Assembly: GCA_005879985.1 (NCBI GenBank)
Contig: VBIA01000062.1
Span: 1-40,693 of the forward strand
Direction of reading: 5' to 3'
Origin: Chloroflexota bacterium
GTDB lineage: Bacteria > Chloroflexota > Dormibacteria > Dormibacterales > Dormibacteraceae
DNA length: 40,693 bases
Position numbers and translations under genes: made by a program. Shown in pieces: positions 1 to 40,693 of this stretch (positions within the stretch are counted from its first letter, which is position 1; each line of letters starts with the position of its first letter). The notes beneath the pieces are model-generated. The model saw only the letters and a program-made list of their open reading frames with translations. It was not told the DNA's origin and ran no database searches.

Positions 1-765
1 CAGATCGTCGGCGCCGACCCCGAGGGCTCGATCTACTCGGGACCGGTCCACCCCTACAAGGTCGAGGGAGTCGGCGAGGACTTCATGCCAGGCACCATGG
101 ACATCAAGCTGGTCGACCAGGTCGTGCAGGTCAACGACAAGCAGTCGTTCGTGGCGGCGCGCAGGCTGGCGCGCGAGGAGGGCATCCTCGTGGGCGGCTC
201 GTCGGGCATGGCCCTGCACGCGGCTCTCGAGGTGGCCCGCGATCGCGGTCCCGACGATGTGATCGTGGTTCTGTTCCCCGACACCGGCCGCAACTACCTG
301 AGCAAGTTCTTCAACGACGAATGGATGCGGCAGAACGGCTTCCTCGCGCGCCTGGGCGCGGTGCGCATCCGCGAGGTGCTGGCCGAGCATGCGCAGGGCA
401 TGCCGCCGCTGGTCACCGTCGAGGCCAGCCGCACTGTCGGCGATGCGATCGACCTGATGCAGCGGTACGGCATCTCCCAGCTGCCCGTGACCGAGGATGC
501 CAACGGCCACCTCGTGGTCGGCACGCTGCAGGAACGCACGCTGCTCGACCGCGTCTATCACGATCCTTCGGTGGTGACGACCGCGGTTTCCACGGCCATG
601 GATGCGCCGCTGAGCCAGGTCGGTGTGGACTCGTCGATCGACGACGCGTTCGAGCCGCTGCTGCGCGGCGAGCAGGCGGTGCTGGTGGTCGAGTCCGGCG
701 AGCCCGTGGCCGTGATCACGCGCTCAGACCTGCTCGAGTTTGTCGCGCACCGCGGGCAACGCTGA
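1..765 (+). CDS. cbs: Cystathionine beta-synthase, C-terminal part (5' end outside window)
   Basis: The reading frame is open from base 1, so the gene begins upstream. It reads IVGADPEGSIYSG, then the end of the PLP-dependent fold-type II core (GILVGGSSGMALHAAL, VVLFPDTGRNYLSKFFND). Two C-terminal CBS repeats follow at about residues 130-250 (VGDAIDLMQRYGISQLPV and the later DDAFEPLL...VAVITRSDLLEFV). Catalytic core plus CBS pair is the layout of true cystathionine beta-synthase rather than plain cysteine synthase. It condenses homocysteine and serine to cystathionine in the cytosol, the first step of reverse transsulfuration. The next gene, a cystathionine gamma-lyase/synthase, starts one base after this stop codon, consistent with a two-gene operon. 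The CBS pair is a known regulatory module in the family; its ligand here is unknown. Confidence 0.9.
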   Translation, partial: QIVGADPEGSIYSGPVHPYKVEGVGEDFMPGTMDIKLVDQVVQVNDKQSFVAARRLAREEGILVGGSSGMALHAALEVARDRGPDDVIVVLFPDTGRNYLSKFFNDEWMRQNGFLARLGAVRIREVLAEHAQGMPPLVTVEASRTVGDAIDLMQRYGISQLPVTEDANGHLVVGTLQERTLLDRVYHDPSVVTTAVSTAMDAPLSQVGVDSSIDDAFEPLLRGEQAVLVVESGEPVAVITRSDLLEFVAHRGQR

Positions 766-766
766 T

Positions 767-1939
767 TTGACGGACAAGAAATCCAGGAACGGGTGGGGCT
801 TCGCCACCCGCGCCCTCCACGTCGGCCAGGGACCCGACCCGGCGACGGGCGCGGTCGTGCAGCCGATCCACCTGGCCACCACCTTCGCGCAGCAGGGCGT
901 CGGCAAGCACCAGGGCTTCGAGTACTCGCGCAGCGGCAACCCGACCCGATCGGCGCTCGAGGAGAATCTCGCCGCGCTCGAGGAGGCAAAGCACTGCCTG
1001 GCATTCGCCTCGGGCCTCGGTGCCGAGTCGACGATGATGCTGCTCCTCAAGCCGGACGACCACGTCGTCTACATGGAGGACGTGTACGGCGGCACGTTCC
1101 GGCTGTTCGACAAGGTGATGAAGCGGTTCGGGATCACCTTCACCGCCGTCGACGCCACGGACCTCGAAGCGGTGGAGGACGCAATCACACCGTCGACACG
1201 GCTGGTGTGGCTGGAGTCGCCGACCAACCCTCTGCTGCGAGTGGTCGACATCGACGCGGTAAGCGAGGTGGCGCACAGCCACGGCGCGATGGTGTGCGTC
1301 GACAACACGTTCGCGACGCCGTACCTGCAGCAGCCCCTGCACCTCGGCGCTGACGCGGTCATGCACAGCGCGACCAAGTACATCGGCGGTCACAGCGACG
1401 TCGTCGGCGGCGCGATCATGACCTCTGATGACGAGCTGGAGCAGCGGCTACGCTTCCACCAGAATGCGATCGGCGCGGTCCCGTCGCCCTTCGACTGCTG
1501 GCTTCTCCTGCGCGGCATCAAGACGCTGGCCCTGCGCGTCGAGCGTCAGAGCGAGAACGCGATGGCCGTCGCAACCACGCTCGAGTCGAACCGCGCGGTC
1601 CAGCGCGTCCACTACCCGGGCCTGGAGTCGCACGCCGGCCGCGCGGTGGCGCAGCGGCAGATGAGGCTGTTCGGCGGGATGGTGAGCTTCGAGGTCAAGG
1701 ACGAGGCGACGGCGCTGCGCGTGCTCGAGAAGCTCGAGATCTTCGCGCTGGCCGAGTCGCTGGGCGCGGTCGAGTCGCTGGCCGAGCACCCGGCCCGCAT
1801 GACGCACGCGTCCATCCCCGAGGCCGAACGCAAGCGATCGGGCGTCGGTGACGGGCTGATCCGTCTGTCGATCGGGGTCGAGGACGCGGCCGACCTGGTG
1901 GCCGACCTCGAGCACGCCCTGGCGGTCGCGAATGCCTGA
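767..1939 (+). CDS. Cystathionine gamma-lyase / gamma-synthase (Cys/Met metabolism PLP enzyme)
   Basis: About 390 residues, normal for the family. Diagnostic stretches are ATRALHVGQ near the N-terminus, YSRSGNPTR (phosphate binding), the ASGLGAESTMM region, VDNTFATPYLQQP, and the PLP lysine motif HSATKYIGGHSDVVGG. The C-terminal LGAVESLAEHPARMTHAS is also typical. With cbs directly upstream, the likely role is cleavage of cystathionine to cysteine, 2-oxobutyrate and ammonia. Gamma-synthase cannot be excluded from sequence alone, so no symbol is given. Start: a TTG at 767 lies one base after the cbs stop and gives an N-terminus of usual length; another TTG at 740 would overlap cbs by 26 bases. 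Neither has a clear ribosome site. The 3' end overlaps ilvD by 8 bases, suggesting translational coupling. Confidence 0.9.
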   Translation: MTDKKSRNGWGFATRALHVGQGPDPATGAVVQPIHLATTFAQQGVGKHQGFEYSRSGNPTRSALEENLAALEEAKHCLAFASGLGAESTMMLLLKPDDHVVYMEDVYGGTFRLFDKVMKRFGITFTAVDATDLEAVEDAITPSTRLVWLESPTNPLLRVVDIDAVSEVAHSHGAMVCVDNTFATPYLQQPLHLGADAVMHSATKYIGGHSDVVGGAIMTSDDELEQRLRFHQNAIGAVPSPFDCWLLLRGIKTLALRVERQSENAMAVATTLESNRAVQRVHYPGLESHAGRAVAQRQMRLFGGMVSFEVKDEATALRVLEKLEIFALAESLGAVESLAEHPARMTHASIPEAERKRSGVGDGLIRLSIGVEDAADLVADLEHALAVANA

Positions 1940-3593
1940 CAGGATCAGCCGGACGCTTTATCAAGGACGCGATCGCGCGCCCGCGCGCGCGTTCCTGCAC
2001 GCCATCGGGCTCAAGGCCGAGGACATCGATAAGCCTTTTGTCGGCGTCTCCAACGTGTGGACCGAGACGATGCCGTGCAACTTCGGCCTGCGCGAGCTCG
2101 CGGCGCCGGTGAAGGCCGGCATCCGCGCCGCCGGCGCCAACCCGATGGAGTTCAACTCGATCGCCATCTCGGATGGGATCACGATGGGCACCGAGGGCAT
2201 GAAGGCCCCGCTGATCAGCCGCGAGGTGATCGCCGACTCGATCGAGCTCATCGGCCGCGCGCACATGTTCGACGCGCTCGTCTGCCTGTGCGCGTGCGAC
2301 AAGACCATCCCCGCCTCGGCCATCGCGATGGCCCGGCTGGACCGGCCTTCCGTCCTTCTCTATTGCGGCTCGATCATGCCCGGCGTGTTCCGCGGCCGGC
2401 AGGTCGCCGTGGGCGAGGTGTACGAGATGCTCGGGGCGGTGGTCGCCGGCAAGGCGACCGAGGCCGACCTCGCAGAGCTGGAGCAGGTCGCGTGTCCCGG
2501 TGCCGGCGCGTGCGGCGGCCAGTACACGGCCAACACGATGTCGATGGTGATGGAGGTGATCGGCCTATCGCCGGTCGGCTTCAACTCGATCCCGCAGGTC
2601 GACCCCGCCAAGGCGCCGGCCGCTGAGGCCGCGGGCCGGCTGGCCTTGCAGGTGTTCGAGCAGGACATTCGGCCCTCGCAGATCCTCACGCGGCGAGCCT
2701 TCGACAACGCCATCGCGGCCGTCGCCGCGAGCGGCGGCTCGACCAACGCGGTGCTGCACCTGCTGGCATTGGCCCGCACCGTCGGCGTCGACCTGAACAT
2801 CGACGACATCGACCGGATCAGCCGGCGGACGCCGCTGCTGTGCGACTTGAAGCCGGGCGGCCGCTTCGCCGCCGTGGAGCTGCACAGGGCCGGCGGCATC
2901 GCCCTGCTGACCAAGCGCTTGATCGAAGGCGGATTTGTGGACGGCGATGCGGTGACCGTCACCGGCCGCACACTCGGCGAGGAGTGCGAGACGGTCGTCG
3001 AAACCTCCGGCCAGGAGGTGGTGCTGCCGCTTTCGTCGCCGCTGCGCGATGAGGGAGGGCTCGTGGTCCTGCGGGGCAACCTGGCACCGGATGGGGCAGT
3101 GGCGAAGGTGACGCACCACACGCCCACGTCGCACCGCGGGCCGGCGCGCGTGTTCAACCGCGAGGAGGACGCGTTCGCGGCGGTCGCGAACAAACAGATC
3201 AAGCCGGGCGACGTGGTTGTGATCCGCTACGAGGGGCCGCGCGGCGGACCCGGCATGCGCGAGATGCTGCAGGTGACCGCGGCGATCGTCGGCGAGGGGT
3301 TGGGCGACTCGGTGGCGATGGTGACGGACGGACGTTTTTCTGGCGCCACGCGCGGGCTGATGATCGGGCACGTAGCGCCGGAGGCGGCGGTGCGCGGGCC
3401 GCTGGCGGCGCTGCGGGACGGCGACATCATCACGATCGACGTGGACACCCGCTCGCTGGCGGTCGAGGAAGTCGACATCGAGTCACGGCTGATGGACTGG
3501 TCGGCGCCGGAGCCGCTTTACCGGACAGGCGTGATGGCGCGTTACGCGCTGCTCGTCGGATCGGCGTCGGAGGGCGCGATCCTCAAGCCTTAG
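1932..3593 (+). CDS. ilvD: Dihydroxy-acid dehydratase
   Basis: 553 residues, full length for the IlvD/Edd family. It dehydrates 2,3-dihydroxy-isovalerate and 2,3-dihydroxy-3-methylvalerate to the keto acids that precede valine, leucine and isoleucine, using an Fe-S cluster and Mg2+. Visible motifs: PCNFGLRELA near residue 50, FNSIAISDGITMGTEGMK, the cluster cysteine in CACDKTIPASAIAMA, CPGAGACGGQYTANTM, ASGGSTNAVLHLLA, and near the C-terminus DGRFSGATRGLMIGHVAPEA. The usual GCDKxxPG is here ACDKTIPA, a mild divergence that keeps the cysteine and D-K pair. The ATG overlaps the upstream stop (ATGCCTGA), so it is co-translated with the transsulfuration genes although its pathway partners leuDC lie convergently downstream. 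Confidence 0.95.
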   Translation: MPDRISRTLYQGRDRAPARAFLHAIGLKAEDIDKPFVGVSNVWTETMPCNFGLRELAAPVKAGIRAAGANPMEFNSIAISDGITMGTEGMKAPLISREVIADSIELIGRAHMFDALVCLCACDKTIPASAIAMARLDRPSVLLYCGSIMPGVFRGRQVAVGEVYEMLGAVVAGKATEADLAELEQVACPGAGACGGQYTANTMSMVMEVIGLSPVGFNSIPQVDPAKAPAAEAAGRLALQVFEQDIRPSQILTRRAFDNAIAAVAASGGSTNAVLHLLALARTVGVDLNIDDIDRISRRTPLLCDLKPGGRFAAVELHRAGGIALLTKRLIEGGFVDGDAVTVTGRTLGEECETVVETSGQEVVLPLSSPLRDEGGLVVLRGNLAPDGAVAKVTHHTPTSHRGPARVFNREEDAFAAVANKQIKPGDVVVIRYEGPRGGPGMREMLQVTAAIVGEGLGDSVAMVTDGRFSGATRGLMIGHVAPEAAVRGPLAALRDGDIITIDVDTRSLAVEEVDIESRLMDWSAPEPLYRTGVMARYALLVGSASEGAILKP

Positions 3594-3598
3594 CGCGG

Positions 3599-4186
3599 TT
3601 ACTTGACCGCCGGCAGCCACTCCAGCCGGTGCGATTCGTAGTCCGCGATCGCGGTCGCGTGGTGTTCAACCAGCCCGATCTCGTCGAGTCCCTTCAGCAG
3701 GCACTCGCGCACGAACGGGTCGATCTCGAACCGGTAGCCGAAGCCCTCGCCGCGCACCTCCTGCGCCTCGAGGTCGATCTCGATCACGGCGGTCGGATCC
3801 TCGCCCGCCAGGTCGATGAGGTGCCGCACCTGGCTCTCCGTCAACGAGACCGCCGGGATGCCCGTCTTGAAGCTGTTGGCGCGGAAGATGTCGCCAAAGC
3901 TCGGCGCGATCACGGCGCGAAAGCCCGCGTCGCGGATCGCCCACGTCGCGTGCTCGCGCGACGAGCCGCACCCGAAGTTGGCGCCCGCGACCAGCACGGC
4001 GGCGCCCTCGTGCTCGGGCCGGTTCAGGACGAAATCACGCTGCTGCCGCCAGTCATAGAAAAGGAAAGGCCCATAACCGGTTCGTTCGATGCGCTTCAAG
4101 AACTGCTTCGGGATGATCTGGTCGGTGTCGACGTCGGCGCGGTCGAGCGGCATCATCCGGCCGGATGCCCTGACTACTGGTTCCAT
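3599..4186 (-). CDS. leuD: 3-isopropylmalate dehydratase small subunit
   Basis: 195 residues, typical for LeuD. It forms the swivel domain of the isopropylmalate isomerase heterodimer with LeuC (2-isopropylmalate to 3-isopropylmalate). Motifs: ADVDTDQIIPKQFLKRIERTG near residues 17-37, then GANFGCGSSREHATWAIRDAGFRAVIAPSFGDIF (residues ~68-101), which includes the substrate-recognition and phosphate/hinge loops, and NSFKTGIPAVSL. The ATG lies 3 bases after the leuC stop codon, so leuC-leuD form a minus-strand operon. The gene converges on ilvD with only 5 bases between stop codons. A weak 5-bp inverted repeat (GCGGT/ACCGC) spans that junction; it is too short to call a terminator. Confidence 0.95.
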   Translation of the reverse strand: MEPVVRASGRMMPLDRADVDTDQIIPKQFLKRIERTGYGPFLFYDWRQQRDFVLNRPEHEGAAVLVAGANFGCGSSREHATWAIRDAGFRAVIAPSFGDIFRANSFKTGIPAVSLTESQVRHLIDLAGEDPTAVIEIDLEAQEVRGEGFGYRFEIDPFVRECLLKGLDEIGLVEHHATAIADYESHRLEWLPAVK

Positions 4187-4189
4187 CTT

Positions 4190-5587
4190 CTAGACCAGCT
4201 CCCGCACGTCGACGAGGTGACCGGTGATCGCGGCCGCCGCGGCCATCGGCGGGCTGACGAGGTGGGTCCGCCCGCCGGCGCCCTGCCGGCCTTCGAAGTT
4301 GCGGTTGCTCGTCGAGGCGCATCGCTCCCCCGGCGCCAGGATGTCCGGGTTCATGCCCAGGCACATCGAGCAGCCGGCGTTGCGCCACTCAAAACCGGCC
4401 GCCTTGAACACCAGGTCGAGGCCTTCGTCTTCGGCGGCGCGCTTCACGGTCGTCGAGCCCGGTACAACGAGCGCGCGAACCTGCGGGTGCACGTGGCGGC
4501 CGTGGATGATCCGCGCCGCGGCGCGCAGGTCTTCGATCCGCGCGTTGGTGCACGAGCCGATGAAGACGCGGTCGATGGCGATGTCCGCCATCGCGGTCCC
4601 CGGCTTGAGGTCCATGTAGCGCAGCGCTCGCTCGTCGGTGTCGGAGCGGGGATTCGGCACGCGTCCGGTGATCGGCACCACCTGGCCCGGGTTCGTGCCC
4701 CACGTTACGAAGGGCGACAGCTGCGCGGCGTCAAGCTCGATCTCGTGGTCGAACGTCGCGTTCGCGTCGGTTGGCAGCGAGCGCCAGTAGTCCAGCGCGG
4801 CTTCCCATGCCGATCCCCGCGGCACGTACGGCCGCCGCTCCATGTATTTGAAAGTGGTGTCGTCGGGCTCAACCATGCCGGCCTTGGCGCCCCACTCGAT
4901 GCTCATGTTGCAGAGGGTCATGCGGCCTTCCATCGACAGCCCGCGCACCGTCGAGCCGCGGTACTCGACAAGATGGCCCACGCCTCCGGAAGTGCCGGCG
5001 CGGCCGATGAGCCCGAGCGCGATGTCCTTCGCGGTGACGCCGATCGGCAGCTCGCCATCGACGTTGACGGCGAGGTCGCCTGGACGCCGCTGGGGCAGGC
5101 ACTGGGTGGCGAGCACCAGCTCGACCTCGGACGTGCCGATGCCGAACGCGAGCGCACAGAACGCGCCGTGCGTCGACGTGTGCGAGTCGCCGCACACGAT
5201 CACCATCCCGGGCTGGGTCAGGCCGAGCTCCGGGCCGATGATGTGCACGATGCCCTGGCGCCGGCTGCCGATCTGGTGAAGGGGGATCCCCTCGCGTTCG
5301 CAGTTCTCCGCCAGGACCTCCATCTGCTTGCGCGAGAGCTCATCCGCCGCGCGCACTCCGCCGCGCGTCGGCACGTTGTGGTCCATCGTGGCCACGGTGA
5401 GGTCGGGCCGCCGCACGTGACGCCCGGTCATGCGCAGGCCTTCGAAAGCCTGCGGCGAGGTGACCTCGTGGACGAGGTGAAGGTCGACGTACAGCAGGTC
5501 GGGCTCGGCACCGGCGTCCCCGGTCCTTACCACGTGCGAATCCCACAGCTTCTGGGCGAGAGTGCGGGCTGGCATGGGGCCCATCAC
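4190..5587 (-). CDS. leuC: 3-isopropylmalate dehydratase large subunit
   Basis: 465 residues, full length. This aconitase-family catalytic subunit binds the [4Fe-4S] cluster; the cluster cysteines are in [12 protein letters not shown] and [11 protein letters not shown]. Other family motifs are [34 protein letters not shown] and the C-terminal [12 protein letters not shown] followed by [15 protein letters not shown]. Together with LeuD it performs the second step of leucine synthesis. The first ATG is at 5587; a second in-frame ATG at 5575 gives [12 protein letters not shown], closer to the usual family start, and no ribosome site separates the two. It is divergent from leuA, and the 225 bases between them hold the leuA attenuator. 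Confidence 0.95.
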
Positions 5588-5666
5588 TGTACCGGCCGGC
5601 CTGGGGCCGGATTTGTACTCGAATCACAAGCGTCTCGGCGAGCGGGCTGGTAAGCTGCCCGCAGAA

Positions 5667-5744
5667 ATGACCTCGTCCGCGCGCTCGCTGGTACTTATTT
5701 CCGACCTCCTTGCCATTGTGCAAGCGGGGGCGCGCGCGACCTGA
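5667..5744 (+). CDS. Branched-chain amino acid leader peptide of leuA
   Basis: A 25-residue ORF reading MTSSARSLVLISDLLAIVQA followed by GARAT. Of the eleven residues from L8 to V18, eight are Leu, Val or Ile (codons ctg gta ctt att tcc gac ctc ctt gcc att gtg, about 5688-5720). It lies 20-70 bases before a perfect terminator hairpin and just upstream of leuA. This is what a classical ribosome-mediated attenuation leader looks like: stalling at scarce Leu/Ile/Val codons should leave the 5724-5731 arm free to form an antiterminator. The ribosome site is weak (only a short purine run, gcagaa, before the ATG), which is a reservation. No leader of this kind can be confirmed by homology because such peptides are not conserved in sequence. 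Confidence 0.75.
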   Translation: MTSSARSLVLISDLLAIVQAGARAT

Positions 5745-5774
5745 AGCCAAGCTGACAGATCGCAAAGCCCCCGC
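5724..5774 (+). promoter_or_regulatory. Predicted antiterminator of the leuA attenuator
   Basis: The octamer GCGGGGGC at 5724-5731, inside the leader-peptide codons for Q-A-G-A, is an exact copy of the 3' arm of the downstream terminator (5781-5788). It is therefore perfectly complementary to the terminator 5' arm GCCCCCGC at 5767-5774. Pairing of 5724-5731 with 5767-5774 would exclude the terminator. The arm sits 3 bases after the Leu/Ile/Val codon block and within the footprint of a ribosome finishing translation at 5744, so its availability would depend on leader translation. Confidence 0.7.
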
Positions 5775-5798
5775 CTCGAGGCGGGGGCTTTCTTGTTT
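5764..5798 (+). terminator. Intrinsic terminator/attenuator before leuA
   Basis: A perfect 14-bp inverted repeat (5764-5777 AAAGCCCCCGCCTC against 5778-5791) is followed by a T-rich tract (tcttgttt). In RNA a small loop forms at the TCGA centre. It ends 21 bases before the leuA ATG, with the leuA ribosome site GGAGGA at 5801-5806 just beyond. Its position between a Leu/Ile/Val-rich leader peptide and leuA marks it as an attenuator rather than an end-of-operon terminator. Confidence 0.9.
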
Positions 5799-5812
5799 AC
5801 GGAGGAGTCGAG

Positions 5813-7078
<1,266 letters not shown>

Positions 7079-7175
7079 AAGGGGACGGGAAACCGGCTCT
7101 GGCTTTATGAAGCCGTAAAGCATAGCCTTAACGCCGGCCGGCGCCGGCGGCGTCGCCAGGGAGGTGATAGAGGTT
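7079..7175 (+). other. Leader region of the small-peptide gene, possibly structured
   Basis: There is no gene here. Two compact hairpins can be drawn: CGG-GAAA-CCG (7088-7097) and GGCTT-TATG-AAGCC (about 7102-7115). A very GC-rich stretch of overlapping inverted repeats follows (7131-7153), and then a strong ribosome site. The order of hairpins and unpaired purines is reminiscent of a riboswitch aptamer, but it does not match any class I can recognise. It could also include the end of the leuA transcript. Confidence 0.3.
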
Positions 7176-7286
7176 ATGCGCAAGTTTGGATTCAGTCTGC
7201 TGTTCGCTACGATCTTGACCACGGCGGCGATGGTTCTGATGGCCCTTCCGGTCGGAGCCGGCGGGCCGCCCTGCTGCTTCTCCTAG
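7176..7286 (+). CDS. Small secreted peptide, candidate pheromone precursor
   Basis: A 36-residue ORF: basic N-terminus MRKFGF, a hydrophobic stretch of about 20 residues (SLLFATILTTAAMVLMALPV), a small-residue site VGA, then the tail GGPPCCFS. This is the layout of a Sec signal peptide releasing an approximately eight-residue peptide with adjacent cysteines. It is preceded by GGGAGGTGAT (7159-7168), a nearly full-length match to the 16S anti-Shine-Dalgarno, 7 bases before the ATG. That is by far the strongest ribosome site in the window and the main argument that the ORF is real and highly translated. The next gene (7359) is an XRE-HTH/TPR regulator on the same strand, the usual receptor type for small exported peptides. 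The alternative is an unrelated small membrane protein. No homology is claimed. Confidence 0.65.
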   Translation: MRKFGFSLLFATILTTAAMVLMALPVGAGGPPCCFS

Positions 7287-7358
7287 CTGAAAAGATCGTT
7301 TCAAAGCGCGCTGTTAAGGCGGTGGCGTCATTAAGCGATTTGAGATACGCTGGCCTTC
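7287..7358 (+). promoter_or_regulatory. Gap between peptide and regulator genes, with inverted repeat
   Basis: Just after the peptide stop lies TGAAA-agatcg-TTTCA (7288-7303), an interrupted inverted repeat that could be an operator. Further on, ttgagatacgct (7340-7351) contains only a poor -10-like GATACG. No convincing -35 box and no T-run terminator is present, so the two genes may share a transcript. Confidence 0.35.
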
Positions 7359-8765
7359 GTGTTCAATACCGGAGACGGCCGGAGTCCGAGCGCGCCCAGC
7401 CAGGTAGCCGAAGCACGTCCGACCAGGCGCCGGCGTCTGCCTGGAGTGAACCTCAAGCAAGGTGCCGTCAAGCAGGCGCGACTCGAAGCCGGTTTGAGCC
7501 TCGCTCAGCTCGGCAAGGGCCACGTCACCGCGCCCGCCATCTACCTGATCGAGACCGCCCGCACGCGTCCGTCGCTGCCGACGCTCGAACACATCGCGCG
7601 GCGTACCGGCAAACCCGTCGAGTACTTCCTGGCGGATCCGGGCGGCGCCACCGACGAGACCCACGCGGGACTCCTGCAGCTCGAGTCGCTGTGCGCGGCG
7701 GGCCGGTTTACCGACGCGGCCGCCCTGGGCCGGAAGCTGCTGGACGGCAGCAGCTCGGCGCACCGGCTGGGCAAGATCCGCTACTTCCTGGCCCACGCGC
7801 TGCTGAACCTTGGACAGCCCGACGAGGCCAAATCGCTCCTCGCAGCGGCGCACTCGCACTTCGAGGCGATCGACGACCAGCTGATGCTCGCCGAATGCCT
7901 CGGCTCCGAGGCGTCGCTGGCGTACCTGACCCAACGGCCGGGCGCCGCCGAGCTCGCCGAGCGCGCGCTGGCGATCTCCCGCCGGTTCAAGCCGGTCCCG
8001 CAGCCGACCGAGGCCCGCTTGCTCGCGATCCTTGCGACGGTCCACCTCGCCAACAAGGAATGGGACCAGGCGATCTCCTCGTACCAGGAGGCGATCGATG
8101 CCGCGGGCTCGCTGTACGACCTGCGCCGGTTGGCGCTCATGTACACCGGCCTGAGCGATGCCTACCGCGAGACTGGCCAGGTGGACGCGGCGGCGCGATT
8201 CGCCAACCGGTCCATCGCCCTGCTCGAGGTCCTGCGCGACCGCCTGTCGCTGGCCCGCGCCGAGAACAACCTCGGCTTGATCATGCTGGCGCGCGGCGAT
8301 CACTCTCAAGCCCGCGAGCACCTCGACCGGTCGCTCGGCCTCTTCGAGGAGACCGAGGTGGAGATCGGGCGCAGCTACGTGCTTCTGAGCCTGTGTGAGC
8401 TGAGCCTGCGGGAAGGTTTCACGGGCAACGCGCGCGAGCTCGCGGAGGAGGCGCTGGACCTGGCGACGCGGCTGGACGAGCGGCCCAACGTGGCCGAGGC
8501 TCACGTCTTGCTGGGGCTGGTGGCCGACAAGGAAGGGGACCAGGCAGGCACCGACCGCGAGTTCAACATCGCATTCGCGGAGCTGGCAAAGCTGGAGCAG
8601 GACGAGAGGGTGCTCCGCTGCCATGGGGTCTACGCCGAGGTGCTGGAGCGCCGGGGGGACGTGGAGCAGGCGTACGTCCACATGAAGAAGGCGTTCGCTG
8701 CCAGCCGGCCTGGGCTCCTGCAGCGGGACGGCGAGGACATCGCAGACAGCGCCAGCCTGGCGTAG
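7359..8765 (+). CDS. XRE-family HTH regulator with TPR domain, RRNPP-like architecture
   Basis: 468 residues from the GTG at 7359. A GTG at 7446 would give 439 residues and may be the true start, because the first 29 residues are Arg/Ser/Pro-rich and precede the conserved part. Residues ~30-92 form an XRE helix-turn-helix (VKQARLEAGLSLAQLGKG...APAIYLIETARTRPSLPTLEHIARRTGKPVEYFL). The rest, ~100-450, is an array of about eight TPR-like helical hairpins (for example ALLNLGQPDEAKSLLAAAH, AENNLGLIMLARGDHSQARE, SLREGFTGNARELAEEALDL). HTH plus TPR is the layout of Rgg/PlcR/NprR-type receptors, in which the TPR groove binds a small imported peptide. The adjacent secretable peptide supports that reading. 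HTH-TPR proteins with no peptide ligand also exist, so the ligand is inference. Confidence 0.8.
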   Translation: MFNTGDGRSPSAPSQVAEARPTRRRRLPGVNLKQGAVKQARLEAGLSLAQLGKGHVTAPAIYLIETARTRPSLPTLEHIARRTGKPVEYFLADPGGATDETHAGLLQLESLCAAGRFTDAAALGRKLLDGSSSAHRLGKIRYFLAHALLNLGQPDEAKSLLAAAHSHFEAIDDQLMLAECLGSEASLAYLTQRPGAAELAERALAISRRFKPVPQPTEARLLAILATVHLANKEWDQAISSYQEAIDAAGSLYDLRRLALMYTGLSDAYRETGQVDAAARFANRSIALLEVLRDRLSLARAENNLGLIMLARGDHSQAREHLDRSLGLFEETEVEIGRSYVLLSLCELSLREGFTGNARELAEEALDLATRLDERPNVAEAHVLLGLVADKEGDQAGTDREFNIAFAELAKLEQDERVLRCHGVYAEVLERRGDVEQAYVHMKKAFAASRPGLLQRDGEDIADSASLA

Positions 8766-8845
8766 GCCTCGTTTCGGCGCCCGGCTGGTACTGTAGGTCT
8801 GGCGGGGGCTGAGCGCCTCCGAGCAAAACTGCGGAGGGACATCGA

Positions 8846-11125
8846 CTGGCGAAGACGCTTCCGAACTCGAAGCTGCCCCTATCCGCCGAAAGAGTCGTCG
8901 CCGACTACCGCCTGGCCTACAGCAGCAGGCGCGCCAGCATCATCGGACGCGCAGAGGTCCTGCGCGGCAATGCGACGTTCGGCATCTTTGGTGACGGCAA
9001 GGAAGTCGCCAACATCGCGATGGCGAAGGCCTTCCGTCCTGGCGACTGGCGCGCGGGCTACTACCGCGACCAGACGTTCATGTGGGCGACCGGCATGTCC
9101 AACGTGCGCGAGTTCTTCGCGCAGCTGTACGGCAACCCCGACGTCGAGGCCGAGCCTGCGTCGGGCGGCCGGCAGATGGGCAATCACTTCGCCACGCGGT
9201 TCCTCGATGAGGCCGGAGAGTATCGGCGCTCGGTCGACATGGCCAACTCGAGCGCGGATGTCTCCAACGTCGCGGGCTGGATGCCGCGGCTCATCGGCCT
9301 CGCGTACGCCTCGAAGCTCTATCGCGACAACCCGCAGCTGAAGTCGGCCCAGGACGGTTTCTCGATCAGCGGCAACGAGGTCGCGTTCGGGACGATCGGC
9401 GATGCGTCGACAAGCGAGGGACTGTTCTGGGAGTCGGTCAACGCCTTCATTCCGGACGACCGGCCGGGCATCGACATCCATGTGCTTCGCGGCTGGGACT
9501 ACGCGGGCCTTGTGGAGGGTTACCTGCGCGGCGTCGAACGTGTGCGCTCGGGACACAAGCCGGCCATCTTCCACGTGATCGAGATCACGCAGCCCCAGGG
9601 CCACTCGACCAGCGGCAGTCACGAGCGCTACAAGTCGAAGGACAGGCTGAAGTTCGAGAAGGACTTCGACTGCATCGCTCGGATGCGAGAGTGGCTGATC
9701 GAGCAAGGGATCGCGAGCGAGTCGCAGATGCAGGGTTGGGAGGCCGCCGACAAAGAGGCCGTGGAGGCAGCGCGGGACCTCGCGTGGGAGGCGTACCAGT
9801 CGCCCGTCCGTGAGGAGCGCGATCGGCTGGTGGCTCTCCTTGGCCAGGCCGGAACGCACGAGACCCAGACCATCGCGGGCAGCCTGGCCGAGAGCTCGAA
9901 GGTGACTCGGGCGATGGTGATGGGGGCGGCGTCACGCGCGCTCGCAACGCTGCGCGGGCTCGAGTCGCCGGCACGCGACGAGCTGGCGCGATTCGTCGGG
10001 GCCTACGGTCGCGAAAATCGCGAGCGGTACAACTCGCACGTCTACAGTGCGTCGACCGAGTCGCCGCTGAACGTGCCGGTGGTGCCGGCCGAGTATTCGG
10101 ACTCGTCGCCGACGGTCGACGGCCGGATGGTGCTGCTGCGCAACTTCGACGCGAACTTCGCGCGCGACTCGCGCATCTTCGTGATCGGCGAAGACGTCGG
10201 CAAGCTTGGGGACGTCAACCTCGTGTTCGAAGGGCTGCAGGCGAAGTACGGCGAGCTGCGGGTGACCGATACCGGGATCCGCGAGGCGACGATCCTGGGG
10301 CAGGCGACCGGCAGCGCGATGCGCGGGCTCAAGCCGATCTGCGACATCCAGTACCTCGACTACCTCTTCTATGCGCTCGAGGAAGCGTCGGACGACCTGG
10401 CCACGCTGCACTGGCGCACGGTCGGCGGCCAGAAGGCGCCGGTCATCATCCGGACCAAGGGCCACCGGCTCGTCGGCATCTGGCACTCGGGGTCGCCGAT
10501 GGCGGTGCTGCTGCACGCGCTGCGCGGAATCTACATCGCGGTGCCCCGCAACACGACGCAGGCCGCGGGCATGTACAACACCCTGTTCCGCGGCGACAAC
10601 CCAGCGGTGGTGGTCGAGGTGCTGAACGGCTACCGCTTGAAGGAGCGGTTGCCCGACAACGTAGGCGAGTTCACTGTGCCGCTGGGCGTGCCCGAAGTGT
10701 TGCGCGAGGGTCGTGATGTGACGGTGGTGACCTACGGCGCGTGCTGCGCGATCGCGATGGATGCGGCTCGCGACCTCGACGAGCTGGGCGTGTCGACCGA
10801 GGTCATCGACGTGCAGTGGCTGAACCCATTCGACGTCGGACGCACGATCTCGCGATCGCTCGACAAGACGCACGCGGTGCTTTTCCTCGACGAGGACATG
10901 CCCGGAGCAGCGTCGGCTTTCATGATGCAGCAGGTCCTCGAAGCACAGAACGGATGGTGGTCGCTGGATGCGGCGCCGCGGACTCTGACGGCGTCACCGA
11001 ACCGGCCGGCGTATGGGCCGGACGGCGACTACTTCACCAAGCCGAACCGGGAGGCGATCGTGTCGCGGGTGTACGAGATCATGCGCGAGCGCCGGCCGGA
11101 GCAGTTCCCGGAGCTGGGTTTCTGA
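8846..11125 (+). CDS. Fused E1 (alpha-beta) component of a branched-chain 2-oxoacid/pyruvate-type dehydrogenase, probable CTG start
   Basis: 759 residues if begun at the CTG at 8846. The N-terminal half is the E1-alpha fold with a ThDP-binding motif (FGTIGDASTSEGLFWESVN). The C-terminal half is E1-beta-like (IFVIGEDVGKLGDVN, DTGIREATILGQATGSAMRG, VVTYGACCAIAMDAARDL, EVIDVQWLNPFD). The single-chain form is seen in some 2-oxoisovalerate/pyruvate dehydrogenases; the substrate is not decidable here and no E2 or E3 gene is in the window. Start: the frame opens after a stop at 8810-8812 and has no ATG, GTG or TTG before 9020, yet the translation upstream of 9020 is clearly family-like (VVADYRLAYSSRRASIIGR, FGIFGDGKEVANIAMAKAF). 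The CTG is preceded by GGAGGG (8833-8838) at 7 bases, so CTG initiation is the simplest explanation. A TGGTACTGT extended -10-like box lies at 8786-8794. Confidence 0.85.
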   Translation: MAKTLPNSKLPLSAERVVADYRLAYSSRRASIIGRAEVLRGNATFGIFGDGKEVANIAMAKAFRPGDWRAGYYRDQTFMWATGMSNVREFFAQLYGNPDVEAEPASGGRQMGNHFATRFLDEAGEYRRSVDMANSSADVSNVAGWMPRLIGLAYASKLYRDNPQLKSAQDGFSISGNEVAFGTIGDASTSEGLFWESVNAFIPDDRPGIDIHVLRGWDYAGLVEGYLRGVERVRSGHKPAIFHVIEITQPQGHSTSGSHERYKSKDRLKFEKDFDCIARMREWLIEQGIASESQMQGWEAADKEAVEAARDLAWEAYQSPVREERDRLVALLGQAGTHETQTIAGSLAESSKVTRAMVMGAASRALATLRGLESPARDELARFVGAYGRENRERYNSHVYSASTESPLNVPVVPAEYSDSSPTVDGRMVLLRNFDANFARDSRIFVIGEDVGKLGDVNLVFEGLQAKYGELRVTDTGIREATILGQATGSAMRGLKPICDIQYLDYLFYALEEASDDLATLHWRTVGGQKAPVIIRTKGHRLVGIWHSGSPMAVLLHALRGIYIAVPRNTTQAAGMYNTLFRGDNPAVVVEVLNGYRLKERLPDNVGEFTVPLGVPEVLREGRDVTVVTYGACCAIAMDAARDLDELGVSTEVIDVQWLNPFDVGRTISRSLDKTHAVLFLDEDMPGAASAFMMQQVLEAQNGWWSLDAAPRTLTASPNRPAYGPDGDYFTKPNREAIVSRVYEIMRERRPEQFPELGF

Positions 11126-11143
11126 TTCCCCTCGCGTAATTCC

Positions 11144-11206
11144 CGCGAGTGCCGGCGCTCGCACTCCCCAAAACGCGAATGGCCAGCCGAGTGCGGGCAC
11201 TCGCCG
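11144..11206. repeat. Pair of GAGTGCCGGCACTC-type palindromes between convergent genes
   Basis: Two imperfect copies, GAGTGCCGGCGCTC (11147-11160) and GAGTGCGGGCACTC (about 11190-11203), lie about 43 bases apart in the 82-base gap between the convergent ends of the E1 gene and sppA. The same palindrome recurs as a pair at 18919-18984, again between convergent gene ends. Each can fold into a 6-7 bp hairpin on either strand. No T-run follows, so termination would be non-canonical; a REP-like mobile palindrome is an alternative. Confidence 0.75.
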
Positions 11207-11207
11207 T

Positions 11208-12872
11208 TCACAGCTCCATCAGCGCTTGGACCGGGGTTCGGTTGAACTGCGAAGCACCTTCGAGTAGATATGCCGCCAGCGCCGCGGCGGTGGGCAGCGA
11301 CTGCGGCGCCAGCGCGCGCTTTGGCGGATGCACCTCCAGGGCCGGCACCCTGTCGGCCAGACCGGCCAGACTCCTCGCCTTGGCAATGGCGGTGTCGAGG
11401 CCGCCCAGCTCGTCGACCAGCTTGCGCTCCAGCGCCTGCGCGCCTGTCCACACCTTGCCGCCCGCGATGGGCTCGACTTCGCCGCGGGTGACGCCGCGCG
11501 CGGATGCGACCACGTCGAGGAACGTTCCGTACGCGCGGTCGATCATCGACTGCACGATCTGCCGCTCCTCCGCCGTGTATGGCTTCTCGTCGCCCTCCAT
11601 CAGCGAGTGCCGCCCCTCCGCGACGGTCTCGCGATTGACCAGCAGCTTCGCCCACAGCCCGCCCGTGACGAGCTTTCCGGTCAGAACGCCGATCGATCCG
11701 GTCAGCGTGCCCGGACGCGCGACGATCCAGCGCCCCGGCGTCGCCACCCAGTAGCCGCCCGACCCGGCCACCGGTCCCATGGCGATAACGACCGGCTTCT
11801 TCGCCGCCACCACCGCGAGCGCCTGCCGCATCGCCTCCGACGCCGTCACCGAACCGCCTCGCGAGTCGACGTAGACCACCGCCGCGGCGGCGCGGCGGTC
11901 GGCCGCCACCTGGCGAGCGACCTGCACGACGGTTAGGTCGCCCGCCCGCGGATCGCCGACGATGGGAATCTCGACGGGCGGCGCCACCGGCGGGCGGCCC
12001 GAGCGCCCGTCGATGATCGTCCCCTCGATGCGGATGATGGCGACGTAGCTGCCGAGCCGCAGCCGCGGCGCGGGGCGGCTCATGTGCCTGCGCGCCTGAT
12101 CCCAATCGCCCATGCGCACCTCGGCGCCGCTGCTCAGGCGTTGCGGCAGCTCTTCCTCTGGCAGCACGGCGTCTACCGCTTTTCGCGCCACCGCTTGCTC
12201 GTCCGTGTAGGGCGAGCCGTCGATGACCTGCAAAGCGCCGTCGGCATCGAGCTTGCGGCCGTCCTTGATGGCCTCGGCGAGCTGCTCGTGCTGCGACTTC
12301 AGCAGCCACCGAATCTGCTCACGCATCTCGTCCGACATCTTCGACTTGGTCAGGACGTCGGCCGCCGTCTTGTACGGCGACACCTGCACGAAGTCGGCCT
12401 GGATGCCGACGCGCGCGAGACCTTGCGCCAGGAACAACCCAGTCGACGACAGGCCCAGCGGCTGCACGATCCCGGTCGGCAACAGAAGGATCTCGTCGCA
12501 CGCGCACGCGAGGTAGTAAGTGCCGGTCGTGTAGAACGGCGCCCATGCGATCACCCGCTTGCCGGACTTCCGAAGGCGGGCCACTAGCTCGCGCATGTCC
12601 TGCAGCAGCGCAAGAGACATCGGCACCGGGCGCAAATGAAGCGCCACGCCCTTGATGCGCGGATCCTTCTCGATGGCCTCGAAGCGACGGCCGAGCTCGC
12701 GCACGCTCAGGCGCTGCCGCCGGAAGAAACGCTGCCACGGCGGCACCGGCGGATCGGGCAGCGCAGGCATGTCCTCTTCGATAAGGAACGTCACGTAGTC
12801 GGGCGGCCGTCCGAGCCTTGCCCGCAGGCTGCCGATCAGCCACCACAGGTAGCGGAACGGAAACAGCAACAT
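11208..12872 (-). CDS. sppA: Signal peptide peptidase SppA, long (67K) type
   Basis: 554 residues with the duplicated S49 fold of the long SppA form. The general base should be K168 in SPYKTAADVLTKSKMSD, and the nucleophile S371 in GPVAGSGGYWVA. They are 203 residues apart, matching the ~200 spacing of the Lys/Ser dyad known from the Escherichia coli enzyme. A hydrophobic N-terminus (LLFPFRYLWWLIGSL) anchors it in the membrane. It degrades signal peptides and other membrane-embedded remnants after Sec export. It begins 30 bases after the stop of the isocitrate lyase-family gene on the same strand, so it may be the last gene of that transcript. The C-terminal half contains the expected SRGGSVTASEAMRQAL and GSIGVLTGKLV segments, so both dyad halves are intact. 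Confidence 0.9.
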   Translation of the reverse strand: MLLFPFRYLWWLIGSLRARLGRPPDYVTFLIEEDMPALPDPPVPPWQRFFRRQRLSVRELGRRFEAIEKDPRIKGVALHLRPVPMSLALLQDMRELVARLRKSGKRVIAWAPFYTTGTYYLACACDEILLLPTGIVQPLGLSSTGLFLAQGLARVGIQADFVQVSPYKTAADVLTKSKMSDEMREQIRWLLKSQHEQLAEAIKDGRKLDADGALQVIDGSPYTDEQAVARKAVDAVLPEEELPQRLSSGAEVRMGDWDQARRHMSRPAPRLRLGSYVAIIRIEGTIIDGRSGRPPVAPPVEIPIVGDPRAGDLTVVQVARQVAADRRAAAAVVYVDSRGGSVTASEAMRQALAVVAAKKPVVIAMGPVAGSGGYWVATPGRWIVARPGTLTGSIGVLTGKLVTGGLWAKLLVNRETVAEGRHSLMEGDEKPYTAEERQIVQSMIDRAYGTFLDVVASARGVTRGEVEPIAGGKVWTGAQALERKLVDELGGLDTAIAKARSLAGLADRVPALEVHPPKRALAPQSLPTAAALAAYLLEGASQFNRTPVQALMEL

Positions 12873-12902
12873 CCCGGCGCGGAATGCTACGCGGCCGCTT
12901 GC

Positions 12903-14030
12903 TTAGACGACCTTCGACACCTCGAGGTGCTCGTCCATGTCCTCGCTCAACCGCGAGGCGCCGTAGACGTGGCCGAGGTGCTGGTGGTACGGCACGCCCG
13001 TGAAGTGGTGATGGCTGCGCGTCGGGATGTCGGCGCCGTTTTCCCACTCCTTGCGCTGCAGCGCCATGTAGCCCTCTTCCTTCTGCTGCTTCAGGTCGTT
13101 CAGGAGAAGCGACATCCCGTGGCCGGCCGCATGCTGCAGCGCCAGCGTGATGAAAATGAATCCGACGCCGAGCTCACCCAGGTCGTCCCAGGTGATCGGG
13201 TTCTTCTCGTTGTACCACTTGAACGACGACGAGTAGTTGAACGCGAAGCGAGCCTTCGGGAAACGCTTGCGGATCTCGGCGGAGAACTGCTCGACCGGCG
13301 CCCGCTCCGCGGTCGGAAACTCGCACCACAGCAGGTCGGGCACGCCGCTGTCGAGATAGCGAAGCCCGCGTTCGATCGCGAGCTGCATGCCGCGCTTCGA
13401 CTCTGGCACCTCGGTCGCCGACACGGCGTCGGTGCGGGCGATGATCACGAAGTCCTTGTGACCGAGGTCGTCGGCGGTGGCGCGCATCATGCGCAGCTTG
13501 CCCACGAACTCGTCGGCGGGAATCAGCGCCTTGCCCGCGATGTGGCCGCATCGCTTCGGCATGACCTGGTCTTCGATGTGAGCCGCGGCGATGCCGGCGT
13601 TTACATACAGGTCGGTGGTGCGCTGGACGTTGAAGAGGTTGCCGTAGCCGGCGTCCATGTCGACCACGACAGGAGGAATCTCGAGGTGGACCGGCGCAAC
13701 GTTCTTTTCGGGGTCGCCCATCGCCATTGTCAGCTGAAACTTGCGGAGCGCCGCGACTGTCCGGCGCGCCCCGTCCGCGATCTCGACCGAAGAGTACAGG
13801 TCCATGTCCGTGGTGCCCAGATGGCCAATTGCGAACGAGTAGCCGCTGAAGTACACGGCGTCGAAGCCGTGGTACATCACGAGCTCCGCGCCGAGTGGGT
13901 CATACACGCCAGGCCCGAACACGTATGGCTTGGACGCGAGGAGCCTCCGCAGCCGCTTGCTGGGATTCTCGTTTCGAGATGCCGGGACTTTGTAACCCTC
14001 CGGGAGGAGGGGCGTGGCGACAAGATCCAT
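12903..14030 (-). CDS. Isocitrate lyase / PEP mutase family enzyme
   Basis: 375 residues from the ATG at 14030, with GGAGG five bases upstream (14036-14040 on plus); a TTG directly before the ATG is not favoured. ICL-superfamily features: YVFGPGVYDPLGAELV, DAVYFSGYSFAI, PVVVDMDAGYGNLFNVQRTT (metal-binding acidic residues), AAHIEDQVMPKRCGHIAGKALI (active-site loop with the catalytic Cys), FVIIARTDAVSA, and FAFNYSSSFKW. The loop is KRCGH, the form more often seen in 2-methylisocitrate lyase, against KKCGH in most isocitrate lyases. Overall layout (N-S-S-S-F-type C-terminal motif) fits short isocitrate lyases of high-GC bacteria. Either isocitrate (glyoxylate shunt) or methylisocitrate (propionate) could be the substrate; no malate synthase or prpBCD partner is nearby. 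It is downstream of a tiny Cys-rich ORF and a LysR gene. Confidence 0.8.
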   Translation of the reverse strand: MDLVATPLLPEGYKVPASRNENPSKRLRRLLASKPYVFGPGVYDPLGAELVMYHGFDAVYFSGYSFAIGHLGTTDMDLYSSVEIADGARRTVAALRKFQLTMAMGDPEKNVAPVHLEIPPVVVDMDAGYGNLFNVQRTTDLYVNAGIAAAHIEDQVMPKRCGHIAGKALIPADEFVGKLRMMRATADDLGHKDFVIIARTDAVSATEVPESKRGMQLAIERGLRYLDSGVPDLLWCEFPTAERAPVEQFSAEIRKRFPKARFAFNYSSSFKWYNEKNPITWDDLGELGVGFIFITLALQHAAGHGMSLLLNDLKQQKEEGYMALQRKEWENGADIPTRSHHHFTGVPYHQHLGHVYGASRLSEDMDEHLEVSKVV

Positions 14031-14075
14031 CAAGACCTCCAGGTTCAGACTGCTAAACGCCGCGAGGGTTAAGTT

Positions 14076-14180
14076 CTACTCGTTCTCGTGATCGCAGTTG
14101 CAGGGATCCGGGCACTCGCACTCGTGCTCTGACGGCTCGCCCGAGGCCTTGATCTCCGCTTGCTGCTCCTGCTTGTCCAT
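14076..14180 (-). CDS. 34-residue Cys-rich acidic peptide, leaderless
   Basis: A short ORF reading MDKQEQQAEIKASGEPSEHE followed by CECPDPCNCDHENE. The last 16 residues contain four cysteines, two histidines and several acids, spaced CxC-xxx-CxC, which resembles a metal-binding knuckle. No family is recognised. It is supported by a strong promoter directly in front: TTGACT - 17 bases - TAGTGT, with the -10 box ending 7 bases before the ATG, so the mRNA should start at or next to the start codon. It lies 45 bases before the ICL-family start codon, on the same strand and with no terminator between. It may therefore be a leader peptide sensing cysteine or metal, or a small metal chaperone. Chance ORF is the alternative. 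Confidence 0.55.
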   Translation of the reverse strand: MDKQEQQAEIKASGEPSEHECECPDPCNCDHENE

Positions 14181-14187
14181 GCGGCCG

Positions 14188-14230
14188 ACACTACGGTCAG
14201 GTCCGCCATCAGTCAAATCAATTGATTTGA
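14188..14230 (-). promoter_or_regulatory. Minus-strand promoter with perfect 18-bp palindromic operator
   Basis: Read on the minus strand, -35 TTGACT (14216-14211), a 17-base spacer, and -10 TAGTGT (14193-14188) precede the Cys-rich ORF. The palindrome TCAAATCAATTGATTTGA (14213-14230) is perfect over 18 bases and its last four bases are the TTGA of the -35 box. A protein bound there would block or recruit polymerase. It is AT-rich against a GC-rich background, so chance is unlikely. The neighbouring LysR protein is the obvious candidate ligand, since LysR sites are dyads of this size. Confidence 0.75.
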
Positions 14231-14267
14231 TCGTTGGTATAGGTTCGGCCGATAGCGATGTGAGGGG

Positions 14268-15197
14268 CTACCTGCCTTCCTTGGCGCCGAGCAGGCTCAT
14301 GAAAGCGGCTACCACGCCCTCAGGCTTGCCCGCATCGCGCCGCCGGAATGCGGCGATGTAGTTGTACATGTGGGGCGCGCGGCGCAGGCGTACGCGGCTC
14401 ATCGTCGCGGCCTCGACCTCGCGGGCCACTGACGTCCTGGGCAGTAGCGCCACGCCCAGCCCGCGCTCGACCATCTTCTTGGCGGCCTCGATCGAGTCCA
14501 TCTCCATGAAGCGCCGAAGCCTGACGCCCGAGGAGACAAAGGCCGACTGCGTGATCTCGTAGTAGCTCGACGTGCGGTCGAACATGATGAGCTTCTCGTT
14601 GGTGACCTCGGCGAGGGTCACGGACTTGCGCCGGACAAACGGGTGGTCGGGCGCGCAGACGAGCACCAGCTCCTCCCGGTGGAAGGGCCGCAGGTCCAGG
14701 TCGGGGTGGTTGATCGCGCGCCCGAGGCCGAGCTGCACCTCATCGCGCAACACGAGCTCGACGACATCCTCCGAGTGACCGGTGCGCACCGAGACCTCCA
14801 CGCGCGGGTGGCTCGCGACGAAGCGCTCGAGCAGGTCGGGGAGGATGTAGGTGCTGACGGCCAGGGCGCTGCCGATCGTGAGGTGTCCGGCCGAGGCGGT
14901 CTTCACCTGCTCCAGCGCATCGCGGCCCTCCACCAGGGCCCGCATGGCGCGCTCCGCGAACGGCACCCACGCGCGGCCGGCGTCGGTGAGACGCATGCCT
15001 CGCGGCGTGCGCAGGAAAAGCTTGACGCCCAGTTCGCGCTCGATTCCGTGCAGCCTGGCGGTGAGCGTCGGCTGGGTGATGTACAGCGCCTCGGCCGCGC
15101 GGCTCACGCTGCCCCGGCGGGCTACCTCCAGAAATCCCTCGACCTGCAGGAGCTGAAGGCCATTGAGCCGGCTGCTAGCGGTTTCGTCTATGGGCAA
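14268..15197 (-). CDS. LysR-family transcriptional regulator
   Basis: 309 residues, standard length. N-terminal winged HTH at ~15-75 (LLQVEGFLEVARRGSVSRAAEALYITQPTLTARLHGIERELGVKLFLRTPRG), then a linker helix and the LysR substrate-binding domain (SAGHLTIGSALAVSTYILPDLLERF, VQLGLGRA, ELVLVCAPDHPF, GLGVALLPRTSV). It is read toward the Cys-rich ORF and ICL-family gene on the same strand, 87 bases apart, and the gap carries a perfect palindromic operator. Regulation of that unit is therefore likely, with a metabolite co-inducer unknown. Start: TTG at 15197, the first usable start. A TAGAAT -10-like box (minus strand, about 14 bases upstream) is plausible, and no ribosome site is visible. Confidence 0.9.
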   Translation of the reverse strand: MPIDETASSRLNGLQLLQVEGFLEVARRGSVSRAAEALYITQPTLTARLHGIERELGVKLFLRTPRGMRLTDAGRAWVPFAERAMRALVEGRDALEQVKTASAGHLTIGSALAVSTYILPDLLERFVASHPRVEVSVRTGHSEDVVELVLRDEVQLGLGRAINHPDLDLRPFHREELVLVCAPDHPFVRRKSVTLAEVTNEKLIMFDRTSSYYEITQSAFVSSGVRLRRFMEMDSIEAAKKMVERGLGVALLPRTSVAREVEAATMSRVRLRRAPHMYNYIAAFRRRDAGKPEGVVAAFMSLLGAKEGR

Positions 15198-15225
15198 GGC
15201 GGTGAAAGGCGATTCTATCTATGGA

Positions 15226-15327
15226 TATGGGGAATTGGTCGCCCCCTCCTGACCTCCCCGCGCGGCGGGGAGGGACATGGGGAATCTATCGTCCCCTCCT
15301 AACCTCCCCGCTCCGGCGGGGAGGGAC
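15226..15327. repeat. Tandem pair of CCTCCCC/GGGGAGG palindromic repeats
   Basis: Two copies of a unit with a 50-base period: copy 1 at about 15243-15276 and copy 2 at about 15293-15327. Each has CCCCTCCT, then ACCTCCCCGC, then a GCGGGGAGGGAC right arm, and each is preceded by ATGGGGAAT. The arms CTCCCCGC/GCGGGGAG pair as a hairpin. The pair fills the gap between the LysR start and the LLM oxidoreductase start. Related palindromes occur at 24418-24452 and 34570-34642. Two units do not make a CRISPR array, since there are no spacers of constant size between identical repeats. Confidence 0.8.
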
Positions 15328-15364
15328 CTGGAAGCATCTCCTGAACGTCGTAGTTTTGAGTGAC

Positions 15365-16324
15365 ATGAGCTTGCTTTTCGGATTCCACCTGCCCAACTTC
15401 ACGTTCGCGGACGCCAAGGGCCCGGCGCTTTTCGATCGCGTGGTCGAGCAGGCCAAAGCCGCTGAGGCCGCGGGCTTCGACCTCGTCACGGTGATGGACC
15501 ACTTCTATCAGATAGGCGGCGTCGGTCCGGAGACCGACCCGATGCTGGAGGCGTACACGACGCTGGGAGCCATCGCGCGTGAGACGACCAGGGTCAAGCT
15601 GTCGACCCTGGTGACGGGCGTGATCTACCGCAACCCCGCGGTCCTGGCCAAGCAGGTGACGACTCTGGACGTCATCTCGAATGGTCGCGCCATGCTCGGC
15701 ATCGGCGCCGCATGGAACGAATCCGAGAGTCGCGGCTACGGCATCGAGTTCCCCCCGATCGCAGAGCGCATGGAAAGGCTGGAAGAGGCGGTGACGATCG
15801 CGAAACTCATGTTCACCGAAGAGCGGCCGTCGTTCCAGGGCAAGCACTACCGCATCGATAGCGCACTCAATTCACCGCGACCGATCCAGCCTGACGGCCC
15901 GAAGATCCTGATCGGCGGAACCGGCGAGAAAAAGACGCTTCGCATCCTGGCCAAGCACGGCGACATCGGCCACTGGTTTGGCGGCGACCTGGAGGATCTG
16001 AAGCGCAAGAAGCGCGTGTTCGAGGAGCACTGCGAGGCGGTCGGCCGCGACCCGTCACAGGTGGTGCTCACCCTTGGCGCAGGCATCCTCATCGTCGAGA
16101 GCGAGCGCGAGGGCAAGGCGCTGCTGGAGCGCATCCCGGAGCAGCGGCGAGCGTCGTTCCGGGCCGTCACGCCCGAGCAGGGTGCCGACTTTCTGCAGGG
16201 CTACGTTGACGCCGGGTTCGGAGGCTTCACCTTCAACAACCCGACGCTGCCAACGCCCGAGGCGATCACGCGGGCCGGCGAGCTCATCAAGCTGATGAAC
16301 TCCAAGCCGGCGCGGGTGGCCTAA
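15365..16324 (+). CDS. LLM-class F420-dependent (or FMN) oxidoreductase
   Basis: 319 residues from the ATG at 15365 (MSLLFGFHLPNFTF). The frame stays open upstream to 15221, but that part translates the palindromic repeats, so the later start is chosen. It is a luciferase-like TIM barrel: FDRVVEQAKAAEAAGFDLVTVMDHFYQ, IARETTRVKLSTLVTGVIYRNPAVLAKQVTTLDVISNGRAMLGIGAAWNESE, KILIGGTGEKKTLRILAKHGD. GRAMLGIGAAWNESE is typical of the F420-dependent subgroup of the luciferase-like family, which suggests coenzyme F420. The substrate cannot be inferred. It is a single-gene unit: LysR diverges upstream and the next gene converges 4 bases downstream. Confidence 0.85.
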   Translation: MSLLFGFHLPNFTFADAKGPALFDRVVEQAKAAEAAGFDLVTVMDHFYQIGGVGPETDPMLEAYTTLGAIARETTRVKLSTLVTGVIYRNPAVLAKQVTTLDVISNGRAMLGIGAAWNESESRGYGIEFPPIAERMERLEEAVTIAKLMFTEERPSFQGKHYRIDSALNSPRPIQPDGPKILIGGTGEKKTLRILAKHGDIGHWFGGDLEDLKRKKRVFEEHCEAVGRDPSQVVLTLGAGILIVESEREGKALLERIPEQRRASFRAVTPEQGADFLQGYVDAGFGGFTFNNPTLPTPEAITRAGELIKLMNSKPARVA

Positions 16325-16328
16325 GAAG

Positions 16329-18539
16329 CTAGACGGGACCTCCGGGGGCTTCAGCTGGGTGCTCGTACATGCGCTCGCCCGCGCGCACCGCGACCTTCAG
16401 CGTGTTCTCGGTTGGCGCGAGCGGGCACGCCCAGCGCGCGCTGTAGACGCATGACGGGTTGTAGGCGTAGTTGAAGTCGATGGTCACCTCGGTGGATCCG
16501 GGCGTGAGCTCGACCACCAGGCCGTCGGTGTCCTTGGCGGTGTCGAAGAGATAGCGGCCTCCGCCGTAGGTCTCCTGCCCGGACGTGGCGTCCTTAAACG
16601 GCACGAAAAGACCGCCCGCGTACTGGACCACGCTCAGCACGGTCAGGGAGCACTGCTCGCCTGCGAGCTGAAACACGAGCTTGCCTACTCGGCGGTACCT
16701 GATGGCCCCGTCCTCGCCGCCGGTTTCGATGACGAGCTCCTCACCGTCGCCGGGCTCGATTCGCGCCTTGACGCGGAAGGCCAGGTCGGGCGCGAAGTAC
16801 TCGAGGCCGGTGAAGTGCGATCGCTCATCCGCTTCGATCGGCGACTGCGCGTGGGTCTTGAAGAGGTCGTCGCGCTTGCGCCGGAACGCCGCGATGCCAT
16901 CGCCAATATTCAACCGGTACAGGTCGCCGACCCGGCGGCGCCAGTCGGCGAGATCGATCGCCTCCTGCACGGTTGACGCGGTGACGGTTGCGGTGGGTGC
17001 AGGCGCTGGTTCGGGTGCGGACAGCGGCGCCGTTGCGGCCCACGGCGGAGCGGTCGGTCGGGCGGCGGGCTCGGCGGGCCCTAACGGCGGAGCCGGCGGA
17101 CGCGCCTTGCCGTCGGCGCGCATCACGCGCCAGTGGTATAGCCCCACGACGAGGGCTACGAACAGCGCAGCCAGGTAGTGCCCGAAGTCGAGGTTGGCCA
17201 CGTCGTTGAGGCGCGGGCTCTGCTGCAGCAGCTGCTGGAGCACCGAGTAGACGAGCGCGACGGCGTAAGCGAGACCCGCCAGGACGCTGCCCAACAGGGC
17301 GGCCCACAGGTAGAGCCGGCGGCTGACCGACTGGCGTTCCTCGGACGGGGGAGCGTGGCGCCAGTGCGCGAGCCACACGGCCCCGCCCACCGCGAACAGC
17401 GTGATGCCGATGCTCAGCGGGTTCTTCCAGTCGAACGCGTTGACGCCGATGATCGGCGCCTCGACCTGCTCGGCCAGCGTCCACAGCACCTGCCCGGCGC
17501 CGAACCCCATCGCGGCCAGCGACACGAGCGATGCGAGGTTGACGTAGAGGCGGCGGATGGCGGCCTGGCGCTTGGCCTCGCCGGTCGACGCATCGCGCGA
17601 CAGCCGGGTGCGCACGAGGAGCCACGCCGGCGCGAAGACGATGAGCCTGGAGCCGGGGTCGGCGAGCCCGGCCAGGATGTCATTGCCCAGGCCGCCCGGG
17701 TTGTCCACCCCGAGCAAGCGGGCGAGGCTGTAGTAAAGGATCTGGCTGCCGCCGTAGAGGGCCAGCGTGATGCTGAACACAACCGCCAGGAATCCTTCGA
17801 CCGCGCGCAACGTCGACTTGCGGTCGTCTTCGATATAGCGGGTCGCCACGACGCGAGCGTGGAAGGACCAGAGGATGAAACCGGTCACGACGCTGGCGAC
17901 GGGGGCGGACAGGCTGTCGTACTGATATAGGTTGCTGCTGAGCCCCTTCGCCCACAGCAGCTTCAGGACGGTGGCGCCGCTGTACAGCATCAGCACAAAG
18001 CCGATGAAGAGCGCGGCGTACATGTACCAGCGCCGCAGCGTCGCCGACGCGCCTTGCTCGCCGACCGCCACGCGATCGCGCGCCGCCATGCGGTAGTGCA
18101 GCAGCCAGATCACCAGCAGGACGAGCGCGTTCCAGGTCGACTGCAGGATGGGACGGGTGCCCTCGGAGGGCGGAGGCGGAGCGATCTGGTTGTCGAGCCA
18201 CGGCCGCAGCGCCAGCGCGAGGGCGTTGTTCAAGTTGACCGCGAAAAAGATCGCGAAGACGAGACAGGCCCAGTAGAAGTAGAGATGGCGGATCGCGGAC
18301 CCGCGCTCGGCGGGATCGCGCAACGCGAACCGACGAGCGATCCACATGTGGATCGCCCAGACAGGGAGGCCGACGATGATGGCTGCGCCGTAACCCGCGA
18401 TGGCCGTACGGCTGAACTGCCATTCGGGGTCGTTGAGGAAGAAGAGGATGAACGTGGAGCCAAGACCCGCGATGCCGAAGGCGACCACGACCAGCGAGGC
18501 GGCGCTGACCAGGTAGAGGTACAGCCGGCGCAGGATCAC
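16329..18539 (-). CDS. Multi-pass membrane protein with repeated DUF5671 units fused to DUF1684
   Basis: 736 residues, GTG start. Residues ~1-465 hold about 12 membrane segments. They fall into roughly six repeats, each opening with an (R)RLYLY-like motif (ILRRLYLYLVSAASLVVVAFG, IRHLYFYWACLVFAIFF, LRRWYMYAALFIGFVL, IRRLYVNLASLVSLAAMGFG, SRRLYLWAALLGSVLAG), matching DUF5671. A Pro/Ala-rich linker (~475-510) leads to a soluble domain (~515-725) with DUF1684 hallmarks: SPIEADERSHFTGLEYF, VPFKDATSGQETYGGGRYLF, and DFNYAYNPSCVYSARWACP followed by TENTLKVAVRAGERM. Neither domain has a known biochemical role. Free-standing forms of both are familiar, and the fusion is what stands out. It is a single gene, with its start facing a hairpin-rich gap shared with a divergent Trm112-like gene. 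Confidence 0.75.
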   Translation of the reverse strand: MILRRLYLYLVSAASLVVVAFGIAGLGSTFILFFLNDPEWQFSRTAIAGYGAAIIVGLPVWAIHMWIARRFALRDPAERGSAIRHLYFYWACLVFAIFFAVNLNNALALALRPWLDNQIAPPPPSEGTRPILQSTWNALVLLVIWLLHYRMAARDRVAVGEQGASATLRRWYMYAALFIGFVLMLYSGATVLKLLWAKGLSSNLYQYDSLSAPVASVVTGFILWSFHARVVATRYIEDDRKSTLRAVEGFLAVVFSITLALYGGSQILYYSLARLLGVDNPGGLGNDILAGLADPGSRLIVFAPAWLLVRTRLSRDASTGEAKRQAAIRRLYVNLASLVSLAAMGFGAGQVLWTLAEQVEAPIIGVNAFDWKNPLSIGITLFAVGGAVWLAHWRHAPPSEERQSVSRRLYLWAALLGSVLAGLAYAVALVYSVLQQLLQQSPRLNDVANLDFGHYLAALFVALVVGLYHWRVMRADGKARPPAPPLGPAEPAARPTAPPWAATAPLSAPEPAPAPTATVTASTVQEAIDLADWRRRVGDLYRLNIGDGIAAFRRKRDDLFKTHAQSPIEADERSHFTGLEYFAPDLAFRVKARIEPGDGEELVIETGGEDGAIRYRRVGKLVFQLAGEQCSLTVLSVVQYAGGLFVPFKDATSGQETYGGGRYLFDTAKDTDGLVVELTPGSTEVTIDFNYAYNPSCVYSARWACPLAPTENTLKVAVRAGERMYEHPAEAPGGPV

Positions 18540-18568
18540 GCGCGCAGTCTAGTGATGTGCCCCAGATA

Positions 18569-18597
18569 TGAGAGGAAACCCGGATGGTTTCCTCTCA
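18569..18597. promoter_or_regulatory. Perfect 12-bp inverted repeat in divergent intergenic region
   Basis: TGAGAGGAAACC (18569-18580), a five-base loop (CGGAT), then GGTTTCCTCTCA (18586-18597). The arms match perfectly. It lies 30 bases before the start of the DUF5671/DUF1684 gene (minus) in a gap shared with the Trm112-like gene (+). There is no T-run on either side, so an operator or an RNA leader hairpin is more likely than a terminator. Confidence 0.7.
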
Positions 18598-18698
18598 TCG
18601 CGGCGCAAAGGCGCCGCTGCTCTCCTTCCGGAATGCGGATGGGATTGACTGAGTGGATTGCGCCCGGCGACGCTGATGGGCGTTAGAGACAAAGTCAT

Positions 18699-18717
18699 GG
18701 CCGGGCTAAGCCCGGCC
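18699..18717. repeat. GGCCGGGC-TAA-GCCCGGCC palindrome
   Basis: A perfect 8-bp inverted repeat with a three-base centre, a form widespread as dispersed REP-like palindromes in high-GC bacteria. It lies 26 bases before the GTG of the Trm112-like gene, just upstream of its -10-like box. Only one copy was seen in this window, so family membership is inferred. Confidence 0.6.
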
Positions 18718-18743
18718 AACCCTGCGACGCATAAGATGCCTCT

Positions 18744-18911
18744 GTGATATCAGAAGAGCTGCTCGAGATCCTGGCCTGTCCCAAGTGCCACACCAAGATC
18801 GAGTACCGAGAGCCGGACAAGCTGCGCTGCCCCAACTGCAAGGTCGTGTACCCAATCGTCGACGGAATCCCGGTAATGCTGATCGAAGAAGCAAAACCGG
18901 ACGAAGAATAG
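18744..18911 (+). CDS. Trm112-family small zinc-binding protein
   Basis: 55 residues, GTG start. It contains two Cys pairs in a zinc-ribbon arrangement, LACPKCHTKIEY and LRCPNCKVVYPI, followed by VDGIPVMLIEEA. This is the compact Trm112/YcaR signature (CPxC...CxxC-x-x-x-YP-I-x-x-GIP-x-L/M). In eukaryotes and some bacteria Trm112 proteins activate SAM-dependent methyltransferases by forming heterodimers; bacterial YcaR-type members are mostly of unknown role. TAAGAT (18732-18737) ends 6 bases before the GTG, which suggests leaderless transcription, and there is no ribosome site. The Trm112-like gene converges on the MarP-like protease; paired palindromes fill the gap. Confidence 0.85.
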   Translation: MISEELLEILACPKCHTKIEYREPDKLRCPNCKVVYPIVDGIPVMLIEEAKPDEE

Positions 18912-18918
18912 TTACCCC

Positions 18919-18984
18919 GTCGAGTGCCGGCACTCGCACACGTTGATGACATTTTTCGACTGCCAGTGCCGGCACTCGCGGTGG
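18919..18984. repeat. Second pair of GAGTGCCGGCACTC palindromes between convergent genes
   Basis: GAGTGCCGGCACTC at about 18921-18934 is a perfect 14-bp palindrome. CAGTGCCGGCACTCG at about 18964-18978 is a second copy with one changed end base. They are 43 bases apart, the same spacing as the pair at 11144-11206, and again occupy the whole gap between two convergent genes (Trm112-like and MarP-like). Confidence 0.8.
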
Positions 18985-18985
18985 C

Positions 18986-20164
18986 TCATGCCGCGCAGCT
19001 GTAGTGCAGGGTATTCACGTCGCTCTTGCTCTGCTTCCCCTGGGTGATGTCGGACAGCAGCTGATCGTCGGTCAGCGCGTAAGCCTGGTCGGGCTGGCTG
19101 GCCGACGTCGCGAACACCATGCCGAGAACGCGGCCCTGTCTATCGACCAGAGGACCGCCTGAGTTGCCCGGCCGCACGTGTGACTGCAGCACGTAGATCT
19201 GCCGCTGCACCAGGTTCGCGTTGTAGATGTCGCGACCCTCGGCGGTGAACGATCCGTCCACGACCGCCGGTTCCACCCTCTCAGGACCGCCGCCGGGATA
19301 GCCGATGACCGCGCCTTCGGTCCCGCGGCCCGCGGGCGCGAAGGTGAGAGCGGGCCCGGCGTAACCGGGGACCCGCAGGATCGCGACGTCCACCTCGGGG
19401 TCGAAGTACACGACCGCGGCCGGAAGGATGGTGCCGTCCGCCGTCTGGATGCGGTGGTCGGTCGTTCCGGAAACGACGTGTGCGTTGGTGATGATCAGCC
19501 CGTTGCCGACCGGGAATCCGCTGCCTGTCACCAGCCCGCCGCAGCCGGCGCCGATCACCTTGACGGTCACCCCGGCAGCGGCCTGCACGCCGGACGTGTT
19601 GATGTCCTTGGGGATGGGCAGCGCGCCTGGAAGGGCGGGGTCGAGGGTGTCGAACACGGGCGGGAACGAAACACCGGCAAGGATTCCCTGCACGCGGGCC
19701 AGGAAGGTGGGCGGGCGGGGCGCCACGCCGTCGAGAACGTGGAGGACGGTCGAGCGCTGCAGCGCGTAAGAGAGGTCGGGGCTTGGCCCACGCGAAAAGC
19801 TGAGGCCCAGGAACCAGCACATCACGAGCACCGCCACCGCCGACAGAGCCGCGCCGGCGGCGGAGTCGGTGGTGGTGTGGACGCGCTCCTTCAGGATCCT
19901 GTGCCGGATCGGCTGCCCGATCGCGAAACCGACACTGGATCCGAGGCTGCCGCCGATCACGAGCACCAGCACCGCCCCGAGCGGGCGGGCCACCGGATTG
20001 TTGATCCCGAGGTAGTCGAGCAGCGGCTGCGCCGCCGCGGCGCCGATGACGACGCCGATCAGCAGGCCGACGTACTGCGCCAGGGACAGCCAGAAGCCGC
20101 GGCTGAAGCCGTTGGCCACCCCCACGATCGTGGCCCCGACGATGACGAGATCGATCAGATTCAG
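18986..20164 (-). CDS. MarP-like membrane serine protease (CvpA-type TM domain plus trypsin-like domain)
   Basis: 392 residues if begun at the CTG at 20164. Four N-terminal membrane segments of the CvpA type (LVIVGATIVGVANGFSRGFWLSL onward) precede a periplasmic trypsin-like domain. The catalytic triad is intact: His in IITNAHVV, Asp in DPEVDVAILRV, Ser in RPGNSGGPLVD. This is the layout of mycobacterial MarP, needed for acid and oxidative stress survival. Start: a GTG at 20125 gives a truncated first TM segment. In-frame upstream codons add NLIDLVIVGATI, exactly how CvpA domains begin, and after a stop at 20180-20182 the only start-like codon is CTG at 20164. The gene lies 39 bases after the small TM gene of the cox operon and may be its distal member. 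Confidence 0.85.
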   Translation of the reverse strand: MNLIDLVIVGATIVGVANGFSRGFWLSLAQYVGLLIGVVIGAAAAQPLLDYLGINNPVARPLGAVLVLVIGGSLGSSVGFAIGQPIRHRILKERVHTTTDSAAGAALSAVAVLVMCWFLGLSFSRGPSPDLSYALQRSTVLHVLDGVAPRPPTFLARVQGILAGVSFPPVFDTLDPALPGALPIPKDINTSGVQAAAGVTVKVIGAGCGGLVTGSGFPVGNGLIITNAHVVSGTTDHRIQTADGTILPAAVVYFDPEVDVAILRVPGYAGPALTFAPAGRGTEGAVIGYPGGGPERVEPAVVDGSFTAEGRDIYNANLVQRQIYVLQSHVRPGNSGGPLVDRQGRVLGMVFATSASQPDQAYALTDDQLLSDITQGKQSKSDVNTLHYSCAA

Positions 20165-20203
20165 AGCTTTGCGCTCAGATTACGCAGAGGGTCGTCCGAG
20201 TAC

Positions 20204-20383
20204 CTAGTGATGTGCCTCGGAGTGCCCCGGCTCGGGGGGGCTTTCGAGCACGCCCTCCGCCGATCGATTGCGGGCGTCGCCGCGCAGCACCCACCAACCC
20301 AGGCCGATGACGCCGAGGGTCGCGACAAGAAACGTGAGGCTCATGAAGAGCCACGCGCCGACCCATTCGCCTGCGAGATACAT
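20204..20383 (-). CDS. 59-residue single-TM protein at the end of the coxBA operon
   Basis: The ORF starts MYLAGEWVGAWLFMSLTFLV and continues into ATLGVIGLGWWVLRG, giving one membrane helix at ~8-33, then a short polar, Glu/Pro/His-rich tail ending EAHH. Its ATG is 2 bases after the coxA stop codon, so translation is almost certainly coupled. Small single-helix subunits are common in terminal oxidases (CcoQ or CtaF-like), and position suggests a similar role, but the sequence does not match a named family that I recognise. The His-rich tail could bind metal. Confidence 0.7.
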   Translation of the reverse strand: MYLAGEWVGAWLFMSLTFLVATLGVIGLGWWVLRGDARNRSAEGVLESPPEPGHSEAHH

Positions 20384-20385
20384 CG

Positions 20386-22050
20386 TCAGTGTGCCGGCGC
20401 CGGTTGAGCGGCCGTCTCGGCCTCGAGCTCGCCCGACTCACGCAGGTCGCGCAGCGGCATGAAGCTCCGCACCGGGGGCACGCGCTCGAAGTTGTACGGG
20501 GGCGGCGGTGAGGTGGTGGCCCACTCCAGCGTGTTGGCGTGCCACGGGTCGTCGCCCGCGACCTCGCCGCCTCTCCAGCTCGAGACGATGTTGATGATGA
20601 ACAGCAGCACCGAGAACGCGATCAGGAACGAGGAGACCGTGATGATGAGGTTTGTTGCCGCCCACGCCTCGTTGCTGTAGGTCGCGATGCGGCGCGGCAT
20701 CCCCTCGAGGCCAAGCGTGTGCATGATCAGGAATGTTCCGTTGAACCCGATGAAGAGGGTCCAGAAGTTCCACTCCCCGAGATTGCGATTGAGCAGCCGG
20801 CCGGTGATCTTCGGGAACCAGTAGTACAGGCCGGCGAAGATCGTGAACACGCTGCCGCCGAACAGCACGTAGTGGAGGTGGGCCACCACGTAGTAGGACT
20901 GGTGCAGCTGCGTGTCCACCGGCACTGACGCGAGGTACACACCGGTGATCCCGCCGATGAGGAAGGTGGCGAGGAAGCCGAACGCGAACTTCATCGGCAC
21001 GGTGAAGTCAATCGATCCCCACCAGGCCGTGGCCATCCAGTTGAAGAACTTGATGCCCGTCGGCACCGCGATGAGCATCGTCATGAGCATGAAAAAACCT
21101 TCGACGTATGTGTTCATGCCCACCGTGAACATGTGGTGCGCCCAGACGGTCATCGAAAGGAACACGATGCCGAACAGCGCGGCCACCATCGACATGTAGC
21201 CGAAGATGGGCTTGCGCGCGAAGACGGGGATGACCTCCGAGATCATCCCGAATCCGGGCAGGATCATGATGTAGACCTCGGGGTGGCCGAAGAACCAGAA
21301 CAGGTGCTGGTACAGGACCGGCCGTCCCGCGGTCGTGAAGAACTGCGTGCCCAGCTGGCGGTCGAACTCGAGCAGGATCATGGCCGCCGCGAGCGGCGCG
21401 CCGACGACGAGCAGCAGGATCGAAGTCGAGATCTGCGCCCAAACGAAGAGCGGAAGCCGCGTCAGCTTCATGCCCGGCGCGCGCAGCGCGACGATCGTGG
21501 TCAAGAAGTTGGTCGAGGCCATGATGCCGCTGATGGCCCAGACGATGATGCTCAACGCCCAGAAGTCCACGCCGAGGCTGTGCGACTGGTACGCCTTCTC
21601 GGTCAGCGGCGCGTAACCGGTCCAGCCCGCGTTGAGCGCGCCGCCGGTGAAAAAGCCGCTGTAGTAAAGGATGATCGAGACCGGCACCAGCCAGAACCCG
21701 AGCAGGTTGACGCGTGGGAAGGCCATGTCGCGGGCGCCGATCATGATCGGGACCATGTAGTTGGCGATCCCGGTCAGGAAGATCGTGACGAAGAAAAAGA
21801 TCATCGTCACGCCGTGCGCCGAGATCAGCTGGTTGTAGGTCTCGGCGTCGACCACCTTCAGGTTCGGCGCCGCCAGCTGCAAGCGCACGATCAGCGCGAA
21901 GATGCCGCCGATCAGGAAGCTGAGGATGCCGGTGACCATGTACATGATCCCGATCAGCTTGTGGTCGGTGGTAGTCAGCCAGAGGCTGATCGGCTTCCAG
22001 AAAGTGTCGTCGTAAGCCTTCGGACGAGGCAGAACCGTGGTGGCTGCCAT
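20386..22050 (-). CDS. coxA: Cytochrome c oxidase subunit I, aa3 type
   Basis: 554 residues with the usual 12 membrane helices. It carries low-spin heme, heme a3 and CuB, the site of O2 reduction and proton pumping. Heme and copper ligands are visible in SAHGVTMIFFFVT (helix II), FGHPEVYIMILPGFGMISEV (helix VI, with the proton-channel Glu and the CuB His), AHHMFTVGM (paired His) and AHLHYVLFGGSVF (heme ligands, helix X). PEVYI plus PGFG marks an A-type oxidase. The start MAATTVLPRPKAYDDTFWKPISLWLTTTDHK is typical. It sits 12 bases after coxB and 2 bases before a small TM gene, all on minus; the complementary part of the complex lies on the divergent + operon from 22914. Confidence 0.97.
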   Translation of the reverse strand: MAATTVLPRPKAYDDTFWKPISLWLTTTDHKLIGIMYMVTGILSFLIGGIFALIVRLQLAAPNLKVVDAETYNQLISAHGVTMIFFFVTIFLTGIANYMVPIMIGARDMAFPRVNLLGFWLVPVSIILYYSGFFTGGALNAGWTGYAPLTEKAYQSHSLGVDFWALSIIVWAISGIMASTNFLTTIVALRAPGMKLTRLPLFVWAQISTSILLLVVGAPLAAAMILLEFDRQLGTQFFTTAGRPVLYQHLFWFFGHPEVYIMILPGFGMISEVIPVFARKPIFGYMSMVAALFGIVFLSMTVWAHHMFTVGMNTYVEGFFMLMTMLIAVPTGIKFFNWMATAWWGSIDFTVPMKFAFGFLATFLIGGITGVYLASVPVDTQLHQSYYVVAHLHYVLFGGSVFTIFAGLYYWFPKITGRLLNRNLGEWNFWTLFIGFNGTFLIMHTLGLEGMPRRIATYSNEAWAATNLIITVSSFLIAFSVLLFIINIVSSWRGGEVAGDDPWHANTLEWATTSPPPPYNFERVPPVRSFMPLRDLRESGELEAETAAQPAPAH

Positions 22051-22062
22051 TACTTCCTCATC

Positions 22063-22842
22063 CTATGACGAAGGGCTCGCCGCGGCGCCCTTCTTGGTCG
22101 CGAGCTGCTCCTGCACCCACTGGTCGTAATCAGATTGACTCATCGCCTGGACCACGATCTGCATCGTGGCGTGGCCGACTCCACAGAGCTCGGCGCATTC
22201 GCCCTTCCATTTACCAGTCCTGTCGATCTTGAGCCACGAAAAGTTGTCGTAGCCCGGCACCGCATCGGTCTTGCCCGAGATGGCCGGCACCCACCAGGAG
22301 TGGATCACGTCGGTGCCCTGGAACTGGAGCTTGATCAGCGTGTTTGTGGGCACGACGAAGGGCGCGACCTCGCCCTGGAGCGTGCCTTCCTGGTGCACCG
22401 TGAATCCCTGCGGATACGCGTAGTTCCACCCGAACTGGTGCCCAGACACCACCACCGTGAAGGCCGCGTTGTTGACCGGCTGGAAGTCGCGCTGCAGCTC
22501 GACGAAGCTGTACAACGCGATTGCCAGCACCACAACGAGCGGCGCTATGGTCCACACGATCTCGAGGGGCGTGTTGCCGTGGGTCTGGGGCGGCACGTAA
22601 CCCGCAGGCTGCCGGGAGCGGCGGTACTTGACCACGATCCACAGCAAAGCGGCCTCGACGCCGATGAAGATGATCAGCGCCGGAACCGAGATGCCGATGT
22701 AGGTGTCGTAGATGTTCTGGCCGTTGGGGGAGACAGGGGTGGGGAAGATCGGCGACAGGCCGCCGATGCCGCACCCGCTGAGCGAGATCGCAGCCACCAG
22801 GAGCCCGAGTAACGACACGAGGCTTCTAGTGATCAACCGCAC
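22063..22842 (-). CDS. coxB: Cytochrome c oxidase subunit II (lipoprotein)
   Basis: 259 residues from the GTG at 22842. The frame continues upstream to 22959, but the later start places a lipoprotein signal at the N-terminus (RLITRSLVSLLGLLVAAISLSGC, lipobox LSGC). Two TM helices follow (VPALIIFIGVEAALLWIVV; EIVWTIAPLVVVLAIALYSF), then the cupredoxin domain. The CuA site is complete: CAELCGVGHATM with two Cys, His and Met, plus the His and Trp of VIHSWWVPA. It accepts electrons from cytochrome c or a copper protein. TATACT lies 8 bases before the GTG, so the mRNA is nearly leaderless. It heads the coxB-coxA-small TM operon. Confidence 0.95.
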   Translation of the reverse strand: MRLITRSLVSLLGLLVAAISLSGCGIGGLSPIFPTPVSPNGQNIYDTYIGISVPALIIFIGVEAALLWIVVKYRRSRQPAGYVPPQTHGNTPLEIVWTIAPLVVVLAIALYSFVELQRDFQPVNNAAFTVVVSGHQFGWNYAYPQGFTVHQEGTLQGEVAPFVVPTNTLIKLQFQGTDVIHSWWVPAISGKTDAVPGYDNFSWLKIDRTGKWKGECAELCGVGHATMQIVVQAMSQSDYDQWVQEQLATKKGAAASPSS

Positions 22843-22850
22843 GGCCCCAA

Positions 22851-22856
22851 AGTATA
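22851..22856 (-). promoter_or_regulatory. -10 box for coxB
   Basis: Minus-strand TATACT, 5 of 6 to consensus, in GC-rich surroundings and 8 bases before the chosen coxB GTG. A matching -35 box 16-18 bases upstream is not evident. It lies in the 71-base gap to the divergent zinc-ribbon gene. Confidence 0.55.
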
Positions 22857-22913
22857 TCGGCGGCCGGTTGGTCGACCCCGCGACCGTCCAGACTTTAGAA
22901 TCGGAATCCGAAC

Positions 22914-23402
22914 GTGGCCAAAGCCAAAAAGCCTCGCTATGTCGACGTGTCCAATCCATCTCTGGCAGTCGACTGCCCGCGCTGCGGCATGACGACTGCC
23001 CGTTTCGTCGATCACTGCCGGAACTGCGGATACAAGCTGTGGCCCTCGAGCGTGATGGCCTCGGCGGCGTTCAAGGCCTGGCGGGCAGCCGATCCTGAGC
23101 CACGCAGCAAGGTGTCGCGGTTCGACCTCGAGCTTCCGGTTGAGGAAGAGGCCGTGGTCGACTACGAAGCTCGGGCACACGAGCTCGGCATCCACATCTT
23201 CCCGAACAGCAACTGGCCCTTCACCATCTGCCTGGGCGCGCTGTTCCTCGGACTGGCCGCCATTCCCCTGGCCGGCGCGGTGCGGATCGCGCTTGCTGTC
23301 ATCGGAGGCGTGATCTTCCTGGTCGGCGTGGTGGGTTGGGTCTGGGTCGAGGACCAGAAGATGTACGAGGCGAGCGCGGCCGGAGGTGAGGCCGAGCACT
23401 GA
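22914..23402 (+). CDS. Zinc-ribbon two-TM protein, probable accessory cytochrome oxidase subunit
   Basis: 162 residues, GTG start. A four-Cys zinc ribbon lies at residues 21-38 (CPRC...CRNC). A charged middle region is followed by HELGIHIFPNSNWPFTICLGALF, and two TM helices (~110-150) end WVWVEDQKMYE. The phrase HIFPNSNWPF preceding paired TM helices is reminiscent of actinobacterial-type oxidase subunit IV, and the gene overlaps the coxC start codon by one base (TGATG). I therefore infer an oxidase subunit or assembly factor. The N-terminal zinc ribbon is unusual for CtaF and may be a lineage feature. It diverges from coxB, so both half-operons can share the 22843-22913 control region. Confidence 0.7.
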   Translation: MAKAKKPRYVDVSNPSLAVDCPRCGMTTARFVDHCRNCGYKLWPSSVMASAAFKAWRAADPEPRSKVSRFDLELPVEEEAVVDYEARAHELGIHIFPNSNWPFTICLGALFLGLAAIPLAGAVRIALAVIGGVIFLVGVVGWVWVEDQKMYEASAAGGEAEH

Positions 23403-24028
23403 TGGCGGTAGCCACGATGCACCAGCCGCAGAGCCCTCAGTACCCGGCGATCAAGCCCGGGATGATGGGCATGTACATCTTCCTGGCTTCCGAGGTGATG
23501 TTCTTCGGCAGCCTCTTCGCGATGTACTTCTACCTGTTCGGCTCGCACATCGTGTGGCCCCCGCCGCCGCCGTCGTCGACGCCCGAGTTCTACGTCAGCT
23601 GGTGGCCGATCCCGTTTGTGAACACGATCATCCTGCTGTCCAGCGGCGTGACGTGCCACTTCGCGAGCGACGCGATCGCGCACGACAATCGTCGCCAGTT
23701 CTTCATCCTGCAGATCGCGACGATCATCCTGGGCTTCGGATTCGAGGCTGGGCAGCTCTATGAGTTCATCAACGCGTTCGCGCGTGGCCTGACGCTGCAG
23801 GCGAACACCTTCGCCAGCGCCTTCTTCACGATGACCGGCTTCCACGGCCTGCACGTGCTGGGTGGCCTGATCCTGCTCATCCTCATCCTGTTCCGCGCGG
23901 CGCGCGGACAGTTCTCGGCGCAGCATCACGTGGGCGTCGCCGCGGTGACCCTGTACTGGCACTTCGTCGACGTGGTGTGGATCTTCCTTTTCGGGATCCT
24001 CTACCTCGGGATTACGCTGTTCCGGTGA
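23402..24028 (+). CDS. coxC: Cytochrome c oxidase subunit III
   Basis: 208 residues. Five TM helices with family motifs MYIFLASEVMFFGSLFAMYFYL near the N-terminus, NTIILLSSGVTCHFASDA, TFASAFFTMTGFHGLHVLGG, and HHVGVAAVTLYWHFVDVVWIFLF near the C-terminus. The two-helix-shorter form is common in Gram-positive-type oxidases. It stabilises subunit I and assists proton uptake. The ATG overlaps the upstream stop (TGATG), and the 3' end overlaps the cupredoxin GTG (GTGA), so the three genes are translated as one coupled unit. Confidence 0.96.
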   Translation: MAVATMHQPQSPQYPAIKPGMMGMYIFLASEVMFFGSLFAMYFYLFGSHIVWPPPPPSSTPEFYVSWWPIPFVNTIILLSSGVTCHFASDAIAHDNRRQFFILQIATIILGFGFEAGQLYEFINAFARGLTLQANTFASAFFTMTGFHGLHVLGGLILLILILFRAARGQFSAQHHVGVAAVTLYWHFVDVVWIFLFGILYLGITLFR

Positions 24029-24387
24029 GAAAGACGCTCGCGTTCGCGCTCGTGACGGTTGCTTTGGTCGCCGCGTGTGGCGGCGGAGGGCCATCGCAGC
24101 CTTCCGGCTCGATCAAGGTGACGATGACCGAGTACAAGTTCGATCCATCAACCATCAGCGCGCCGTCGGGCAAGGTCGTGTTCTTCCTCGTCAACGGCGG
24201 CTCGATTGCGCACGACCTCGTCATCCGCGACTCGAGTGGCAATCGCAAAGCCGGGAGCGAGCTGGTTTCGGCCGGCGACAGCAGCGTCTTCACCGTCGAC
24301 AGCATCGCCGCCGGGACCTACGCGATCTTCTGTGACCAGCCCGGGCATGAAAGCTCGGGCATGAAGGGCACGCTCACGATCACATAG
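24025..24387 (+). CDS. Cupredoxin (blue-copper) lipoprotein
   Basis: 120 residues from the GTG at 24025, which overlaps the coxC stop. A lipoprotein signal (RKTLAFALVTVALVAAC, acylated C18) is followed by a single cupredoxin domain. Type I copper ligands are H63 (IAHDLVI), C103, H108 and M113 in the loop CDQPGHESSGM. Ending the oxidase operon, it most likely carries electrons to the CuA site, taking the place of cytochrome c, or delivers copper to CuA. It is exposed on the outer face of the membrane. It converges on the FKBP lipoprotein gene with a palindromic repeat between them. Confidence 0.88.
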   Translation: MRKTLAFALVTVALVAACGGGGPSQPSGSIKVTMTEYKFDPSTISAPSGKVVFFLVNGGSIAHDLVIRDSSGNRKAGSELVSAGDSSVFTVDSIAAGTYAIFCDQPGHESSGMKGTLTIT

Positions 24388-24417
24388 CTCGGTCGAGGGT
24401 AGAGCTGTGTCTGTTGC

Positions 24418-24452
24418 CCCCTCCTTACCTCCCCACTGCGGTGGGGAGGGAC
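24418..24452. repeat. CCTCCCC/GGGGAGG palindrome between convergent genes
   Basis: CCCCTCCTTACCTCCCCACT then GCGGTGGGGAGGGAC; the arms CCTCCCCAC and GTGGGGAGG pair perfectly. It is the same family as the tandem copies at 15226-15327. It abuts the stop codon of the FKBP gene and lies 30 bases after the cupredoxin stop, so it may end both transcripts. Confidence 0.75.
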
Positions 24453-25007
24453 TTATTTAGAAGGTGAGGGGCTCGGGCTCGGGCCTGGCTTCACGCTGAC
24501 AAGCTCGATCTCGAACACCAGCGTCGCATTGGGCGGGATGACCGTCGCGCCGGTGGAGGGATCCGTCTGACCCTGGGCGCCGTACGCAAGAGAGGCCGGG
24601 ATGATGAGCTTGCGCTGGCCGCCCGCGGCCATGCCCGGCACGCCTTCATCCCAGCCAGGTATGACCTGGCCCGCACCGATCGTGAAGTTGAAGGGCTGGT
24701 TGCGGGAGCGGCTCGAGTCGAACATGGTGCCGTCCGCCAGCCAGCCGGTGTACTGAACGGTCGCGTCGTCGCCCGCGCGGGCCACCGCGCCGGTGCCGAC
24801 CTTCAGGTCGATCGACTTCAGCCCGTCGGGGAAGACGATCGGCGTGAGGCCGTCGCCGGCGTGAAAGTCGTCGGTGCCGGGGCTGGGAGTTGCTCTACCG
24901 GGGCTCTCGTTGGCGATCGGGCTGCTGCTCGCGTACGGATCCGAATAGCCGCACGCCGTCGCCGTCAGCACGACGCCGGCCACGAGCCAGGCGAAACGCC
25001 ACCTCAC
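24453..25007 (-). CDS. FKBP-type peptidyl-prolyl isomerase lipoprotein
   Basis: 184 residues from the GTG at 25007. That start overlaps the stop of the upstream cyclophilin gene (GTGA) and gives a lipoprotein signal (RWRFAWLVAGVVLTATAC). An open frame further upstream is Arg-rich and not conserved-looking. After a Ser/Pro linker, the FKBP domain (~80-175) shows GDDATVQYTGWLADGTMFDSS, FTIGAGQVIPGWDEGVPGM, GGQRKLIIPASLAYGAQG, IPPNATLVFEIELVSV, with the binding-pocket Tyr, Phe, Asp, Val-Ile and Trp in place. It helps fold secreted proteins outside the membrane. The C-terminus is a (Pro-Ser) tail. Confidence 0.93.
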   Translation of the reverse strand: MRWRFAWLVAGVVLTATACGYSDPYASSSPIANESPGRATPSPGTDDFHAGDGLTPIVFPDGLKSIDLKVGTGAVARAGDDATVQYTGWLADGTMFDSSRSRNQPFNFTIGAGQVIPGWDEGVPGMAAGGQRKLIIPASLAYGAQGQTDPSTGATVIPPNATLVFEIELVSVKPGPSPSPSPSK

Positions 25008-25486
25008 GAGACGCTGATGTCGATCGACTTCATCGTGTCGCCGGCCTGGATCTTGTCGATCACATCCATCCCCGACGTGACCTCGCCGAAATGGTTGTAC
25101 ACGCCGTTGGACGCGAGGAAGGGTGCGTCGCCGAGAGTGATAAAGAACTGCGACCCGCTCACGCCGGCCGCGCTCGATGCCATGCCCGCGGTGCCACGCG
25201 GCCATCGCGACGGGTTGCTCTCGTCAGGAAGCTTGTAGTCAGGGCCGCCGGTGCCGTTGCCGAGAGGGTCGCCGCCCTGGACCACGAATCCGGGAACGAT
25301 CCGGTGGAATGTCAGGCCGTCGTAGTAGCCCTCCTGCGCCAGCGCCACGAAGTTGTTGACCGTCTGCGGCGCGACCTTGGGGTCGACGAAGCTGATGACG
25401 AAGTCGCCACGCGACGTGTGCACGGTGGCGCGGTACTTCTTGCCGGTGTCGATCGAGTTTGGTGGCGGCGTGTTGCGTCTAGCCAC
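25004..25486 (-). CDS. Cyclophilin-type peptidyl-prolyl isomerase
   Basis: 160 residues, GTG start. Cyclophilin core: RGDFVISFVDPKVAPQTVNNFVALA, YYDGLTFHRIVPGFVVQGGDP with the catalytic Arg in FHRI, GMASSAAGVSGSQFFITLGD, and VYNHFGEVTSGMDVIDKI. There is no signal peptide, so it is cytosolic in this form. It is translated just before the FKBP gene with a 4-base overlap, making an unusual two-family prolyl-isomerase operon. A TAGAAT -10-like box is 14 bases before the GTG on the minus strand, and an MFS gene ends just upstream. Confidence 0.93.
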   Translation of the reverse strand: MARRNTPPPNSIDTGKKYRATVHTSRGDFVISFVDPKVAPQTVNNFVALAQEGYYDGLTFHRIVPGFVVQGGDPLGNGTGGPDYKLPDESNPSRWPRGTAGMASSAAGVSGSQFFITLGDAPFLASNGVYNHFGEVTSGMDVIDKIQAGDTMKSIDISVS

Positions 25487-25513
25487 TGGGAATCGTCCCC
25501 ATTCTAGGGGGAG

Positions 25514-26725
25514 CTACCTCGTGGGCTCCCGAGCGCCTATCCCCAGCAACCCTGCGAGGCCGAGCGCGAGCACCGCGCTCACGACCAGGGCGGCGGGCAC
25601 GCCGGCCGTGGCAGCGATGCCGCCGCCCACCAGGGGTCCGAGGAAGAAACCGAATGCGACCGAGCTCGCGTTGATGCCGAAGATCGTGCTCTGCACCTCG
25701 TTCGGAGCCTCCATGCCGATCATGGCGGCGGTCGCAGGCACGACCGTGCCGTTGAGCAATCCCGTGACGCCGACGATCAGCACCACGAGCGCCGCCGAGG
25801 GCGCGATGGGCAGCAGCGCGATCGCCCCGGCCAGCAGCAGCGACGCTCCGGCGGAAGTGCGCACGAAGCCGAGGCGTTTCGTCACGCGGGTGTACGCGAC
25901 CGCCGCTCCGCTGTTCGTGATGCCCGCAGCCCCGAAAGCGAGGCCCGCCGCGGCCGACGCCCCGCTGGCGAGCATCTCGTACAGCTTCAGCACGACCAGC
26001 TGCTGGCTCGCGCTCTGCACAAGCGTGACCAGGCCCTGGGCGCCGATGAGCACCACCAACGCGCGCACAGTGCCTGGTCGCTGCCGGATCGTTGCGAGCG
26101 TGCTCGGCCGCGGGCCTTCCTGCCTGCGGCGTTCGCTTTCCCTGACGATGAAAAGCACGGGGATCATCGACAGCATCAGCAGGATCCCGCCGCCGAGGAA
26201 GACGAGTCTTAGACCGACGGCGGCGCCTGCGAATCCGCCGATGACGGGTCCGATGGCGCCACCTAGCGCGACCGATGACGTGAGCACTCCGAGTGCCCAC
26301 CCGACCCGCGGTCGTGGTGTTTCCGCCGCGACGAGCGCGGTGGCCGCGGCCACGGTCCCGCTGGTGGCGCCTTGCAGAAACCTCAGGATCACCAGCTGCA
26401 TGGGCGTCTGCGCGAGGAACATCAGGCCCACGGTGATGGCGCCGCCGACCATCGAGCGGATCAGCATCGGCTTGCGCCCGAGCCTGTCGCCGAGCAATCC
26501 CCAGATGGGGCTGGCGATGGCCATGGCAAGGCCGGATGCGCTGGCCGCGGCGGCGGTCCAGAGGTCGAGGTCTCTCCCAGCGGAAACATGCAGGTCCTGC
26601 GCGATGAAGATCGAAAGGAATGGGAAGGCGAAGCTGAAGCCGAAGATGGCAGTGAACTCCGCGAACCAAAGCGCGGCGAGGTTGCGCCGCCAGTCGACGG
26701 GCTTTGGTGGGCTCGCGCCGCTCAG
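25514..26725 (-). CDS. Major facilitator superfamily transporter, probable CTG start
   Basis: About 403 residues if begun at the CTG at 26725, with 12 predicted helices. The MFS loop 2-3 motif is GLLGDRLGRKPMLIRS. The first ATG in frame, at 26524, falls inside helix 2 and would remove the first helix and part of the second. The upstream 67 codons encode a proper start (VDWRRNLAALWFAEFTAIFGFSFAFPFLSIFIAQDLHV) but contain no ATG, GTG or TTG. The CTG overlaps the stop of the preceding xdh-like gene (CTGA), mirroring the GTGA/ATGA overlaps elsewhere in this window. The substrate is unknown; drug-efflux-type DHA1 exporters are the nearest layout. Confidence 0.8.
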   Translation of the reverse strand: MSGASPPKPVDWRRNLAALWFAEFTAIFGFSFAFPFLSIFIAQDLHVSAGRDLDLWTAAAASASGLAMAIASPIWGLLGDRLGRKPMLIRSMVGGAITVGLMFLAQTPMQLVILRFLQGATSGTVAAATALVAAETPRPRVGWALGVLTSSVALGGAIGPVIGGFAGAAVGLRLVFLGGGILLMLSMIPVLFIVRESERRRQEGPRPSTLATIRQRPGTVRALVVLIGAQGLVTLVQSASQQLVVLKLYEMLASGASAAAGLAFGAAGITNSGAAVAYTRVTKRLGFVRTSAGASLLLAGAIALLPIAPSAALVVLIVGVTGLLNGTVVPATAAMIGMEAPNEVQSTIFGINASSVAFGFFLGPLVGGGIAATAGVPAALVVSAVLALGLAGLLGIGAREPTR

Positions 26726-28866
26726 TTCGCCAGCAGCTCGATGATTCGGTCGGGCGTGATGGGGATGCGGTCGACGACCGCGTCCGGCTTGCGCTGGCGG
26801 ATGGCGTCCTCGACGGCCGCGGAGATCGCGGCCGGAACCGGGATGGTTCCGCTCTCGCCCGCGCCTTTGAAGCCCTCGGGGTTGGAGTCGGTCGGCGTTT
26901 CGATATGCGTGAGGACTGGCGTCGTGGTGACCTCGCCCGTGCTGACGATCGTGTAGTCGAGGAAGCTCGCGCTCTTCGGGGTGCCGTCCGCGTCGTACAT
27001 GGCGGACTCGTACATCGCGTAGCCGAGTCCGTGGGCGTAGCCCCCGATGAGCTGACCCTCAAGCGTCAGCTGGTTGATCGTCTTACCCGTGTCATGGGCG
27101 ATCACGTAGCGCAGAACTTCGACATGGCCGGTGTCCGGGTCCACGGCGACGATCGCCGCGTGGCACCCGCTCGAGAACGTGAGGGGCCGGGCGGGGTCGA
27201 AGGTCTCGAGCACCTCGAGGCCCTCGTCGGGGATGACGTCGGTGACCGGCACGCGTCGCGTCGGCGTACCGCGGACGGTGATGGCGCCGTCTTCGATGAC
27301 GAGGTCCTGCGCGTCAGCCTCGAGCACCTCGGCGCCGCGATCGAGCAGTTGCCGCCTCATCGCCGTGGCCGCGCGCGAGGCGGCGTTGCCGACCTGGACG
27401 GCGCTCCGGCTGCCCGCGGTGAGCAGCGCGAATGGGACGTTGGCGGTGTCGCCCGCGGTGACCTTGATCTTCTCGAAGGGCCAGCCGAGCCTGTCGGCCG
27501 CGACCATGGCCGCCATGGTTTCGTGGCCCTGGCCGCCGGGTGTCGAGCCGATGTAGAGGTGCGCGATCCCGTCCTTCTGGAGCCGCACCTTCGCCGGCTC
27601 GCCGCGACCGAACGCTGTCGACTCCACGCAACAGGCGAAGCCGAGGCCGATGAGCTTTCCGTCCGCGGCGGGCTTCTTGCCTATCTCCTCGACGGCGAGG
27701 TCGAGGAGCTTCGGGTAGTCGCCGCTGTCGTAGACGTATCCACCGCGACCCGCGGGGAGGCCGGTGGTGTAAGGGATCTGCTGCGGCGCGACGAGGTTTC
27801 TGCGACGCAGCTCGACGCGATCGATTTTCAGCTCGGTGGCCAGCGCGTCCATCGCTCTTTCGATCGCGTAGTTGCCGAGCGGCCGGCCGCCGCCGCGGAT
27901 GAAGCCGGTGGGGCAGGTGTTGGTGTAGACGAGCACCGCCTCGATGTCCATCGCGGGAAGTACGTAGGCCGACATCATGTGGCCGATGATGATCACCGGC
28001 TGGCCGTGCGCCTGCGCGGTGGTGGCTCCGTCCTCGCTGCGTCCGGCGGTCCACGTCGCAGCTTTCTTGAGGCGCCACGCGACGAGCGCGGTGAGCACCT
28101 CTTCGGGGAAGACCATGCCTTTCGCGCCGAAGCCGCCGCCGACGTCCTCGGCGATGACGCGGACCTTCTCCTCTGGCAGCCGCGTGATTGACGCGATGGC
28201 GTTGCGGACGCCGAAGATGCTCTGGGTCGAGGTCCAGACCTTCAGGCCGTCCGTCTCTGCGTCATATGCGGCCGTGACGCAGCGCGGCTCCATGGCGGCG
28301 CCGGCGACCCGATCGGTCTTGAGGCTCACTTTGGCGACGACAGAATCGGCGGCGAATGCCGCGTTGATGTCGCCAAACTGCGTCGGCGTCGAGTTGGCAA
28401 GGTTGCTCTTCATGTCGCCGTGCACGAGCGGCGCGCCCCCGGCGATCGCGTTGAGGCCCCCGGCCACCGCCGGCAGCGGATCTAGTTCCGCCAGCATTGC
28501 TTCGACGGCGTCGTGCGCGCCGTAGTTGGTTTCCGCGACCACCAGCGCGTAGGCCTCGCCGGCGTAGTTGACCTCGTCGCGGGTCAGGATCGGGCGGCCG
28601 CGCTGCTCGAGACCGGGCGGGCCGAAATCGCTTAGCCCGGCTGCGATCTCGGGCAGGTCGTCGGCGGTCCAGACGGCGACGACGCCTGGCATCTCGATCG
28701 CTCCGCTGCGATCCACGGCGCGGATGCGCGCGTGCGGCATGGGCGAGCGGCAGAAGGCGATGTGGAGGGCGCCGTCGGGTTTGATGTCGTTCGCGTATCG
28801 GCCTTGCCCGGTGATGAGGCGCCGGTCCTCGACCCGGCGCATGCTGCGGCCGATGTACTCCGGCAC
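26722..28866 (-). CDS. Molybdenum hydroxylase large subunit (xanthine dehydrogenase / CoxL-like), orphan and internally shortened
   Basis: 714 residues from the GTG at 28866. The N-terminal a/b hammerhead domain (YIGRSMRRVEDRRLITGQGRYANDI) and the molybdopterin-binding domain are recognisable: EDVGGGFGAKGMVFPEEV, YTNTCPTGFIRGGGRP, STPGGQGHETMAAMVAADRLG, EGQLIGGYAHGLGYAMYE, KGAGESGTIPVPAAI with the conserved active-site Glu. The CO-dehydrogenase loop AYxCSFR is absent, so this is not form I CODH. Between WTAGRSED and VYTNT only about 35 residues remain, where family members usually have around 80 or more. The medium (FAD) and small (2Fe-2S) subunit genes are not nearby. Activity is therefore doubtful. 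TATTCT ends 6 bases before the GTG, suggesting a leaderless mRNA. The MFS gene overlaps its 3' end. Confidence 0.85.
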   Translation of the reverse strand: MPEYIGRSMRRVEDRRLITGQGRYANDIKPDGALHIAFCRSPMPHARIRAVDRSGAIEMPGVVAVWTADDLPEIAAGLSDFGPPGLEQRGRPILTRDEVNYAGEAYALVVAETNYGAHDAVEAMLAELDPLPAVAGGLNAIAGGAPLVHGDMKSNLANSTPTQFGDINAAFAADSVVAKVSLKTDRVAGAAMEPRCVTAAYDAETDGLKVWTSTQSIFGVRNAIASITRLPEEKVRVIAEDVGGGFGAKGMVFPEEVLTALVAWRLKKAATWTAGRSEDGATTAQAHGQPVIIIGHMMSAYVLPAMDIEAVLVYTNTCPTGFIRGGGRPLGNYAIERAMDALATELKIDRVELRRRNLVAPQQIPYTTGLPAGRGGYVYDSGDYPKLLDLAVEEIGKKPAADGKLIGLGFACCVESTAFGRGEPAKVRLQKDGIAHLYIGSTPGGQGHETMAAMVAADRLGWPFEKIKVTAGDTANVPFALLTAGSRSAVQVGNAASRAATAMRRQLLDRGAEVLEADAQDLVIEDGAITVRGTPTRRVPVTDVIPDEGLEVLETFDPARPLTFSSGCHAAIVAVDPDTGHVEVLRYVIAHDTGKTINQLTLEGQLIGGYAHGLGYAMYESAMYDADGTPKSASFLDYTIVSTGEVTTTPVLTHIETPTDSNPEGFKGAGESGTIPVPAAISAAVEDAIRQRKPDAVVDRIPITPDRIIELLAN

Positions 28867-28933
28867 GGAACTAGAATATTGATTCCGCACCACGCACTCG
28901 GGAGCCACGGGCGTGCTCGGGCGTGCTCGCCAC

Positions 28934-29009
28934 GGGCGGCTAGCTCAGTTGGGAGAGCGCCAGCTTGACATGCTGGAGGTCGGGGGTTCGAAACCCTCGC
29001 CGCCCACCA
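28934..29009 (+). tRNA. tRNA-Val (GAC)
   Basis: The full cloverleaf is visible: acceptor GGGCGGC pairs with GCCGCCC, D-arm GCTCAGTTGGGAGAGC, anticodon stem CCAGC/GCTGG around loop TTGACAT (anticodon GAC), and T-loop TTCGAAA between GGGGG and CCCTC. Discriminator A and encoded CCA complete the 76-base gene. Confidence 0.97.
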
Positions 29010-29393
29010 TCCCTAGGCAGTTCGGGCAGAGGCCGCCGCTCGCCCGTCGGGCTTCCCCGGCCAGCGCGCATCGTCCGGGCAGCCGATTTCGTCTCATCGT
29101 GAGGGGATCGTCCCCTCCTCGTACACCTTCAGGTAACACCGGGCGAGCCTGAAGGTCAGCGGTTTGGGCACCACAGTGCGTGCCCGCCACGCCGCCCGCA
29201 AGACCAGCATGGGTCACGTGGGTCATGTGGGTCAAACAAGGCGAGGCTCGACCAGAAAGCAGCGACCCGACGCCACCGGGATCCAATCGTCAAGATCAGA
29301 CTGCGGCCCGCTTGTCGCATAGCAGCGAACGCCGCCCATATCGTAAGTGGTCAAGCGCCTGCCGGAAGTTCATGTGAGGCCCGACGGCCCAAC
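29010..29393. other. Gene-free interval between tRNA-Val and tRNA-Glu
   Basis: No convincing coding frame on either strand. It contains three close copies of GTGGGTCA (about 29214-29235) and a GGGGATCGTCCCC palindrome near 29103-29115, neither of which explains the region. Both flanking genes are tRNAs that converge here. Confidence 0.5.
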
Positions 29394-29470
29394 TGGTAGC
29401 CCGGGCGGGATTCGAACCCGCGATTCCCGGCTTGAAAGGCCGGTGTCCTAGTCCACTAGACGACCGGGCC
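29394..29470 (-). tRNA. tRNA-Glu (TTC)
   Basis: On the minus strand the gene begins GGCCCGGTCGTCTAGTGG and ends CCGGGCTACCA. The anticodon stem CCGGC/GCCGG encloses loop CTTTCAA (anticodon TTC). The T-arm is GCGGG-TTCGAAT-CCCGC. The first acceptor pair is G-U. CCA is encoded; length is 77 bases. Confidence 0.96.
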
Positions 29471-29555
29471 AGCGACCGTAGCTACTCTAATTGCTGGCCC
29501 GGCCCGGCAGCCCGTACGGGCCACTCCGGCACTGTTGAATCCGCGCTTCTGGCGC

Positions 29556-30821
29556 CTACGCGCGATAAGCGGACGGCGCGCCAGCCGGCAGGTAGGGGGT
29601 CGGATCCACAGGCCGCTGGTTGATGCGCAGCTCGAAGTGCAGGTGGGGCCCGGTGGAGCTCCCGCTCGATCCTTCCAGGCCGACGACTGTACCCTGCGTC
29701 ACGGACTGGCCGACCTTGACCAGAGCGGTCGAGAGATGGCCATACAGCGTGTCGAACCCCCCCGCATGGGCGATGACCACGTATGTGCCGTAACCCGTGG
29801 CCATGCTCCCAACCAGCGCGACCACCCCATCGTCGGCGGCAAAGACCGGCGATCCGAACGGTTCGACCAGGTCGATGCCGGTGTGGAAGTGCGGATATGC
29901 GCCATATGGCGGCTCGAACCAGTACGAAGAGGGTCCGAAACCCTGCGAGATTTGAGCATTGGGCTCGGGCCAGATGAAGCGATATCGCGTCGAGTGGCCG
30001 GCGCTGGTTGGAATCTGGCCCACGCTGTTGGATTGGAGCCACAGCTGCAGCTGCGCCCACACGGACTGCATGGCCGCCGCGATGATCGCGTCCTCCTGCC
30101 GCTGCAACATGTCGGTCACCTGCTGGGCCAGCTGCGCCGACTGGTGGTTCAAGCGGCTGATCTCCCAGCGCGTTTCCGCGATCTTGTTCTGCAGGTCGGT
30201 CATGGCCTTTTCCTGCTGAGCCTGCAGGGACCTGAGCTGAACGAGCTCCGCGGCGAGCCGGTCGCGTGTCGTGACCTCTTCATCGCGCGCCGTCTGTTCT
30301 CTCTGGCGCTGCGCCTGCAGGTCCGCCAGATCGCTGTCGAGCGATGACTTCAGCAAGGCTGCGCGCGAGCCGGCGACGTTGAGATCCACGACGCGGGTGA
30401 AGAGATCGCTGAGACTCTTCGCCTCCGCCAGCACCAGCAACGTTGAACCCGGTGACTCATACACCGCGCGTGCGAGCTGGCGGAGTTGGTCGCGCTCCGT
30501 CTGGATCCTTGCCGACAGAACAACCTCGAGTCGCTGCGCCTGGGCGATCTGGTCCTCGAGGTCGGCGATCTTGGTGTTGGCGTCGCTGATCTCGGACTGG
30601 ACGGCCTGCTGCTGGACGGCGTTGTCCTCCAGCGACTGGCGCAGCTGTACCTGCGCCGCCAGCGCGTCGGCCAGGTTGCTCCCAAGCTGCGCCCGGATCT
30701 GGTTGATGAGGGCCAGCTCCTGCTGCGGGTCGGGGGTTGGGCCGCTGTCCGCCCTGACGGCGGCGTGGTCGGCGCTAACCAAGAGCAAAGCCATTGCGAC
30801 TGCGACGAGGGCTTTTGTCAT
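29556..30821 (-). CDS. Secreted coiled-coil M23 peptidase, FtsEX partner (EnvC-like)
   Basis: 421 residues. A signal peptide (MTKALVAVAMALLLVSADHA) is followed by a long coiled coil (~35-260, rich in Gln/Leu/Ala heptads) and a C-terminal lysostaphin-type M23 domain (~290-410). The zinc site is complete: the His-Asp pair in HFHTGIDLV and the HxH in GPHLHFEL. In proteobacterial EnvC the M23 domain has lost metal ligands and only activates amidases; here they are retained, so direct peptidoglycan endopeptidase activity is likely. The ATG overlaps the ftsX stop (ATGA), placing it third in an ftsE-ftsX-hydrolase operon. The coiled coil should bind the FtsX extracellular loop so that ATP hydrolysis by FtsE opens the enzyme at the septum. 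Confidence 0.93.
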   Translation of the reverse strand: MTKALVAVAMALLLVSADHAAVRADSGPTPDPQQELALINQIRAQLGSNLADALAAQVQLRQSLEDNAVQQQAVQSEISDANTKIADLEDQIAQAQRLEVVLSARIQTERDQLRQLARAVYESPGSTLLVLAEAKSLSDLFTRVVDLNVAGSRAALLKSSLDSDLADLQAQRQREQTARDEEVTTRDRLAAELVQLRSLQAQQEKAMTDLQNKIAETRWEISRLNHQSAQLAQQVTDMLQRQEDAIIAAAMQSVWAQLQLWLQSNSVGQIPTSAGHSTRYRFIWPEPNAQISQGFGPSSYWFEPPYGAYPHFHTGIDLVEPFGSPVFAADDGVVALVGSMATGYGTYVVIAHAGGFDTLYGHLSTALVKVGQSVTQGTVVGLEGSSGSSTGPHLHFELRINQRPVDPTPYLPAGAPSAYRA

Positions 30822-31765
30822 GTCTCCATATGCCGCCCAAGGCTGATCAGTGATGAACCTGAGCCGAGGGTGACGCCTGCCAGCAGCACCCCCACTGCAG
30901 CCACCACCACGGTCGCCACGGTGACGCCTGGGGCGAACTGCGTGAAACCACTCGATCCGGCGGAGATGGCCCCGGCGGCGAGGGCGAAGGTAACCATCCC
31001 TGCTACCAGGCCGGCCAGCGCCCCCGTGATCGCACCTTCGACGATGAACGGCCCACGCACCATCCAGCGGGGTGCTCCGACCAACTGCATGATCGTGATC
31101 TCATCACGTCGCGCGTGGATGGCCGCCTTGATGCTGTTCGCGGTCACCGTGATGGCGACGAATCCGAGCAAACAAAGGAAGGCTATGCCCGCGACCGCCA
31201 GGCCGAAGACGACCTGTTGGATGCGCTTATAGGCGCCCGGGTCGTAGGACGTCGGAGTCACGGGATCGACGGCCAGCTCGTATCGAACCATGCCGTCGAT
31301 GGCGCCCATGTCGTCGATGTTCTTGACCTGCACATTCAGGCTCGCCGGAAAGGGATTGCTGCCGCTGGCGTCGGCCAACGCCGGCAGGCCAGGGATGCTC
31401 TGCGCGTGCGCCAGAGCCTGCGCCTTCGACGTGTAGGTGGCGCTCGCCACGCGTGGGTCGTTGGAGAGGCGATCCCACAGTGAGTCGACATCCTGGTAGG
31501 CCGCGTCGTCTCTCAGATAGATGTGAAGAAGGGACGCCTGGCCGGCTTCGTACTGCTCCAGGTTGTAGAGGGCAAAACCGCTGAGGCCGACCAGCCCCGT
31601 CATCAGGAGGAGCAACGTCATCGAGCCGAGCGCGGGTGCCGTGCCCGCGAGGTTGCGCGCCCAGTTGCGGGCAGCGCTGCCGAAGACGTGGCGAGCCAGG
31701 TTCGTGGCGACGACCTGGATGAGCCGCCGTCGCGGGAAGCGGCCTTTCAGGAGGATGCCAGCCAC
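30818..31765 (-). CDS. ftsX: Cell division permease-like protein FtsX
   Basis: 315 residues from the GTG at 31765, which has GGGAGG 5 bases upstream inside ftsE; the open frame before it is not FtsX-like. There are four TM segments: one near residues 38-60 (APALGSMTLLLLMTGLVGLSGFAL), a large extracellular loop (~70-180) that normally contacts the hydrolase, then three TMs (VVFGLAVAGIAFLCLLGFVAITVT; two near the C-terminus). The cytoplasmic stretch IHARRDEITIMQLVGAPRWMVRGPF is the conserved coupling region to FtsE. It overlaps ftsE by 19 bases and the M23 gene by 4. Confidence 0.94.
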   Translation of the reverse strand: MAGILLKGRFPRRRLIQVVATNLARHVFGSAARNWARNLAGTAPALGSMTLLLLMTGLVGLSGFALYNLEQYEAGQASLLHIYLRDDAAYQDVDSLWDRLSNDPRVASATYTSKAQALAHAQSIPGLPALADASGSNPFPASLNVQVKNIDDMGAIDGMVRYELAVDPVTPTSYDPGAYKRIQQVVFGLAVAGIAFLCLLGFVAITVTANSIKAAIHARRDEITIMQLVGAPRWMVRGPFIVEGAITGALAGLVAGMVTFALAAGAISAGSSGFTQFAPGVTVATVVVAAVGVLLAGVTLGSGSSLISLGRHMET

Positions 31766-32535
31766 GCCATCCTCCCGATGTGCCCGGCTTGCTGGTCGCG
31801 CACGAGCCGACCCTCGACAAGGGTCAGCACACGCCGCTGCAGTCGCGTGACGATCTCGACGTTGTGGGTGGCCACGAGCACGGCGGTGCCCCAAGCTGCG
31901 ATGTCCGAGAACAGGTCCATGATCTCCCAGGCCGTCTGCTGGTCCAGGTTGCCGGTGGGCTCGTCAGCGATCAGCAGCGGGGGCTTGGCCACAACCGCGC
32001 GGGCGATCGCGACCCGCTGCTGCTGCCCGCCCGAGAGCTGATGCGGCAGCGCGCTGCCGCGGTCCCCAAGACCAACGGCTTCGAGAGCGTCGAGTGACCG
32101 GTCGCGCGCCTCCTCGTCCGAAATGCGGAGGTCGGCGACCTGGAGCGCGAAGGCGACGTTCTCCAGCGCCGTGAGGCGCGGCAGCAGCTTGTAGTCCTGG
32201 AACACGACCCCGACCCTTCGCCGAAGCTCTGCCACGCGCGACCCTTTGAGCAGGTGCGCCGCGATGCCCGCGACCGTCACCTCACCCTGGGTGGGGCGAA
32301 TCTCGCGGTTGATCAACTTCAGGATGGTTGTCTTGCCGGCGCCGCTGGGGCCGACCAGGAATGCCAGCTCGCCGGGCTGAAGCTCCAGGTGCACGTCGTC
32401 GAGGGCGACTCGAGACCCGTAGGCTCGAGTGACCCCGGCAAACCGCACTATCGGATTCTCTGCTGCGAATGGGCGCACCTGTCCGCTGGGGCCTAACGCG
32501 AAAGTTTGGCTTGCCTTGCGAGTTTCGAGCCGCAT
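31747..32535 (-). CDS. ftsE: Cell division ATP-binding protein FtsE
   Basis: 262 residues as drawn from the ATG at 32535. A GTG at 32448 would remove a 29-residue extension and begin at VRFAGVTRAYG, the normal FtsE start; no ribosome site decides. ABC ATPase motifs are complete: Walker A GPSGAGKTT, Q-loop VVFQDYKLLP (DYKLL is an FtsE hallmark), signature LSGGQQQRVAIARAV, Walker B LLIADEPTGNLD, and switch His in VATHN. It powers FtsX-mediated activation of the downstream peptidoglycan hydrolase during division. Confidence 0.95.
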   Translation of the reverse strand: MRLETRKASQTFALGPSGQVRPFAAENPIVRFAGVTRAYGSRVALDDVHLELQPGELAFLVGPSGAGKTTILKLINREIRPTQGEVTVAGIAAHLLKGSRVAELRRRVGVVFQDYKLLPRLTALENVAFALQVADLRISDEEARDRSLDALEAVGLGDRGSALPHQLSGGQQQRVAIARAVVAKPPLLIADEPTGNLDQQTAWEIMDLFSDIAAWGTAVLVATHNVEIVTRLQRRVLTLVEGRLVRDQQAGHIGRMAWLASS

Positions 32536-32738
32536 TGCGCCACAACCCCGGTGGCCTCAACCCAAACGGTTTGCGACGCAGAGACAAAATCGGCCTTTCG
32601 CCGGGGCGGCCGCTCATCATCCCTCGAGCGATGCTTCCTTATTTCGTGCGTGACGACGACGGGAACTAAAGTAGCGCCGTCGTTTGGCGCATTCGCCGGT
32701 TCGAAGCGGCGGCCGGGCGATCTCAGGAGATGAGCAGG
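32536..32738 (+). other. Divergent intergenic region between ftsE and the collagen-like gene
   Basis: About 200 bases with no gene. It holds an inverted repeat ACGACGG/CCGTCGT (about 32656-32688) surrounding a TAAAGT -10-like box, and AGGAG at 32725-32729 as the ribosome site for the gene starting at 32739. It probably carries the promoters of both divergent units. Confidence 0.45.
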
Positions 32739-33344
32739 ATGAGCTCGTGGGTGCGCGGTTTGACCAAATTGAGGACGCGGCGGTTATCGCTGCCGACGGC
32801 GCTCCTCATCAGCGTTGTGGCTGTGGCGGCAGGGGGAGGCGTGGCGCTGGCAGCCAAGCAGATCATCTCGCCGGACCCCGCCACCGGGGTGATCCACGCC
32901 TGCTACAACAGCGCGAGCGGGGAGATCCACCTGGTCAACACCGGTGAGACGTGCGGGCATGGGGGCACCGCGATCCAGTGGAATCAGACCGGCCCAGGCG
33001 GGGTCGCAGGACCAGCTGGACCCCCTGGCCCTGCAGGGACCGCCCGTGATGCGGGTGCGGTCGTGTCGGTGGGTCAGGGCGGCCCAAGCTTCTATCCCGA
33101 GGGACTTCGTGGCTGGGTCAGCGTCACGAGCCCTCATACCGGCTACTACTGCCTGACCCCTGATGCCGGCTCTACCCTCGGCAACACGGTGCTCGTGCTG
33201 TCCACCGGAAGCCCCGGTGCAGGACAGGGAATCATCGAGTGGTCGGGATACTGCTCGCTGACTCCGTTCGTACTCGCCGTGTCCACGGTCGACATGTCGG
33301 GCACTCCCGTCGGCACCGAGCCGTTCGTGGCGATCATTCCGTAA
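32739..33344 (+). CDS. Secreted or anchored protein with short collagen-like segment
   Basis: 201 residues from the ATG at 32739, 9 bases after AGGAG; another ATG at 32730 abuts the same ribosome site too closely. One N-terminal TM/signal helix (LPTALLISVVAVAAGGGVALA) precedes VIHACYNSASGEIHLVNTGETC and then a short Gly-Pro-rich collagen-like run (GPGGVAGPAGPPGPAGTARDAG, about seven G-x-y triplets). The rest is a beta-rich, Ser/Thr/Gly domain with three Cys. The IHACY...GEIHLV...C...IQWNQTGP module followed by collagen triplets is common in cell-surface proteins of high-GC Gram-positives and Chloroflexota. Function unknown, likely surface display. Confidence 0.75.
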   Translation: MSSWVRGLTKLRTRRLSLPTALLISVVAVAAGGGVALAAKQIISPDPATGVIHACYNSASGEIHLVNTGETCGHGGTAIQWNQTGPGGVAGPAGPPGPAGTARDAGAVVSVGQGGPSFYPEGLRGWVSVTSPHTGYYCLTPDAGSTLGNTVLVLSTGSPGAGQGIIEWSGYCSLTPFVLAVSTVDMSGTPVGTEPFVAIIP

Positions 33345-33352
33345 CAGCTTCG

Positions 33353-33380
33353 GGAGCCCGGCGAACTCATGCCGGGCTCC
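33353..33380 (+). terminator. Hairpin after the collagen-like gene
   Basis: GGAGCCCGGC (33353-33362), loop GAACTCAT, GCCGGGCTCC (33371-33380): a perfect 10-bp GC-rich stem 9 bases after the stop codon. There is no T-run afterwards (aaccc), so this is a hairpin-only terminator candidate. A second small hairpin, TGCCCA-GCAT-TGGGCA, follows at about 33428-33443 before tRNA-Gly. Confidence 0.6.
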
Positions 33381-33449
33381 AACCCAATCGATCGCAACCA
33401 TGCTGAAGTAGCCTGTTAGGCCCGTACTGCCCAGCATTGGGCACGTCGA

Positions 33450-33523
33450 GCGGGCGTAGCACAATGGCAGTGCGCCAGCCTTCCAAGCTGGTTACGTGGG
33501 TTCGATTCCCATCGCCCGCTCCA
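33450..33523 (+). tRNA. tRNA-Gly (TCC)
   Basis: Acceptor GCGGGCG pairs with CGCCCGC. Anticodon stem CCAGC/GCTGG surrounds loop CTTCCAA (anticodon TCC). T-arm GTGGG-TTCGATT-CCCAT. Discriminator T and encoded CCA; 74 bases. The antisense pseudogene at 33492-34038 overlaps its 3' end. Confidence 0.97.
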
Positions 33524-34038
33524 CCTTCTTGATCGCGAGCACGGGCACGCTTTTGCCCAGCCATCGCGACGGGCGCTCCGCCACGACCACCAGGCCCGCT
33601 TCGGCGATGAAGCTGTCCAGACCTTTGCGGTCGAAGAAGCGGTGCAGGCGCAGGAGCTGCGTGACGCGCCGCACGAGGCCCTGACCGACGAAGTCGGCAA
33701 GCAGCCAGCGGCCATTCGGCGCCAGCACGCGCGCGACCTCGGTCACGCCTTTCTTCTGATCCGCCCAGTGGTGGAACGTCATCGTGCTGAAGACCAGGTC
33801 GAACTGGCCGTCGGCGAATGGCAGCGCCTCGGCGGTGGCCTGCTGGAAGTGGATCGGCGCGCCCGGCGGCACCAGGCTGATCGCCCGGCTGTGGCACCTG
33901 CTCGGTGGCCAGGTCGAGCAGCGTCGACTGGATCGGGTCGAACACCACGCGCTGCATCCAGTGGCGCTCATAGCGCGGAGCCCATTGATCGAATTGGCCC
34001 ACGTCACGATGTGAGTGCGAGTGCGAGCGGTGCACCAT
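33492..34038 (-). pseudogene. Broken SAM-dependent methyltransferase (motif I deleted, frame changed)
   Basis: The 5' part (34038 to ~33890) reads DVGQFDQWAPRYERHWMQRVVFDPIQSTLLDLATEQVPQPG, a normal class I methyltransferase N-terminus. The 3' part, in another frame, reads PPGAPIHFQQATAEALPFADGQFDLVFSTMTFHHW, followed by motifs for ARVLAPNGRWLLADF and a C-terminal helix. The join near 33880-33895 lacks the expected SAM-binding stretch with the VLDVGCGTG motif and the following acidic loop, about 35 residues. Deletion plus frameshift means no active enzyme. The 3' end runs into the antisense of tRNA-Gly, so its last residues (AMGIEPT) are tRNA-derived. Confidence 0.8.
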
Positions 34039-34096
34039 CGCTAAGAATGACGCAGATGAGCAGGCTTCTATGGGCCGGGGTTGTCGGCGCTGCACT

Positions 34097-34561
34097 TCAT
34101 TCGCGCGACGTCGCTCGACTCTCAAAGCGCCTGACCGCTATCTGATACGCCTCGGTCAGCAAGGGTTTGAGGTTTTCGAAAGTTGTTTCGGATGGATTCA
34201 ACACGGAGACCCAGTGATTCGGACCGTAGACCGGATGAGGCATCAACACATCGAGCGCAGTGAAGTCGTGCTCAGCCTCGCCGGGGAACAGCGATCGATA
34301 CGTCTCTTTCGAGACGCCGATGTTCAGCCTGAAGACGTCAGGCCGGTTGAGGTTGGACTTGTTGTCGAAATCGCCGTAGTCCTTGATGACGATGGTCGCG
34401 AAAGGAAATCGTCGCGAGCCCTCGAGGTTGCGCTGAGGGTCATAGATGAAGAACGTGTCACCCCACGCGATCTCAGGCGCCCCTGCCTCCTTGGATCCGA
34501 TGTCCACATCGACGCCATCGAACTCTGAGGCGATGTACCGGCGGATCGATTCCTGATTCAT
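34097..34561 (-). CDS. DUF6194-family protein
   Basis: 154 residues, ATG start. Conserved stretches: WGDTFFIYDPQ, FATIVIKDYGDFDNKSNLNRPDVFRLNIGVSKETYRSLF, HDFTALDVLMPHPVYGPNHWVSVLNPS, LLTEAYQIAVRR. These are the hallmarks of the DUF6194 family, small cytosolic proteins of unknown function found mostly in Actinomycetota and Chloroflexota. The YGDFD and HPVYxPxHWV blocks are the most conserved and probably line a pocket. It is a single-gene unit; upstream lie palindromic repeats, downstream the broken methyltransferase. Confidence 0.8.
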   Translation of the reverse strand: MNQESIRRYIASEFDGVDVDIGSKEAGAPEIAWGDTFFIYDPQRNLEGSRRFPFATIVIKDYGDFDNKSNLNRPDVFRLNIGVSKETYRSLFPGEAEHDFTALDVLMPHPVYGPNHWVSVLNPSETTFENLKPLLTEAYQIAVRRFESRATSRE

Positions 34562-34569
34562 TTCCTTGT

Positions 34570-34642
34570 CCCTTACCTCTCCCGCGAGCGGGAGGGTATA
34601 TAACGTCCCTCACCCTGACCCTCTCCCGCTAGCGGGAGAGGG
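34570..34642. repeat. Two CCCGCNAGCGGG palindromes (CTCTCCC/GGGAGAG family)
   Basis: Copy A: CCTCTCCCGCGAGCGGGAGGG region at about 34575-34596. Copy B: CCCTCTCCCGCTAGCGGGAGAGGG at about 34619-34642, an almost perfect palindrome. They lie 40-45 bases apart between the DUF6194 gene start and the first bactofilin gene. They resemble the palindromes at 15226 and 24418 in shape and in C/G-strand asymmetry. Confidence 0.75.
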
Positions 34643-34752
34643 ATACACAAGGTTGCCTGGCAACGCCGTCGTTTTGTCGGCGATCCGCGGTCGTGGGCCT
34701 GACGTATCCTTGTCACCCGCTGAACGACGAACACTTACTACGGGGGTTTCTT

Positions 34753-35166
34753 ATGGACACTCAACACGCGGTCGCCGACACCGCGCCACACGAAGCTAAC
34801 GAAGACGGTGTGGAGTCACGCCGCGACGGTACCAACAAGATCACGTTGGGCCCGGGCGACAGCATCGATGGCAAGCTCAACTACAACGGGCACCTGACCG
34901 TGCAGGGACAGGCCCAGGGCGAGTTTCGCATCACGGGCAACTTCGAGGTCGGCAACGGCGCGACCGTCAAGGCGCTCATCGAAGGATCGAACGTCACCAT
35001 CAAAGGTGACGTCGAGGGCATGCTGACCGCGCGCGAAAAGCTCACGCTGGGCAAGTCCGCAAAGCTCAGCGGCGACGTGACAGTCAAGCGGCTTCAGATC
35101 GAGGACGGTGCCAGCTTCAACGGCCACGTCCGGATGGGAAGCTTTGAGCAGTCTTCGGGCAGCTAG
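34753..35166 (+). CDS. Bactofilin (polymer-forming cytoskeletal protein) A
   Basis: 137 residues from the ATG at 34753. A polar 40-residue tail precedes a single bactofilin (DUF583) beta-helix, seen as repeating turns: NKITLGPGDSIDGKLNYNGHLTVQGQAQGEFRITGNFEVGNGATVKALIEGSNVTIKGDVEGMLTAREKLTLGKSAKLSGDVTVKRLQIEDGASFNGHVRMG (read in parts). Bactofilins polymerise without nucleotide into membrane-bound filaments used for cell shape, division or surface organelles. A second paralogue begins 37 bases downstream, so they are co-transcribed and may co-polymerise. Confidence 0.92.
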   Translation: MDTQHAVADTAPHEANEDGVESRRDGTNKITLGPGDSIDGKLNYNGHLTVQGQAQGEFRITGNFEVGNGATVKALIEGSNVTIKGDVEGMLTAREKLTLGKSAKLSGDVTVKRLQIEDGASFNGHVRMGSFEQSSGS

Positions 35167-35203
35167 GCCCACGCCCAAGCAGCCGGACACTGGAGCGAAG
35201 TCT

Positions 35204-35662
35204 ATGACCGAAAACGAGACCAGCGTTGTCATGCTCGGACCGCGCGACCGGCTAATCGGTGAGCTGTATATCGAGGGGAACCTGCGCGTCAGCGGCACGC
35301 TCGAAGGGCAGATCGAGGCCACGGGCGATGTCGACGTAACTGAGGCGGCGACGGTGAAGGCCACGGTCGCAGGACGCGAGGTGAATGTCAGCGGCCAGGT
35401 CAACGGCGCGGTGACGGCGTCGAAGAAGCTCGTCATCGGCCGCAGCGGATCGATCGTCGGCGACGTGCGGGTGCCGCGTCTGATCATGCAGGACGGCGCC
35501 AGCCTCAGCGGCAACGTGTCGATGGGCCCGAAGGTCGCCGCGGAGTTCGCTCAGGCGGCGGCTGCGGAAGCCGCACCAGCGCCTGTTGAAATGGCGGCGG
35601 CTGTGCAGTCGGCCACCGACGGCGAGACGGCCCAGGAAAAGTCGAAGCCGAAGAAGCGCTAG
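35204..35662 (+). CDS. Bactofilin B
   Basis: 152 residues from the ATG at 35204, with GGAG about 9 bases upstream. The bactofilin core (~8-110) has turns such as MLGPRDRLIGELYIEGNLRV, SGTLEGQIEATGDVDVTEAA, TVKATVAGREVNVSGQVNGA and SGSIVGDVRVPRLIMQDGAS. It is followed by an Ala/Glu/Pro-rich tail ending KSKPKKR. The basic end could touch membrane or DNA. The last codons lie inside a terminator hairpin shared with the convergent TfoX-like gene. Confidence 0.92.
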   Translation: MTENETSVVMLGPRDRLIGELYIEGNLRVSGTLEGQIEATGDVDVTEAATVKATVAGREVNVSGQVNGAVTASKKLVIGRSGSIVGDVRVPRLIMQDGASLSGNVSMGPKVAAEFAQAAAAEAAPAPVEMAAAVQSATDGETAQEKSKPKKR

Positions 35663-35678
35663 CCTACCGCTTCTTTTT
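35651..35678. terminator. Bidirectional terminator embedded in two convergent coding ends
   Basis: AAGAAGCG (35651-35658), loop CTAGCCTAC, CGCTTCTT (35668-35675), then TTT. Both stop codons lie in or beside the loop. The stem encodes the Lys/Arg tails of both proteins (KKR-stop each way). The + strand has a T-run after the stem; the minus strand has a less pure one. Confidence 0.7.
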
Positions 35679-36038
35679 CGCGGCGGCGGCCGGCTTCTTG
35701 GCCTTCGCGGGCATGGCCCGCGTCAGCGTCAGCGCGCGCGTGATGTGCGCACGGACTGCGTCGGGCTTCTTCTGCCAGCTGGCCGGCACCATCACGTAGC
35801 CGGACATCGCGTGGCCGGCCACTGGTTCGAATGGACGGCCGCCCGACTTCATGATCGGCTGCGCCTCCGCGTCGGGCAGGCGCACGAACAGGTCCTCGCC
35901 GAACAGCCCGGCGAACATGTTGCCGTTCACGAAGGCGGCCAGGTTGCCGAACATCGGCTTGAGCGTGATCGCCGGGTCGCCGGGCACGAGCTTGGTGAAG
36001 GCGGCCTTCGTTTGCTCAGAGGGCTTCGGCATCTTCAT
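35664..36038 (-). CDS. TfoX N-terminal-domain family protein
   Basis: 124 residues from the ATG at 36038 (a second at 36032). The single TfoX-N domain (~5-105) shows AAFTKLVPGDPAITLKPMFGNLAAFVNGNMFAGLFGEDLFVRLP, GGRPFEPVAGHAMSGYVMVPASW. The conserved MFG and MFAGLF blocks are typical. The C-terminus is a poly-Lys/Ala tail (AKAKKPAAAAKKKR) that could bind nucleic acid. Stand-alone TfoX-N proteins have no defined role and are not competence regulators as such. It is divergent from the next gene, with 32 bases between starts. Confidence 0.82.
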   Translation of the reverse strand: MKMPKPSEQTKAAFTKLVPGDPAITLKPMFGNLAAFVNGNMFAGLFGEDLFVRLPDAEAQPIMKSGGRPFEPVAGHAMSGYVMVPASWQKKPDAVRAHITRALTLTRAMPAKAKKPAAAAKKKR

Positions 36039-36070
36039 CGGCGCGCGCGCCACGGCAATAATCTTGCCTT

Positions 36071-36724
36071 GTGGCCACCACGCGCGTCGTGTTTGAGATC
36101 GGATCGAAAAGGACTTTTGCCAGCGCCATCGATTGGCCAGGATGGTGCAGGGCGGGCAAGGATCAGGAGCTCGCGCTTCAGGCGCTGATCGATTACGCGC
36201 CTCGCTATGCAGTGGTCGCAAAGACCGCGGGCGTGCCGTACACGTTGGGTCGCTGGAAGTTCGATGACGTTGATCATCTCCGCGGTGATGCCACCACCGA
36301 CTTCGGCGCCCCCGGCGCGATGTCGATGCTCGAGCTGCAGCGCATGTCGAAATCCGAGGTCGAGCGCATGTGCTCGCTGGTCGAGGCGACGTGGAAAGTG
36401 TTCGATGGAGTCGTCAAGAAGGCGCCGGCCTCGCTGCGCAAAGGTCCGAGTGGCGGCGGACGCGATCGAGACAAGATCGTCGAGCACGTGCTCGGCGCAG
36501 AGACGGGTTACGGATCCAGCTTCGCGCTCAAGCTGAAGCAGCCAGAGATGGGCGACACCAGGGCGATCAAGGCGCTCCGCGCGGCGTGGCTCGAGGCTTT
36601 TCGCGCCGGGGCGGATGGCAAGCCGCGGCGCGAGGGCGGCCGTTCCGCGCGATACATGGCGCGGCGCATTGCGTGGCACACGATGGACCACGCGTGGGAG
36701 ATCGAGGACCGGTCGGAGAGCTAG
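36071..36724 (+). CDS. DinB-like helical-bundle protein, function unknown
   Basis: 217 residues, GTG start. The N-terminal part (TRVVFEIGSKRTFASAIDWPGWCRAGKDQELALQAL) resembles a small antitoxin-type alpha/beta region seen fused to DinB-like domains in Actinomycetota. The C-terminal part ends ARYMARRIAWHTMDHAWEIEDRSES, with the H-x-x-x-H-x-W-E-I-E-D-R pattern typical of the last helix of DinB/YfiT metal-binding bundles. The middle is a helix-rich stretch with many charged residues. Mycothiol- or metal-linked functions occur in DinB relatives but cannot be inferred here. It overlaps the convergent lipoprotein gene by 4 bases. Confidence 0.7.
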   Translation: MATTRVVFEIGSKRTFASAIDWPGWCRAGKDQELALQALIDYAPRYAVVAKTAGVPYTLGRWKFDDVDHLRGDATTDFGAPGAMSMLELQRMSKSEVERMCSLVEATWKVFDGVVKKAPASLRKGPSGGGRDRDKIVEHVLGAETGYGSSFALKLKQPEMGDTRAIKALRAAWLEAFRAGADGKPRREGGRSARYMARRIAWHTMDHAWEIEDRSES

Positions 36725-37206
36725 CCGCCGAAGGTCAGGCGATGATTGTTCGGGTTGATCGTGTAGTCGCCTGCACTCGTCTTGACCACGAACTTGAACG
36801 AGAAGTCACCCCACGTGTCATTGCTCCCACCGGCGTTGGTGCACGTGAACGGGATCACGAACTTGATCGTTGTGACACCTCCGGCGCCGATGGTCTTCGG
36901 CGAGAACTTGGTGATCGAGTCGGTCCCGTGCGCGCCCTCGGTCCCCGACCAGTCGCCGCTGCTCCCGACGTTCGTCCAGGTCTCCTGAATGGACTTGAGC
37001 TGGACTGCGCTGGAGCTCGAGTTCTTCGCGTCGATTGTCGCGTGCACGTCGTAGGGTAGGTCGTTGGCGGGGTACGGACAGCTGTACTTGGCGTCGACGT
37101 GGGCGTGGCTGAGCGAGAGGCTCGCGCCGATCCCGCAGATCGGGCCGCACGCAACGAGCGCAAGCAGCGCTGAGGCAAGGAGCGCCGATCGCGCGATTTT
37201 GCGCAT
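36721..37206 (-). CDS. Hypothetical lipoprotein
   Basis: 161 residues from the ATG at 37206. That start gives a lipoprotein signal (MRKIARSALLASALLALVAC); an earlier in-frame start at 37242 adds only a non-signal extension. The mature part has about 140 residues, probably beta-sandwich (VDAKYSCPYPANDLPYDVHATIDAKNSSSSAVQLKSI; later VTTIKFVIPFTCTNAGG), with two further Cys in the core. It is not assigned to a family. It lies divergent from the 37221 gene by 14 bases, so promoters must overlap the two 5' ends. Confidence 0.7.
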   Translation of the reverse strand: MRKIARSALLASALLALVACGPICGIGASLSLSHAHVDAKYSCPYPANDLPYDVHATIDAKNSSSSAVQLKSIQETWTNVGSSGDWSGTEGAHGTDSITKFSPKTIGAGGVTTIKFVIPFTCTNAGGSNDTWGDFSFKFVVKTSAGDYTINPNNHRLTFGG

Positions 37207-37220
37207 TCGCCCGAATTTAA

Positions 37221-37832
37221 ATGGCCCGCACTGCAGGGTCAACTCTTACCGGCTCTCAGCCTGCGTCGGGTAAGCTTCCCGAGGTCGTGTCCACCCAGCC
37301 GGCGCCGTCGGAAACCGCCAGTCAGCCGCTAGAGACCCCCTTCGCGGACGCCGCCTCGCCCTTCAGGAGGACCGAGGCGCCGCTTCCAGTGTTCGCGGGG
37401 CCGCCGCCGCAGGCGCCGCTGCCGCCGGCGACGCACTCGTCATGGGTCACGTATCGCGCGCAGATCAACTTCGGGCTGGCGATGCTTGCGTACCTGATGG
37501 TGTTGGTGGGCGCGATCACATTGATTCAGGCCAACCCTGACGCAGAGTGGCGGTACTACATCGCGGCGCTGCCCGTTGTGCCGGCGTTGATCGCGCTTGT
37601 TGTGTTCGTGCGCGCATTGACGCGGCTGGACGATCTGCAGGCGCGGATCCAACTGCTCGCGTTCGGTTCGTCGCTGGGCGCGACGGCACTGCTGACGTTC
37701 GGTTACGCATTCTTCGAGGGCGTGGGCATGCCGCATCTGCCGCCGGCGTACGTTCTGCCGGTGATGGCGATTCTGTGGGGGGTGGCGACGACGTTCTTCA
37801 ACTGGAGGTACAAATGGAGGTACCGGCGCTAG
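37221..37832 (+). CDS. Hypothetical four-TM membrane protein
   Basis: 203 residues. A Pro/Ala/Thr-rich cytosolic N-terminus (~1-75) is followed by four helices: ~82-104 (NFGLAMLAYLMVLVGAITLI), ~113-131, ~148-167 and ~174-192. Between helices 2 and 3 is a charged loop VRALTRLDDLQARIQLLAF. The R-x-D-E/D-LQ-R-I-Q-L-x-A pattern recurs in small membrane proteins of several phyla, with no known role. The gene precedes tRNA-Gly(GCC) by 27 bases; a TAAAAT box at about 37838-37843 is a likely tRNA promoter element. Confidence 0.7.
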   Translation: MARTAGSTLTGSQPASGKLPEVVSTQPAPSETASQPLETPFADAASPFRRTEAPLPVFAGPPPQAPLPPATHSSWVTYRAQINFGLAMLAYLMVLVGAITLIQANPDAEWRYYIAALPVVPALIALVVFVRALTRLDDLQARIQLLAFGSSLGATALLTFGYAFFEGVGMPHLPPAYVLPVMAILWGVATTFFNWRYKWRYRR

Positions 37833-37858
37833 CCAGGTAAAATCTCCTTTCTGACCGA

Positions 37859-37934
37859 GCGGGAGTAGCTCACTTGGTAGAGCGCGACCTTGCCAAGGTC
37901 GAGGTAGCGGGTTCGAAGCCCGTCTCCCGCTCCA
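37859..37934 (+). tRNA. tRNA-Gly (GCC)
   Basis: Acceptor GCGGGAG pairs with CTCCCGC. D-arm GCTCACTTGGTAGAGC. Anticodon stem CGACC/GGTCG around loop TTGCCAA (anticodon GCC). T-arm GCGGG-TTCGAAG-CCCGT. Discriminator T, encoded CCA, 76 bases. Confidence 0.97.
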
Positions 37935-37941
37935 CTTAGTT

Positions 37942-37959
37942 TGTGCTACAAATAGCACA
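37942..37959 (+). promoter_or_regulatory. Operator-like inverted repeat on the antitoxin start codon
   Basis: TGTGCTA-CAAA-TAGCACA: perfect 7-bp arms with the last base being the A of the antitoxin ATG. It starts 8 bases after tRNA-Gly. Antitoxins of the Phd/VapB kind usually repress their own operon by binding such repeats. Confidence 0.7.
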
Positions 37960-38234
37960 TGGCAACAGTAGGGGTTCGTGAGCTTCGTCAGCGCGCCAGC
38001 GAACTGCTGCGCCGCGTCGAGGCCGGTGAAACCATTGAGGTCACGGATCGCGGGCGGCCGGTCGCGGTGCTTGCCCCGTTGCCCGAAGCGGGAGCTTTAG
38101 AACAGCTCCGAGCTGCTGGCGAGGTGACTCCGGCTGCCGGCAGCCTCAGCGACCTGCCATTACCCTTGCCGCTTCCTGAAGGTAAAGAATCGCCTTCGGC
38201 GATCCTGGCCCGGCTACGTCGCAATGAACGCTGA
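37959..38234 (+). CDS. Phd/YefM-type antitoxin (VapB-like)
   Basis: 91 residues. The N-terminal Phd/YefM fold shows MATVGVRELRQRASELLRRVEAGETIEVTDRGRPVAVLAPLP. The C-terminal part, normally disordered and toxin-binding, is Pro/Leu/Ala-rich and ends ILARLRRNER. It should neutralise the PIN toxin encoded next (4-codon overlap) and bind the inverted repeat on its own start codon. Because that toxin gene is broken, the antitoxin may persist only as a regulator or a relic. It lies directly behind tRNA-Gly(GCC), a typical landing place for mobile small operons. Confidence 0.85.
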   Translation: MATVGVRELRQRASELLRRVEAGETIEVTDRGRPVAVLAPLPEAGALEQLRAAGEVTPAAGSLSDLPLPLPLPEGKESPSAILARLRRNER

Positions 38235-38569
38235 GCGGGCAATCTATTTGGACTCATCCGCGATCGTGAAGCTCGCAGTCGCAGAGATAGAGTCTGCGGC
38301 CCTCCGTCGGTACTTGCGACGCCGAGCACCACTGGTGGTGAGCGCACTGGCGCGGACCGAGGTCGCAAGGGCTCTGTTGCCGCTCGGTCCAGCGGCCGTG
38401 CAAAGGGGTCATGAGGTGCTTGGCCGCGTTGAGTTGATCCGGGTCAGCGACCGAATCCTCTGCCACGATGCGGCAGCTCGGGGGCAGCCTTCGCAGAGTG
38501 GTTACCTATGACAGTCGGATGGCGGCGGCCGTTTCGGCGATGGGAATGACGACAGTCGCGCCTGCGTGA
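38224..38569 (+). pseudogene. VapC-type PIN toxin, internally deleted and frameshifted
   Basis: The 5' part reads MNAERAIYLDSSAIVKLAVAE (first PIN Asp), ...VVSALARTEVARALLPLG (conserved Glu) and VELIRVSDRIL. The frame then ends after CHDAAARGQPSQSGYL at 38511. The true C-terminus is found in a different frame: RRVVTYDSRMAAAVSAMGMTTVAPA ending at 38569 (stop 38567-38569). The expected third acidic residue block (DAIHLATA) is missing between them. The toxin is therefore almost certainly inactive, while the antitoxin is intact. Confidence 0.85.
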
Positions 38570-38605
38570 TTGAGCAGGCGCGAGCGAGCGCCGTTACGTC
38601 ATGGG

Positions 38606-38821
38606 TCACCGGTAAACCACCTCGTCGACAGACTCCGAGAGGTTCGGCGGTGCACCCTTGATTACGCCGACGAAGGGTGTGAGGCGGTCGGGCTGACGTG
38701 AGGCGAGCAACGCCTCCACCGCCTCAATGATCAGTGCGCCCTGGGACATGCCCCTCTTTTGTGCCAGCCGCCTGATTTTCTTGTCCATTGCATCGGGAAC
38801 GAGGAACTTTTTAAGCACCAT
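38606..38821 (-). CDS. CopG-like ribbon-helix-helix protein (orphan antitoxin or repressor)
   Basis: 71 residues. N-terminal beta-strand and helices: MVLKKFLVPDAMDKKIRRLAQKRGMSQGALIIEAVEALLASRQP, the usual ribbon-helix-helix DNA-binding pattern (strand, then helix with basic face, G-M-S turn, second helix). The C-terminal tail (GAPPNLSESVDEVVYR) is the sort of segment that binds a toxin. No toxin ORF is adjacent: upstream on plus there is only a non-conserved frame. A perfect palindrome covers its start codon, indicating autorepression. Confidence 0.75.
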   Translation of the reverse strand: MVLKKFLVPDAMDKKIRRLAQKRGMSQGALIIEAVEALLASRQPDRLTPFVGVIKGAPPNLSESVDEVVYR

Positions 38822-38836
38822 AGAGTCGACTCTATG
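38819..38836. promoter_or_regulatory. Perfect 18-bp palindrome on the CopG-like start codon
   Basis: CATAGAGTCGACTCTATG, fully symmetrical. The ATG of the CopG-like gene is its minus-strand end, and an ATG in the other direction is created by symmetry. The SalI-like centre is incidental. This is the expected form of a ribbon-helix-helix operator. Confidence 0.75.
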
Positions 38837-39504
38837 TCAATCCCGAAGCCGATCGACGAATTCGCCATGGTGTTCGGTACCAGGGACGACAAACCCCGTC
38901 TCCCGCCATCTAGACCGACAATCTCGTTCAGACCGGGCCAAAGCCACTCGTTTGGCAAGCACGCAAGAGGGGCGGAAGCTCTGCACCAGGTGCGAAGTCG
39001 CATCGCACTCCGCCCTAAGGCTTCACGCGGGACTCGCCGCCGAGCTCCGCTACCCGCGCCTCCCAATGGCCGAGGAGTTGCCGGAACCTCTCGGCCTGGG
39101 CGGCGACAACCGGGGCGTTTGGTCAACTCGACCTCGCGACGGCCCTCGTCCGACTGTTTGAGCATCAGCTGACGGATGGGGACCAGCCTCTCCTCCATTA
39201 GCGAGAACCTCGGTGTAGATCTGCCTCAAGTAGAGCGCTTGCTTGATCGTCGCCTCGTTCGGAGGATCGTCGCCATCTATTGGGTGCCTCCAATCGCAGC
39301 CGCGCACCGCCGCATTGACACCTGGCCGGTCGCGGTTGGGCTGGACCTTTTCATTCCTCAGTACTACGGCGCCTGGCATGAAAGGATCAGCAATATTCCC
39401 GAGGTGCATCGGCGAGCTCTGAAAAATGGTGTTTCAGATCAGCTGTAGATGGGTAAAAAATGTAAATACAGTTCACACCTAATCCTACATCGGGAGGTGT
39501 ATTG
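38837..39504. other. Low-content interval with one decayed reading frame
   Basis: About 670 bases with no intact gene that I trust. A short frameshifted coding remnant on the minus strand is listed separately (39015-39330). Immediately before Hsp20, the AT-richer stretch 39450-39480 (gtaaaaaatgtaaatacag) contains TAAATA and could hold its promoter. No CIRCE or HspR-type repeat was found. Confidence 0.45.
39015..39330 (-). pseudogene. Frameshifted coiled-coil ORF remnant
   Basis: Three adjacent frames read as one helical protein if two single-base frameshifts are allowed: NEATIKQALYLRQIYTEVL, then MEERLVPIRQLMLKQSDEGR (and onward to ELTK), then PVVAAQAERFRQLLGHWEAR (and onward to VAELGGESRVKP) with a TAG stop at 39017-39015. 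Leu/Ile spacing follows heptads throughout. The first break is at about 39196-39203 and the second at about 39115-39120. Family unknown. It is either a decayed gene or real sequencing errors. Confidence 0.4.
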
Positions 39505-39984
39505 ATGATGACAGCAACCCGAATGTTGGTGCCCGGCTCCAACCTTGTGACTGCCGCTAGCCCCTACGACCGCTTGTTCGAGCAGTTTTTTGGCTATGGA
39601 GTCGCAAGTCAGGAGGACGGCACGCCGACTTACGCTCTGCCCGTCGACATCCTGGAGACAGACGACGCCTACGAGCTTCACGCCACCGTCGCGGGCGTTC
39701 CGCAGGACGGTGTTGAGGTGACGTTCGAGGTCGGCATGCTGAGCATCGCAGTGAAGGCGGTGCCGTATGAGGTCCACGGCAAGTTCATTCGTCAGGAGCG
39801 GCCGTGGGGTAACTGGAGCCGCAAGCTGGAGCTACCCAAGGAGATCGACTCCACGAACATCGCCGCTCAATTTGAGAACGGTGTTCTGACAGTACTCGTG
39901 CCGAAGGCGGCGAAGGTCGAGCCGGTGCGGATCGCGATTGGCGGAGCCAGCAAGGCGAGCCCACTTCCAAAGGGCCGCGGCTAA
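39505..39984 (+). CDS. Hsp20/alpha-crystallin small heat-shock protein
   Basis: 159 residues from the ATG at 39505, with GGGAGGTG (39492-39499) at a good distance; a second ATG follows at once. The alpha-crystallin domain spans ~45-135: ALPVDILETDDAYELHATVAGVPQDGVEVTFEVGMLSIAVKAV, ERPWGNWSRKLELPKEIDSTNIAAQFENGVLTVLVPKAAKVEPVRI. The ENGVLTVxVPK motif is diagnostic. It is an ATP-independent holdase that prevents aggregation. It precedes a groES operon by 250 bases, so this is a heat-shock cluster. Confidence 0.94.
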   Translation: MMTATRMLVPGSNLVTAASPYDRLFEQFFGYGVASQEDGTPTYALPVDILETDDAYELHATVAGVPQDGVEVTFEVGMLSIAVKAVPYEVHGKFIRQERPWGNWSRKLELPKEIDSTNIAAQFENGVLTVLVPKAAKVEPVRIAIGGASKASPLPKGRG

Positions 39985-40164
39985 GCGAGACTAATTCTCG
40001 AGACGTGATACGGGAGCAATCCGAGAAGACATAAAGGCACCTGGCGCGAAGCTGATCCGACATCCGTTGAGGATATGGATTGAGATATCGGCAGGTCGTC
40101 CTCCGGCTTGCACTCCCTTTCGCTTCTGCGTTTAAAGCGCCCGGTCAAGCAACTCTTCCGGTTG

Positions 40165-40193
40165 TTACTGACCCGAAATAAGAGTCCTAATAG
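40165..40193 (+). promoter_or_regulatory. Candidate promoter of the groES operon
   Basis: TTACTG (40165-40170), a 17-base spacer, and TAATAG (40188-40193), 44 bases before the ATG of the 87-residue gene. The -10 matches consensus in 5 of 6 positions; the -35 matches weakly. Neither CIRCE (TTAGCACTC type) nor HspR (HAIR) repeats are present. Confidence 0.5.
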
Positions 40194-40237
40194 GTTTTGG
40201 TGACGGATCGGGTAGAGGCCTCTGGAGGAAGAATGGT

Positions 40238-40501
40238 ATGAGCACAAGGATCTCGGTGGAAAGGGAAACGGTCGACCGCATGATCCTGGTCGGAATGGAT
40301 GTCGACAGGTACCAAACGCAGGTGATACCCGACCTACAGCAAAGGGTGGGAGAGCTTACGCGGGCGCTGAAAGACCTCGTCGGAGCTGTCGGAGTCGCAC
40401 GGCACAACCCAGCTCTGGCGAATCAGGTGGAAGGCGCGACTGCGAGAGCGCAGCACGTCCTCGAAGCCGGCCTTCCTAACACAAAGGGAGGGCAGCTGTG
40501 A
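40238..40501 (+). CDS. 87-residue protein co-translated with groES, unknown
   Basis: ATG start with GGAGGA 9 bases upstream. A short N-terminus ([20 protein letters not shown]) is followed by a long helix (~20-60: [26 protein letters not shown]) and a second helical stretch ([22 protein letters not shown]). The TGA overlaps the groES GTG by two bases (GTGA). No known family is recognised. Its coupling to groES suggests a role in proteostasis or a regulatory upstream ORF that sets GroES level. Confidence 0.65.
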
Positions 40502-40693
40502 ATCTGAGGCCACTGGGCGATCGAGTAGTCCTTAAACCAGTCGATCGAGAAGAGATGACCAAGAGCGGGATCGTCATTCCCGACACCGCGAAAGAGAAAC
40601 CACAAGAAGGGATTGTCGAGGCTGTCGGGACCGGCAGAATCCTGGACAGCGGTCAGAGGGTTCCAATGGAACTTAAAGTCGGCGACAAGGTGC
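40498..40693 (+). CDS. groES: Co-chaperonin GroES (3' end outside window)
   Basis: 65 residues are visible from the GTG at 40498: [20 protein letters not shown], then [28 protein letters not shown] and a partial [11 protein letters not shown]. The mobile loop (KSGIVIPD) that contacts GroEL is intact. GGGAGG lies 6 bases before the start. groEL is expected downstream but not in view. Start and operon membership are supported by the 4-base overlap with the upstream ORF. Confidence 0.97.

Follow-up and report, generated by a model that had tools for sequence, protein, structure and literature searches.

Peptide quorum sensing through helix-turn-helix (HTH) proteins with tetratricopeptide repeats (TPRs) has been described for Bacillota, their phages and plasmids. 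The systems of that phylum that are functionally similar to the pair reported here belong to the RRNPP or RRNPPA group, namely Rap-Phr, Rgg-SHP, NprR, PlcR-PapR, PrgX, ComR-ComS and AimR-AimP. When RRNPPA profiles were run against 13,513 complete bacterial genomes, RRNPPA genes were reported in Firmicutes genera (PMC9765709), and a further analysis covered Firmicutes and viral genomes only (PMC10075063). We found no such systems in Chloroflexota or Actinobacteria, or otherwise outside Bacillota, in the open-licence literature searched, which is itself no proof of novelty. The pair of genes described here is one copy of a widespread Chloroflexota family of peptides and receptors that has apparently not been described before.

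The pair lies in a contig of 40,693 nucleotides (G000:C193), and we refer to this whole stretch as the window. The genome comprises 2.85 Mb in 235 contigs and is 88% complete, and the nearest named records are soil Chloroflexi MAGs. The features of the locus are as follows.

7159 to 7168, plus strand: Shine-Dalgarno sequence of the peptide gene, GGGAGGTGAT, recognised from the sequence, 7 nt from the ATG.
7176 to 7286, plus strand, stop codon included: open reading frame (ORF) for a 36-residue pro-peptide, a candidate pheromone precursor.
7176 to 7259, plus strand: predicted signal peptide, MRKFGFSLLFATILTTAAMVLMALPVGA, with M1, R2 and A28 invariant across relatives.
7260 to 7283, plus strand: predicted mature octapeptide GGPPCCFS; relatives mostly stop 6-8 residues past the same alanine.
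7346 to 7351, plus strand: putative -10 element TACGCT for a leaderless start of the regulator, 7 nt ahead of its GTG at 7359.
7359 to 8765, plus strand: XRE-HTH and TPR receptor/regulator of 468 residues, from Pfam HTH_3 and TPR_12 matches and an AlphaFold2 model.
7464 to 7628, plus strand: HTH DNA-binding domain, residues about 36-90, from Pfam and the model.
7650 to 8705, plus strand: TPR superhelix of about nine repeats, residues 98-449, from the model; the presumed peptide-binding groove.

The original prediction described a small gene with signal-peptide layout and a GGPPCCFS tail, and this gene is present. Its product is MRKFGFSLLFATILTTAAMVLMALPVGAGGPPCCFS, that is, MRKFGFSLLFATILTTAAMVLMALPVGA followed by the octapeptide. 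Its ribosome site had been called the strongest in the window, a fair description because the core GGAGGTGAT occurs only twice and the second copy, at 2552, lies within an ORF. Many peptide genes of relatives carry GGAGGTGA at comparable spacing. The regulator gene follows after a gap of 72 nt and its product matches HTH_3 (E 5.7e-6) and TPR_12 (E 2.6e-25), as do 62 of 62 family members. An XRE-HTH protein with about eight TPRs had been expected, and the domain assignment stands while the repeat count does not: the AlphaFold2 model, built on an alignment with 62 relatives (mean pLDDT 88.8, residues 1-26 disordered), has 18 helices between residues 98 and 449, or about nine TPR pairs. Upstream lies an HMGL-like, homocitrate-synthase-type (2-isopropylmalate-synthase-like) gene, and downstream a dehydrogenase E1/transketolase-like gene; neither hints at the function of the pair. 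Neighbours at the family's loci (HD-domain, LeuA-like, isopropylmalate dehydrogenase and two-component genes) are inconsistent between loci and indicate no function, and Rfam gives no match at the pair itself.

Homologues of the regulator at E <= 1e-20 occur in 55 of 101 related genomes, and weak peptide matches in the same set sit directly upstream of regulator paralogues. We scanned 90 regulator loci, of which 29 fall within the subclade of the window regulator and 61 outside it, for ORFs with a basic start, a hydrophobic core and a ribosome site just upstream of the regulator. A signal-peptide ORF of 26-36 residues lies immediately upstream in 54 of the 61 homologues from the GTDB class that fall outside the subclade, a count that includes two loci (L075 and L087) found by the first scan and missed by a stricter filter. 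In the window's class the peptide ORF is 5-110 nt upstream of the regulator and on the same strand. A like scanner applied to 79 non-regulator genes from the region and related loci found, in the 330 bp ahead of each, no small signal-peptide-like ORF that also had a ribosome site. The peptide codons are under purifying selection, with pN/pS of 0.37 in 15 pairs of relatives, and in the clade with IGPTP tails five tail codons vary only synonymously across 8 genomes. A chance ORF is ruled out by the control genes together with this selection. The expectation that relatives would carry a signal-peptide ORF near their HTH-TPR gene is thus borne out, and the family-wide pairing supports the view of the two genes as a candidate quorum-sensing pair. 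Two further observations concern gene layout in the class. At L084 (G006:C9:15885-19011) one regulator paralogue follows another on the same strand, at a distance of about 570 bp. In G011, L210:5152-5229 matches RF00029, a Group II intron domain, at 43.2 bits against a gathering score of 40, about 140 bp upstream of an STGPGI peptide gene.

The tails of the peptides follow the receptors. In an alignment of 45 peptides M1 and R2 never vary, nor does A28, which is position -1 relative to the predicted cleavage, and the receptor tree groups the tails beyond by clade into PPCC-type (22 rows), IGPTP(K), STGPGI/V, WPPGT and WPNPx. Conservation of a GGPPCCFS-like tail had been proposed as a test of the pair. 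Tails are indeed conserved, each in its own clade, GVPPCC, IGPTP, STGPGI and WPPGT among them; GGSPCCYS in G005 and GNVPPCCS in G035 stand at the position of the octapeptide. Pairs that reside in one genome differ in tail. G006 encodes DGWPPHI, DSTGPHI and ETIGPTPK, and the window's genome has a second tail, DTGCHCF, on contig C75. The adjacent cysteines are no peculiarity of this locus, as had been thought, since in the sister clade PPCC-type tails are the norm, and another Chloroflexota family has them too. We also compared conservation at presumed groove positions (2, 5, 9, 12 and 13 of TPR helix A, assigned by register) with that at other non-structural positions, using class means averaged by hand from the table of values. 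Only clades whose tail is fixed or almost fixed show a more conserved groove (.66 versus.54 for IGPTP and.75 versus.60 for STGPG); clades with variable or absent tails do not (.46 versus.47 and.55 versus.52). This modest statistic is suggestive, not decisive.

Beyond the class, other gene orders are found across the phylum. Receptor relatives are present in 129 of 400 genomes of a phylum-wide Chloroflexota sample, and at 60 phylum-wide loci no peptide of the window type lies directly upstream on the same strand. Some of these loci have peptides 6-7 bp downstream of the regulator stop (...DYFGGPPICC, ...DWWGSPPLCC) and others have divergent ones (...GGPPFPK, ...GGPVPYPK, ...GNGWPH, ...ADIMPGWK). 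Family f32 was searched in full, with 30 regulator loci scanned in 28 genomes, and has an adjacent precursor at about 20 of the 30, four downstream and about sixteen divergent. Three of the four downstream precursors bear [GP]PPxCC or SPPxCC tails. Secreted precursors in which the signal unit is repeated are characteristic of pheromones, and ten divergent f32 precursors carry exact or near-exact tandem copies of their tails. These are SFPEDPW (core FPEDPW) in two or three copies and PVDPGYPQ, SFPSDPGEP, PEDPGFGG and ADPIVVTDPV in two each, as well as two copies of DPGDGGGF with a diverged linker between them. Tandemly duplicated pro-peptides are also known in Bacillota (PMC11343458). The large families f19 and f38 have receptors, with no convincing peptide in the loci scanned.

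Taken as a whole, the pair probably forms a self-contained peptide-signalling module that works by export, cleavage, re-uptake, TPR binding and altered DNA binding. The small gene would encode a pro-peptide exported via Sec, and signal peptidase I would cut it after Ala28 to give a peptide of 7-8 residues, here GGPPCCFS. Once released, the peptide would be re-imported, probably by an oligopeptide ABC transporter, and would bind the adjacent regulator on the concave side of its TPR superhelix. Binding would alter the action of the HTH dimer at palindromic operators, the module's own promoter included, and the response would therefore track peptide concentration. We infer secretion, cleavage, import, binding and output, together with the tail as the signal. 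The required machinery exists, since the genome has one gene for signal peptidase I and four for oligopeptide-binding proteins of the SBP_bac_5 type.

Toxin-antitoxin and bacteriocin loci also pair short hydrophobic peptides with XRE regulators. The peptide could thus be an antimicrobial, a RiPP-like product or a membrane-active toxin, with the HTH-TPR protein acting locally as its repressor, sensor or antitoxin. Two features would fit such a role: a vicinal disulfide could form in PPCC tails, and in the clade with CC tails a gene for a small two-transmembrane protein precedes the peptide gene. We nevertheless think it unlikely, as the mature parts are mostly of 6-8 residues and no modification enzyme or transporter was seen beside the pairs among the neighbours checked, a non-exhaustive set. 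Tandem tails and the distinct tails of co-resident receptors better suit a ligand code, and conservation of the receptor groove tracks that of the tail. In most loci of the CC clade the two-transmembrane gene itself (about 65-120 residues; L056, L070, L088, L029, L069, L073 and others) stops about 50-68 nt short of the peptide gene, and its product is a possible accessory, export or immunity factor.

A released signal is also to be weighed against one that stays in the cell or membrane, held there by a hydrophobic transmembrane anchor, with the regulator reading the peptide level or the state of the membrane. Peptides of just 26-36 residues, mostly hydrophobic, would be suited to this, and in the WPNP clade the hydrophobic segment ends in LSC, a possible lipobox. 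Retention is very unlikely, however, given an invariant alanine at the cleavage site with a constantly short tail after it, and given tandem-repeat precursors with long linkers. The peptides of L107, L108 and L109 (family f3) have a hydrophobic segment that ends LSC-A; these precursors may use signal peptidase II if this is a lipobox, and a relative in G043 has Phe in place of the Cys.

The promoter regions bear on how the released-signal module would be controlled. Of 82 regulator genes, 60 have a TANNNT element 5-8 nt ahead of their start, none of them with a Shine-Dalgarno sequence, against 3 of 993 internal start-like codons with the element at this spacing. The regulator genes, that of the window included, therefore appear to be leaderless; leaderless starts may be general in these genomes. 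Strong ribosome sites on the peptide genes and leaderless starts on the regulator genes mean that the two have separate expression signals. In the window's class the small ORF, which stands close upstream on the regulator's strand, could also be read as a cis-acting leader, a uORF or attenuator that controls regulator translation or transcription and has an inert product. This is hardly credible. Against it stand the regulators' own promoter and leaderless start, conservation at the amino-acid rather than the codon level, and an invariant signal peptide and cleavage alanine; in other families, peptide genes that are divergent or downstream rule it out.

Candidate operators are found in two clades. 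A palindrome, TGAGTTGAC-N6/7-GTCAASTCA, spans the -35 region of the peptide gene in the IGPTP clade, and its only exact copies genome-wide are at the module's own promoter. With up to three mismatches allowed, one more conserved site appears, with two mismatches, in three related genomes (L235, L236, L237). It precedes a gene for a conserved 133-residue membrane protein with four transmembrane segments, which is a candidate target gene. In the subclade of orphan (peptide-less) regulators of genus g8, each genome has a single copy of CTTAACNNNGTTAAG (CTTAAC-N3-GTTAAG), ahead of the regulator. Exact CTTAACNNNGTTAAG was not found in the window's genome, so we do not claim this operator for the window. 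The palindromes suggest autoregulation by a dimeric HTH protein.

Relatives that keep the regulator with no short ORF upstream had been named as evidence against a pair. They prevail in the window regulator's own subclade, not in the wider family. Among the subclade loci with enough upstream sequence to be assessed, 23 of 26 are without the peptide, which is kept only in the window, in L004 (DVWPPVR) and in L009 (DGWPPHI). The nearest relative, G009, is 75% identical and has the same upstream gene; the promoter region of its regulator is still recognisable, but it has no peptide gene. The peptides that remain, three in number, all start with MRKFGF and the sister clade has peptides almost throughout, which makes repeated loss the simplest reading. 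Since the wider family keeps its peptides, the orphans of the subclade look like products of repeated peptide loss or like eavesdropping receptors. Most subclade genomes have kept the receptor with no adjacent peptide, and some of these receptors may listen to peptides from other loci. Receptors with no adjacent pheromone gene ("eavesdroppers") also occur among RRNPPA systems (PMC9765709). In this subclade a conserved hairpin, GCAGGCCGCGGCGGGAAGCACTCTnACCGCGaCCTGC, was seen between the upstream gene and the regulator (L014, L016, L017, L022, L004, L009). Its loop and stem are equally conserved, 5 of the 13 genomes searched have its core, each a single time, and no Rfam family matches it 5' of orphan regulators such as those of L014 and L017.

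By analogy with Bacillus and Streptococcus, the pairs probably let these soil bacteria sense each other. They would extend peptide communication to a deep lineage, many of whose members are uncultured soil bacteria, and are a possible handle on the growth or differentiation of uncultured Chloroflexota. The family would supply dozens of predicted signal sequences ready for synthesis and testing, and its tandem-repeat precursors and orphan receptors allow the evolution of signal codes and of eavesdropping to be compared. A bolder proposal, which we regard as doubtful, is that Chloroflexota have evolved or retained an HTH-TPR/peptide pheromone system of their own, separate from RRNPP of Bacillota, with many parallel channels and with a class of thiol pheromones in which the state of the vicinal cysteines takes part in signalling. 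That class would comprise the [S/G]PPxCC-type tails of the window's class and of a distant family in which the genes are arranged differently. If the proposal is true, the cysteine state (free, disulfide or metal-bound) could couple density sensing to redox or metal conditions.

The closest matches to the TPR superhelix, in sequence and in fold, are LGN/Pins, kinesin light chain and other TPR_12 scaffolds. These proteins bind extended peptides in a concave groove but have eukaryotic scaffold or cargo roles and, unlike the window regulator, no HTH domain. The TPR regulators of the NsdA/AfsR type from Actinomycetota show weak similarity in the TPR region in NCBIfam (AfsR E 5.6e-15, NsdA family E 2.4e-9, both far below curated cut-offs), and these families are not known to have a short export peptide encoded next to them. 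Among the 25 Pfam families listed of the 44 matched none is specific to RRNPP, those listed being generic models of the HTH_3/TPR_12 type. A single-protein search of solved structures finds only generic TPR proteins; in a profile search Rap chains (RapI E 1.4e-10) do appear, but only below many generic TPR matches. Among the best 50 Foldseek matches are the Rap-pheromone complexes 4gyo (TMt 0.75) and 8rsv (TMt 0.71), with the LGN TPR domain placed higher; TPR superhelices are generic and LGN is the best structural match. The window pair differs from RRNPP systems in its Chloroflexota host, in the leaderless regulator genes and in the many Pro-rich tails with vicinal cysteines. Sequence does not establish membership of a named RRNPP subfamily, while the view that the pair works like RRNPP is well supported. 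Both have a cytoplasmic receptor with a C-terminal TPR superhelix and, Rap excepted, an N-terminal HTH, whose gene adjoins that of a short Sec-type pro-peptide, and in both the presumed signal is the C-terminal 5-8 residues, conserved within receptor types and divergent between them.
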